Origin: Branchiostoma floridae
Lineage: Eukaryota > Chordata > Leptocardii > Amphioxiformes > Branchiostomatidae
DNA: 64,000 nucleotides
Assembly: GCF_000003815.2 (NCBI RefSeq)
Contig: NC_049990.1
Coordinates: forward strand, 10,048,541 to 10,112,540
Reading direction: 5' to 3'
A program made the position numbers and the translations under genes. The notes beneath the pieces are model-generated. The model searched no databases and was not told the DNA's origin. It saw nothing but the letters and a program-made list of their open reading frames with translations. This document shows, in pieces, positions 1 to 64,000 of this stretch. Numbering within the stretch: the first letter of the stretch is position 1; each line of letters opens with the position of its first letter.

Positions 1-317
1 TAGAGAAGAGGTATAGAGAAGAGACCCGACAGATAGGGAGAAAGGGTTAGCCCCAGGAGTAAAAGGGGTTTATAATGGATCTTGTGGTTCGAGCGGGCTC
101 CCCTAGGGTACGGTGACTCTATTTCAGTATTTGTCCAATTTCGACAATTAGACCATCAAACCACGAAGCCTGGTAGAGGCTAGGGATTTCGAGCTAGGAC
201 CCCTTTTTAAATCAAATTCAACAATGCCTGGTCTTTCTATCTAATGCTGGATGGCTTGTACAAGAAAATTCAGATAAGTCAACGCCCCTAACCACAAGAT
301 CACCCTGCCACTTCCAG
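1..317. other. non-coding flank upstream of the CUB exons
   Basis: I see no supportable exon here. A stretch around 180-310 weakly resembles a tRNA-derived SINE on the minus strand: a box-A-like CTTGTGGTTAGG (reverse complement at about 288-299) and a degenerate box-B-like stretch near 183-195. The intron that ends with the acceptor at 316-317 must start in or before this stretch. Confidence 0.4.
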
Positions 318-3300
318 GTGATTGTGGAGGAACAGTAACAGGTGCGGAGGGGACCATCTCGTCCCCAGGGTACCCTGTGTCCTACCCTAGCCGCATGGAC
401 TGCACCTGGACGCTACCATCCCGCGGGGGGCGTCTTACTCTCAGCTTCACAGACTTCCAGCTGGAGAGACCGATCGGAATGCTGTCCTCCCGCTGTAACT
501 ATGACTACGTGGAGGTCCATGAGGGTGACGCGTTGGTCGGTACGGACACTTCAGTACAGTTTTTTCCTGTTATCTTGGAGACGTTTCTATATTGCAATTG
601 CTTGTAGGCTATAGAATAAATGAAACTATACTACTAGTCTCCAAGCAGAAGATGGTTTTTGACGACATTTAACGCGTTTTTGTAAAGCTTTCTATTTTGT
701 TAGGATTCCTTTTTGCCGGCCAGTCGACCTGAAAAGACTTCAAACATTAACCTCTTCTTGTAGAGTAACGTGAAAAAATATATTAAGTAAAATATAACAA
801 TATGTGCAAGAGTGGTTTCGATCCAAATTGTTTTGGCTTAGGTCATAGACTTTTTGACACACCCGTTCAAGGCTACTTCCTCCGTGTTTCTGCGATGTTT
901 GAACTCACAAAGTAAACGCTATAACAAACCTTAGCTTTTCCTCGCGCAAATATTTTTGAGTCAGTGGCGAGAAAGCACCAGCTGCAGGTGGGGCAATTCT
1001 CATCGGGAACTGTTCAGCAAGGTCAGGGGTGGGGATGGGGAAATCAAGACGGAAATCTGAGAAACTGACAGGCTGTTTACACGGAAAAGTTTATAAATCC
1101 ACAAAATGTGATCTGAAAATGATTAATTTAACTTTTTGACTATGACGCTACCCGGTATTTTGAAATATACAGTGCGAGAACTTGATACCCATACCGCCTT
1201 ATATAATCCTATTTTTTCACGTAAAAGTGTACACTTATACCAAATAAGTACGATATAATGTCTAGGATTAGAAATACTTGCCGTGGGTCATGACTTTACG
1301 TAAATGGCTTGGGAAAAGAAGTTATCGAAATACAGCGAAATGTTTCTTTTCAATTGGCGTGAAAAAAACGCATGATTTACCACTTTGATGAGACATTAAA
1401 CAATTTTGATCATATTTCTCTCTTATTCAGGGAGATGGTGCGGAGAGAACAGCCCGGGCACGTTAACGTTTGGGAGCCGAACTGCACAAGTACACATGGT
1501 GTCGGACAGCAGCATCTCACGCCGGGGGTTCAGGTTGCAGTGGTCTCTGGCTGGCGTGGCGCCCCCTTGCGGCGGAGTCATGGATGGTCCATATGGAGAG
1601 ATAACTTCTCCTAGGTACCTGTTCTTCTATTAGTATTACTGTACATTTTAGCCCTTTGACGTTATGAAATCGGAAGAAAAACCGACCAAGTTGAATTAAC
1701 TAAAGATGAAAATCCACTACAACTACATGAAAGGAATCCATGTACACGGTACCATTCGTCGTTGATACGGGTAACTTTTTTTCCAGCGTGTGGGGCCGAT
1801 CACGTCAATGGCTCTGGGCGGGGCGAATTTATCAGACAAGTTTGCGGTTTACAATGTACATGTATTAGATCATATGGAATAGAGGCATCGTTCAAATTGT
1901 GGAGTATGTGAATATATAACGTTAACAAACATGTTCACATGTAATTACCATGTCCTGATTTCATATCTACGTTCTGAGACCAAGGAGGTTATATCACACT
2001 GTGATATAACCTCCTTGCTGAGACTAATACGGCATCGCCGGTAACGCTACACGAACGTAGATACTGTAGTGTTGGTTAGTTAAAGTTTAGCTTATTCATA
2101 ATGTCATTTACCAACACAGATGAACTTTCATGATAAAACGTAGATACTGTCTTACTACAGATAGAAATATTCAACATACACAATGTCAGTCCGTCATTCC
2201 ATCCATATTCCCGAAGTTACGTATTTCATTGTGTTGTTTGCTTTGTTATTGTTGCCATACAACTCTTGAATAATGAAGTTCATTCGTTCATATTCTTCTC
2301 CCCTTGTTTCCCAGCTATCCGTTAGACTACCCCAGTTCCCAGGACTGCACCTGGACCATCGCGGCACAGGGTGGACAGATCATCGCCAGGTTTCTGGATT
2401 TCGCTCTTGAGACCGGGTCTTCATGTCAGTACGATTACCTGGAGATCATTGCCAACGGCGAAGCACCAAGTACGTATTTTTTAAACAATCGCAGATAATC
2501 ATGGCTGAAGAAAATTCTTCTTGTACCATATATATTTGTATAACTAAAATATCATGTTTAGAATTCCAGTGTACTGATGTATTTCATCACGTTAAACATT
2601 TTGGGCTGGATCACTATAAAAGTAGGAACCCTTACCGATAAACCCCGTTTTCATGTCCTTCAGGAAACCCAGCATTACTTTTCCTAGGCCGTAACGCAGG
2701 TGTGACATGACTTTTAGTTCAGAGACGTCTGTTAACGTATTCCTGATCATTCCTATAACTACAACTTATATAAGACATTTGTTGAAACAGGGCGCCATTG
2801 TGGAAGTGATCTTCTCCCGGACATCTCATCTTATTCTGACGTCACGTTACATTTTGTCAGCGACGGAAACAAACAAGAGAGGGGCTTTCAGCTGCTTTAC
2901 AGGTGAGAATATCTTCCTTTGTCTGTTCTCTCGTGACGTCTCATCTGTCGCATTAAATAATAGGATAAAGTGACAATTTTTTATTTCGCTTCTCAGTGTA
3001 TAATAAAGGAAACTATACCAGTAAAACGGCACAAAGGGAATTCTGTCTACAAAAATCGGGCATGACAGTTAACGCATTTTTATACGTCTATGAAGTTCAA
3101 CGTTAACCAAATTCAAGGTCTTCGTTTTAGGAGACCTGATTATGCATCACATTTATTTACTTTGCAAATTTGGAAATATTTCTGTCATGAAAAACGCGAT
3201 AGTCAAAAAGTGGTGATACTAGTATCTAGCTGTTTTATTTTTGTAACCGTAAAAACTAGATAAATTGTCATAGCTGGTTCTGATTCAAATACTGTCTTCT

Positions 3301-3494
3301 TCGGTTTCAGACCACTTCAGCACGCAATATTCCATGCCTCTTGACTTTCAAAAAATCGTTCTCATATCTTTATTGCATGTTCTACATTTCTCGGTAGTAT
3401 CCAGCCTGTGTCCAGCGGCGGTGTGTCGGCAAGCGGCACCGACCAATCAACTCCCCCGTCTCAGAGGACAACTGCAGGCCCTGTACAGTCATAA
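318..3494 (+). CDS. CUB-domain protein, 3' part (two CUB domains)
   Basis: Five phase-compatible exons: 318-539, 1431-1614, 2315-2469, 2791-2902 and about 3398-3494 (stop TAA 3492-3494). Exons 1-2 encode one CUB domain, from DCGGTVTGAEGTISSPGYP through the YDYVEVHEGDALVG strand to the RWCGEN and GFRLQWSL segments. The end of exon 2 opens a second CUB (PPCGGVMDGPYGEITSP), which runs through exons 3-4 to CQYDYLEI, HCGSDLLPD and FVSDGNKQERGFQLLY. CUB domains are beta-sandwich modules of extracellular proteins that bind proteins or carbohydrate. The last exon is a short Ser/Thr/Pro-rich tail with no membrane segment, so the product is probably secreted. The first exon starts mid-codon, so the 5' end lies upstream, probably outside the window. 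The last acceptor is uncertain: 3397 or 3415 give the same frame. Family identity beyond CUB is unknown. Confidence 0.8.
1981..2017. repeat. perfect hairpin sharing its arm with another at 20.6 kb
   Basis: Arms of 17 bp (1981-1997 and 2001-2017) are perfect reverse complements around a 3-nt loop. The arm begins CAAGGAGGTTATAT, the same 14 bases that begin the hairpin at 20631-20664. It lies in an intron of the CUB gene. Confidence 0.85.
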
Positions 3495-3800
3495 CTAACG
3501 ACAATGTTACTAATATAAATTAAGGGAAGGTGGTTGAAGATTTTCAGTGACACCTGTTTGGCAAATTGTAGCTAGATGGTTCTGAATTATATATTTTTGT
3601 CACTTACATAACTTTTCTGAAAATTAATAATCAATATTCTAACTTACAAAATCAATCGTATTTGTTTTCCATAATCAATTAACCAGACAGAGTGTTCATA
3701 TTTCGGCCTTTGGGCATATCTTAACGTTAACGGGACCAGCCGCACTAGAGAATGCTATCAAGTTTTTATGTCTTTCCGCTATTTCATTTCTAATAGTTGT

Positions 3801-5041
3801 TTAGGGTTCATATGGTGGTGGGGGTTCTTCTTCCTTTGGCTTAGCCGCACTGTACGGAGGAGCTGCAGGAACCTGTCAAGTGAAAAACAAGAAAATAGAG
3901 TTAACGTTGCGCACTGCCCTGACTGTGCGTTGACGAAATAAAGAGAGAATATGAGAAGAAGCTTACATCGATGACATGTTTGTGTGATCATCCAGACAGC
4001 CAGAACAGACTAGAGCTGTCGTGACAAGACAACAGTCTGTTTGTACCTGACATCACATCTGCACAACACATTTAGCTGTTGTCACAATAGTTCGTGTAGC
4101 GCGGCTTCAATATAGCGGTTATTTATACCTCAATGAAAAATGGAGCAATTGTTTGTTGTGTGTCTATTTGTGTTTCCAGTTTTCTGTTGTCAATATAACC
4201 TGCGAACCACTGGATGGATCATGATGTTTTTGTTATGTTGTTAATCTTGAGAAAATGAAGGTGAATGTCCAACTTGCATCACCTACTGGCGACTATCCTT
4301 GGTACTGCAGCAGAACTTCCTGTATTTTGTATCTATTGCCCTGGGCTTCAGGGCATGGTATGATTTTTGTTCGAAATGTACACACAGGAATATTCTAAGT
4401 AGACTATAGTTGAAATCTAGAGGGACGTAACAGGCATGCATGTCAAGCTAGGCAAAAGACAAATCTTTCGAACATGTCTTTAATACTTAAATGATGCATG
4501 CAAGAACCGTTAACCCAACAACATGGCGAGTCATATGTTACATAACGCCATAATCACATGACTGCAAACACCCTTAACTTACCGGCGCGTTCTGATATGA
4601 AGTATTAGGGCTGTACTGAGGAGGTTGTCCGGGGATTTGGATGTACTGTAGAGCAGGCCTCTCTTCTGTATTAGCTCCCACAGGAACTGTTGTGGGTGGA
4701 AGTCTCTGGTACGCCGCCCGTTGTCTTCTTATAAAACAGCACCGACAGACAATCAGAGTGACCTGAATGATTATGAAAACGACGACGAAGGGTCTGAAAA
4801 AGAGTAAAACGGGAAAGAAAAACCCAAGTAGTGTATTTAATATCCTTTATTACTGAAGGTCATTCGTCAGGTTCTAATAATAAATTCTAATCTTAAAGGA
4901 CAGTTAAGTTCTTACATGAAATGGCAATGAAAAATTTGGTTTTCACTTAGTATGACATAATTACCTTTTTGAAATTTTTTCTCAACTTCTAATATTTAGA
5001 CTTTACTCGTATACAGGTCCTTCTTGATAAGGTAAAGCCAT
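3801..5041 (-). CDS. small single-pass membrane protein with C-terminal PPxY motif
   Basis: Two firm minus-strand exons, 4793-4583 and 3872-3801 (stop at 3803-3801), join in phase across a GTAAGT donor. The first starts with a strongly hydrophobic membrane segment (FVVVFIIIQVTLIV) followed by a Cys/Arg-rich stop-transfer (CRCCFIRRQR). The cytoplasmic tail is Pro/Tyr-rich and ends PPPPYEP. PPxY motifs bind WW domains, for example those of Nedd4-type ubiquitin ligases. The layout recalls the WBP1/VOPP1/Shisa type of protein, but I cannot assign a family. A phase-compatible 5' exon, 5053-5007, has an ATG at 5041 in good context and would give about 105 residues; its donor (GTAAAG) is only moderate. 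A Cys-rich ectodomain exon further upstream cannot be excluded. Confidence 0.62.
4150..4330 (+). repeat. diverged copy of a dispersed repeat
   Basis: The stretch contains an ACTGGATGGATC block and, at about 4300-4325, CCTTGGTACTGCAGCAGAAC. Matching blocks occur at about 60725-60830, directly before the 97-bp satellite, and the second block recurs at about 58148-58172. These are old fragments of one interspersed family. Confidence 0.6.
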
Positions 5042-5053
5042 CTCCAGTATAAT

Positions 5054-8000
5054 CTGGAACAAAGCAAAGTGACATCTGATATTGTGGCACTCACCGCCAT
5101 ATGCGCGTACTTCAGAATCTGTGTTTAGAGAGGGCTTTTGGGGGGACACCGCAGAATTTTATTTTCTGCATGACGTCAAAAGGTTACTGTAAATTACATA
5201 TCATTAATACGGATAACCGGTCTTGAGGCAAACCTCTGACATATTTGAAACTCCATATAACGTTTAGCGGGTGTGTTGTGCCGAAGGGCGGTTATACAGG
5301 TTATATAAATACAGATACCGATACTTACATCCACCAATCGAACTTATCGAACATTGTTCTTCAGAAAACCTCTCCCTGGTCGACTTGCGATGACTTTCGG
5401 TGCAGCCAAACAATCTCACAGAACAATTTCCTACAAATAATGGCACTGTTAGTCACAATACTATGGGGGAGAGATCTGAACACACATCGTCATGTCTCAT
5501 TATGTAAGGTATACATGTACAGACAAACCGGTCGGAAAGAGTGAACCACGGATGTATTACGATCCCCTCCCCACTCAAATAAAATATATTGATACAACCA
5601 TTACATGACGGACCATATGACACTAATGTTATAAGCTTAAGGACGCATACTCCACGATTTTATACCACTACTGACTACAGAAGCCCTTCTCCGTCCGTTG
5701 ATATAGCATCTTGTGTATAAGCTCTCGATTGACCTTTGAAATTTGGATAGCGACTAGCTTCACCAAATACAGACGCCCCTGCCTATATATACTCTACCTT
5801 ACCTTACGTGGCAAGTATATCACACTGTACTACGTTAAAACATATGCCATATTCGGTTGCTGTGTGTGCGTGAATATCCATGCGTTACCAAAAAGGAAAC
5901 AATGACCCTACCAGTTAGAACGATCGGGACCGAGTTGCGCATAACCGCGTGACCTAAGGTTACATGTAGGTTTGAGTGCTCAAACATTGACCTATAAATG
6001 TTTACGTACGTACCAACACTTGTGTTAATGATTGACTAGACATCGGAGGATACTTGTAACAATGCAAATTCTTAAGGACGATTTCATTCTTTTCTCTCGT
6101 CATATAACGTTAGCATCAAGACGAATTTTATGCCAGTAGTAAAGGTATGACCAAAGAGGTTGATGAAAGCTCCTTGATGTGACCACGTATGTGACTAGGT
6201 AAAAGAAAAATTAGATTTTCGACTTTTCTCCCATCCTCATTTATCAATATATGGAATAACAAGCGCATTGCAAGGTCAATCAAATACGTGGTTCAGCATT
6301 TTGTAGCTAATCTGTAATCATTCGCTCGCGGTTCACTTTTTGGCTTCCAGTATCTACAACAGCTACGGGATCGGGAACATTAAAAAATCTCCGTGGACCT
6401 CTTTCTTTTCACGAACAAGGACTTCTAAAAAGTTACTTTCTTCACATCCTTAGATAGGATTTGTTTGTGACACTTAATACAACCTGAATACGTTTTACCA
6501 TACTAAGTATCATTCAATGAAAACTGAATGATACGTTAGTACAACATTATAATGATAATGTTTATTGCAAATTCTTGCCCGTGGGCTAATTGCAGGTAAC
6601 ATGAGAGATTCAGATAAAGTAAAAAAAAACAGTATCAAAGGTGTCTACTCTAGTCTGAAACTAGTAAAAGCTAACTCTAGGTCCTGGGTTATTGGTTCGA
6701 CTCCTTTTTCAAAGACAGTCAGGGTGGAGACTACTCCGATCTGGTAGAATCGGCGATCTGCTGGTAGAGATCCCGATCGGGACATCTAGCGGTTGGCATC
6801 ATAAATGCAAGATCAATACTGGAAAATTTTGAACCGCATGGCTAGTACTGGTCAGCACTTCTGGTGATCGGGTCGTGACATATAAGTTACAAATGGCAAT
6901 GCAATAGCGGTGTTGAAAAAAGATATCACTTATAATGAAAGTAAAATATTCCCAAAAAATTCAAATTCAGAGATTGTCATCAAGTTCTTCTTTTAACTTA
7001 GAAACCCCAAAATCTTTTCACATGACAGTAGGATCTTCATCTACATGTATTATGTCGGGAATCAACTCACTGAGAAAAATGCCATTATATAGATAACCGG
7101 GAGTATGCCTATCTAATTAGTCCTCCCAGTGTACAGTATGTTGTTATCTACACCAGAAGGGTCTATATATATTTATCATAAATTGTGATGATTTTAGGGA
7201 ATCAACAAACTTACCTTGTGCAGCAAAAATACCAAATGATGCAGATTTGTTAAAAGAGGATGTGTATTGAACTCACTTCAAGAATTGGTTATTGAGATTA
7301 TTTCTAACTTGAGGGGCGAAAACGTCACATAACTAGCCTTAAAGTGTTTTGTCCCTGTCTGATGCAACTGCAAGCAAAATGAGTTTAGACTGAACATGGT
7401 TGATGATGGCCGTATTATTTTCAAGCATGGACTTCCTTTGATGATGACTAGTAGCCTAAGTAATAATGGCGAAAGCGGCAAGTTCATTCCCAATGAACTT
7501 TGACTGCAGGACGACCTTTGTGTAGAACAAAGATGGCGTCAGATTTATTTGGATCAATGGGTCAGTCTCATGAAATATGGGTCCAGGGTGGAAACTTTAC
7601 TCCTGTGTAATTGTTTTCTACATACAACTACAATAAAATCTTTGCTTTGTTAGTAGAGAACTTATATATACTCTATGATATTCAACAAACAGATAAAGTA
7701 TGTGACTTCATACATTTCTTTTATTTTGGAAAATACAGGTGTTTGTACTTCTTTCCAAAATCCAAACTTATGACATTTGCAAAATTATCCATGTAATCCA
7801 AAACACAAATAAAGCTGTGGTGTTTACTTGTATTAGATGATGAAATAATGATGAACAATAGGTATAATAGTTACAACGACAATTGCAGAAAACATTAACT
7901 TCATATTCATACAGACTGGGATCACAATACTATTAACGAAGAGTGCCTTTAATGTTTCCTGTCTGGTACGACAAACCAGACTGGGCATACCTTCAGTACA

Positions 8001-8157
8001 CCTAGCTGTAAATGTAAGATACCCGTTATAGTATTACAGGTATTAACAGTCCACCTTGGCAGCATGAGATTTTGACTCTGTCTCAGCAACATACCAGTAC
8101 ACTGCAAGGGTGCATGTAATGTCCTAACTCCATATTTACAGACTACCACAGGTGTGT
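5054..8157. other. intergenic stretch without a supported gene
   Basis: No frame here shows a recognisable domain. Three items stand out. A strong splice donor (GTAAGTAT) on the minus strand at 5328 could belong to an untranslated or unlinked 5' exon. A tRNA-like box B (GGTTATTGGTTCGACTCC) near 6687-6704 suggests a SINE at about 6570-6720. ATGGCG lies in a YY1-like context at 7533 and opens a short frame starting MASDLFGSM, for which I found no downstream exon. Confidence 0.5.
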
Positions 8158-9040
8158 TTATTTGTCAGGTGGGTTCTGAGGGAGATCAAAGCCGAGCATC
8201 TTGGCCGTCTCTTCTGTTGTCCTCTCTGGTCTCCCATAGTACTCGTCATGGAGAGCCTGGGAACACAAATGGGAAGGTCATAGTCTTCATTCATTACACA
8301 AAATAAAAACTCTCATAGCTCTGTGTTTCAACAAGGAACAAAACTCTAATACCTCCGTGTTTCAACAAGAAACAAAGTTTTCAAACCCCCATGAAATGTT
8401 TAACATCAACTTGTATAATTACATCAGATACATGAAACTAAAGTGATTTAAGACAGGCAGACACAGGTAAGTCTCACCTGTTGCAACCTGGTGCTCTTCA
8501 GCAGACACAGGTACGTCTCAGCATTGCGCTGTAGCTCCTGATGTGCCCGGCACACCCTCTGGTCAGTCACCTGATGTTTGCGGTATTGTTCCATCAGGTA
8601 GTTGTAGGCTATGGTTTCCTTCACTGGGCCCTGGAACACATGGTCTCAAGTTTGTAAAGAAGAAAGTTTTTTCTTACAAAGTTATGGCATTACACTTTTG
8701 ATTTTACAATTTATTTCTCTAGACGTGGCCTTTTCGTGCCGAGGAACACATGGTTCGTTTTCGAGTCTCTCTTTGTGTTTAGCTCTTTTGAGACGACACA
8801 AATCTATCTGTGGTGTTCCAAATAGAAACCTCATGGGGGAGGGGGGTGACTGTTTGTACACAACGATCTGTCGTCCAGTTACTCGCATGGATTCAATCTC
8901 CTCAAGTTATAGATTTCATAAGATCTACACATCGCTCTTATTAACTAGCACGTGATTATACCAGTCACCTTCTTGTGTACGTGCCGTAATTCCCGTATCA
9001 GCCCACGGAGAACCCGCAACCTTTCCATGGACGTCGCCAT
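8158..9040 (-). CDS. FMC1: FMC1, mitochondrial ATP synthase assembly factor
   Basis: Three minus-strand exons, 9040-8969, 8630-8478 and 8256-8158, join in phase 0 with canonical splice sites and encode 107 residues (human FMC1 has 113). Exon 1 starts MATSMERLRVLRGLIRELR. Exon 2 carries the family signature AYNYLMEQYRKHQVT followed by VCRAHQELQRNAETYLCLL. Exon 3 ends GFDLPQNPPDK. FMC1 (C7orf55) is an LYR-like small mitochondrial protein; in yeast it is needed for F1 ATP synthase assembly at high temperature. The gene is head-to-head with IGBP1, with 240 bp between the start codons. Identification rests on remembered similarity to the vertebrate protein and is strong along the whole length. Confidence 0.92.
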
Positions 9041-9280
9041 GTTGGACGGATCTAACAGCGTCAAGGGGGTAGGTACAACGTAGAAATAAATTTTTCATAC
9101 CTATAATGTATGTTACTCTATAATTGTAGCAACATGTACGTTTATTATTTACTTATGTATGGAAATCATGTACAAAAAAGCATATTTATGAATGTTTGAT
9201 CTTATTGCTGGATGGTAGTAAAACAATGTATGCTTTAGTAACCCCCATACTCTTGTGGTACCGTCTTCATCTGTGTAAAC
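9041..9280. promoter_or_regulatory. bidirectional promoter between FMC1 and IGBP1
   Basis: The start codons of two divergent, housekeeping-type genes are 240 bp apart. Both ATGs lie in AACATGGCG contexts; the FMC1 one (AACATGGCGAC on the minus strand) fits the YY1 consensus seen around start codons of TATA-less promoters. I see no TATA box at a usual distance from either gene. Shared regulation is inferred from geometry. Confidence 0.7.
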
Positions 9281-12200
9281 ATGGCGGAAAAACACGAATC
9301 CGATGGGCCGAAATTATCTGAGGTTTTTGAACGAGGGTGGAAAATACAGAGGGATGTAGAGAAAAGCGATGAGCCGACGGGATCTTCAAAGTTACAGGTA
9401 TAAACTCGGGCCTTTGTCCGTGTTTTCCGCTTTCCGTGTGCACAGAGCAAGTGTTTTCATTTTACTCCACCTTTGTTGTTGTTGCAACGATATGTCAGAT
9501 AACGACAAAGTATGTTTTCCCTTTAATCGTGATCATAGATCTAACATTTGCAATGTAAACCAGTACCTTGTGGATCAAATCACCTAGAAAAGAAGTGGTC
9601 GAAGACTTCATACCTCATTGAAATATAATTTTGCAGCTTTTAGTATTTTCAGATTTGTATAATCCATGCATATGCGTGGTTTACGTTTAATTAGGATACA
9701 AATGTCTCAGGTATGAAATAACCATAATTTACCACTAAGGAACTATGCAATTTCTTGCATCAATCATGCAAATTATGGCCTTATTTGTGTAGTCAGTATC
9801 TGTCAATGTTGCACCTGTACAAACTTTGATACATGTACACATTACATATGAAGGGTTCAAGCCCTATGTTCCGAAATCCCTATGTTCCGAAATCCCTATG
9901 TTCCGAAGTCCCTATGTTCCGAAATCTTTATGTGAGTGTTCTAACACACAACTTAAATCATGTACATGTAACATGGATGGCGTTTACAAGTCGATAGCCA
10001 ATACCAACGAAGCTACACAGTTTCCCGATCATGATAACCGGCCTGAACGCCGACCCGAATCCGACGGTAGCATGGGTCACCCTGAGCTGAAAACACATGA
10101 AATTCTAGTTTGTTTTTATTTATGGAAATCAATTAGAATCCCAAAAAAATGTACTTAGAAAAGTTCAACCTTTTTCTAACACCTGAAACAGAGTCCGAAA
10201 TACGTACTCAATCACAAATTTCAGCTGAAAATTTCCATACTTGGTCTCGTGTATGATGGATTTATGGGTGACCAAGATAATCACGTATATATCTAAAAAT
10301 AATTTTTAGTATACATTCAATTATCCGTATGTCGTTTTCATGTATGAGTGTATCTGTTAATTTCGTCATCAAGAATTGTATTGAGATTTTCGTTATAATG
10401 CTATCAAACGGGTACGAGGTTAGGTGCGTTATAAACGATACATTTAGATGTTTGGCGATGGCACGCGTTTAGGTTTGCCTAAACGAGAAGTTTGCGGCTA
10501 AAATCTGCAATGGAGCTAACGGTAGTCCTCTGTTATTATTATTGTTTTAACAGATTTCAAGACATCCCAAATAACACAAAAAGAGAATACTAGTATGCCA
10601 CAACTAACTATTTTGCCGACCGCCTGTCGGCAGCCTTGAGCCCTGCCTTATGTACCTTTGGTCGGCTACCAACGGTCGCTGTACAACGCCAGTCGGTACG
10701 CTAGTGTGTTCGAACACTCACATAAAGATTTCGGAACATAGGACTTCGGAACATAGAGATTTCAGAACATAGGGATTTCGGAACATAGGGATTTCGGAAC
10801 ATAGAGATTTCGGAACATAGGGCGGTCACCGCGTTGGCAAATACTCCAGTATCCTAGCAATCCATCCAGAGGCTCTTAAGGTAATGCTGCAGAAATACAC
10901 ACAAGAGGAAATGGGGCCAAAAATATATCTCCAGTTTTCATGGACTCCGAGGTAATATAGATCAGTTCAAAATCATCTCCCCTGTTTTTCCACTGAACAG
11001 GACCAAGTGAAAGCAGGGATGGGGTTACTGGAGCAGGCTGCACACATGGTGCGAGAACTCCAGCTCTTCAGTGAAAATGAAGAGCTTCAGGAAGTGGCCA
11101 CGTGCAACATCAGGTCAGAGTTGTCAGACTTCTCTTCTATCCAGCTTGCAGTTGGTGTTCAAAGTTTCTTCATCTATGATTGTTGCTTACGGGTTTGTGA
11201 TTTGCAAAACCTGTTTTCAAATCTACCAGCATCAACAGGCACTGCCACCTTGGATTTTTGATACCATCTTGTTCCAGACTATCGATATAGTCCAATCACT
11301 AGTTCTGACAGTTGCAGTACCGTCATGGATTGCTAGTCTGTGCTTCAGTACCACCAAAAAATTAAATACATACTGAAAAATCCCTGCACAATTTTGACTA
11401 CGTGTATTGTAAATATGTGCCTGATCCAGATACCTGCTGCTGCCAGCCCTGATGAGTGACCTGACTATGCGACACATGGGTGAGGACAGGCTGGCTCTGG
11501 TGCAGAAGGCCAAGGTATGCCTCATGTAACAAGATATTCTATACTAGTAATGTGTGGACAAGTTTGTTACTGCTTGGTTCAGAGTATTAGAATAAGAGTG
11601 TCTATTGCCATTTTTGTTTACATCAGAGGTATTCGGTGACTGGTAGGCAATAGAATTAGAACATTTCTTTAAACGTAAAATTATTAATTTTCTGCAGGAT
11701 TATCTGACAGAGTTCCTGAAGGTCTGCAAGGCTTATGGTGTGACTTCTGAGGTGAGTGGAGTAAGGACTGTACCACTGATGATTGGGGGTGGCAGATTTG
11801 ACAAATCTGGGTTCCTATTAGAATCATAGCATTATGAAGGTTACAAGTGAAAATTGTGTCTTTTGGGATTATTATTGCCTTAAACGTCCTAGATTAGTTG
11901 ATGGCTATAATTCCCTTACATCGGAGCTCAATAATATGATGTAATTGAACATAGAGAAACTGCTAGGCAAGAAAAATCAAACAAGCTTAGTGAGAAGCTT
12001 TCAGAGGCACCTTCCAGTCTTCTTCAGCTCTGCTGATACTCACATGACCTGACAGTCCAAGGTCACCCAGGTTATGTGACATGAGGTTGTTGTAGAGGGG
12101 GTGGTGGTGGTAGCCTTGGTTGTTGTTTATGGATGGGGAGCAGGATTCAATGTGTACTGTCTCTTTAACCCCATGTTCAAACCATCTGCTATCTCTGTGG

Positions 12201-13223
12201 AGGATGTCAATCTTTTGTTCTTGGTGCTGTTTGTATGGTCTGTTATTTTGTCATAGATTAACATGTAAATTTGATGTTTTGTACAGGAGTACCAGTCTGG
12301 TGAGTCTAGCAGCAGTAAGGCCGGCCCCACAGACATGGCAGCCATGTCCAGACAGAGGGAGGCGACCATCGCTCGCTTCAGACAACAGAAGGAGAAGGAG
12401 CAGAAACTGGAGGCCATGAGGGTTGCCATGGAAACAAGGGAAGAGGATGACGAAGTACAGGTGATGAAGACATGAAGGGAGGCCTAGGTAGAATGGTCCC
12501 AACATAAATGATCCACCCTTGGGTTGTTGCCAAAAATAGATATCTAGTTACAAATGATGAGAACACATGTTTTAGTAGTACCGGTAGTTGTATCAGTGTC
12601 CAATATTTGGCTATACTGCTGTGGGTTCCCTGACATGGGTGGGCAACAGTCCTCTCTGGTGTAGCGGCACACTTTGATGACCTTCTTGACACATGTCGAT
12701 GTAGTTTAATGGGGTACACATAGTCCAGTTATAAAATACACAGATTTGTTCATGTCTTTCTGCTTATGTCATGTACAGCGTGAGTACTACACATTGCTGG
12801 TACAGAAATGGGTGTACACGGCCTTCAGAGAGCTGTCCAGTATAGACCAGGAGCTGGAGATTTTACACATGATGGCCAGTAGACAGCAGGGAAAACAAGA
12901 CTCACAACCACAGGAACAGAAGAAGGCACAGCCACATAGAAAGGTGGGTGGTGCTAGAAAGTTCATCACAACCCAAGAGAAGGGGGCTGACTGTTGATGC
13001 TTTAAATCTAGGGAGGTTGAGACATAAGAATTTTTAACAGTTGAAGGAGTATGTCACGCTTTATGAAAGGCAAATTCCATACTACTTTACTGGTATTGTA
13101 AGGTGGTGTTGGCTCCTAGGTGCTTAAGCTTAAAATGCTTAAGCTTAAAATCAAAACCAGTATCATTGAGATCCATTCATGACTTTATGCATGATTAAGC
13201 AAGCACACACACACACACACACG

Positions 13224-13257
<34 letters not shown>

Positions 13258-14550
13258 TAAACACACACACACACACACACGCAAATACACACACACACAC
13301 ACACAACCCTCTTGACGAAAGTAACAATAAACTCATGTACTGTAGACACTGCTTTTACTAAACTTGGGCATCTTTCAAAAGACAGAGTGCCTTTTATTAT
13401 TATAAGCAGCAATTTACTGTATTGAAGAGAGAAAGTGTCCTTACAAAACCAGATTCCTTACTCCTGGACTTACTGGCTGTTCCATCTATTGTCTGTAGCC
13501 CCTGAAACCCTTCATCCTGACCAGAGACAAGCTGCAGGCACAGGTGTTTGGTGCCGGCTATCCCAGCATCCCCACCATGAGTATGGACGAGTACCTGCAG
13601 AAGGAAGTACAGGAGGGAAAAATCCCAGCCGAGGCACTAAACAGGTGAGGACAGGTGTGAGCTGGACAGGTACAATGGCCAAGTGGGTAGAGTGTTCGAG
13701 GTTGAAAGTAAATCTCCATTTTTTTATCCAGTTGTAGAGATTCAATTGCATTTGAATGCTTAACACCTGCAGCTTCCTCCCACAGTTTATGTTGATTGTC
13801 CCCCCAGAGTCCCCGAGCCCACAGAACCAGGTGACTACAACGTGCGGCGAGTCGTTCCTGACGAGGCTGCGGAGGCGGAGAGGAAACAGATGGAGGAGGA
13901 GGAGAAGGAAGAAAGAGACGACGAGGAACAGCTCAGGAAGCAGCGCGAATTTGACGACTTCAAAGATGGTGAGACAGTAATTCTGCTCAGAGCATTTTTT
14001 TTTTTTCTTTCGTTTTTGAGGCTACCAACTTCAATTTTGCTGAAGACTTTTGTAGCCTATATAGGAGAGTCGTGTAAAGTGCCTTTCCCAAGGGCACAAG
14101 ATCGGTGACACGTCGGGGTTTGAACTCAGGACCTTCTGGACCTGGGTCATACGTGCTGACGATTGCGCCACGCGGCCCCACAGAGCATTATTTTTTTGCA
14201 ATAAAAAGGATACTAGTAGTTGTGTTGACTCTAACTGAATATTAGTCCACATGTATTTGATGACGCTTCCATTGTACAGTGTGGCACATATACATGTAAA
14301 TTCTAACAAGAAAATTGACCGGTGCATGTACCAACTTGCATGTGCACAGTTTTTTGGGGGGTGATTCCACTGAAAGCTATGACCATTATCCGTTCATACT
14401 CATTCGAACATTATAATTTCTGTGTAGATTTTATACTCAAGTTTGTGAATCAGCTTCTATTTGAACATGTGTAACAAACAGTGATTCTTTTGTCTTTTTC
14501 TATATTTAGATCACAGACGAGGTTGGGGAAACAGACAGAACATGGGCTGA
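9281..14550 (+). CDS. IGBP1: IGBP1 / alpha4 (Tap42 family), PP2A regulatory protein
   Basis: Nine exons: 9281-9397, 11001-11113, 11430-11514, 11698-11751, 12287-12460, 12779-12943, 13499-13644, 13808-13968 and 14510-14550. They sum to 1056 nt, or 351 residues plus stop (human has 339). Alpha4 binds and stabilises the catalytic subunits of PP2A, PP4 and PP6 and acts downstream of TOR signalling. Family landmarks are visible: the N-terminal helical region ([31 protein letters not shown]), the [15 protein letters not shown] block, the [16 protein letters not shown] and SIDQELEIL helices, [20 protein letters not shown] followed by YPSIPTM, an acidic Glu-rich stretch, and the conserved C-terminus GWGNRQNMG. 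All introns are GT-AG and close in phase. Introns 1 and 8 carry mobile elements. Confidence 0.96.
9861..10822. mobile_element. foldback element with tandem-repeat inverted ends
   Basis: The left end (about 9861-9950) is about four copies of a 15-16-bp unit CCCTATGTTCCGAAAT followed by a TGTGAGTGTTC block. The right end (about 10703-10822) is the reverse complement of that block followed by about seven units. The arms are inverted but differ in unit number, as in foldback-type elements. The interior has no transposase. It sits in IGBP1 intron 1. Confidence 0.8.
13204..13305. repeat. CA-dinucleotide microsatellite
   Basis: About 100 bp of (CA)n with a few G or T interruptions, in IGBP1 intron 6. 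Open frames across it on both strands are simple-repeat artefacts. Confidence 0.97.
14052..14180 (-). mobile_element. tRNA-derived SINE head in IGBP1 intron 8
   Basis: On the minus strand a box A (TGGCGCAATCG, 14170-14160) is followed by a box B (GAGTTCAAACCCC, 14127-14115). Then comes a body reading CCCTTGGGAAAGGCACTTTA. This is the layout of a tRNA-derived SINE with an internal Pol III promoter. It is not a functional tRNA because the body continues without an acceptor stem. Confidence 0.75.
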
Positions 14551-15034
14551 GGTTCACTCCCAGGATTCCACAGGCTGTCACCTCTGCGAGCTAAACAAAA
14601 CTCGCTTCATCATTTTTTTACTCAGAAGTTCAGCAAAAAGAAATCCATCACTTTTGTAATCATATTTTTCCTGACGGATGCTACCAGTGCTGCAGTTGTC
14701 AGTCATGGTCCGGATCCCCCCCATGCGACCCCAACTGTGAACCCATCCCAACCTCCAGCCTCCAGATTACTCTGGTCCTTTCTCCAACAGACTACAAACA
14801 AGGAACTAGCTGTACCTTAGCGCTGGCTATATACAGGATAAAACCTCTGCAATACGAACAGAACTTGTTTGATTATTCTGTACATGTACTCGTGAATTTT
14901 GCAGAGAAAATACATTGAGTCTGCACTCCTTTCTATTCTACTGTGCATGCCATTTTATTTAATCGTTGTCCATTTGCCAAATTTCCAATCCAGGACAACA
15001 GTAAAACTATCATATAATGCAGATTATAGCCACG

Positions 15035-15040
15035 AATAAA
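15035..15040 (+). terminator. probable IGBP1 polyadenylation signal
   Basis: This is a canonical AATAAA about 485 bp after the IGBP1 stop codon and just before the inserted inverted-repeat element. It is the first clear signal on this strand after the gene. Confidence 0.55.
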
Positions 15041-15126
15041 GAATTACATACAGTTTGACTTGTAGTTTGTGTTTAAAAATGCATGATTCTGTTTAGTGGT
15101 AGATCATTATTTATCTATATGAAAGA

Positions 15127-15826
15127 TAGAGTCCATTCCAAGACACCATGCGGATGTTTGTGGCCATTGTTTAGAATTGATTTTATAGTTTTGTAATCAT
15201 ATGTCTAGGACATTTGATACTTCAGAAATATTTGTAACACTGTTTCAACTTTATAGATATTTCCCTGGTCCTGTAAAACTTTGGAAATATTCATCGTGTG
15301 GAATTGGATACTTCTAATGGTTTCTAAATAATGATAACAGCATTCTACCATTATTTACCATTTTCTACCATTTTTTGTAAATGGTTCAGTGGGCTAGGAA
15401 GATAGCAATTCACACATTCTTGCAAAGTATGGTTGGGTGCCATGCAACAATGGCCCACCACAAAGGATTCACCAGTGCCCAGCAGTGAAATCTAAAAATA
15501 TACAGATACAACAATAGGGCTTACTTTTATGGGGGCAATAAACTAATTTAACCATTTGGCCAGGTTTACCATTTTTTGTAAATATTTGTAAATGTAAAAT
15601 AATCACACAGAGGTTTCACAATAATTCTAAATAAAGATATTTTTGTACAGTTACTTTCAAAATGTTTCTAAAATATTCAAAGGAATTCAAATATATGACT
15701 ACTTTCTCAGTCAATCTTTTAAAAATAATTTAATTATTGTGGCTCAGATATTCTTTTATTCAAAATAATTCAGACTAATTATAAATATCGCCTAAAAACC
15801 CTCATGGTGTCTTGGAATGGACTCTA
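15127..15826. mobile_element. non-autonomous DNA transposon with 22-24-bp perfect TIRs
   Basis: The left end (15127-15150, TAGAGTCCATTCCAAGACAC...) and right end (15803-15826) are perfect reverse complements. If the outer TA on each side is the target duplication, the TIR is 22 bp starting GAGTCCATTCC, which fits Tc1/mariner-type integration at TA. The ~650-bp interior is AT-rich and has no transposase frame. Confidence 0.85.
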
Positions 15827-16299
15827 GAGTATTTTGTTTACTTACTATTATAACTTGCTACTATTAAGAAAAGAGCATGAATGGCTTTGTGAAATTTGGC
15901 CAGTGCCTCCCCTCTGCTTTACGAAACCTCTGTCTCCATCCTCTCTGCCTTTTCACAGCCACTTGTGCCTCTGTCTGTGGGGTCATTGTGTCTGTGTGTA
16001 TGTTCGGTCTGTTTTCAACAATTGTGTGTCATTTTGGTTTGTCTTGCAATTGTGTGTCTATAGTTGGTGTAGCGTAAATATTATTTGGGTTAGTGTTTTT
16101 GTGTCTGTATAGTTGGTGTAGTGGAAATATCATTTAGGATGGTGTCTTGTATGTTTGTAGTTGCTGTGGTAGAAATGTTATTTAAGATTTTTTTATGCTG
16201 TAGATAATTTTGCAAAGAAGTCAAATTTTACTGCTAGGATGCTTGACAGATATAGACTTATGTCATGAAACATTGTCAGTCACTTCTTACTCATGACAC

Positions 16300-16572
16300 A
16301 CACCTTTTTCATAGTACCACACTTTTTCTGCACCACCGGTCGGCTGACCCTGCACAAGTTAATTGCCCAGGGGATTAGAGAGGATAAAGACACATACAGT
16401 GGAAAAGACGTCACCAAAATGTTGTATCTATTCTATGAACACATTTGCATAAAATAGAACCACACTTTTTTTATAGTACCACGCTTTTTCTACACCACTG
16501 GTCGGCTCACACTGCACAAGTGAATTGTCCAGGAGATTAGAGACACATACAGTGGAAAAGACGTCACCAAAG
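16300..16572. repeat. imperfect direct duplication
   Basis: Two roughly 110-120-bp copies (about 16300-16420 and 16462-16572) share ATAGTACCAC, CTTTTTCT, ACACATACAGTGGAAAAGAC and GTCACCAAA, with scattered substitutions and one indel. No function is visible. Confidence 0.8.
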
Positions 16573-16808
16573 GTGGTATTTATTCCTAGTATTACAAGGA
16601 CAATGGGGTTTTGTTTCTTTTTATGGACAGTTGAATTTGTTTCCTCGTTTCTAGTAAACAAACGTTGAGTCAGTGCCAGTATCGGGATAGGCAAGAATCC
16701 ATGATCACTGCGAACTAAAATACATTAAAGATAAGTATCACCGTGGGTATTGCAACCAATGATAGGCCCATCGATATCGGCCACTCGAACGCCTACTTGA
16801 CAGGAGGG

Positions 16809-17081
16809 TCACTTTTTCCCGGTCCATTGAATCACATCTTGTTTGTTTCCCAAAACATATCCTCCCACGCAGAACTGTCCTACTTCTAGGTCCAGCTCTA
16901 GATCTGCGACCCAATCAGAGAGTGTGGATTTGATATTTCTATTTTTAACGATGACATCTCCGAAACTCCGGGAGGTTCTTAAGTATATCTGTATCATGAC
17001 TAGTGACTCTAGATTAGACAAATTTGGATCCACTGATTTATACATGTTTGTGACCAAATATTTTCCTTTTTGCGTTGCCAT
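16809..17081 (-). CDS. hypothetical 90-residue protein, divergent from the cytokine-like gene
   Basis: An uninterrupted frame starts ATG (17081) as MATQKGKYLVTNMYKSVD and ends VIQWTGKK-stop. It alternates hydrophobic residues in strand-like patterns (LVMIQIYLRT, DVIVKNRN, WVADLELDLEVGQF, CVGGYVLG), which suggests a small beta-barrel. A weak resemblance to single-OB-fold proteins such as TEN1 or RMI2 came to mind but is not strong enough to name it. The ATG lies about 107 bp from the TATA box of the divergent gene. It could be a complete intronless gene, a terminal exon, or chance. Confidence 0.4.
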   Translation of the reverse strand: MATQKGKYLVTNMYKSVDPNLSNLESLVMIQIYLRTSRSFGDVIVKNRNIKSTLSDWVADLELDLEVGQFCVGGYVLGNKQDVIQWTGKK

Positions 17082-17187
17082 CCCTAATTCCTGGAAGTGT
17101 TGTTTCCGGTGAATACCCACCAAACGTCTTACTTACGACATCGACAAAGTTATTTCCGATAGTTCATTGTTGCAGTTAGAATAAGTG

Positions 17188-17195
17188 TATAAAAG
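17188..17195 (+). promoter_or_regulatory. TATA box of the cytokine-like gene
   Basis: A perfect TATAAAAG lies 84 bp before the ATG at 17272. Transcription would be expected to start near 17215-17225, leaving a 5' UTR of about 50 nt. TATA promoters are usual for inducible, tightly regulated genes such as cytokines. Confidence 0.7.
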
Positions 17196-17271
17196 AGAGA
17201 AAAGTCAGGGAACATTTATTGCTCACCGACCGATTGACCTCGAATCTTTCACCGTTTCCCGAAGCTTAGAA

Positions 17272-19412
17272 ATGGAGGGTTTTGTTCACCTGTACATGAT
17301 CGTACTGATGTGCGGTACATGCACTCTACCCGACCCTGCCGCCGCTGTCCCCGTCATACGCCATTCGGATCCTGCCGCACATCTGCCAGACTCTATCGCC
17401 GCTGCACCTGCCGCACATCTGCCAGACTCTATCGCCGCTGCACCTATCGCACGTCTGCAGGACCCTGCCGCCGCTGCACCTGTCGCACGTCTGCGGGACC
17501 CTGCCGCCGCTGCACCTGTCGCACGTCTGCAGGACCCTGCCGCCGCTGCACCTGTCGCACGTCTGTCGGACCCTATCGCCGCTCCTCAAGTAGCACATTT
17601 GCCGGACCCTACCGTCGCTGCCCCTGTCACACGCCTGCCGGACCTTTCCGCCGCTGTCCCTGTCACGCGTCTGCAGGACCCGACCGCACGTCTAGTTGCA
17701 CACGTGCCGCACACTACCGTCGCTGCCCCTGTCACACGTCTGCGGGACCTGCCGTACCCTGTCGCCGCTCCTCAAGCCACACGTCTGTTGGACCCTACCG
17801 CCGCTGCACCCGTCGCACGTCTTCCGAACCCTGCCGCCGCCGTCACACGCGTTCCGGACCCCGGCTTCCAGCAGCCGACGCTGGTCCAGGCCCTGACACA
17901 GAACATCCTCGGAACCAACTGGACCTTGGCGCTGACAGCGGAGGCAATCCGCGCTATGGTAGGGGACACTGTCAGCCAGTCATATTTGATCTCATGGCCT
18001 TTTGATATAATACGTAACGAATTGTGTACGACAAGTAAGGTGAGTTGATAGTAAATGTTACCGTAAAACAGGCACTTGTCTTCGTCGCAATAAAAGTGAG
18101 AACATGGCTAATGAATGTTGGTTTTTAGTATCAATACTTTTATGTAACATAATGTTTTTGTGCCTTCAGCGTGAAGTTCACTTCGGAGACCCACATTACG
18201 ACCCTGGCTTCGAGCAGCCGGCTTGGGCAAACATCACAGTCACTGCTGATGACGTGGGGAGTGGGAGATTGGAGGTTAGTCTACGTTTGAGTTTACTATT
18301 ATTTGAAAGGAAAAATGAGTATTTGCTGTGAAAGCCTCAGAGCATACAAATCGTTGTTCTTTTCCCCCGGCCATTTCATGATACCCCTGAGGCCTTGACT
18401 GTTTCTCTACTTGTGCTGGCAGGACTCTGAGATTCTAGACCGCATCTCGTCCCAACTTTACATCTACGAGCAGGAAGTGGGCGCCGTCAAGCAGGACGAG
18501 TTGACAATGATGACCAGTGACGCTGTGGAGGGGGGTGTCGCTCCCGAGGGGGGTGTCAGGAGGGTGTATCAGCTAGTCGTGCAGGTGTACGACAAGGCTG
18601 AGTACATGCGGAGACTTCTGGCCCGAACGGTAGGTCTGTTCAAGCTAGCAGGATGTAACAACCTCCTTGGACTTTGTTGTGTGTGTTTTTCTCTCATAAT
18701 TCGCGAATCAGTGATCAGTGGCCTCGAATGACGTAGTTGCTAGGCTAGTGGAGACGAAATTCTCTACAGGTCACGGGTTCGCTTCCTGGCATTGTTGGCC
18801 ACTAAAACGTTGTGTCCTTAACACAAATTTCCTCCATCCAGGTATAAAATGGGTACCTGTATTCGGTTAGGGATGAAAATGCTGTTGGGTTTGGCTTTAC
18901 CTTCCAATACCGTGCCATAGGCAGTGGATGCAACCCACTGCCCATACGGCGTCAAAAGGGCCAATGGGATTACGCTTTTAATTCACCAACTCCAAATTGG
19001 TCTGAAATAGCTTTTTTCGTAGATTCAGCCAATTATGTCTATATTACGAAATGCATAATATTTGACAGTTCAGTTCACCCTCATATGAGATGCCATTAAC
19101 AATGTCTAACCATGCATCTCTGGCTAGCAGATTGTAGTCCTTTGACAATCGTCTTCAATTTCACCCTAATCACAACAGGCCCATCTGATGGGACACGACG
19201 ACCTTGAGAATGGCCATGCCGCTGACCTTGACCCTGCCGAGCCCACAAGTGAGTACGAGAAGCAGCTCCGCGCTCTCCGAGTGTTCATGTCGTACCAGGC
19301 GTACCTGGGCCAGCTCCGCGGCGTGTTCGCAGCGCTCCTACAGCGGGAAGTCGCAACCACCGCCCGACTGGGTCCACCAACTTCACCCGGTCCGAGGAAC
19401 GCCAATGAGTAA
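17272..19412 (+). CDS. candidate CNTF/cardiotrophin/CLCF1-like secreted helical cytokine with A/P-rich repeat
   Basis: Four exons, 17272-18039, 18170-18274, 18423-18629 and 19179-19412, are all split in phase 0 and give 437 residues. Residues 1-20 (MEGFVHLYMIVLMCGTCTLP) are a signal peptide. Residues 21-205 are about 14 diverged 12-13-residue repeats (APVARLQDPAAA). The rest reads as a four-helix bundle. Helix A (about 222-245) has AIRAMVGDTVSQSYLIS, compared with the IR...T.ESYV pattern of CNTF. Next comes a loop FGDPHYDPGFEQP, compared with the GDPF..P.F.PP and GPPF..PDF.PP loops of CT-1 and CLCF1. Helix B (292-318) has ISSQLYIYEQEV, helix C (336-360) has VYQLVVQVYDKAEYMRRLL, and helix D (384-417) has YEKQLRALRVFMSYQAYLGQL, compared with FEKKLWGLKVL in CNTF. 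All-phase-0 introns fit long-chain cytokine genes. NWT and NIT are N-glycosylation sequons. An alternative donor at 17959 would shorten exon 1 and remove part of helix A. The gene structure is strong; the family call is inferred from remembered motifs. Confidence 0.66.
17332..17860 (+). repeat. 36-bp coding minisatellite (Ala/Pro/Arg-rich)
   Basis: GC-rich tandem units of about 36 bp encode xxPVARLxDPAAA-type 12-mers inside exon 1 of the cytokine-like gene. The central units are nearly identical (CTGCAGGACCCTGCCGCCGC) and the outer ones degenerate. Because the period is a multiple of three, other frames stay open too, including a Cys/Arg-rich frame on the same strand; those are shadows. Confidence 0.85.
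18730..18930 (+). mobile_element. tRNA-derived SINE-like repeat in intron 3
   Basis: A box-A-like TAGGCTAGTGGAGA near 18741 and a box-B-like GGGTTCGCTTCC near 18774 are followed by a body with TCCAGGTATAAAATGGGTAC. The layout is SINE-like, but the ends and target duplications are not resolved. Confidence 0.55.
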
Positions 19413-21911
19413 GTACCCTGGATGCCAGACCGGACCGGGCAGCCAGCTAGTTTGTTCGGTCGTCCAAGCTTAAAGAGTCTACCCGCCGATCTCAGATTAG
19501 CACTCCGGGGAGTAAAAGCCCGAAAGGGGTTTTCGCTGCCCTTGCAAAACTCCCTTGGGCGAAACCTCCACGAAGCGCTACATTAGATTGGCGGGCAGCC
19601 TGAATTGAGCCACCGATGAAACCGACTGCCGTCCCTGTCGTCTGGTTCCAGGGTACTGTGTACTCTTGAATGTTTCAATGGTCCATTTTTGGTGACTACA
19701 GGTTTCTGCCTGTAGCGTCCCTGAAAGTCGTGTGACAAAATCTTACAACTGTGTTTTATTTTTAAAAACACGAATTTCCGAACACCTTCTCGTTGTATGT
19801 CGAGAGTAAATTAGTAAGCTATATTAGTTGAACGTTGAAGTTTATGATAAAGTAAGCTCTAAGTGCTGATAGTTTGCTACATGTTTATTGCTATTCAGGA
19901 TGCTTTAGACATAAAGCACTTTGCAGGAATGTTTCCTGTCTGTTAAAAATAGAAATTGCACAGACGTTATTCTATATTAGGTTAGTGATTTTACACATTA
20001 GTCATAAAACCAGTAACTACTCTTTGCAAGCTGATTAGGCTTAATACATATTTAATGTAATTCATGTCGAAGGTGTTAGAAGACGTGTATGTAACTACAT
20101 TGGAGGGGAAGTACATCAAATAAAAGCCAGTCGTGTCACACAACTCCTGTTTGTTTGATAGTATTTATGACTCATTGATCGATACAAGATCTATTGAGGA
20201 AATGTGTACAAGAGCGATACAACAGACACGGCAAATATGACTAGAATTGCTCTTCGTCCAATCATTCTTGTGATAAAACTTCCAAAATGCTAATAATGAA
20301 AACATGGTGTCCAGTCTATCAGCATGGGCGGCTCTCTTCGGGACTGCAGGAGCTCCCTGCCGCCGCCAACCATGGCACTTGGTGATAATTTGAAGTTGAT
20401 TAGCCCAAGGACATTAAACATAACGTTATACATAACGTCCTAGATTAGCCTTAACTTCAACCACGTAAAACTACTACCGTGTGTGATAGTGGGCACGGGC
20501 GGTGGAAAGCTCCCATGGCCACGAAGAGACCCCGCCCAATCCACGATAGACTGGATAAAAGGCTGACAGTAAAGAGATCTTCAGGCTACACTTTGTTACA
20601 CTCGGTGCGCTTGCTGATTATTAGGATTATCAAGGAGGTTATATTCAAGAATATAACCTCCTTGGGATTATTAACATCTTGGGAAATCATCAGACAGTGC
20701 ATAATCAATATAATAATAACAAACTACATTAATTCGTAGCCTCTTTATGGCAATTCCTTTCCATTGTTTTCAAGGAGTAAGTAGTCTACTTCATATACAA
20801 ATATATAAGATTCTAACACATTATATTCCTTTCGTTTCCACACAAGTTCAAACACTCAAACATCGAGGACATTGCAGTTGAGTTAAAGTGTCAAACTTCC
20901 TTTGCTCATTGATATCAAGTGTCAACTTCCTTTTCATTGATTTCTTGCAATTGCCCACATAGAAACCAATAAACAACTGACCGAACTGAAATTTCGATGT
21001 TTACACCATGTAAGGCAACAAGGTGTACAGGGTAGGTGAAGGAATGTCACTTGTTAATTAGTAACTTGGTAGCTGTTAGGGTCAGTAGATAAGATAACCC
21101 TGCAACAACCGCTCGATAGATTAAACACACATCAACGACTCAGTAAATGAAGTACGAGACAGAACATCTATATATAGTCCATAATAATAATATGTTTTAA
21201 AAGGTACATTTTCAAATTTTACATAGCTGAGACAAAAAGTGCGATCGAGCTCTTGCTTAGTCACATCCACGTTGATGGTTAAACATTGTCATGCATGCAA
21301 GACTAACTTTGGGATATGTCCTTCTAATGAAAACTAATGAATAATAGCCAATATATCACTTCCTATTTGTCATCGTATGTGTTCCTGTTTCTGCTGGAAA
21401 TATAGCCATTTCCGGTCTGATTCAAATTGTGAGAAATTCCCTCTATTCCAAATTACCCTGTTTAACAATCAAACAAATGAATTGAATTTACCAAAATTTT
21501 AGTCATCAGAAGAATTTCATATTGTCGGTCTCCCTGACAGATATGTGGAATCTAATGACCTAAAATTACAACTATCGCTATTGGCTAGTTCATTTTCATG
21601 AGCTAACTTTTTCAAACTTTGTCCATGTTCAGCAGCTCTGAATTTTTACCAAAATACGTACAGCAGCTTCCTCTTGCGACCAACATCGGCAACGCACCAG
21701 CCTCTATCGAGCTATAACTACATGTAGAGTTAAACGGTCCCATACCTTCGGCACTGATGATAATTCTGTTTCATTACAATACAAATGACATGCAAATAGG
21801 TCTCATATCAATGTTAGCATGATTTATATGAATTCATTATCTCTGCAAATCACATTTGTTGCTGTGTCCACCCAGTTACTCATGATGGCCCAATAGTTGC
21901 CTACGGAGGTG
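19413..21911. other. intergenic stretch without a supported gene
   Basis: AT-rich DNA between the cytokine-like gene and the NHL gene, which is transcribed towards it. The only distinct structure is the perfect hairpin at 20631-20664. Open frames are short and featureless. Confidence 0.55.
20631..20664. repeat. perfect hairpin, same arm as at 1981
   Basis: Arms of 15 bp (20631-20645 and 20650-20664) are perfect complements with a 4-nt loop. They begin CAAGGAGGTTATAT exactly as the hairpin at 1981-2017 does. The loop-proximal bases differ between the two, so the shared part is the outer arm. Confidence 0.85.
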
Positions 21912-23729
21912 TTAATAGTTTGTAAAGATAGTTATACTATCAAAGAGTCTATCCGTTACCAACAGCTGTCCATCGGGCCCTACCGTGGCAGTGCTAGGGA
22001 AAAAGAATCGCACCCCAGTATCCACCTGTCGGACAAACTCCCCGCGACGGGTGTACATCTCAACCCCGTTGTTTCCTCCGTTCACCACGATAAGATTTCC
22101 AGACCTGGTCAGGCAGATTCCAGTCACAGTATACCGAGAGTTATAAGTCCTGCCTTCAAATTTGAAGCGAAACCCAATCGAGGAATCAAAGACGTGGACG
22201 AAGCCACTAAGTGGGTGTACCGCAAAGATAGTCCCTTCCTTGTCCACAGTAAGGGACCCAAAACGACCCCTTTGCTCAGATTGGAACGTGTGCAATATGG
22301 TGCCGTCTTGCCGTAGAACTACGACCATGACCCGCTCATTGTACTGTCCTGCGATGATGACGTGGTTCCTCTGCCTGTCCATAGCGATGCCGCGGAACAG
22401 CAAGCCGGGTTTGATGGCCGAGAATCCGATTTCGATGCAGCCGTCTTCGGTGTACCGCACAATCCAATACGTGTTGGAGTCCGTCACCCCTACAACCCAT
22501 AGATACCCTTCATTGTCTATAGAAATATCGTATGGCTTCATTGTCACGTTTTTATTGCCAGGAACGACCGTAGGAAACTGCCGTAGGTGTACACCATTCA
22601 TATTGAAGACTTGGATACGCTTGTGACGCATGTCTGTGACGAAAATCTTGTTGCTAAGAGACACGACGATCCCGCCCGGAATTGTGAATTCACGAGTTCC
22701 TGCTCCCCCAAGCCTGAAGGTGAATCTGTAACCATGCTGTGCGGGAGGTACACTTTCGTCTCGTTCGTCAGCTGGTGGTTGAAAGCAATCTGATCCTTTA
22801 TTTGCTTCTAACCACAAGCCATCTTCTTCTATTCGTGTTGTGGGTGGCATGTTGGTAGTAGTTGTTGTTGGGAAAGCTATACTCGTTTGCACAGGAGTAG
22901 TAAACAGAATCTTGGTAGGTTTATATGACGACAAGTCCGGTAATGTTCCTGGAACTCCCATTGTTACTGATAGGTTTACAGTTGTTGGTGTCGCTTTGGG
23001 GAGAAAGTCTGTAGTTCCTTGCCTTTGCTGATGCCAGCTTTTGGCGCTTAACAGAAATGCAACTATCGTAATAAAAAGGATTGATATGACCACAGTTGTC
23101 CTGGCAACGCAACGTGAACTAACGCGACAGAGTTTGTCATATGTGGCCTTCTCTTCGTCTTTTATGTTATTCCTCCTGACGTAACTGTTCTTGTCATTTG
23201 AACACTTTGAAAGACTGATTCCTGTCGGTTCATCAACCTGTGTGGCTTGGTTGTCTTCGCCTTGCAGATCCTCATAGACATATTCTCGGCCCCATTCTGG
23301 ACTGACTGAGAAACTGGTTTCGGCAGTGGTGGCTCCCGGTCTGCGCCTTATGTCATTGACATCTCGTAATGGGAAACTGACAGGCTCTGGGACTTTGTAC
23401 ACATGTTCGGCGTTGTTGTGATGAGAAAGTGAATAGGAAATCGCATCTCCGGTGTAGGAAAAATCTGAGACTTGGAAACTGGCATCCTCTGCTTCCTCGT
23501 AAACATGCTCTGAGCGCTCACGGCGCGGTTGTGGCGGTGATTGTCTCAGTCGCCCACGGTGGGCATGCTGCGCAGGCAACACAACCACCTCTGGCTCTAT
23601 GTATACATGTTCAGAGATTTCAGAACATCGTAGCTGCCCTACTGGCTCTTCTAGTCGGTAACAGTCATCGTGGACTACTTCTTGGCCCAGATAGACGGGT
23701 GGTTCCTCATGAGAGATTTTGGTTGCCAT
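21912..23729 (-). CDS. type II membrane protein with extracellular NHL propeller and tyrosine-motif cytoplasmic domain
   Basis: Intronless frame of 605 residues, start MATKISHEEPPVY. There is no signal peptide. One membrane segment (about 211-229, TTVVISILFITIVAFLLSA) follows a 210-residue N-terminal cytoplasmic region. That region repeats an E-H/Y-V-Y motif: HVYIEP (Y43), HVYEEA (Y77), HVYKVP (Y111) and YVYEDL (Y152), plus PVYLG (Y13). YxxP and YxxL are SH2-type docking motifs, with YxxP favoured by Crk/Nck. After a Thr-rich stalk (240-300), residues 336-605 form NHL-type propeller blades, for example TIPGGIVVSLSNKIFVTDMR. NHL repeats are usually found in TRIM-NHL ubiquitin ligases, but here there is no RING or B-box. 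A signalling receptor or adhesion role is inferred. NVT and NLS are possible glycosylation sites. Confidence 0.85.
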   Translation of the reverse strand: MATKISHEEPPVYLGQEVVHDDCYRLEEPVGQLRCSEISEHVYIEPEVVVLPAQHAHRGRLRQSPPQPRRERSEHVYEEAEDASFQVSDFSYTGDAISYSLSHHNNAEHVYKVPEPVSFPLRDVNDIRRRPGATTAETSFSVSPEWGREYVYEDLQGEDNQATQVDEPTGISLSKCSNDKNSYVRRNNIKDEEKATYDKLCRVSSRCVARTTVVISILFITIVAFLLSAKSWHQQRQGTTDFLPKATPTTVNLSVTMGVPGTLPDLSSYKPTKILFTTPVQTSIAFPTTTTTNMPPTTRIEEDGLWLEANKGSDCFQPPADERDESVPPAQHGYRFTFRLGGAGTREFTIPGGIVVSLSNKIFVTDMRHKRIQVFNMNGVHLRQFPTVVPGNKNVTMKPYDISIDNEGYLWVVGVTDSNTYWIVRYTEDGCIEIGFSAIKPGLLFRGIAMDRQRNHVIIAGQYNERVMVVVLRQDGTILHTFQSEQRGRFGSLTVDKEGTIFAVHPLSGFVHVFDSSIGFRFKFEGRTYNSRYTVTGICLTRSGNLIVVNGGNNGVEMYTRRGEFVRQVDTGVRFFFPSTATVGPDGQLLVTDRLFDSITIFTNY

Positions 23730-26700
23730 CTTAGAACAACACCAAGGCCCACAGTGTGCGATACTGCAGAGGTAATCCTTGTACTGCCTGCTTGTTGCGG
23801 GAGGTACATGTGAATGTGATTATTGTCTGGAGCTTGCGGCAACGTCTAATAATAAGTTTCCGAGAAAGTAATGAATAGTAACAAGATAGTTGACCTTTGG
23901 GCAGATGTCAATTACTGCTTTTGATATTGTATAATATTGCTGTTGTGTTCTAAAATGATTTCGATAAATTTGAATTGACAATTGTCATAGATGCTAACAC
24001 ATAGTTACCATAGTTGCTGGCTTGATTCTGTGATCTGTTTGTCTTTGTTTTAAGAAAATCGTAAACGAAAAGCTGATGGAAAAGAAAGGGGTCTTATGTA
24101 AAAAGAAATTTGTATTTTAAGTACCATATTCCAATTATGTACCACACAGGAATAATGGCATGTTCGTGCTGATTATGTAATAAGATAATTATTATGCAAA
24201 TTAGGTTATGATTATTATAATCTATTCTAATTGATGGCCTTCACTTCCCAAGTTACATAACATGATTTTGTATATAGGGCTAGGGAAGTTCATCCTTTGG
24301 TAGAATTACTTATATATTTACATAATCTAGGCATTGAGATAATTAGCTTTAAGAAACTAACACATCGCGATCATTTACCGAATTTTACCGGAATTATATC
24401 ATCTTTGCATAAATGATGCAAATCATGTCTTATTTGCATATTTGGCATATGTTTATGCGCACATACTCACACGGCATGCGTACATACTCACACACGTGCA
24501 CACACACACAAAAAAAATACCTATTTTTTTTCTTAGAAGTAAACATAACCTTAACTTTGGCTAGAGTAGTTCTAGTGGTAATTACGAGAGTGAAGCAAGA
24601 ACCTGTCAATTATACAACTAAATAGAGGTCTAGAGCAGTTTTGAAGGCGTTCCAGGGTTATTATGCTGCAATATCCCAGAATCCCTACAGACAGTTAGAA
24701 AGATTCGAGCTTCTACATACATAACGTTAACGCAGAGTGACATGAACCACCTACTTGCCTTGTCATAATTGCTAGGCACAGTAGACAAACAGCTAATTTG
24801 TTTGTGGAGGTCCGTTAAAAATTTGTCTGCAGTTTGTAAGAGCAACAACCTCCATGGAGGTCATCTAAAAAGTTTCGCGCATACAGTCCGTATTGGCATT
24901 TTATTAAGGGAAGTTCATAATTGTGGCATTACGTGAAGGTGAACGTCGTTAAATATGAATTGGTCAGAAAAGGCTAATAAAAGCCTGTAAACTGTAATAC
25001 TTTGGACAACTCCTTTTATTTGAGTGGACTCGGAAGATGATCAAGCGATGCCATTTATGTAAATAAGGACCTAATTTGCATAATCAACGAGAACCACTCA
25101 TAGTACATCAATCGTAAAGATTCAAATCATTTTGTGAAGTAATGAGGTCCTCAAAATCTGTGGTACTATTAGTCTATCTTTTCATTCATATGCAAAAACA
25201 CGTATTCACCAATAAACGAAAAAAAAGCTGAAGGCTTCACCGAAGGCCAGTAATTTCCTTGTAGGAAATTGTGTCCGACAATAGACAATTTGGCGTACCA
25301 CGTGATCAATCATATAACGTCTTGCTGGAAAAGTCTAGAGGCCCGAGTCCTCATTCTGCTATCCGCAGCTGTGAAGAGAGGCGCGGCGGTACAGCAACCC
25401 AATTAGGCTTCTTCATAAGGTAAGCTAATTCTTAAAGATCAATCAACAACATTCGGAGACCTTTTGTGGGTTGCAGGGAGACAGATAGCATATGTGAGTA
25501 ATCACCTGTACAACCTTAATCAAGAAATAAAAGACAATAAGAGAAAATCGAATACACAGGGAGATGTGCTGGTCAAGAAAAAAACTGGCGCTGCGAACGA
25601 ATGAAAATTCAGGATGTACTAGGAAAATATCTTTCCACTCTGAGTTTCTACTAACGTTACAAGACAACAGTTGCAGTGGATACCTTAAGCTTGTGTCACA
25701 GTCGTGTTTGAATAGACATCACGAGTGATGACAGCATTTTAGTATCATATCATAGACACCTACCAGTCATACCGTGTGCATGGCACTTTGTACAAAATTG
25801 TTCTCTTCCATGGGGAGTTATTTAGTAAATAAGAAAAAGAATAAATGTATCTACATCTGTTATTTCGCACTTTTGAAACCACACTCTAAGCCACACTTTT
25901 TTACATGTGTACATTTTGTGAATTATGTATTTGTGTCAGGGTCTCATAATAAGTGGCGATATGGTACGGACATTGTTACACAGGTAGTGTCCCTTTACGT
26001 AAATGGCCAGAGGCTCAAATTGAGTCGCTAGACAATTACAGCCGTTCTTTTCATAACTGCGCCATCACAGGGAGTGTCAGACCACAGTGGTGGGCGCCAG
26101 ACTTCACCAGGCTTCGGTAAAACTTCTGTTTTAAAAGGTAATAGTAAGTGCTTATATTTTGTAAGGAATGTCTATACACTCTTAATCCAAGAGTCAATGT
26201 CTATGTGATGTTAAAATATATCATCTGTAGCTCGCTTAGAAAACGCGTTAAATGCGTTTAGGTTGTGACTGAAAAATATAATGGCTAAGCTTTTAGTCAG
26301 TTTTAGTATGAATCAACGAATTGAATTCCTCAAGTATCAATATAAAATGTCAATCATGAAGATGCCTTACTAAATCAACGTATGGGCATGTAGTCATACC
26401 TTACAACGCAATAAAATTCTACAACAAAACTTTGATTTAGAAAATGGATGCAAATTTTCCAGATTGAACATTTCTCTAGTTACTGCGCAGACAGTTCTCT
26501 CTTGATCTAATGTTAGTACATGCCGCTTTAAATTTGTTGTGTTTTCCCCGGTAGGGAATACTGTCGTTTTTGCTGACGTGTTCTTTTCTTTTCCTCTTTC
26601 TTCTCCTTATTTCATTCTGTCGGTTGTCAATCAGAGCTTTATAGGTTGGATATTAGCTGGTTAGCTGTTCGGCAAAGGTGAGAAATTGTGTAGTCAATCA

Positions 26701-27566
26701 GAGCTTAAGTTAGATATTAGCTGTTCAGCAAATTTGTTTTTTTTTTTACTCGGACAAAATACCATAGGGTGATTCTAATGTCATAGAATAATTGTGTTAA
26801 TGACTTGTACCAAAAACCCAGAAGATGTATTTTCTTAGTCGCATACAATACTATAGGGCAAGTCTAATGTTATAGTATTTTTTTTTTCTTTATTGAAATA
26901 CGTGTAAATATACAAATAAACGGACGAGGACAAAGTGAAGGCGGACTCAAGTTACATTCAACTTATATTAACGCCGCCAATGTTATAGTATTGTGCGCGA
27001 GTACCCTGACAAAAGGCAACGCCAACGGGGAAACATTGTGCATTTTCGCGAAAATGTTGCCTTTCTAGTTAGTAATTGTTTTTCTAAATATTGCAAAATA
27101 CTAGTAGTGTACTTTCTTTGTGACGTACTTTCTTTGTACATAAAGCATTTCTTTTGCATCGTCTAACAGCACGAGTACACCGACGAGGAAAAAAGTACAT
27201 TGTGGTGCAGAAGTGGCCCCAGAGCGAAATCACTCTCCAGTCAACTAGAGCCAGAACAGAAAAAAACACCGCATGTCTAGTAGGACATCTTAGCTCACTG
27301 GTAGTTTCATAGATTGATTGGAATAAGAAGTATTTGTGTGTGTGTTTTTTTTTCTCACCATAACACCCATTTCAGAATTGATTTGCGCAAGTGAAGTAGG
27401 GAAATAGCACACCGAATTACCATTCTTATAATTGAGCATACATTGATTATTTCATTAGAAAAATTAGTGCTACAAACAGGTACTACATAATTAGATTATT
27501 TGCCTACACCCAACAATTGTTACCCTAATCCACAATATCGTTTTCTGGCCAGTCAATCATTCCAAC
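23730..27566. other. intergenic stretch with a retro-insertion
   Basis: AT-rich DNA between two divergent single-exon receptor genes. I see no exon with domain content. The retro-inserted fragment at 26866-26992 is described separately. Confidence 0.55.
26866..26992 (-). mobile_element. 5'-truncated retro-insertion with 14-bp target duplication
   Basis: A 99-bp insert (26880-26978) is flanked by exact AATGTTATAGTATT copies (26866-26879 and 26979-26992). Read on the minus strand, the insert ends with AATAAAG followed by a poly(A) tract. A polyadenylated tail, truncation and target-site duplication are the marks of LINE-type target-primed insertion. Confidence 0.88.
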
Positions 27567-29123
27567 ATGGTTTACCAAAACAGTGAAATACGACTTTTCA
27601 GATCGCCTCGATTGTTCGTAGGATTGCTTTTAATCCTTCTCCCTGTAAACATAGCAAAGGAATCGAAACAACTGCAACTCCAAAAATGTGAAGAGGCGAC
27701 AGGTTTTAATGATTTATTAACGATATCGTGTGACGGGAAAGGTTTGACGAGTGTACCTGAAGAATTGACGCCAAAATCTGTCTTTGAACTGGCGCTTCCC
27801 AACAACAAGCTAACTACCTTCCCATGTAAGGCCCTGCCCTATCTGCAAACGTTGAATCTAAGAAACAACAAAATCGCCTATTTCCCGTGGAAATGTCTGA
27901 AGAACATGGCACGTTTGGTGCATCTAGACCTGTCACATAACAAGATTTTCTGTGTCAACCTCTTCCCTGTAAAGTCACACTTACCGCGTTTGCGAAGGAT
28001 CGACATCTCTCACAACAACCTGACGACTTTGACTTTATGTGACATTGGAATTGGCCAGTCAAATACGGTATCATACGACGTTATACTAGGGGGAAACCCT
28101 TTTCACTGTGATTGTAAGATAGCTTGGATCGTGGATGTTGCGATTCATGTTGAAATGTGTCGATACGACAGATCCAAATCTTGTGTAGAGTTTTTTGACC
28201 GACTCTCTTTGGCAGTAGCAATGTACAATGATAAGTCTTTGTTCACCTGCAGTTCACCTCCCCAAATACAGGGGGCAGAGTTGAATCAATTAGACGTCTC
28301 TAAGTGCCTACATTTTGTAGACGAGACAGGACGAAATAGATCATATATACACCGGGATAACTGTTCTCCAGATCGTTCTTGCCCCAATGAAAGTACAGAT
28401 CTTTTCGCGCCGAACACCTTCGCTTCGCCCATATTGCCACCGAAAACCAGTAGTTCTGGCACATTTTCAACAACTAACGTTAGTGCACCACACAATGTGA
28501 TACAGGCTGAAATACATAATGAATCCCAAAGTGTGGCAGATACCCATAAAGGTATCATGAGCCCCAACCAGGCGCCCACTTCAACAGCAAAGTTTGAAGT
28601 GACCGAGGAGGTTGAAAAGGCGCATTTTGAACAAACTACAGGAAAAGCGAAAAGTGAGCCCTCTGTCGTGTCACAATTTATTGTAAAGACTCCACAGCCC
28701 AGTATTACAGCATCAGGTTGGACACTCACCATTGTTGGAATGATTGTTGGCGTGGCCGTTTTGGTCGGTGTTGCGCTCTTATTAGCTGTGTGCTTGGGTA
28801 TTCTTAGGAAGCGAGCCGGCAAAAATGTTTCCGGACAAGCTATGGCTCTCAATGGTCTAGCCAGTACCAGTCAAAACACACAGGCTAATAATTATAATGG
28901 CCAGGAGACATCTTGCAATGGCCTGAAATCAGACCCCGATTCCGACAACATGTATGAAGTTATTCCCGAAGACGCTGCATATGCTGCATCGTCGTATGTT
29001 TTCGACGTACCTCAGTACGATATGGTGGAGATTGAAAATAGTGGCGAAGTAGAAAAAGATGGTATCGGTAGTCACGATGAAATCGAGGACAGTGAAAATA
29101 TCTATGAAAATGGTAATCACTGA
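27567..29123 (+). CDS. single-pass leucine-rich-repeat receptor with tyrosine-rich tail
   Basis: Intronless frame of 518 residues. An N-terminal hydrophobic signal (RLFVGLLLILLPVNIA) is followed by an LRRNT-like cap (CEEATGFNDLLTISCDGKGL). Four or five LRRs follow (ELALPNNKLTTF, TLNLRNNKIAYF, HLDLSHNKIF, RIDISHNNLTTL) and then a C-terminal cap with NPFHCDCKIAW. A Ser/Thr-rich stalk (about 250-383) leads to a membrane segment (386-412) with RKR stop-transfer. The 105-residue cytoplasmic tail has MYEVIP (Y463), SYVFDV (Y477), QYDMVE (Y484) and IYENG (Y513). YxN is a Grb2-type SH2 docking motif; the spacing does not fit a canonical ITAM. A cell-surface recognition or adhesion role is inferred. 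I cannot assign it to a named vertebrate LRR gene. Confidence 0.88.
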   Translation: MVYQNSEIRLFRSPRLFVGLLLILLPVNIAKESKQLQLQKCEEATGFNDLLTISCDGKGLTSVPEELTPKSVFELALPNNKLTTFPCKALPYLQTLNLRNNKIAYFPWKCLKNMARLVHLDLSHNKIFCVNLFPVKSHLPRLRRIDISHNNLTTLTLCDIGIGQSNTVSYDVILGGNPFHCDCKIAWIVDVAIHVEMCRYDRSKSCVEFFDRLSLAVAMYNDKSLFTCSSPPQIQGAELNQLDVSKCLHFVDETGRNRSYIHRDNCSPDRSCPNESTDLFAPNTFASPILPPKTSSSGTFSTTNVSAPHNVIQAEIHNESQSVADTHKGIMSPNQAPTSTAKFEVTEEVEKAHFEQTTGKAKSEPSVVSQFIVKTPQPSITASGWTLTIVGMIVGVAVLVGVALLLAVCLGILRKRAGKNVSGQAMALNGLASTSQNTQANNYNGQETSCNGLKSDPDSDNMYEVIPEDAAYAASSYVFDVPQYDMVEIENSGEVEKDGIGSHDEIEDSENIYENGNH

Positions 29124-29224
29124 AAAGCGTGACAGGGCCTTAAATACACATATTACACGAAAGATCTTTATCTGTATGAATATACATTTATATTACACTG
29201 AATCTGCCACACCCAACCATTGAA

Positions 29225-29460
29225 TTTTATATCAAACTGAATCTGTGACACCCAACTATTCTATGTCATTATCATATCAAACTGAACCTGTCACACCAAA
29301 CTATTCTATGTCATATCAAACTGAACCTGTCACACCAAACTATTCTATGTCATATCAAACTGAACCTGTCACACCAAACTATTCTATGTCATATCAAACT
29401 GAATCCGTCACACCCAACCATTGTATACTATATTAAACTGAATCCGTCACACCCAAATAT
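29225..29460. repeat. 39-bp minisatellite just after the LRR gene
   Basis: About five copies of a 39-bp unit (CATATCAAACTGAACCTGTC then ACACCAAACTATTCTATGT); the central three are identical and the flanking ones degenerate. The period is 13 codons, so one frame stays open as a repeated SYQTEPVTPNYSM. It is in the probable 3' UTR and I do not regard it as coding. Confidence 0.9.
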
Positions 29461-29547
29461 TGTATAAAGTATGTATATATAGCTGTAAGTTTTAGTGATG
29501 ATACCCGTGCAAGTAGGACGAAGTTCCACTGTACGAAAGTTCCAGGA

Positions 29548-30170
29548 ACAAGTGCTTTTAAAAAAGCTGGCATTTTGCCAATGTTTGCGTGTGTGAACGT
29601 TTTTTTCTAGTTATTAGAATGTCATATAAATAGAACAGAGTAACTAAACCTGATATTGGCGCATGGAGAGATTCACATATGTGCCTGAATCTAGATCTAG
29701 ACGCCACCTGTTAAAATTTGCGTGAACTGCAGCAAATTTCACTACACTGCCTGTTTTTGAGTGAGCTCTGTTGCGGGGCATTTTTAAGTTTTTTTTTTTT
29801 TTTTAATTTTTAAAAAATTAATTTTTATTTCTATTCGGCAAAAAAACGAAGCGGCGAATCCGTTAACCAAAGAAATAAATTGGTGTGGCCAAATGGATGT
29901 AAAAATTAGTATTTTAATGGATGTAAAAAAGAAAAAAAAAAAAAATCTACCTCCCCGGATTCGAACCGGGTGCATTGGTTTAGAATGCGTAAACTTTAAC
30001 CACTGCGCCAGTGCGAACATGTTGGAAAAATGCTTGTTTTAACAGGCTTAGAAATGTTTGGCATGGATTGAACAGGTCCGTTCATCTCAACATCACTCCA
30101 TCACAACGGCGACTATTCTGGCCTCAGAGCATTTTGCCGCTAAGGCGGCAAAATGCAAAAATGACTTTTT
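29548..30170 (-). mobile_element. dispersed element carrying a tRNA-like module (copy 1)
   Basis: One end reads AAGTGCTTTTAAAAAAGCTG and the other is a GCATTTTGCCGC...GCGGCAAAATGC stem-loop. Inside, on the minus strand (30019-29946), lies a tRNA-like block with box A TGGCGCAGTGG, an anticodon-like arm GTTTA-CGCATTC-TAAAC and box B GGTTCGAATCC. The 5' and 3' acceptor strands do not pair, so it is not a working tRNA. Close copies lie near 50.2, 54.8, 56.3 and 56.9 kb. Confidence 0.8.
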
Positions 30171-32551
30171 AACACCTCAACTCTGGGTTGATAACTTTGG
30201 TACATGACTATTGGTTTCTTTTACATGGTTTGACACCTTCATATGGTTCTTTCGGTGAAGATGACTGACTGTAGTAACCACTGGGAACCCAGGGTTCTAT
30301 CCACTCTCTTTTGTTGGAATTCCATTTTTGACACAATAGGTCCTTTACTTTCTCATAGTTTGTAGACACTTGCCTTTCGTCACACTTTTATAATAGCAAG
30401 GAATGAAATATTTAGTGAAATGCTGTGGCACTTGAATACAATAGCCTGTGTTCACACAATCTCTCGCTGGCTGGGGTTAATGACCCCCTCCCCCCTTAGG
30501 GCGGTGGGAATTGTATGACCGGCCGCTAGGGGCACGATTTTAGTCATGCTATTGAATACAACGGGTACTTGTGTTTTAATGATTTATATGAAAGTCCCTT
30601 TCTCTAAAACTCTCATCTGCACTGTAGCATTAAACTAGAATTCGGGCACCTCATAAATCCACGTATTTAGAGCTTTTGTAAATTTTATGCAAATGACTTA
30701 TACATTTACATGATTTATGCATGGTGATGTTCATCATTGCCTAACTTACACATGTCACAATTATAATGAAGTCACAGATAAATGTGTTTGTGACAACTCA
30801 TATTTCTTTTATCTTACTGACTTTCAATGCAGCATGGACATTGTAGGCGTTGTGGCCATAGACATAGATGCACCTGTACATGTTATCAGCATTAAAATCA
30901 ATACTAACTTCATTTCCTTGTCTTTATTCCATTTTGCGTAAACATAAATGATAGAAAGATCCATGAACTGGCATACAGTGTATTCATATATTTTAGGTTT
31001 ATCATACTTGAAATTTGTATCATCAATTAAGTCACAGTCTTTACAATATCCTCATTCAAATTTTGTAACCCTGTGTTTAGTGTAGCAACAAGTTAGCCAA
31101 ATAAGGATCAAAGATTCATTTAGTAAGGTTCTTTTTAGCACAACCAAAACTAAAGCGTATTGGTTGTGCTAAAAAGAACCTTACTATATGAATAATTGCC
31201 AACCTGATGAAGTTATTCACGAAGGATCAAAGATGTTGAAAATCAAAGCATTTTGTAACGTTATATCCTATACACATGTAACATTCATCACTATTATTAG
31301 TACATGTCATGTATAGCTGCCCTAAACATCTTCAACTTTGTCCTAAAACAATCTTGATAGGTACTGTATGATTCTACATGAAACTTAAGCACAAAAGCAA
31401 AGCTATAAAAGAAGATATTGTATTGGTGAGTTCATCATCCAGTCAATCATAAATACAGAAGTACACAAGTACATTTACTTCTGGACAAAAACCTCCAAAA
31501 TGATGTGCTATCACTAGTATACAGCCATATTTGTCCAGTATTTTCAAGTGTCAATGTTAAGCGAATCAATGTTAATCTTAAGCCACTTTCACGGCGTTTA
31601 AGTCATACAAACATCTTTTCATTTCTACTTCTTATTGATAAAAATGCCATTCATCATATCTATCCTTTTCTACAGATTCAAGGCCCAATATGCTGAATAG
31701 TTACAAAGTGCAACATGCATTTCAACCTATAGAGTGGTGTTAACCATTAACCCTTAGCCTCTGAGCACCAAAGTACAACTACCTGTAAACACATGCATGT
31801 ATTACATTGGGAAGTTGAAGGTTGAACAGGGCAATGCACCTGCATTACCAATACACAACATATTGTAATAAGGAAAACTCTAGTTAGTGAGTTCAACTGA
31901 CAGCAGAGCATTTCTTCTCTAACATTGACATTGCAATAATGTACAGCTAGTGGAGTTTTATTACAAAGCATGAAATATCTTTGTACAAGATAACAAGTCT
32001 TGCATTCAAAATAAGACATCAAAGATGAAAACAAAAAGTCAAAATTTTAGAAACTCAGACTTAGATTTATTCAAAGAACATGATTTATCATAATCAATTA
32101 AGTTTGATAACTACCTAGTAATATATGGCATTCTTTATGTTTTCGTGGCACTGCCAGACAAAAGATATTTAAATCTCACTCGATCCCCCTGCCTAGCCCT
32201 TCATACAAAATGTCTCCGCCCCTGAGGCATCGCCAAAAAGTAGAATGTTACTCTGAACCAGTGATATGGTAATGTGTGTTCAGGGTATACACGCTATACA
32301 TTGTCGCTTTATTAGCTAATGGTGTCCACTTGTGTGGCTGTAACAGCGAAATGGCTACAACTGACACAGTGGTCGGAACATGGTGCATGTTATTTATAGG
32401 GTAACCAAAATGGTACTGGTCAACATCATTGAATTCTACCTCTCAAACACTTCATAACACACTGTATGGGTGAAAAATGTTCATATACACTGGGGGATCT
32501 TGCACTGTCTTTTGTACTTGGTTGTTGTTGTTGTGATTTTGTTGTTTCCCA
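30171..32551. other. intergenic stretch and RRAGA 3' UTR
   Basis: No exon-like frame with domain content. The distinct feature is the 26-bp-arm hairpin at 31121-31186. The segment adjoining 32551 is presumably the 3' UTR of the minus-strand Rag GTPase gene. Confidence 0.5.
31121..31186. repeat. perfect 26-bp inverted repeat with 14-nt loop
   Basis: The arms 31121-31146 (TAGTAAGGTTCTTTTTAGCA...) and 31161-31186 are exact reverse complements. It may be a minimal foldback element or the remains of one; an RNA hairpin is possible but unsupported. Confidence 0.9.
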
Positions 32552-35500
32552 TCACTTGAGTAGCATCTGAGCATTGTTGTACCCCTCCAGCTTTTCAAAA
32601 TGCTTCCTGGCATTTTTTATGTTTATCAACATGGCGGCTGAGGCTGTTGGGCAACAGGAAAATAATCTCAATGTAATGACTAGAAGCTGTAACTGGGACT
32701 CTTTAATGTGTTATACTGTAATACACATGAAAATGAGATGAAGGATACTTGAACTGTAATCTTTCATCTAAAAAGTCATTGTATTACACAACATAATGAT
32801 TTAATTGTAAACAGACAAAAGGATGTGATTGATACATACTTCAGAGTCTAAGTAACAGCAAAATGATCTGATAAGTTTTACATAAAACTATTAAAAGACA
32901 TGAAGTATTTATGATGTAAAAAGAGATGAACAGCCACGAAAACATTTCACCATTAACAGTTCAGTAGGACACATCAAACAGTAAAAAAACTGTATATTTG
33001 TAACATTGGAACGATGTTCCAGTTGCACATGTATAAAAGAATAATGGAATGAATGGATAAAGAAAGGAATACTCACGTATGCTTGTGTCGGACATGATGA
33101 CCATCACGTAGGTGTTAGATGTGAAGATGTCGATGAAGGCCGCAAACGCTGAGTTACGAACCTCCATGCTCTGGAACGAAGCTGCCAACTTGCTGCAGAT
33201 TTAACAAGAAATCAAAGATCTCCATGAAACAATTAGAGTTTTTGCAAATTTCTCCCTTTGTTCATTATTGTGAATTTCTAGAAAATTATGTCTAGGTATT
33301 TTCCTGCTTCCTTGTGAGATTTGGACTCAAGTCAAGCCTGCGGGAACAACTTTGGACCTGGGCCAAACCAGCCCTCCCCTCCTTTGATTAAGAATAGCAG
33401 GAACAAACATGCACACACCAAGACAAACAAACCAAAAACAATACCTTAGTTTTCATGGAGGTAACAATCAAACGTGGTCAGATATGTCTTAAACTGTAAA
33501 ACCCCATGAAACATGAATCTATGGACATCGTGGTTAGCTTTTTAGCTTGTAAATGTAGTAAGTTTTGTTGGAGAACTATTTGAACCTGAAATCTTACCTG
33601 CAACTCAACTTGAACTGCTTGATGATGTTGGAGATCTTCTCAAACCTGTGGACGTCTCTGTGTGGCTTCCTCTGACAGTGGGAGATAACCTGCACACACA
33701 GGGAAAGGGTTACTCAGCCTTGCACTGACAACTAAGAAACCTGTTCAGTTCTGTTCTTTCTGTGTTTTGAAAGGCTAAATGAAAAACAGGATGCCCTGCA
33801 TTTCAAGAACAAGCTGCTAAGGGACCCAAACTTTCATCAAGAGTTACCTGCCACTGAAAAATCAAGACCACAGAATGTCCAAGACTAAAGTTGCAGTACC
33901 AAGGTTAGACACCAGGAGGCCCAAATTTGACCTTGACCTTTTTGTCCACAACAAATACATCAGCCAAAACTATACTAACAACATACAGCAGCCACCCTAA
34001 TACAAAAGTTGTTTGGTGTTATGCTTTGGTCAGCATTTCACAAGGTACAAAGATAGATTGAAACATAATGCAAAATATCTTGCGCAAGCTGTTTCTTTCC
34101 ATAGCAAAAAAAGTTTCTATGTCAGTGGTATAGACTGTATGTTGTTTTTCTCATATCATGTACTCTTGCACTCTTTTGTTTTTTCCTTTTCTTAGTTTTG
34201 CAGCAGCTATAGAAGTAGCTCTGATCTCTGAAAGCACTGACCAGGAATGTAGCCCTCTCAAACAGCAGCACTTCATCTGCATCAATAACTTCTGCAAAGT
34301 TCCTCAGGTTGGTCTCCAGCTGTTCTACATTGGGAATCAGTTGGTACACAATACTGGACCAGGCCTGCAATGTACAACAGTCACAATAGTCAATGGTTAG
34401 AAATTACTGTACATGTAAGCAAGTACTTGCATGCAAGCTTGTTTAAACAGTAGGCAGTTGGTGAACTCCTACAATGTAGAACATACAGTTTATCAGGACT
34501 TTACAGGTGTTGACAGTAGATTACAAAGTTCTTCCCTACTATTAGATTCTTTCTATACTTAGTCTAACAAATCCTCAGCAGATTGGATATTGAAAACATG
34601 ACAATTCAAGGAAATGAAATATAACATTTTTTACAAAGTGCCAAGAAAAAAGAAAACAACTGACTTTTAAAAAATTAGCTTAAAAGAGTCTATGCTGGAA
34701 GATGCAGAAACTTGCCTTGTATAGTGTCTCATCCCATATTGATGTTCTGAAGCATGTGCAGTCCAGTGGTTTAGACAGACGTCTCAAGTCTTCTTCTCTT
34801 TCTCTGAAGATCTAATGAAAGGAAAGAAGATGAGTTACATACCAAAGTTTCCTCAAGGTGTCAATACATGGAGCAGTTGGTCTCACCATGTATCTATATC
34901 TAAAATATCAAATGTAACAGAATGTTCAGAATTTTTTCCTGCGCAGCAAAATTTGTCAGAATGACAGACCATAGACTTAAACTCCCAGCTACACACAATG
35001 TACACAAGATGAGACCTCACCAATTCCCTCTGGTCCTCCTGTACCAGGTCCATCTTGTGCACCAGACAGAAGATCTTGGCATCAGGCGAGTTCTGTAGGA
35101 TAGCCTCCAGACAGGACTGGTAGTAGTGCATGTCCTTCTCCAGCTCACGACTCTCCACATCAAACACGTAGATCAGGACCTCCACGTTACGGAAGATGTT
35201 GTCTCTCTGACTCGCAAAGTAGTTCTCCATAAACGCCTCCTGACTGTTGAGGGAAATATTGCAGGCACAAGTTTGACACCTGTTCATTCAAACATGTACA
35301 ACTTGAAATATATACATCTATTTTTTCTGAACAACTGTACTGGGGGAAGTTACATTGTTTGCACCAGACAAGTCAATTTGCCTGTACAAATTATGTTGGT
35401 AAAAATCATCCTTTCAAATCAAAGTTTGCCTGTAATTTCCAAGACAAAAATTAGACTTCAGTTGCAGAAAAAGTTACAACTACCCTTTAACAAAGATGGG

Positions 35501-37329
35501 GGCATCACAAACTTTTGCAACTTATGATCCACTGCTCAGTGAGTCACATGTTCTATCTCCATTACAAGACTCCACAGAACGCTCAACACAAACTCACCCT
35601 CCACAGTCCCATAGGTTCAGTACCAAGTTGCCCAGGAAGCGAACATGAGAATGTTCAACATCAACTACAATGTAAAAGAAAAGACATTAGAGATTAGAAA
35701 TCATGTACGAAACTTGGTTGCCATATGGCACAACATGTACACATTACACATCTGACATGACAGGAGAAAATGAACTGTTTTACCAACTTTTGATTGACAA
35801 CACTAGTATGTACATTATAGTACATTTGAACATGATTATATGTACTTATACAAGTATCGAGTATACTTATGATGATGATAATATAAGTGATTCTGGATTG
35901 GAAAAGAAGTACTCCATACACTTAATACACCAACTGTTTCTTGTAGGTATAGGACTTACTAGACACCAGTTGCCTAACAAAAACATACATGCTAACATCA
36001 TAGCTTACACTATCAATGGTAACCATTGTAACACAGGGTCTAAATACTAGACATAAATGTAAACTTAGACTTACTTGTAGCCCCTAATCTCCTGGTGTCC
36101 CTTGCAATGTAGTTTGCAAAAATGATGGAGCGCATACTGGTCTTTCCTGACCCACTCTTTCCCATTAACAGGACCTGGGAGGAAAAGCAAGATAAAAGCA
36201 TGGTTAAAGACATCTAGATTACTAGTACACAGCAAATCCTACTTTTTTTCTATAAGGGTGGCAGGTTCTTTAAAATGCTATAAGTTGTCCTAAAAGTAAA
36301 ACTCGGGACCTTTATTTCTTGTCACAACTCAGATCCAAGTAACATCCCTGGGGAAGGTACTCATTGCCGCCCGATTCGAGTCAAGAGTGATGAAATTGTA
36401 GCCTGATTAAATCTCACTTATAGCAGCCCGCCAAACATCCGCCGTCCCCCTAGTGGGGAGGGGCCAGTTACAGCCCTGGACAGCGGAGTTTGTGTTACAC
36501 AGACTAATGAAATTGGTGCTAACCTGAAAACCGTCCCTGTCACATATAAGCCATACTTTGTATCTTGTACAATTGTTGTGCAATAAAGTTATTATTATAA
36601 GCGAGGCTTGGGCGGTTGCCACGGAATCGTTGTCCGATCAATTTTCGCCAAATGTGACAGGGGTATAAGGGCCCAACTGCCCCAACATCAAGAACTGTCG
36701 GGGATTCAAACTCAGCATGACCGGTTCTGACTTCTGAGTCAACAAACCTAACCACAAGGCCACTGCCATAATGCCAATTTTTAGGGCCGACTTAAAGCCT
36801 TCAGATTTTCTTGTAGCAGATGATGCAACATTTAGGCAATGTAGCTTTTTCGTAACAATTGATAGATACGACAGCAAAGTTTCTAGTGTCACATACACAT
36901 CACCACAACACTCATCTCTACGAGATAACGTTATTTTATACATTCTGTCCTAGATGTATTTTCACCGATGACCAATACCTAGAAAAATATAAAAATGGTT
37001 TTCTTGCAACATGATTTGACATAATTTTTCGAAGTACAATGTTGGCATAGCTTATTACATTTTGTAGTTATATAACTTTCGTTGCTGTTCTTGCAGCATA
37101 TCTTGATATTTACAAGCATTCAACGTTGTGTTGTTTACTTAGTGGTTACACCTGGGTTAAGGCCTGCCCCTACCGCCCGGTGAGCTACAGGTGTGACCTA
37201 ACACGAACTTTGTCATAAACCTTGGATATGGGGAGGGGGGCAGTGATGTCATCATTCCACAGGAGAGAAGTCCATCAATAAAATGCTCAACCTGAAACAA
37301 CACTACAAGAACTTTACCTTCTTCTTCAT
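32552..37329 (-). CDS. RRAGA: Rag GTPase of the RagA/RagB type
   Basis: Nine exons: 37329-37318, 36174-36075, 35664-35598, 35243-35021, 34811-34716, 34364-34242, 33689-33598, 33192-33077 and 32643-32552. They give 306 residues, close to human RagA (313) and nearly collinear with it. RagA/B pairs with RagC/D on lysosomes and recruits mTORC1 when amino acids are present. P-loop GKSGSGKTS (9-17), switch/G3 WDCGGQ (56-61) and G4 HKMD (122-125) are intact. The Rag C-terminal roadblock-type domain follows ([26 protein letters not shown]). The start MKKK is encoded by a 12-nt exon and lacks the few residues that precede it in the human protein. Intron 5 begins GC instead of GT (AAG-GCAAGT). Introns contain a SINE and a LINE 3' end. 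RagA versus RagB cannot be separated, as the split is vertebrate-specific. Confidence 0.96.
36440..36602 (+). mobile_element. LINE-like 3' end with (TTA)n tail
   Basis: The segment ends TTGTACAATTGTTGTGCAAT followed by AAAGTTATTATTATAA. A terminal AATAAAG with a short TTA-repeat tail is typical of non-LTR retrotransposon 3' ends. The 5' limit is unclear. It lies in RRAGA intron 1. Confidence 0.55.
36650..36770 (-). mobile_element. tRNA-derived SINE head in RRAGA intron 1
   Basis: On the minus strand, box A TGGCCTTGTGGTTAGG (36763-36748) is followed 35-40 nt later by box B GAGTTTGAATCCCC (36713-36700). That is the spacing of a Pol III internal promoter. The flanks do not fold into a tRNA. Confidence 0.65.
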
Positions 37330-38139
37330 CTTGTCTGTTGTCTCGGTCTCCTGTACGGCCTAGAAAATCTTTTTTCTTCGCGGAGAAAGTCACGGAGGTA
37401 AATTCTAGTGTCTTCCCCTCTGGCCTTGGTGGTCTGCCACGGTCCTGTGACGTATCATGTGATAGGTGGACTGGTCCACGTAACCTTAAATGTAGGGTCC
37501 AGCTATCTATTTTGCGTGGTTTTGAGGCATTTTGTGCGCTATTCTGGTGATATGGGATTCTTTTGTAGATTAAAAAAATAAGAAAAGTTTCTACAACTAA
37601 AAAAGGGTACAAATTTTAACATAAATACTCGTCTAACAAAATGCATCTGGTTTGGTCATTAGAGCCTAGTGTGAAATACGAAATACCCCCTTGAAACTGA
37701 GTGGACTACGCCATACATTCTCGTGCTCAGGGTGCTTTTTCGTGAAATTCTGAAAGTGTCTTAATATGAGCAAAATACAAAAGTAAAGTACAAGATTATA
37801 TAAGGCTAATATATGAATATTAGTGATATTCCATATGTCTACAAAAGTGTCGTTATATTGATGAAAAGTGTGCGAAGCAACATTTGAAATGCCTGGGAAC
37901 GACGTTATGCAAATAAGGAACCGATCGAGGAGTTCAAATTTTGCCCGCTTGGTGAAAAACAAAACAACGAGTCGTCTGTAGTGTCGATAGATGGCGTTTA
38001 TCAACTATTTTTCAATTCGCAGTGGTTATAGAAAGCCATTTTAAGGTAAGAAACATTCCACAAAGTATCAATATCTTGGTTTTATGTTTAATTTGACAAC
38101 AACTTAGACGTGCAAAATTAAGTGTTGAGTTGGGGAGGG
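37330..38139. other. RRAGA upstream region
   Basis: Probable 5' UTR and promoter of the minus-strand Rag gene, followed by AT-rich DNA. No TATA box is obvious at a suitable distance and no coding frame has a recognisable domain. Confidence 0.45.
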
Positions 38140-39755
38140 GGGTTTGTTTGTTTGTTTGTTTGTTTATTAGGAATCTCCATTAGTTACATTGAACTATTCT
38201 TCCTGGAGTCCTTTACACACAATGAATAAAATACATAACAACAAATTATACAGATAATGTTGATCAGACAACTAGCATAAATCAATCATTAACATTCTTA
38301 ACTTATCATATTATGCAATACATTAAATTACTCATAACGTCAATCAATCAATTCATCATTATCCTCATTCAATTAACATAAACAAAAACATTATTATCAT
38401 ATCATATCATACATGTACATAATATTATCATATATTAGATATTGTGGAGGTCAGAGGTCATGAAATATACAGATGGGACATAGTCAAGTTTACCACCATG
38501 AGCTGATAGGTGAGTTTTTATGTCTTTGAGTTTTTGTCCAGGACCAGATTTTTACTTTGAATGCACGTGGATTTGAGGATGTAATGTGAATTGGTAGAGT
38601 GTTGTATGTTTTGATAGCTCTGTATAAGAAGGTTCGAGTAATGGCATTAGTTCTGGGTTTGGGTAGCAAGAATGCTCCTTTCTGTGCTAGTCTGGTGTTG
38701 TGAGAATGTGCGGTGTTAACTGTTTTTAAACGACTGAAAATGCATTTTGGCTGTTTTTCCTTTACAACTTTATGGAATATGTTGATAGTGCCTGTGAAAA
38801 GTCTTTCTTTTACTGAGGGCCAGTTTAACTGATTATGTAGTACGTCTAGGTTTGCGTCAAAACATGCACCTGTTGCCAGCCTAGCTGCTCTATTCTGGAT
38901 AACTTGCAGTTTGTCTAGGTGTGTCTGAGGCGATGAGGACGTGAGTACTAAGCCGTAATCTAGGTGAGATAGGACCAAGGTCTGTATCACAGTTTTCAAC
39001 AGGTTGGTAGTGAAGTATTCCTTATATTTCCTAATTGAAGCAAGAGCTCCTGCCATCTTCATCTTTGTTTTGTTTACTTGTAGAGCCCATGAGAGCTGCT
39101 GATCCACAGTGACACCTAGTAAGTCCGCCTGTTCCACCTGTGTAATGATTTTGCCTTCGATGGAAAGTTGTAGCTTCGGCTTCCTTTTTAGCCTATGTGG
39201 TGAACCCAAGACGATTGATTTTGTTTTGCCAATGTTGAGGATTAACTTGTTTGTCCTCACCCAATTCCATATCTTAGACAAGTCTGTCTGCAGCTTATTT
39301 TGTAATGCTGTAATGTCAGAAGCTGATGTGGATGGGGTGGAATCATCGGCATACATCACAACCACACTTTGGGTAGTTACCGTTGGCAGATCGTTTGTGA
39401 AAATACAGAAGAGAAGGGGACCGAGGCAGCTGCCTTGGGGTACGCCACATTTTGTTTCAATGAATGATGAGTAGCTTCCATTCACAAACACGGCCTGTTT
39501 CCTGTTTTCTAGGTAGCTTCTTGTCCAGTTTATGGCAGATTGTGTAAAGCCATAACTTTGTAATTTGGCCAGACAGATCTCATGATTGATAACATCAAAA
39601 GCAGCACTAAAATCTAACAAAACTGCTCCTACTAAGTTACCCTTGTCTATTTCTTCCAGCCAGTAGTCTGACATTTGTGTGAGCGCGCTAGAAGTGGAGT
39701 GGAAGCGCTTATACGCATGTTGATTACCGGAGAAAATATCATTTGAGTTGTTTGC
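38140..39755 (-). mobile_element. 5'-truncated non-LTR retrotransposon
   Basis: The minus strand carries the 3' half of an ORF2-type reverse transcriptase (described separately). A ~350-bp untranslated tail follows and ends in a short (AAAC)n tract, which is GTTT repeats on the plus strand at 38145-38166. The RT frame breaks near 39755, where the element is probably truncated. A microsatellite-like 3' tail and 5' truncation are typical of jockey/CR1-clade elements. Confidence 0.85.
38490..39755 (-). pseudogene. reverse transcriptase fragment of LINE ORF2
   Basis: Open frame of more than 394 codons. It starts in RT motif 2 (HAYKRFHSTSSALTQMSDYW), continues through the catalytic block VLLDFSAAFDVINH and GVPQGSCLGPLLF, and includes the YADD box (VVMYADDS). 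The thumb region and a C-terminal region with HSHNTRLA follow. The upstream endonuclease domain and RT motifs 0-1 are missing, so it cannot be an autonomous element. The frame itself has no internal stop, which suggests a fairly recent insertion. Confidence 0.93.
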
Positions 39756-39930
39756 CTAATTTCTGAAAATTTTAATATTCATATTCAACTCAAACTACTT
39801 GAAACTTACATATGGCTTCAGCCTAGAAAAAAAATGAAACGATGGCACTTCTATCCCATGTGCGCTTAAGTATGTTACTGGTTACTGTCAGAAAGAAGTG
39901 GTAGATTTTTGTGTTGAAAAATAAGGTATC

Positions 39931-40615
39931 AGGACAACTCGGCACCTGGGACAACTCGTCCCCAGTCAATCAGGACAACTCGGCACCTAGCCCAGGACAA
40001 CTCGTCCCCTAGTTTAGGACATGTCGGCACCACATAATGACATATACATGAGTACATCATTTGTGTAATTTGGGCTCGTAAAACATTTTTACCAACTTTG
40101 GAGCTCTAGTCGATCTCATGACTATGATTTTCACTTTGCCAGGCAGGTACTTTGAAAGTTTCATAGCGTCGGCAAACTTGGGTGTGCTATGTATGAGCAG
40201 AACCACTGTGACCTTATCGGCCTCGGCAGTCAGTTCACCCGAGTTGGCTCAGAGACTGCTGGGTTACATTATATTATATACTAGTAGGCTACATGACATT
40301 ATGAAGCATACACTAAGCTTCTTGGTCTTTGTGAATGTTTCTGTATATTTCAAATAAAGCTTACTCGTATTTTGACTTTGAGTATAATTTTTGAGTGACG
40401 CTTCCGGTCCTATTCGTGGACATAAAGTTCAATTAAAGAATAAAATGAAAGTGTCCAAATTTCTTTCATGGCTTTATATTATCTATAGATACCCAAATTG
40501 GGGTAATTTTGTTGCTCGGAAATGTCCAAAACTAAGGTGCCGAGTTGACCTGCGCTGGGTGCCGAGTTGTCCTGATTGGTCAGGGGCCCAGTCGTCCCAG
40601 GTGCCGAGTTGTCTC
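39931..40615. mobile_element. MITE-like element with ~90-bp internally repetitive TIRs
   Basis: The left end (39931-40031) repeats GGACAACTCGGCACC and GGACAACTCGTCCC. The right end (about 40530-40615) carries the reverse complements (GGTGCCGAGTTGTC) in mirrored order. The interior of about 500 bp has no transposase. The ends differ by several substitutions, so the copy is not new. The target duplication is not clear. Confidence 0.85.
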
Positions 40616-41038
40616 GGAATCAAAAATAATATCTAACATATGCGCCAAAGCAGATGTATGGCTTCATTTTGCTTTATTTGTTTGTCTTTTAACTTTTCAA
40701 ATTATTGAAGTGTTAAACATTCAATTAAACATTCAATGGAAATAAAAAGGATTCTAATAAAAAAAACTCGCAACTTGGAAGCTGTACAAAAGATAAAAAT
40801 GCCTCAAAACAAGGGGGAGCCATATAATGATATTACATGTATAAAAAACGTTTTGACTTGATTTTATTTAATTGAAACATTGTTGACGATAGATGATATA
40901 ACCTTCTGGCCTATACATGGGGTAATTTGCTGCTGCATGTTACTGCATTGGCTAATTTGCCATCTCTTTTTTTTTCTTCCAAGTTTCAGGCTGTTACAAA
41001 ATTATCCGCGCAGACTGCATCACCAAACAGTAGCAGAA

Positions 41039-44000
41039 ATGGCAGCGTTGTCAGTGGGTGATGATGATGATGACATGATGAGTGGATTCGGGCCCCTCAG
41101 TAGTGTTCCCAGCTCTCCTGCTGCTCCGCATCACTTCAGCAGCCCTGCACAACAACAACAACAACAACATGGGAGAAAACAACAGCAACATGCAGGTATA
41201 CTGATAATCTGATAAATTGATATTGCAATATTTCATTTTGGAGTGCTATGTGTAAAAATGTTTATATATTTGTTAAATGTAGTGTCTAAGTTCTCTAACG
41301 TAGGCAGTAAAAATCTACTGCTATTACCTTTTCCAAACAATTTTACACAAATTGCATGGTGAGTTGCAATGCACACTTTACAACAGAGTTGACTGTGGAC
41401 TGTCTTTACATGCAAACATGTACCACTAGTTAAATAATTTCTGATGTTGTAATGATATGAAAGAAGTTGTAATTTTGCAACATGTTTTTTGTTGTTGTTG
41501 TTGTTGTCATCTCTATGACATGCAAATTATTTTGCAATGAAAGTCAAAGTCAGATCAGAGTATCATTCAGTTTGTCATTGAAAATTCATGTTTATACTTG
41601 TCTATACAGCTGACAGCGGCCTGAGCCCAATCACTACAGGCACCAGTGTGAGTCCCACTCTCACTCTTACAGCAGTGTCCACAGCGACCAGTCAGTCGAC
41701 GCGATACCCACATGTCGACTCCTTCCTGTCTTCACTGGAAACCCCCACCACCTTCATCAGGGAGATGGAAGGGGTGAGGAACAGTCTGCAGAACATGCTC
41801 AAGTTGGGCCAGGCTATGGCAGGTGAGGCAATTCACAAATCTACGGCTGGTTTACTAGTACTTCCAGGTACTTATTGCAACCTGAATAAACAATAAGGTT
41901 AAAGTTAGGTAGGCTACTCAGAAGCTCATGTAATGGAATTTGGTTGTGGCTTGCTTTTGCTTTGTTCACCATGCTTGAAATGTGATAAAATGACACAAAT
42001 ATGTTGACAATACGCATCCTCCTAACGCCCGGTCCCCAACGGCATTACCTTATGGGACCCTGCTATCCCATGCCCTATAAGTGGCTATTATGATTGTCGC
42101 CACAAACAAGCTGTCAACCAATCAGAGAATAGGCCTTTCTTGGGCTTGTTGTTGTCGCAAGCTGTCTCGCAAAGGCCGCTGGGAAGCTATCAGCCAATCA
42201 TGTTACGTATTACCATGGCTTTGTTTGCTCACCATGCCTACGCCCAATATACCCAACGGCTGACTGCCCATATAAGGGTAAGCTCATTAATATTTATAAG
42301 TAGGGCGGTCCCTAACTGGTCAGAGTACACAAGGTAGCAGAGGTAAACACAGGAAGTTTTGACACGACTGTGGTTCCTCTGCGTAGGAGAATGACAATAC
42401 GTTGCAAATACATGTATCAATCTGACTGGAGATTCTGAAATTCAGAATATTTGTTCTTTTGGCGCCAAAATTCAACAATACACTGTACTTGTCTAGTCTC
42501 AAAGGCCTTCATTACCCACAATTCATGTTGCTGTGCATGCATATACTACAACATGTACTACAGTACTCAGAACAGTGAACAACCATATTCTGTTCAGCTA
42601 GTGGAATCAGACCCAAATTATTTTTTGCTGATTAGTCCCTCCACACAGTCATATGTTTAACCATGTGTAGTTGTGTCCACAGACAGAGACAGTTTTGAGC
42701 GAGTGGAAGGTCTCGGCCTGCTGACAGCTGACCGACATAACAGGAAGGAGGCAGACGAGTCTTTCGACAGCAACACAACCGCACAACTCTTAACGTAAGG
42801 GACTGTGTTTTCAGTAGATTGTTATTGAATGAGTGAGAATATTTTGAGCTGGTACATAATTGTCTTTGTACGTACCAATTATTACCAACCAGTGTTCCAG
42901 CCAGCCTGAAATTTTTTTCCGTCCCCTAGATTTTGAATGGAAATCTTGTCGAAGGCACGGCAAGGGGTATCAGAGAGTAACTAGGAAAATTTTTAAATCT
43001 AGAGTTTCTAGACCCTTTGAAATACTATTTCCTATATTGTGAGGGGCAGCTTGGTTCAACTAATATCTTTACATGCCGATTTTTGTCCATCACAGAGGAC
43101 GGAATGGGCAAAATTTTTGTCCGTCCCCAGCGGCAAAATCCATCAAAGAATATTGAAGGACAGATGCTGGCTAGAACTCTGTTACCAACAATGACCCATT
43201 TGAACAATTGGCTAACATATCTTGTCTCATTTCAGTGCTAAACCAGTCCTGGTATCACAGGATGTGTCCCCTGTGTCTGTGGACAGTGGTTTGCATACCG
43301 CACGGGGCCAGTGGTCAAGCAGAGTGGATGGGGAACTGGCGTCCGAGCGGCGCAACAGCCGCTCTGAGTCTTTGTACGTAGAGAACCAGATTCTACGGGA
43401 CAGTGTGGAAAGGGAACGTTTCAGACGCAAGGTACATGTGATAAGAGTTTTCTGTTTAGCATAATAACATAAGTGGCTGTTTTTATCTTCAAGGCTCTTT
43501 TACATGGTACCTAAGTTATACTTGATATTGCCATCTTCTTATAACTTATGTGTTCTCCACTGTCAAAGCTTAAACTTTCAAGAGAAGGAGTTGTTTGAAA
43601 TTGTTACTTGGTGATGTACTGGAGTAATAAGTAAGACTTGTTTTGTCCTATAACTTACTTACATATTTCATTTCCATTTTTATTCATTTCAGCATTGTGA
43701 GCAGCAAATCCAGGAACTCCAGAGTAAGGTAGGCATTAAAGTTAAATGTTCTTCAAAAAACTAACTTTTACTTAGTATGTAAGCCTTTATTCATTCCTCG
43801 TAATCAGTGACAGTTGATCATGCCAGCTCTGACAAAAAGTGACAGTCAATGTAACTGTCAGTCCGTAACACCCTTGCCCAGTCAGTAGTATGTGTTTTAA
43901 TGACTGTCCATTGGCACTGTTATTTCCATTACTGTAGCAGTATGTTATTATAGTGCTATCGTGAACTCAAAACCACCACAATTTCTCCTTGATGTGAAAT

Positions 44001-47000
44001 TTAATCACCACAAACTTAAAAATGTAAATGTTTTCAATTCAGTTCAGACATATTCACCAATTCGATTGCAATACATGTCCATATATACTATAGTAAGTAC
44101 TGAGTGATCAAGTTTATATTTTCATCAACATATTTCACTTACAGATTCTGGAACTGCAACAACAATTAGCAGTAGCTGTCTCCACAGACAAGAAGAAGGA
44201 TGTCATGATTGAACAACTTGATAAGGTTTGGCACCCTTCTATACTGAGTAGTCATAAAAGATTGAGTAGGCGTGTGTTGCATAGAAATCTGTCATTATTT
44301 GTGAAGGTCCTGCAAAATGATGGAGTAACAGCAACTTTGTAATTTTACTTTCCAGACCCTTGCTAAAGTTGTGGACGGCTGGAAGAAACAGGACACTGAG
44401 AAAACTGAGCTGATCAGAAAGCTGAAAGAGGAGAAGTATGCCATAGAGAAGGGTCATTCCAGACAACAGGAGGTGATTGTAACTTCAGTTTGTGAAAATA
44501 ACTTTACCGAGTTTGACTAAAATATTCCTGTAGCATACAAACCAAAGACCAAGTGCTAGCCGGTTTCTTGTAAAGTTGTATTAATGTATTTTGTCCTGGT
44601 TACTGGTAATAATGCCAATGTAGGCTGCTGAACTTCTGCCTTGTACACATAGGTGTTGATGAACTTTGAGAAGGATCTTGCCCAAGCCGTGGAACAGCTA
44701 GCCATAGAGCAGCAGAGAGCCAGCATGGCTGAACAGGAGAAAGTGGCTCAGGTACTGAATTTTTTTTGTGTGGGGATTGCTTCATCATGTATATGTAAAA
44801 CCACTACTACCACTACTACTGCTTCTACTACATGAACTACCACTACTAGTACTACTGTAAAAAACTAAAACCACTGGTGTATGTACGTGTAAACTGGCAA
44901 ACTGGTAGCAGCCTCACAGTGGAGCTCCTAGCCCCAATTTGTTTGTAACTCACTGGGAGAGCCAAATCAAATCCTGGAAGGGCATCTTGGTTGGAGCTAC
45001 ACTATCCTTTTGGAGGGATGTAAATTGGGGATCTTATACACCTTTCTCACGCGGCGGCCATGATAGATCGAAGAAGAGGTCAATGAGGCAAACAGACAAA
45101 ACTTATTTCTAAAATCAGGTCCCATTTAGTTTTCCCCCAAACCACACAAATTTTCATGATATAAGATAGAATAATAAATATTACAAGAAGTGTTATGCAC
45201 CGAAAGATGTAGCAATTTAGAGTAGTGTAGACTGACCCCATAGTCCCTTAAGAGATGCAAAATAACAACATAATAATGCAAATTTTTAACGAATTTGCAG
45301 CCATTCACTTATTGGTCGATTTCCTAATTGGCAGGCTACCATTGGTCGAACTGCTAATTATGATGGACAGCCTTTTGTTTGCCACATTGAACTCGTTTTA
45401 GATCTATCATGGCCGCCGCGTGAGAAAGGTGTATTATCAAAGAGGTGCCTCAAGCACATTAATGGGGAGGGCCTAGCAACCCCTTCCTGTAAACAAAAGT
45501 ACCCTGCTACAGAAACAACTGGTTGTGCTCTTTTTGCAAGGACCTTGTAGGGTGTACAAATAAAGACAATGTGATTCTTTTATTGATTGAGCTGCCAGAC
45601 CCTACATCCACCAATCTAAGTTGTCCACTTTCATTGTTAGTTTCAAAAGCAGCAGGAGGAGAAAGCCAAGACACTGGATCTTCTACAAGGAGAGCGGGAG
45701 AAAGCCATACGGGTGGAGTCTGAGAGGGACCAGCTATTACAGCAGGCAGAGGCTCTACAGAGGGAAGTGGACAACTTCAACCAGACGCTGGAAACAGTAT
45801 GAAAGCACTCTATTATACAATTGTGTTTGTTTAAAACTATTTTCTACACAAAAGAGGATGACAAATGACTTATTTATCTATTTTTATTTTGAACTTTATG
45901 ATTGAGATTTTTTGAGACAAGACACAAATTAGACAAGAAGACAGCAAACAGCACATCATTTGACAGCATTTGATTATAAAAAGTTTAGCTATTTAGATGT
46001 ACTTGTATTCTCTCTAGGAAAGGAGTACCTTTAGAGCTCAAGAGGAAGAACTGCAGAAACAACTAGAGCTGCTGACAGAAAAACACCAAGAAGTAGTCGA
46101 TCAGGAAAAGGTGAAAACAATATAAGTTGACCAACATTTTTTATTTTATTTGTAAATCTGAAATTCAATAAATTACAGACATGTACATTATGTGCATGTG
46201 CAATTTCGGCCATTTTTTGTCTGTGGAATTGTGGGATTGTGATGAATTTGGTATGTGAATGGGAAACATACTCTAAGCCTAGACATTGAATAGTGGACTA
46301 CAATTTACCATGAATGGTGTACCTCAAGGATCCCTTCTGCTCCCCAGGCTGCAGTCCATGCTGAGTCCCAGAAGGCCCAGGAGCACCAGAAGGCTCTGTC
46401 CTCAGCACACAACGAAATCGGTCAGCTGAAGATGGAACTGAGTGCAGCCAACAGAGACAAGGTTACTGTCCACAAATGAGTATTGCCAACGCTGTAGAGA
46501 TAGTATTGCGGAAGAATATTGTAGTCAAATGATGTCATATACAGCCAAATCTATACAAGTGACCACCTGACTGTATTAGGACCACTAGGCCTTAAGTGAC
46601 CACTTTTTGGTCGCCCTTTATACAATATTTCCCATTGACACAAGCATTAAGAATCCTGGCTATAATAGTGATCATTTACATAGACCCTATTTTGTTTGTC
46701 ACCCTGAATGGTCTTTTGGGTTTTTGACTGTATGGGTTTGTCTTGCATGAACCCTGATGTATAGATAAATTCTGACATTGACAGTTTCTGCACATGAAAT
46801 ATGTTTTAGGTTTAGTAACTGAATTTTCTGAGATTACATGCATCACTGAGTAAATTTTGTTTTGAGAGAATGTGCATCACTGAATAGCAGTTTCTGTTGT
46901 CTATTCCAACAGGAGAACCTGAAGATGGAGCTGAGTCTCCAGGAGGCCAGGTTTGAGGCCAGTCAGAGTAAGCTGGAGTCAGAGTACCAGGCTGAACAGG

Positions 47001-50000
47001 AGAGAAAGGTAATACTAATGGCCACTAAAACTGTTTGTTAGCTCTTCAATGACCAAGGACCGTGAGGGATTAGAATGAGATATCAAACTGCTGCAGTACA
47101 GAGGAAAGTCGTCAGGGGCTTGAAATCTAATGATTGGTTTGTTGTTTGTTTGAAACTTTTTTATTCACGAGAAATTCAATCAGGCCGCTTTTTATTTAGG
47201 TCATGAGAGAGGAATGGGCCAGTTGAAATATAACAGATACAGATTGCATGTCTTTGGTAGGATTACGACTTAACCACATAGCAAATTTCATAACAATCCA
47301 TCCATAGCTTTTCCAATTATAGTACATTTGTACATACATACAAATGCAACCAAAGCATATTAACTTTCTAAAAACAAAGAGGAATGAATATTTTTTTGTT
47401 TTTATCAGTCAAAAACCAATGCTGGCGCAGATGCCATCAACAAAATTTAATTGCTGTGGCCTTATTAATGTGAATCCACCCCAAAATACTTGATAAAAGT
47501 CAAAAATGTGAGTTGTCATTCCAGATGAGCCAGCAGCTAGCGGAGGCACATGAACAGCTGACCCAGACGGAGGAGAGGCTGAGAGAGCAGCACAGACGAC
47601 AGATCCAGGAGGTGGCAGACAGGCACAGACAGGACCTGGACACACACATGAAACAGTTTCATCAGGAGCTGGAGCAGAAGGACACCAAGCTGAGGGAAAC
47701 ATGCCAGGAATATGATGACAGGTACTGTGATTCTTAAAAAGTTTGTGGCGGTTTTGTCTAAGAGATGACATCTTACAGAAAAAATCACAGCAAATGTACT
47801 GCAAAAGACAAAATTAGGTGCAAACTTCAAACACCACAAAAAGCCCATTTTCCTCCAACAGTGAATCAAAACCAAAAGAGAATATGTTAACAGCCCTTGG
47901 TGAATGTCTATCAGCACCAAGGAAAGGGATCGTGATAGTGTGAATGTCTATCAGCACCAAGGAAAGTTATCGTGATAGTTTGAATGTCTATCAGCACCAA
48001 GGAAAGGGATCGTGATAGTGTGAATGTCTATCAGCACCAAGAAAAGGGAGAGTATCAGTTTGAATGTCTATCAGCACCAAGGACAGTGACAGTATCAGTT
48101 TGAATGTCATCAGCACCAAGGAAAGGACATTGTTAGTGTGAATGTCTATCAGTGAATGTCTGTATTTTTACCAGGATTTTAGAAGCCAGAGAGAAGATAT
48201 CTTCTTTGACTCATGAAAATGAGAAACTGGAAAGCCAGAAAAACGCCATGAAGACAAGACTGCAGTCTCTTATCCAGTCCCACGTAAAGGAGGCCATGTT
48301 ACTGTTGTCTGATGTCACATCAGATGCTCTGTCCAGCTCTGCAGAGGTAGGACTAATCATGGCACAACAGTCATGTTTACCATTATATTACAGTGTAACA
48401 CAATAAAGCATGTTAATCATCAGTATTTTTTGTTTGATTACATTATGAATTCTGACTTCTGATGGGTCAAATTTATACTGATAGTATTATTGGCATAAGG
48501 TGATAACATGTAAATGATATCTTTGCCAAACTATGACATTGTTGTCTCTTACTCTATGTTTTTTGCAGCCGGCTGTCAGCAGCTCATTTCGTCTTGGTGC
48601 ACAGAGTGGTGGGAATAATACAACAACAACCAGACCAGGGCTGGGTGTCGGCCTAGGACCCTCCATGTTCTCAGTCAGTGGTCGTTCTGGGAACCTTGCA
48701 CAAGAGGAAAATCAGAAGTTCAGCTTTTCAACCCTCTTCAAATCCGTTGGTGCGTTTTCCTTAAGTACATTGTTTTCTGTAAAGGAACAAGCAAAATAAA
48801 TGTTTTCAGTAAGTTTTGGACAGTTTATACTTTCTTGAAATTTCCATTATGTCTTTTGATAATATTGAGCAATATATAAAACGTTTATTGAATGCTGTTT
48901 CAACAACCTCTAAATACATCGCAGCACCCTAGGGCGCTGAATTGCGTATTTAGGCATCAAAAACATTTACACATACATTAAAAACTTAACATGGTAAGGC
49001 AATTAGACTAACATTTTGCAGATTGTGATGGCAGCATCTGTTTGAAAATGTTGCTCTTGGTTTTATTCCAGATGCTGAAAGATTAGTTGTTCAGAGGCAG
49101 GAGAAAACAGAGACATTTGCCACACAGACTACTGACAGTGTACCACAAGGGGAGAGACAAGCCAAAACAGAAGTACACAGAGATATCACAGGACCATGGG
49201 AGTGGCAGGCCAAAGCAGAGGTGCACACCACTGCCCCAGGGGACAGGCAGCCCCCCACAGCAGAGGCACACAGACACACCACTATCCCAGGGGAGAAACA
49301 GCCTAGTGACATGACTATATACACCCAGACACAGACAGCGCCTGACACACATGTCACTTGGAGCCCAGAGTCAGTGATTGTGGGTGAGACTGTCGGGTAC
49401 ACCGAGCAGGACATTGATGACGGGGCCAGTGTTCTGTCAACAGAACCAACAAGGTTAGTTTTTGAAACATTACTCAAGTTGGCAAAAAAAGGCAGAGCAA
49501 ACTAATATCCGGATGGTATCCAGGCTAGCAAACTGCTTCAAATACAGTTCTATTTTACAGTTCTGTAGTTCTATTTTATACACTCTTAAATAACCACTTC
49601 ATACAGACATATTCATGCACGTATGTTATGACTGTCATATCCATATAGTTAAGAGTGATAATTTAGATTGGTTATTCATTTTTATTTTGCTGTGTTATAA
49701 CATTCGGTTATGCTGAATATGATACTTGACATTCTTAAACTACACACTATTTGAGTACATTTGAATAAAGCAGTAATACTGTAAATTTTTGCTTCTGCTT
49801 CTTGTTTATTCAGTACTAGTAACCTCTTCACTGTGAACTTAAAACCAGCTCAAAAGTGATGGATCTGTCTTCTGCCTGCTTACCTTGTTGTTTGAACTAT
49901 GGTCTAAAAGCCACTGCAAACACTCTATTTTGTCCATACCACAAAATGAAATCCCGGCATTTATAGTATGCATGCAGCTTAGATATCTGTAAGAGAGTAA

Positions 50001-53000
50001 TATCATATTTCCCTGTGTTCCAGACGGATGGTAGACAGTCAGTATGAACCACTCCTGGAGAAGTTCAGTCACCACGAGACCAAGCAGTCGGAACTGCAGC
50101 ACTATGTAGAGCTGGTAAGTTATAGGACACTTTAAACCATGATTTACATAATGATTGAGCTAGTACCTACACATCTGAAATCAAAATGCTGAGATCATTT
50201 CTCTCTATTCCCGGTTAGTTCACACCTAAAAATTGTTTGGTGAGTGATTTTTGCATTTTGCGACTTGCAGTCGCAAAATGCCTTCTGGCCAGTGTAGTCG
50301 CCGTTGTGATGTTGAGATGAACGGACCTGTTCAATCCATGCCAAACATTTGTATACCTGTTAAAACAGGCATTTCTTCAACATGTCCGCACTAGCGCAGT
50401 GGTAAAGTTTACGCATTCTAAACCAATGCACCCGGTTCGAATCCGGGGAGGTAGATTTTTTTCAACTTTTTTTTTCCTTTTTTACATCCATTAAAATACT
50501 AATTTTTACATCCATTTGGCCACACCAATTTATTTCTTTGGTTAACGGATTCGCCGCTTCGTTTTTTTGCCGAATAGAAATAAAAATTTCAAAAAAAAAC
50601 TTAAAAATGCCCCGCAACAGAGCTCACTCAAAAACAGGCAATGTGTAGTGAAATTTGCTGCAGTTCACGCAAATTTTAACAGGTGGCGTCTAGATCTGCT
50701 GCAGTTCAGGCACATATGTGAATCTCTCCATGCGCCAATATCAGGTTTAGTTACTCTGTTCTATTTATATGACATTCTAATAACTAGAAAAAAACATTCA
50801 CACACGCAAACATTGGCAAAATGCCAGCTTTTTTAAAAGCACTTGTTTTCTTTATTTTGGACTAAAAGTCAAGAATACTACATTATGTTTTCTGCTAACA
50901 GAATTAAGGGTTTATGCATTTTTTCTAAAATGTTCAGTATTGTAATGATAATGTTGATAATTTTGTCCTTATATCCAGCTGCTGCAACAATCCCCAGCAG
51001 GATATGTTGATGTGTTTCCCAGTCAAGACAGACCAGTACAGGAACACAGACATCACACAGGTCAGAACCTGCAATGATAGTCTTCTTAGCTGGGATGTGA
51101 CCCAACATAAAGAAATAATGTGTCAGAAACTGATGAGTCATTTCTCGAAGTGTGAGATTTTTGTGATGGAATGGTTGTATTTGTCCATACAGAAGTGCAG
51201 ACAGGACCTCCCAGTTTGGCCTTCCTGCCACCAGAGACTGTAGATTCCCCTCCTACGTCCGCCAGGACTACTCAGGTACTTCCCATGGCTTTGTTTTCTG
51301 CTTGCTTCTAGAGTCATGACATGTCTAATTTGCTGACTAATTGAATTCCATAAAAGAACCATAGAATAAACCTCTTTACATCTGATTTCCAGGTTGATGT
51401 CCAGGCAGTTGTTCCCAGTTCCCTTCAGTTCACCAACCGGTACATTCCTCAGCAGCCTGCACCAGGCCCTGCAGCCGGTCTACTCACCAGTGTACCAGAC
51501 AAAGATAGCCTGGACCCCCAGCCACCACAGCAGGCACCCTCACTCAACACTCGCCCAGCTCTCAGTGCTGAATGGCTGACACAGCTCAGGACACAACAGC
51601 CTGACAGCCAGCCTACACAGAGAGATACACAAGCAGAGATTGGAACACATTTAAACACCAGCAGTCAGAATATTCCTTCTAGAAACATCCCTGTCCCTGT
51701 TATGAAAAGCAGGCTCCCACCAACACAGGTTGGTGCCGGGGTCTCTCACAGCTACCCTCCTATGATGGCCAGCAGTCCACGAGTCCTGCCAGTGTCCAAC
51801 AGCCACAGAGGAACACCCAGTAAGGATAGACACGTAGGTCCAGGTGTGGTGACAAGGGTTCTCCCTACAGAGAGAGCGGCAGGACAACAAGCTCCTGTCA
51901 TTCAGAGAACCAAGGTTTCTGTGGGGGTGTCACAGCAGGCAGGGGGACAGAACCAACATGGTTCATCAGGTAACATTCTTACTAAATTAGAAATAACAGC
52001 TTCATGTTCATAGATACAGTAGTGTTCAGTAGTTTTCCCTTTACTGAATTTTCAAGCACCAGTAGTGTATACTGTGTCTGGCTGACAGAGAGATAGAGAG
52101 GGAGAGTGTGTATACAAATGGTTTGAATAGTACAACCCTACACCTTTGTTTATTCAGTAGAAACCACTTATTTGGAAAGCCCATTTTCCAGCATTTGTAT
52201 GATGAAATGATAAAAAAGTTGAGCATTAAATCAATTTTTTGTTTTGCTGTAGAAGCTGTTCCCCAACAACAGCCGGTGTGGCCCACTGACCCTGCAGTGG
52301 TACAGGAGCTGCTGAACATATATGCCAACAGGGCTGGTCAGGGATATCTGGCCTCTAACATGAGTGGACATCATGCTAGGTAGGTACGATGTACATGTCC
52401 TGGTAGAAAAATTTTTTCTTGTTGGAACGATCAAGAAAAAAACTGACCTGAAAATAAACAAGAAAGCTTCTGAAAAAAGCTGGCCGGTGCGTATTTTGGA
52501 AAAAGCCTGGATGTTAAACAAAATCACACGAAAAAAAGATTTTTTAAACATCGGCAAAAAGTTGACCAGATGTTGGACCGGTTAGGAAATGAACAGATTA
52601 TACTGGCAGGCATTCACTCGTTTGGGGGCTTACAGATCCTAGTAGAAAGTAACAAGAGCAAAGTAGAGGAGAGTTGATAGTCATTTTTACCAAGTTTCTA
52701 CAGTCAAACTTGGTCTGAAACAGAGACTGTTAATGTTCCTTACATGAAAATAGAATTTTAAAAGTTTTGATCTGTAGGAAGGTGATACCTTGTCTGATAC
52801 TTCATGATTGTTCTGTACATTTTTGTATTTGCAGTTTTGCTGCTCCGTCACAAACCTCTGACCTGTCCTCATCCAGAGGCCCTGCCAGGGTGAAGCGCAG
52901 TCTGAGTGCAAGTTTTTCTCAAGGGGTAAGCCAAGCTCTGATAGGACTAGAAAGCCATGAAAAAGTGTATATCTTGTGTATGGTGTTTGCACTCGCGGCC

Positions 53001-53427
53001 CGGCCCCCTAGGTGCTTGTCTTTTACAGCTGTGCTAATCACAGACCAGATAGTTATACATGTAGCCTATAACATTGTAAGACTCTCTAAGAATCTAGGCA
53101 TCTCTAATTTCTTCCTTGGCCGTCCATTGCCGGTCAGGTTTCAAGAATGTACATGTAAATCTCTTCAGGACACAGTCTTTTTGTGTCTTTTATATCATGT
53201 ATCATTTCCTATCATGTATCATTTCCTATCTTCAACAGGAGTCCAATCAGCTTGAAAGTGAAAGCAAGAACATCAAACCACAATCTGCCAGCAAAGCACA
53301 AGTACCTCCCAGAAGTGCCAAGATGGGGAAGACCCAGGTAGTGAAGCCCACTCAGACAAAAAAACCAGAAAGGAAGGTGGCAGCTGGACATAAAGGGGAC
53401 AAGAAGTCTGGTTCAGCTTGGAGATGA
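41039..53427 (+). CDS. CNTROB: centrobin (centriole protein)
   Basis: Twenty-three coding exons close in phase to 1210 residues (human has about 900): 41039-41195, 41610-41822, 42683-42794, 43236-43431, 43693-43728, 44145-44225, 44356-44472, 44653-44751, 45650-45796, 46018-46110, 46348-46461, 46913-47008, 47525-47721, 48175-48346, 48569-48749, 49072-49453, 50024-50114, 50979-51060, 51193-51275, 51393-51969, 52253-52379, 52835-52925 and 53239-53427. Centrobin loads on the daughter centriole and is needed for centriole duplication and elongation. Shared landmarks are ESFDSNTTAQLL near the N-terminus, the coiled-coil core ILELQQQLAVAVSTDKKKD then VMIEQLDKTLAKVVDGW, the Glu/Gln-rich coiled coil to about residue 600, RLQSLIQSHVKEAMLLLSD, and a basic C-terminus ending SAWR. 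The extra length is a Thr/Pro/Gln-rich low-complexity region in exons 16-20. Exon 9's acceptor may be 3 nt further on. Confidence 0.95.
45037..45433. mobile_element. Harbinger-type MITE, 33-bp perfect TIRs, TTA target duplication
   Basis: The left (45037-45069, starts TACACCTTTCTCACGCGGCG) and right (45401-45433) ends are exact reverse complements. Directly outside each end is TTA, the 3-bp target duplication usual for PIF/Harbinger. The ~330-bp interior has no transposase. It lies in centrobin intron 8. Confidence 0.9.
47901..48160. repeat. 40-bp minisatellite in centrobin intron 13
   Basis: Units starting TGAATGTCTATCAGCACCAA recur at 47901, 47941, 47981, 48021 and 48061, then near 48101 with a deletion. 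The array ends just before the exon-14 acceptor at 48174. The conserved half-unit is followed by a more variable half. Confidence 0.93.
50235..50855 (+). mobile_element. dispersed element carrying a tRNA-like module (copy 2)
   Basis: Near-complete copy in the opposite orientation to the 29.5-kb one, in centrobin intron 17. It begins with a GCATTTTGCGAC...GTCGCAAAATGC stem-loop and carries the tRNA-like block at about 50381-50454. It ends AGCTTTTTTAAAAGCACTTG at about 50827-50847. Confidence 0.8.
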
Positions 53428-54259
53428 AGCTGCTGGAAATATATGTATATCAACTTGAGGATGCTTCTGTATCAATTGTCTGGGTTTTTAAGATTGATAT
53501 TTGGAAAGTACATGTGATGCACTCTCGTACACAATTTCACAAATCCTCACCTACAGCCTATACAGTAGTGCCTATCTTTTCACCAGCTAATCAGAGAATC
53601 GACTTTACTTAAAGAATATATTTAGACAATTCTCTGGAAATCTTAGTCCGGTTTAGCAGAGCCTACCTTAGGTATACTGTTTAGGCTAAGGCAAGGCTCT
53701 GCATGAGAGAATGTGATGGAGGGAAACCTTTTGATAAAGTTTCGGTCAAAATATTCCTGAAGAAAATGATGAATAAGTAAATTTGTAGTATTTGTTCCTT
53801 TTTTTAATTCTAGGAAGTAAGTGTGTTTTTGAAGCCTTGAGACTGTGTGAGCTGTATATATCACTTTTACATCCTTACTTGTATATGTTGTTAACAACTT
53901 CTCATGGCTTTGTTTAGTTAAGATAAAATGTAGAAAATGTTAAAGATTATTTTGTTATGAGGGAAGAAGTAAGATAAACAAAAGAGTGACATGTACTTGT
54001 GTAAGAATGGTCTTATTGGCAGTCATGCCCTGACAAGTGGAACAGATTATCAACAGTGGAAAGTTTTTGTGATAATTTTTTAAATGCCTGTTTCTACTAT
54101 TTTTTTTTAATCAGAAAGTTGTGACCTGAATATGTTTGAGCCATTTTAGTCCAAGATTGTAGAATATACTAGTAGTCCTTATTTTTTCTGTAGTTAATGA
54201 TTTTAGTTCCATTAGATTTAGTTTACTTACATGCATAGCATGTATGAATTTGTTTGTAA

Positions 54260-54675
54260 GGCCACACCAATTTAATTTCTTGGTTCACGGATTCGCTCGC
54301 TCCAATTTTTTGGAAAAAAAAATAAAAATAAAAATTACCACTCAGCAAATTTTCACCATTAATGAAACTATTCACCAACTTTCTGGTGTAGCAAATTGGC
54401 CTTTATATTATACGGGTATTATCATTGCAGTTATACTTTCATTCATGAAAAATGGGACAAAAACTGACACTACTTTTGTAATTTTCAATGAACAGGTGCT
54501 GTTACTGTATAGTAATAGTGTTTTTGTACCTTTTTCAAGCTGAAAACTTTTTATTCTTTATGTTTTGGATCAGCCCTTACCTTTACCCCAACCATTTTAC
54601 AATTTTTATTTCGCCCTCTCGCTCCATATTTTTTATGAAAAAATCTGTGAACCAAGAAATTAAATTGGTGTGGCC
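54260..54675. mobile_element. Harbinger-type MITE with GGCCACACC ends, TAA target duplication
   Basis: The left end (from 54260, GGCCACACCAATTTAATTTC) and right end (to 54675) are perfect inverted repeats of about 29 bp with TAA directly outside both. The 416-bp element has no transposase. Confidence 0.88.
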
Positions 54676-54772
54676 TAATATTACATATTAAGGAAAGTCT
54701 TCTATACTGTAAGTATGCCATATCTTAGCCAGCCATTTTTCTATATTTATAACAATATGTCACAGCCATTAA

Positions 54773-55090
54773 ACAAGTGCTTTTAAAAAAGCTGGCATTT
54801 TGCCAATGTTTGCGTGTGTGAACGTTTTTGCATTTTGCCGCCTTAGCGGCAAAATGCTCTGAGGCCAGAGTAGTCGCCGTTGTGATGTTGAGATGAACGG
54901 ACCTGTTCTATTCATGCCGAACATTTGTATACCTTCTAAAACAGACATTTCTTCAACATGGTCGCATTGGCGCAGTGGTAAAATTTACGCATTGTAAACT
55001 AATGCACCCGGTTCGAATCCGGGGAGGTATTTTTTTCAACTTTTTTTTTCTTTTTTACATCCATTAAAATACTAATTTTTACATCCATTA
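54773..55090 (+). mobile_element. tRNA-module element (copy 3, internally deleted)
   Basis: AAGTGCTTTTAAAAAAGCTG is followed within 60 bp by the GCATTTTGCCGC stem-loop that is normally at the far end. The tRNA-like block is at 54961-55029. The arrangement shows a deletion or two overlapping insertions. It abuts the GGCCATACC-ended MITE at 55091. Confidence 0.7.
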
Positions 55091-56041
55091 GGCCATACCA
55101 ATTTAATTTGTTGGTTCTCGGAATCGCCGCTTCTATTTTTCCCAATTTCGAAAAAAAAAAAATCAAAAAAAAATCCCTGTAACGTTACGGTAACGTTAAC
55201 GCAAGTTGCTGGACTTGAAACAAACTTTGGTTCAGTTGAAAATAAAAGAACTTCTGAAACTAGTACTGGACTTGCAAAATAACTATCACCTGCTTATGTT
55301 CTCCTTTATGTTGAAAATCATCGAAAACCACCCATAGATCGTTAAATTTGTGCTTGAAAAAGACGAAAATGTTGCAGTGGGACAAACAAAATGGCAGCTG
55401 CCATATTTGGAAATGGCTTGGCCAATGCTGCCATATTTGGAAATGGCTTGGCCAATGCTGCCATATTTGGAAATGGCTTCATTAATATGGAATGAGTACA
55501 CTAACGCCCTCAAGCGATTTTTATTCAAACTGCAGCTTTCACAAAGAGAATACAATGATGTTTCAGGCACTATCTATTCTTTGGGGTGAAATTAAGTCAA
55601 TTTATTGTTCTTGTTGCTACATTAGACATTATACTATGCTGAAAAAGTTTTTCAACCTTCTTAAAGGTTTTTAAAAGTTGTGTGTGTTGAAATACTCTAT
55701 GTTTTTGTCTTTATTACTAAGCATTATTACAGCAATGTTACTGTGAATACTTAAGCAAAACTGATTGCACATAATTTTCCATTTGTATTGCTAAAATTCC
55801 ACGTAAAGTGTATGACAAAATGCAAATTTTGCATGTAAGTGTAACTGGATCTACCACACATACATGTATACACCAGATTACTATTATTATCATTATATAC
55901 CATTGGTTCAAGTCTGGAATTACGAACCTGAAACTTTGGACCTGACTGAACCCAGAGTTGTTGCAAGTTTTTTTTTTCGCCCTGTCGCTTCAACTTTTTT
56001 CTGAAAAAATCCGAGAACCAACAAATTAAATTGGTATGGCC
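55091..56041. mobile_element. Harbinger-type MITE with GGCCATACC ends, TTA target duplication
   Basis: Perfect 32-bp inverted ends (55091-55122, GGCCATACCAATTTAATTTG..., and 56010-56041) are flanked on both sides by TTA (55088-55090 and 56042-56044). The interior (about 890 bp) includes a 30-bp minisatellite and no transposase. The ends are related to those of the 54260 element. Confidence 0.9.
55398..55480. repeat. 30-bp tandem repeat, nearly three copies
   Basis: CTGCCATATTTGGAAATGGC followed by TTGGCCAATG is repeated at 55398, 55428 and 55458, the last copy partial. It lies within the 55091-56041 MITE. Open frames here on both strands reflect the 10-codon period. Confidence 0.92.
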
Positions 56042-56332
56042 TTATTATACTAATGAACAATACTTTTGTACAGAACATTAAAACTCACCTTTGCACCTCT
56101 TCTACTGCATTTTTCCGCAGTTGGGATGTTTGAATGAACGAACCGTGAGACGTGCGATGCTCTGCGTATATGTTTCTTTCTAACTTTCCATAAAATGCCC
56201 ATACAACATCTATATCACAGAATTACACAAGAACAAACTGATTTTCTCGAAAATAACTGCATACTGGATAACAAAAAGTTTCAGGAAACATATTCATTTT
56301 CATATTCCAGGACATAACTCATTTGCATATTT

Positions 56333-57115
56333 GTGAATCTCTCCATGCGCCCATATCAGGTTTTTTATTCTGTTCTATTTATATGACATTCTAATAACTA
56401 GAAAAAAAACATTCACACACGCAAACCTTGGCAAAATGCCAGCTTTTTTAAAAGCACTTGTTTTCTAGTTATTAGAATGTCATATAAATAGAACAGAGTA
56501 ACTAAACCTGATATTGGCGCATGGAGAGATTCACATATGTGCCTGAATCTAGATCTAGACGCCACCTGTTAAAATTTGCGTGAACTGCAGCAAATTTCAC
56601 TACACTGCCTGTTTTTGAGTGAGCTCTGTTGCGGGGCATTTTTAAGTTGTTTTTTTTTTAATTTTTATTTCTATTCGGCAAAAAAACGAAGCGGCGAATC
56701 CGTTAACCAAAGAAATAAATTGGTGTGGCCAAATGGATGTAAAAATTAGTATTTTAATGGTGTAAAAAAGAATGCGTAAACTTTAACCACTGCGCCAGTG
56801 CGAACTTGTTGAAAAAATGCCTGTTTTAACAGGTATAGAAATGTTTGGCATGAATTGAACAGGTCCGTTCATCTCAACATCACAACGGCCACTATTCTGG
56901 CCTCAGAGCATTTTGCCGCTAAGGCGGCAAAATGATGCAAAAAATCTACCTCCCCGGATTCGAACCGGGTGCATTGGTTTAGAATGCGTAAACTTTAACC
57001 ACTGCGCCAGTGCGAACTTGTTGAAAAAATGCCCGTTTTAACAGGTATAGAAATGTTTGGCATGAATTGAACAGGTCCGTTCATCTCAACATCACTCCAT
57101 CACAACGGCGACTAG
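56333..57115 (-). mobile_element. tRNA-module elements (copies 4 and 5, tandem)
   Basis: One nearly full copy (about 56440-56935) with a disrupted tRNA-like block is followed directly by a second tRNA-like block with its 3' flank (56945-57115). The first 110 bp are an inverted partial copy (CCAGCTTTTTTAAAAGCACT at about 56439-56458), so the group is a composite. A 75-bp remnant of the same family lies at 58040-58115. Confidence 0.72.
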
Positions 57116-57517
57116 TACTACTATGGATAGAAATGCAAACAAGAAAGAATAAAATTCGTTCGGTGATTTTTATCATTAAAGATCGACAAATCCTTTCAAG
57201 TTGACTTTTATCCCCCGAAAAATTAATTTTTCCTCATGTTCCAGGCATCATTTTAAAGCTTGAAATGTGCTCTTTCAACATTCATTCTACTGCGGTCTAA
57301 GACGGCGAAGCGCAAGCGCAGTAAAGTGGGGGTTCCCGAAAGTGTGGAAGCAGGATCCGATGACCCGACCTCCCCGCTTACACCGGCGAATTTCTGGCAT
57401 TTTAAAAATTTACAAGCAAAATAAACACATCACAAGAAAAAGAAACTTATATCCTTTATTTTGATGGGTAACTTTACCTCTAGAACCGGATAGTTTTTGT
57501 ACCGCGGGTGTGGGAAG

Positions 57518-57605
57518 ATGGTAGGAAATTTACGGATCGCCGTACTGCAGAGGGTTTTCGCGGATCAAATTATGAATATTCGCAAGGGCCTCTGGGACGC
57601 TATAT
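57518..57605 (+). CDS. possible first coding exon of an unidentified gene
   Basis: ATG at 57518 opens MVGNLRIAVLQRVFADQIMN and continues IRKGLWDAI up to a consensus donor (GTAAGT) at 57606. No homology is recognised and no phase-matched second exon was found. It could belong with the EF-hand exon at 62857 only through intermediate exons, because the phases differ. Confidence 0.35.
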
Positions 57606-58659
57606 GTAAGTGTTATGTATATATATTCGATTTATTTGGAAAACATTTCATCTTTATGAATTGCTAATGCATGGTTAAATGTTAAAGCAATTATTTGATG
57701 ATATGCTGCACCAATCTAAGGAATATCATACTTCATTTATTAAATTCAATGAAATATCAGGGGCAATTACGGACCACAAACAATGACTCATGACAGAGCT
57801 TTTAAGAAGTATACAAATTCTTAGCAGATACTGTAAATCACTTTATCTTCACGGTACCAAATTTTCACGGTCTGAGAAAATTGAACTTGTTCTCGGAACT
57901 ATATGTTCACTGTCGAGGCAAGTGCACATGAAAAATGTCTGTGAATTATTTTTTATCGGTAATGATAAGTTCACGTTACAGTCGTCACCGTGAAAACAGT
58001 GAACATAACATTACAGTGAAAAAAATCAGGAATTACAGTATTGAACAGGTCCGTTCATCACAACGGCCACTATTCTGGCCTCAGAGCATTTTGCCGCTAA
58101 GGCGGCAAAATGCAAAAATTTGAATGATCATTGTCGATGCTGGTATGTGACCTTGTTACTGCAGTAGAACTTCTGGTTTTGTACCCTTTGACCTGTGTTA
58201 TGTTATTTTTGACCTGTGTTATGTTATTGATATGTTATCCTTTGTCCTGTACTTTTCTTGTTGTTTTGGTGGCAGATTGTTTCTGATGTCAGTGAGAGGT
58301 GACATAGGTTTAGGCCCACTAGCAGCTTTTTCTGGGACTACAGAGGCCTTTTTTATAAAACATTTTGGAGGATAACTAAACAAAGGAACGACAAAGGGAT
58401 TATCTAATTGCCGCACTGCGGTCCCTCCTATTGTGTGCAATTGCATTGGGATTTGGGAGTCACACTCCCACCAACAGGGTTTTCACCTTTCCGGTCACTA
58501 AACAATATTGCACCACACTGACGGTAAACTTGTCGGACAACTCTGTCTGAAACAGCCATTTTCGGGCGGAGTGTTTTTGCAATATGGGATAATCATTATA
58601 TGGTTACTGAGTGCAGTACAACTTGTATTTGACTTTAATTTTTACGTTTGTTGGGGTAT

Positions 58660-59973
58660 ATGCCTCTCGTCATGAAAACCTCCTTGCGCTTGCATCGCAT
58701 TCTTCGGCACCACAGGTCATCGGGGGTCAACGTTTTCTTGTTACTAGTTTTGCTGATAGTTGTTTTTATCTACACTCTTCATATCAAACGTAGGGAACCT
58801 GTCAGCACAGCACTAAATGACTTCCGCTTTCTCTGGGCCGAGACAGGAACATGCCCTGCGTGTTTTGGACACACCTGTGGACTTATACAGCAGGGGAACT
58901 TCCGAAGGGTGAACCCTAACAGAGAGCAGAAGAGATGTGTGGTGTCCGTTGGTAGTATAGATGGAGATATGGTGATTGCTAAAGCTCTGAGTGAGGAGGA
59001 TGTATGGCGTAGATATGACAGTTTCATTTGTCGGACATCCCCACGCCCCGAGGCCTGCAATGCCTCGTCTTTCATACTGGAGTCCATGTATGTGACGGAC
59101 GCTGCTTTGAAATTGTCCTGGCTTTGGGAGGCTAGGAAGATTACCCATACGGAAAGGGCGGTTTCACCACTTTGTGTGTCAGCAAGGTTTCTGCAAGAAG
59201 TCAAACAGTTGTATGTTGAAAACGAAGGTACAGAACTGGAAAGAGTCGAACGCGCGTTTATGGCAACATCACTCCTCCTGGACCAAGAGGCGGTGATACT
59301 GCGATACTTCACCACAAAATCTGCAATCGTTTGGCCCTTTCCGAAGTACTACGGGGCTTGTGGGAGAGTGGTTGTGCTGCAACACGCTGGAAGGACACTC
59401 GATGCTTTTCTGGACTCCCCTTGGGAACACCGAGCAAACATTGCAGTACAGTTGTTACAAATAGTAGACACCCTTCGCGAAAAGGACCCCGACTGGATTT
59501 TGTTCTTTCTAGACGTATCTATGGAAGATTTCGCAGTCGACAGAAGCGGCAGGGTGCGACTGATCGACTTTGAAGACGTCATGGTGATTGATAGACAAAC
59601 GGTTGCCGATGAAGGGATAGAGGAGGGGTGCAACGAGCAGTGTTATATGAACTTCCAACAGGAACTAATGAGCGACTACTATCATTGTAAAGATATACTT
59701 AGGTACACCCAAATGATGTATGCCAACATTTGTGTTCGGATTTTATCCAACCGTCGAGAAAACGAAGAGAAAGCCGAGTCGGAAGAAAGAAGTGAAGAGA
59801 AAGGGGGACAAAGTGGGGAAGAAAAGCCTAATAAGCCCCAAAAAGGCCTTCTGTATGATCCTCCAGATGACATGAGAGAGTCGCTAGAGAGCGCACTTGG
59901 ACATTGTGTCCATGAGACACAGCCAGGGGGTCGACTGAAAGCAGTATTGACGCTAAAGGAAATCTTGAAGTGA
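58660..59973 (+). CDS. DIPK2: DIPK2 (divergent protein kinase domain 2), secretory-pathway kinase-like protein
   Basis: Intronless frame of 437 residues from ATG 58660; a second ATG at 58672 is possible. A type II signal anchor (about 23-41, VNVFLLLVLLIVVFIYTLHI) precedes ETGTCPACFG, the Cys motif seen in vertebrate DIPK2A/B. WPFPKYYGACGRVVVLQHAG, FFLDVSMEDFAVDRSGRVRL and IDFEDVMVID match the family's kinase-like core, with DFE at the position of DFG. YDPPDDM and a final Cys (GHCVHETQPGG) match the C-terminus. DIPK2A (C3orf58/HASF) and DIPK2B are ER/Golgi or secreted. An acidic-basic insert (NRRENEEKAESEERSEEKGG) sits in a loop before YDPPDD. Lack of introns may mean retroposition or intron loss. 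It cannot be split into 2A versus 2B. Confidence 0.92.
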   Translation: MPLVMKTSLRLHRILRHHRSSGVNVFLLLVLLIVVFIYTLHIKRREPVSTALNDFRFLWAETGTCPACFGHTCGLIQQGNFRRVNPNREQKRCVVSVGSIDGDMVIAKALSEEDVWRRYDSFICRTSPRPEACNASSFILESMYVTDAALKLSWLWEARKITHTERAVSPLCVSARFLQEVKQLYVENEGTELERVERAFMATSLLLDQEAVILRYFTTKSAIVWPFPKYYGACGRVVVLQHAGRTLDAFLDSPWEHRANIAVQLLQIVDTLREKDPDWILFFLDVSMEDFAVDRSGRVRLIDFEDVMVIDRQTVADEGIEEGCNEQCYMNFQQELMSDYYHCKDILRYTQMMYANICVRILSNRRENEEKAESEERSEEKGGQSGEEKPNKPQKGLLYDPPDDMRESLESALGHCVHETQPGGRLKAVLTLKEILK

Positions 59974-60659
59974 ATTTATGGTCTCATCGATGTATCACTC
60001 CGAGTGGGTACCCTAAAAGAGATCCGAGCCAAAAAATGAACGGCTGCACGGACGCATGTTTTTAGCTGCGAGAAATTCCCTTTTAGCCAGCGGAACTGAT
60101 CTCAAAAGTTAGATTGGTAAAGGCTTGTTTGTAACTGTAGAAATTAGCATGTAAAGGTTTGCAGCCGCGCGCTAGGTCGGAGGTACACAGTCGTGGGTTC
60201 TGATTGGTGCGGTTGTACAGTAGCAGCGAAAAAGTGCCTTTTGTGGGGATTGACTAATCGTAGTTTGTAATTGCTATAAAAAAAGTTCCTATGTATAGTT
60301 TACGTTGGCAATTTTTTCCCACCATATAGGGTAAATGTGCTCGACATAGAATGAAAAATCTGCTGAAATTTCACGTAGCTTCATTATAAACGCGCCCATT
60401 TACACCACGAATTATAACATAGAAGTCTATGGGAAGAAGAAACTCATCAATGAGACCTTATGATGCATCTATCACCACCCGAGGGAAAGGAAAATAACTT
60501 GCTGAAACAATAGTGTTATACATGTATTTTGAACGATTGTTTTAGAAATCTTCACTCCAGAAATGTATTGTTTTATTCGGATTCCTTTGCGTCGTACGTT
60601 AAAATTTATACTGGCATGTAAGATAATAAAGCTCATACATGAAAAATGGAGGCAAAGGT

Positions 60660-60840
60660 TTTTTTTGTGTGTGTCTGTCTGTCTGTATGTGTGCCCGGAT
60701 ATTTGTGGTCAGCATAACTTTAGAACTTCTGGATGGATTGTAATGATACTTGGTATGTGGGTAGGTGTTTGGAAAGGTCAATGTCGATTCTGGGCCCCCT
60801 TGTGTGTGACCTTGGTACTGCAGCAAAACTTCGAGTTTTT
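60660..60840 (+). repeat. dispersed repeat leading into the satellite
   Basis: A GTCAGCATAACTTTAGAACT block, CTGGATGGAT and CCTTGGTACTGCAGCAAAAC precede the 97-bp array directly. Related fragments occur at about 4150-4330 and 58137-58172. The satellite may be an internal expansion of this element. Confidence 0.65.
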
Positions 60841-62370
60841 TTATCTTTGGACCCCGAAAACTTTCCGCAGGTCCGCGCCTTTGCAAAAATGCCATTCTGG
60901 GCCCAAAACGGGCCATCTCGGCCGGTCTGGGGAAATTTCATTTTTGGACCCCGAAAACTTTCCGCAGGTCCGCGCCTTTGCAAAAATGCCATTCTGGGCC
61001 CAAAACGGGCCATCTCGGCCGGTCTGGGGAAATTTCATTTTTGGACCCCGAAAACTTTCCGCAGGTCCGCGCCTTTGCAAAAATGCCATTCTGGGCCCAA
61101 AACGGGCCGTCTCGGCCGGTCTGGGGAAATTTCATTTTTGGACCCCGAAAACTTTCCGCAGGTCCGCGCCTTTGCAAAAATGCCATTTTGGGCCCAAAAC
61201 GGGCCATCTCGGCCGGTCTGGGGAAATTTCATTTTTGGACCCCGAAAACTTTCCGCAGGTCCGCGCCTTTGCAAAAATGCCATTTTGGGCCCAAAACGGG
61301 CCATCTCGGCCGGTCTGGGGAAATTTCATTTTTGGACCCCGAAAACTTTCCGCAGGTCCGCGCCTTTGCAAAAATGCCATTTTGGGCCCAAAACGGGCCA
61401 TCTCGGCCGGTCTGGGGAAATTTCATTTTTGGACCCCGAAAACTTTCCGCAGGTCCGCGCCTTTGCAAAAATGCCATTTTGGGCCCAAAACGGGCCATCT
61501 CGGCCGGTCTGGGGAAATTTCATTTTTGGACCCCGAAAACTTTCCGCAGGTCCGCGCCTTTGCAAAAATGCCATTTTGGGCCCAAAACGGGCCATCTCGG
61601 CCGGTCTGGGGAAATTTCATTTTTGGACCCCGAAAACTTTCCGCAGGTCCGCCGCCTTTGCAAAAATGCCATTTTGGGCCCAAAACGGGCCATCTCGGCC
61701 GGTCTGGGGAAATTTCATTTTTGGACCCCGAAAACTTTCCGCAGGTCCGCGCCTTTGCAAAAATGCCATTTTGGGCCCAAAACGGGCCATCTCGGCCGGT
61801 CTGGGGAAATTTCATTTTTGGACCCCGAAAACTTTCCGCAGGTCCGCGCCTTTGCAAAAATGCCATTTTGGGCCCAAAACGGGCCATCTCGGCCGGTCTG
61901 GGGAAATTTCATTTTTGGACCCCGAAAACTTTCCGCAGGTCCGCGCCTTTGCAAAAATGCCATTTTGGGCCCAAAACGGGCCATCTCGGCCGGTCTGGGG
62001 AAATTTCATTTTTGGACCCCGAAAACTTTCCGCAGGTCCGCGCCTTTGCAAAAATGCCATTTTGGGCCCAAAACGGGCCATCTCGGCCGGTCTGGGGAAA
62101 TTTCATTTTTGGACCCCGAAAACTTTCCGCAGGTCCGCGCCTTTGCAAAAATGCCATTTTGGGCCCAAAACGGGCCATCTCGGCCGGTCTGGGGAAATTT
62201 CATTTTTGGACCCCGAAAACTTTCCGCAGGTCCGCGCCTTTGCAAAAATGCCATTTTGGGCCCAAAACGGGCCATCTCGGCCGGTCTGGGGAAATTTCAT
62301 TTTTGGACCCCGAAAACTTTCCGCAGGTCCGCGCCTTTGCAAAAATGCCATTTTGGGCCCAAAACGGGCC
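60841..62370. repeat. 97-bp satellite array, about 15.8 copies
   Basis: The unit contains GGACCCCGAAAACTTTCCGC, AGGTCCGCGCCTTTGCAAAA, ATGCCATTTTGGGCCCAAAA and CGGGCCATCTCGGCCGGTCT. Copies are almost identical. The first three read CCATTCTGGG where later ones read CCATTTTGGG; the third has CCGTCTCGG; one copy near 61650 has a single C insertion (98 bp). No stop occurs in any of three forward frames, and since 97 is not a multiple of 3 each frame cycles through all three. The resulting 470-630-codon frames are artefacts. Confidence 0.97.
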
Positions 62371-62856
62371 ATTTTTTACAGGCCGCTACACGGTAAAAAT
62401 CAGTTTTCCTGGGATAATGACTAATATGGCAATGAAGGTCAAGACTTCTTCTGCATACTGAGTAAAAAGGAAAAAAGTTATCCGATACGTTTTCCGCGAG
62501 CTCCGATGGCGCTAAAACACCCAAAACGCACATAGAACGCACGATCTGGGTAATCAGGCGACGAAACGCTTTACCGCTATCGCGCGCACTAATACCAGGA
62601 AGTGTTCGCCGCACGATCAAATCTCCGACACCATAAAACGCTACGAACAACAAGCATTTAGAGGAGTATAAAAGATTATAGGTTGCTAAAGCGATAGCCG
62701 AAAAATCTAGAGCGAAAACTATGGAGACAACCTCTGATTTGCGTCTTATTCCGAACCGGAACCCTAATATCCATAGCAATGTTTTTTGTTAGACAACGGA
62801 TATAGGTTAAAAGTGAACTGGTATTGAATTGAAAACTTATAACTTTACTCCGACAG
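62371..62856. other. non-coding flank between satellite and EF-hand exon
   Basis: Unique sequence after the array, containing the intron that ends with the acceptor at 62855-62856. No exon is recognisable on either strand. Confidence 0.45.
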
Positions 62857-63030
62857 GATGGCAGTCGTTTCATCACACGTGACGTGCTGAAGGCAGGCAT
62901 GGCGACACTCGGCATCAGCAATGATGACGTCACCAACATCGCCATCATCGAGATGGCTGACGCAAACAACGCCGATAGGATTAGCGTCCAGGAGTTCCCT
63001 CTGCGTTTTTCACATAAAACAAAAATATGA
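62857..63030 (+). CDS. last exon of an EF-hand protein (partial)
   Basis: After a good acceptor, the frame DGSRFITRDVLKAGMATLGI continues SNDDVTNIAIIEMADANNAD and RISVQEFPLRF, ending at TGA 63028-63030. The pattern is helix, then a calcium-loop-like DANNADRISVQEF, then helix, as in paired EF-hands. Position 9 of the loop is Ser and position 12 is Glu, so Ca binding is plausible. The exon is phase 0. Upstream exons were not found in the window, so they lie beyond the satellite or were missed. Confidence 0.72.
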   Translation, partial: DGSRFITRDVLKAGMATLGISNDDVTNIAIIEMADANNADRISVQEFPLRFSHKTKI

Positions 63031-64000
63031 CCGAGAAAGACTACATCACAATCTATTTGGGGACATATCCAAGACCAGTTTAAATGTACAAAGCATTTCA
63101 CATCGAGGATCTAATTCAAGACACGTTCAGCACTTGGCAAAACTATCACGTCACTTGAATGAACTGACTGGCAAAACAATAGATGTATATAACTGGAAGA
63201 ACCTGTTGACTACTAGTATTCTCCAAGCAGAGGTTCGGCTAAAGCTGTTTTCGACGCTTTTTTTTAGTCTTTCTTTTATCCAAGGTGGAAGACATGAAGA
63301 AAGTAGCACAAAATAGAAAGCCCGGGATTAAATAATGATATTCTATTGCAAGATCATACCAGTGGGCTAATTGCAAAGTAAGACAGTGGTATACAGAACA
63401 TGAACATGTCCTATTATTTAAATCTATGTCTATCTAAACTATCTGAGTGGTTTGACTTCTTTTTCGTATGCAATGGGGAATGAACTGTCCAACATTTCTG
63501 TATCTAAGCGGGTTGAGCGCATAGTAAAACGTCTAAAAACAAGGGCCGAGACTGGAGAGTATCTGTTGATCTTGTGTGTTAAATTGCTTTTTATTTGATG
63601 ATGGGGCCCCCGTAGGGGCTCACAAAAATTGCCATAGTGGACGGTATTTCACGTCCCCCAGGCGGGGTATTGGGAAAAGTTTTCAACTAGCAATAATCAC
63701 GCCTCGGTTGGACCTCATCGGCTATGATATCGCCTCTGCGCAAAGCTATCGATAAAAGGTCGATTCTCTGCCCGCCACTGGGGACAACGACATTGTGATT
63801 GTGGTCAACTTCAGTAACCAAAACGATTTTACGCTATATTTATATGTTAGGAAGGCTGGGACCTCTAACAATTTATCTATTAATTGAGAACCAACTTATT
63901 TATTAATTCATTTAGTCGTATACGCCTCAATGCCTATATCAATTAGATGTTACAATGATCAACTTGAACTCGTGTATATCAACTTCAAGGGTGAACCAAG
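63031..64000. other. 3' flank without a supported gene
   Basis: 3' UTR of the EF-hand gene, then intergenic DNA. I see no frame with domain content and no clear polyadenylation signal on the plus strand. Confidence 0.45.

Follow-up and report, generated by a model that had tools for sequence, protein, structure and literature searches.

A probable secreted class I cytokine gene of amphioxus and its paralog family, nearest in sequence to CLCF1

The gene at 17272-19412 (+ strand) of the window (the whole 64-kb stretch of DNA analysed here, C12:10048541-10112540) probably encodes a secreted class I cytokine and, judging from sequence, is one of a family of at least eight amphioxus paralogs whose nearest relatives are CLCF1, CNTF and CT-1. 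What the sequence establishes is a gene of defined exon structure, a paralog family around it and a statistical link between that family and CLCF1. It is the family that carries the sequence link to class I cytokines; the window protein is joined to it by paralogy and not by a match of its own.

In its sequence the locus has the features of a real gene, and of an ordinary-looking ligand gene: an ATG at 17272 is followed by four exons with GT/AG ends, all joined in phase 0, so that the four phase-0 exons proposed by the initial annotation were borne out. The parts of the revised model are as follows.

17188..17193, + strand: TATA box (TATAAA), ~84 bp upstream of the start codon, found within 17001-17300
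17272..17958, + strand: exon 1 as revised, comprising the putative signal peptide, the repeats and helix A; its donor, ATG/GTAGGG, is at 17959, and C9 matches without gaps up to the intron
17272..17331, + strand: putative signal-peptide region (residues 1-20), with a hydrophobic core (hydropathy only) and a by-eye alignment with the C9 N-terminus
17332..17856, + strand: repeat region (residues 21-195) built largely of ~12-residue units (AAAPVARLxDP type), with the 36-bp tandem array inside it
17881..17958, + strand: helix A candidate (residues 204-229) with sequon N216, from the C9 comparison and a low-confidence AlphaFold2 helix
17959..18039, + strand: 81 bp counted as exon by the initial annotation, most likely intron; donor AAG/GTGAGT at 18040
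18170..18274, + strand: exon 2, phase 0, 35 codons long; A-B loop with sequon N250; FGDPHY in register with C15a FGDPDY
18423..18629, + strand: exon 3, phase 0, 69 codons long; covers helix B and the greater part of helix C; C9 paralog match (0/2000 shuffles, alignment A3)
19179..19412, + strand: exon 4 with the stop, helix C end, C-D loop and helix D; C9 paralog match (0/2000 shuffles, alignment A3)
20119..20124, + strand: AATAAA, a possible polyadenylation signal by sequence motif

The revised protein has 410 residues. The TATA box (at 17188) and the two N-glycosylation sequons (N216 and N250 in the numbering of the revised model) of the initial annotation are present, as is its signal peptide, seen as a hydrophobic N-terminus by hydropathy only. 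Such an N-terminus was found, again by hydropathy only, in five of the five family members looked at; C15a has a doubtful first exon, and for C4d and C17 no exon 1 turned up. For the window gene, its start and putative signal region find support in a similar C9 N-terminus (LYMIVLMCG...AAAVPV versus VYMLAVFCG...AAAVPV, by eye), and the start of exon 2 reads REVHFGDPHY in the window gene and KISRFGDPDY in C15a (by eye). The 36-bp tandem array inside exon 1 (12.9 copies, 17371-17840) underlies a repeat region that takes up ~175 of the 410 residues and is absent from C9, C4a, C4b and C4c; the open frame across it is no evidence by itself, since other frames are open there too. The non-repetitive domain starts after the repeat in exon 1 and runs on through exons 2-4.

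Elsewhere the window holds a 97-bp tandem array at 60839-62372 (15.8 copies, 99% matches, several frames open) and four further open reading frames, characterized by eye: a single-frame 635-residue one at 21915-23819 (- strand) with recurring EHVYE motifs as well as a membrane segment and a propeller of NHL-like type; a reverse-transcriptase-like one at 38493-39755 (- strand), taken as a LINE element; one of 542 residues at 27495-29120 (+ strand) with leucine-rich repeats; and one of 444 residues at 58639-59970 (+ strand) resembling FAM69/DIPK-type or PKDCC-type kinases of the secretory pathway.

A search of the genome (513 Mb, 431 contigs) yielded at least seven paralogs of the window gene (C9, C4a, C4b, C4c, C4d, C15a and C17), the count being a lower bound. 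The gene is thus not an isolated find. Nor is the existence of helical-cytokine genes in amphioxus new, since a 2022 review (PMC9010856) mentions that the amphioxus genome holds a number of additional, divergent relatives of type-I helical cytokine genes. C4d and C17 were found in part and entered the alignments with exons 3-4 only. C15a and C15b are near-identical tandem copies on contig C15 (10.3537-10.3565 Mb) that look like the product of a recent duplication; C15b, for which no exon 1 was found, was left out of all alignments.

The closest paralog is C9, with 32% identity (85.5 bits, pairwise E 6e-25) and the same four-exon layout; its score with the window domain was reached by 0 of 2000 shuffles. 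Exon by exon, none of 2000 shuffles scored as high for exon 3 or for exon 4, compared with 18 for exon 1 of the earlier model and 256 for exon 2 alone (not significant). Moreover, a profile of the six other members, built without the window gene and C9, detected both of them, C9 with E 6e-15 and the window domain with E 1.2e-4 for a database size fixed at 20000; its columns come from A3, an alignment that includes both and so favours them slightly. The window gene is the most diverged member relative to C4a-c (Z -0.2 to 5.8): it has no pairwise signal with C4c, to which it is linked via C9 and the profile. Exons are whole codons in the window gene, C9 and C4a; for C4a exon 2, C4b, C4c, C4d, C15a and C17 only phase-0 exons were sought, so these are consistent with the pattern but not independent of it. 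Vertebrate class I helical cytokine genes have phase-0 introns between helix and loop units. A tblastn search of C9 exons 3-4 against a plasmid collection gave no match, as expected.

The comparison with C9 also bears on where exon 1 ends: most likely at 17958 (donor ATG/GTAGGG) and not at 18039, the end given by the initial annotation, which we replaced. With the donor at 17958 the last 26 residues of exon 1 align with C9 without gaps at a BLOSUM62 sum of +27, versus -17 with 18039, and the whole-domain score with C9 is 243 versus 217. For five paralogs together the sum is -24 versus -143, but 309 of 5000 shuffles were as good, and two stretches within the repeat came out slightly above the revised exon end (-17 and -22); the four members other than C9 gave -8 to -17 with 17958 and -25 to -36 with 18039. 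The case for 17958 therefore rests on C9, the five-paralog fit being weaker. AlphaFold2 gives a mean pLDDT of 50.9 without the 27 extra residues and of 44.0 with them, a weak hint toward the same end, and the donor after 18039 is a possible alternative 3' end of exon 1. Under the revision these 27 residues of the earlier model (VGDTVSQSYLISWPFDIIRNELCTTSK) are intronic, so that part of the motifs on which the initial annotation relied, including the 'SY' motif at the end of helix A, falls in sequence that C9 marks as intron.

Several profile searches linked the family to CLCF1. A profile of the seven paralogs, excluding the window gene, had human CLCF1 as its sole match at E<=10 among 177,635 PDB sequences (E 2.3e-4), with an alignment that begins in the A-B loop, covers helix D to its end and has no gap there; CLCF1 was also the top PDB match of the eight-member profile (E 0.0018). 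Among 15 human cytokines, CLCF1, CNTF and IL-27A were the top three by the full profile, and with C4a, C4b and C4c left out CLCF1 ranked first at 17.9 bits, compared with 8.0 for the best of 6000 decoys. Pairwise Z against CLCF1 was 3.1 to 9.2 in all eight members, single pairs with other cytokines also scoring.

Profile-profile comparison by hhalign, a check that the initial annotation had suggested, likewise placed the family profile closest to CLCF1/CNTF/CT-1: the probability for that group was 96.9-97.0, carried mostly by CLCF1 (taken alone, CLCF1 94.8-95.3, CNTF 24-45 and CT-1 3-13), versus 45-55 for IL6+GCSF, 1-26 for LIF+OSM and 1-6 for GH+PRL. CLCF1 stood above 12 other human cytokines, of which IL-27A came next (72 or 37%); LIF, GH1, EPO and leptin taken alone reached 0.1-2.3%. 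Against the 96.9 of the CLCF1+CNTF+CT-1 group, the reversed query gave 0.1 and 200 shuffled profiles gave at most 8.0. On the other hand, the window protein alone had no cytokine family match in single-sequence or profile searches, nor did a profile of the window gene and C9, whose one match in PDB was unrelated (0.21). Two single-member searches were set aside as uninformative: C9 alone matched JIP coiled coils among PDB sequences, and among Pfam families PilJ and FlgN as well as IL11 (0.041), and C4a alone matched a phage Soc protein at 0.74.

Kinship with the CNTF/cardiotrophin/CLCF1 cytokines, as first proposed, was thus upheld for the family profile by the PDB search and by hhalign, but strict membership was not, on the grounds of Pfam and the FxxK motif. 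At E<=10, a level at which HMMER filters drop most matches above about 0.1, 14 Pfam families were listed for the eight members; CNTF (PF01110) and LIF_OSM, the two that the initial annotation had singled out, were not among them, nor was Hormone_1. PRF (PF06875) was matched by two of the eight members (best E 0.0073), the window member having none, and was the sole Pfam match of C4a (15.9 bits, E 0.0091); these PRF matches lie below the curated cut-off of 22. That cut-off is an insensitive test, since human CT-1 also falls below it for PRF (15.6 bits) and for LIF_OSM; human CLCF1 matches both PRF (34.1 bits) and CNTF. Searching PF06875 exon by exon in the genome gave nothing, which is no proof of absence because no control genome matched either.

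FxxK at the start of helix D is the LIFR site of LIFR-binding cytokines. At this position of A3, six of the eight members carry an aromatic residue, and none carries the lysine (one has arginine). By eye, C4a-c share WR(N/A)(L/M/F)xDEER(M/L) across the exon 2/3 join, resembling VWRSLNDKLRL of CLCF1 and AWRRLSDPERL of IL-27A, and helix D of C17 (SEYDRSLRDHIIIRDFVDFLRRVQRDFMKL) pairs without gaps with SDFLQKMDDFWLLKELQTWLWRSAKDFNRL of CLCF1.

Structure prediction gave low confidence. From the window domain sequence without an alignment, AlphaFold2 returned a mean pLDDT of 50.9 and a pTM of 0.44, with low-confidence long helices at domain residues 9-39, 70-91 with 94-105, 113-141 and 163-201, plus three short ones. 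Foldseek found no match at E<=0.001 with this revised-model prediction, and matches such as CorA were discarded because AlphaFold2 confidence was low for both exon models. Of the four amphipathic helical segments initially described, helix C stood out from shuffles (15/2000 as high), and helices A, B and D did not (488, 314 and 957 of 2000). Because the window protein has no cytokine match of its own, the FxxK motif is not kept, the fold is unproven and the motifs are partly intronic, we place the gene, on its sequence, as a class I helical cytokine on the CLCF1 side and not as a proven member of the CNTF/CT-1/CLCF1 family.

Li and co-workers described an amphioxus growth hormone-like hormone (GHl), 208 residues long and classed as a type-I helical cytokine (PMC9010856), and termed it a single GH-like gene (PMC5376476). 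Its real-time PCR primers, as given in Table 1 of the latter, match C4c more closely than any other of the eight members: 19 of 25 bases of one and 18 of 23 of the other agree, in exons 3 and 4, compared with 12 to 16 bases for the other members. C4c lies on contig C4, near 33.81 Mb. On C4c the primers span a 162-bp product; one encodes LFLDEVL, as does C4c, and the other TQPTDIT, versus IPPTDVT. From this match GHl is probably a C4c-type member of the amphioxus family.

Class I cytokine receptor-like genes are also present in the genome, as judged from PF09067 matches and receptor-domain motifs. PF09067 (EpoR_lig-bind) had six exon matches: the best scored 28.7 bits, above the cut-off of 27.3, and lies on contig C7, as does another that attains the cut-off when combined with its neighbours; two of 14 control genomes were matched, none above the cut-off. 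Frames near the matches show the receptor domain's C-x-C-W-W type pattern and, on C7, a YWSEWD motif (by eye). PF09240 gave only two sub-threshold matches without receptor features. A class I receptor of amphioxus, GHRl, is on record in PMC9010856. Several of the receptor-like exons lie on C7 at 20.65-20.70 Mb and 19.44 Mb, where C-x-C-W modules of ligand-binding type recur and a WSEW motif is found; CPDLEVVEDTSSVACHWG is an example of the unusual repeated modules at these loci.

Could the CLCF1 signal be a general one? The family may be a cephalochordate-only radiation of generic class I cytokines, no closer to one vertebrate class I ligand than to another, with CLCF1 scoring best only as a slow-evolving keeper of ancestral residues. 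The exon pattern of IL-6, IL-11 and G-CSF genes resembles that of the amphioxus family, the IL-6+G-CSF group also reached 45-55% in hhalign, and GH1 was third of 15 in one leave-out profile; but the full profile put CLCF1, CNTF and IL-27A in the top three of 15, and the 0.1-2.3% of LIF, GH1, EPO and leptin alone is hard to reconcile with equal relatedness, which makes this reading unlikely, if the most serious of the alternatives. That the genes belong to the growth hormone family, as the naming of C4c (probably GHl) would have it, is very improbable: the family sits nearer CLCF1 than GH.

The protein might also be no ligand but a secreted repeat or coiled-coil protein, its cytokine match due to chance between long helices. 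The PDB matches did include coiled coils, from JIP and from a designed protein, and the repeat makes up 175 of 410 residues; yet CLCF1 was the sole PDB match once the window row was left out, its alignment takes in helices B-D and also the A-B loop, and 200 shuffled profiles stayed at or below 8.0, so that we give this explanation next to no credence. Divergence from C4a-c (Z -0.2 to 5.8), the large repeat and the absence of a significant C9 match for exon 2 alone (256/2000, with 18/2000 for exon 1 of the earlier model) would fit a decaying paralog from which the ligand is no longer made; against such decay stand four open exons with GT/AG ends, the TATA box, the polyadenylation signal and the strong C9 match of exons 3 and 4 (0/2000 each), and we consider it highly unlikely.

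If the window gene does encode a secreted class I cytokine of CLCF1 affinity, its signal peptide would be removed and the C-terminal ~200 residues would form the ligand, with four helices, long A-B and C-D loops, and introns between helix and loop units. This ligand would bind class I cytokine receptor chains and signal by JAK-STAT. The 175-residue repeat before helix A may be a lineage-specific expansion of a pro-region and probably serves as a spacer or is cleaved away later. CLCF1 affinity would make the ligand group at least as old as the amphioxus/vertebrate split, and the amphioxus hormone described as ancestral growth hormone would need reassessment. More tentatively, and with somewhat more doubt than confidence, the amphioxus family including GHl may be co-orthologous to vertebrate CLCF1/CNTF/CT-1, perhaps with IL-27 p28; IL-6-type cytokines would then be older than vertebrates, a CLCF1-type ligand would stand behind the name 'growth hormone' in amphioxus, and the family would include, in the window gene, a member with a tandem-repeat pro-region. 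The surprise lies in a kinship toward CLCF1 and away from growth hormone, which contrasts with the vertebrate-only distribution reported for IL-6 family ligands in a 2026 survey (PMC13203501). In the open-access literature searched, we found no published link of amphioxus helical-cytokine genes to CLCF1. With the paralogs and their exon models on one side and the C7 receptor-like exons on the other, the question comes down to testable ligand-receptor pairs.

Among known systems, human CLCF1 (PDB 8d7h, 8d7r) is the sole PDB match of the seven-paralog profile and shares WRx(L/M/F)xD before helix B with three of the six members in which exon 2 was modelled (C4a-c, by eye); it differs in the FxxK position, where all eight amphioxus members are without lysine, and in the 175-residue repeat region of the window gene. 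In the amphioxus gene, three introns split helix and loop units. The plethodontid receptivity factor (PRF, PF06875) and CNTF (PF01110) families are alike in that PRF is the sole Pfam match of C4a and human CLCF1 matches both, whereas the amphioxus matches lie below the curated cut-off, with PRF found for two of eight members and CNTF listed for none. IL27A (interleukin 27 p28) is third of 15 by the full profile, reaches 72 or 37% in hhalign and has, by eye, a sequence resembling the WR motif of C4a-c, but its profile score of 10.6 bits is not above the best decoy (10.7). Finally, GHl of Branchiostoma japonicum (KJ735508) is a probable family member via C4c, of which the window gene is a distant paralog; it is filed as growth hormone-like, whereas the amphioxus family sits nearer CLCF1 than GH.
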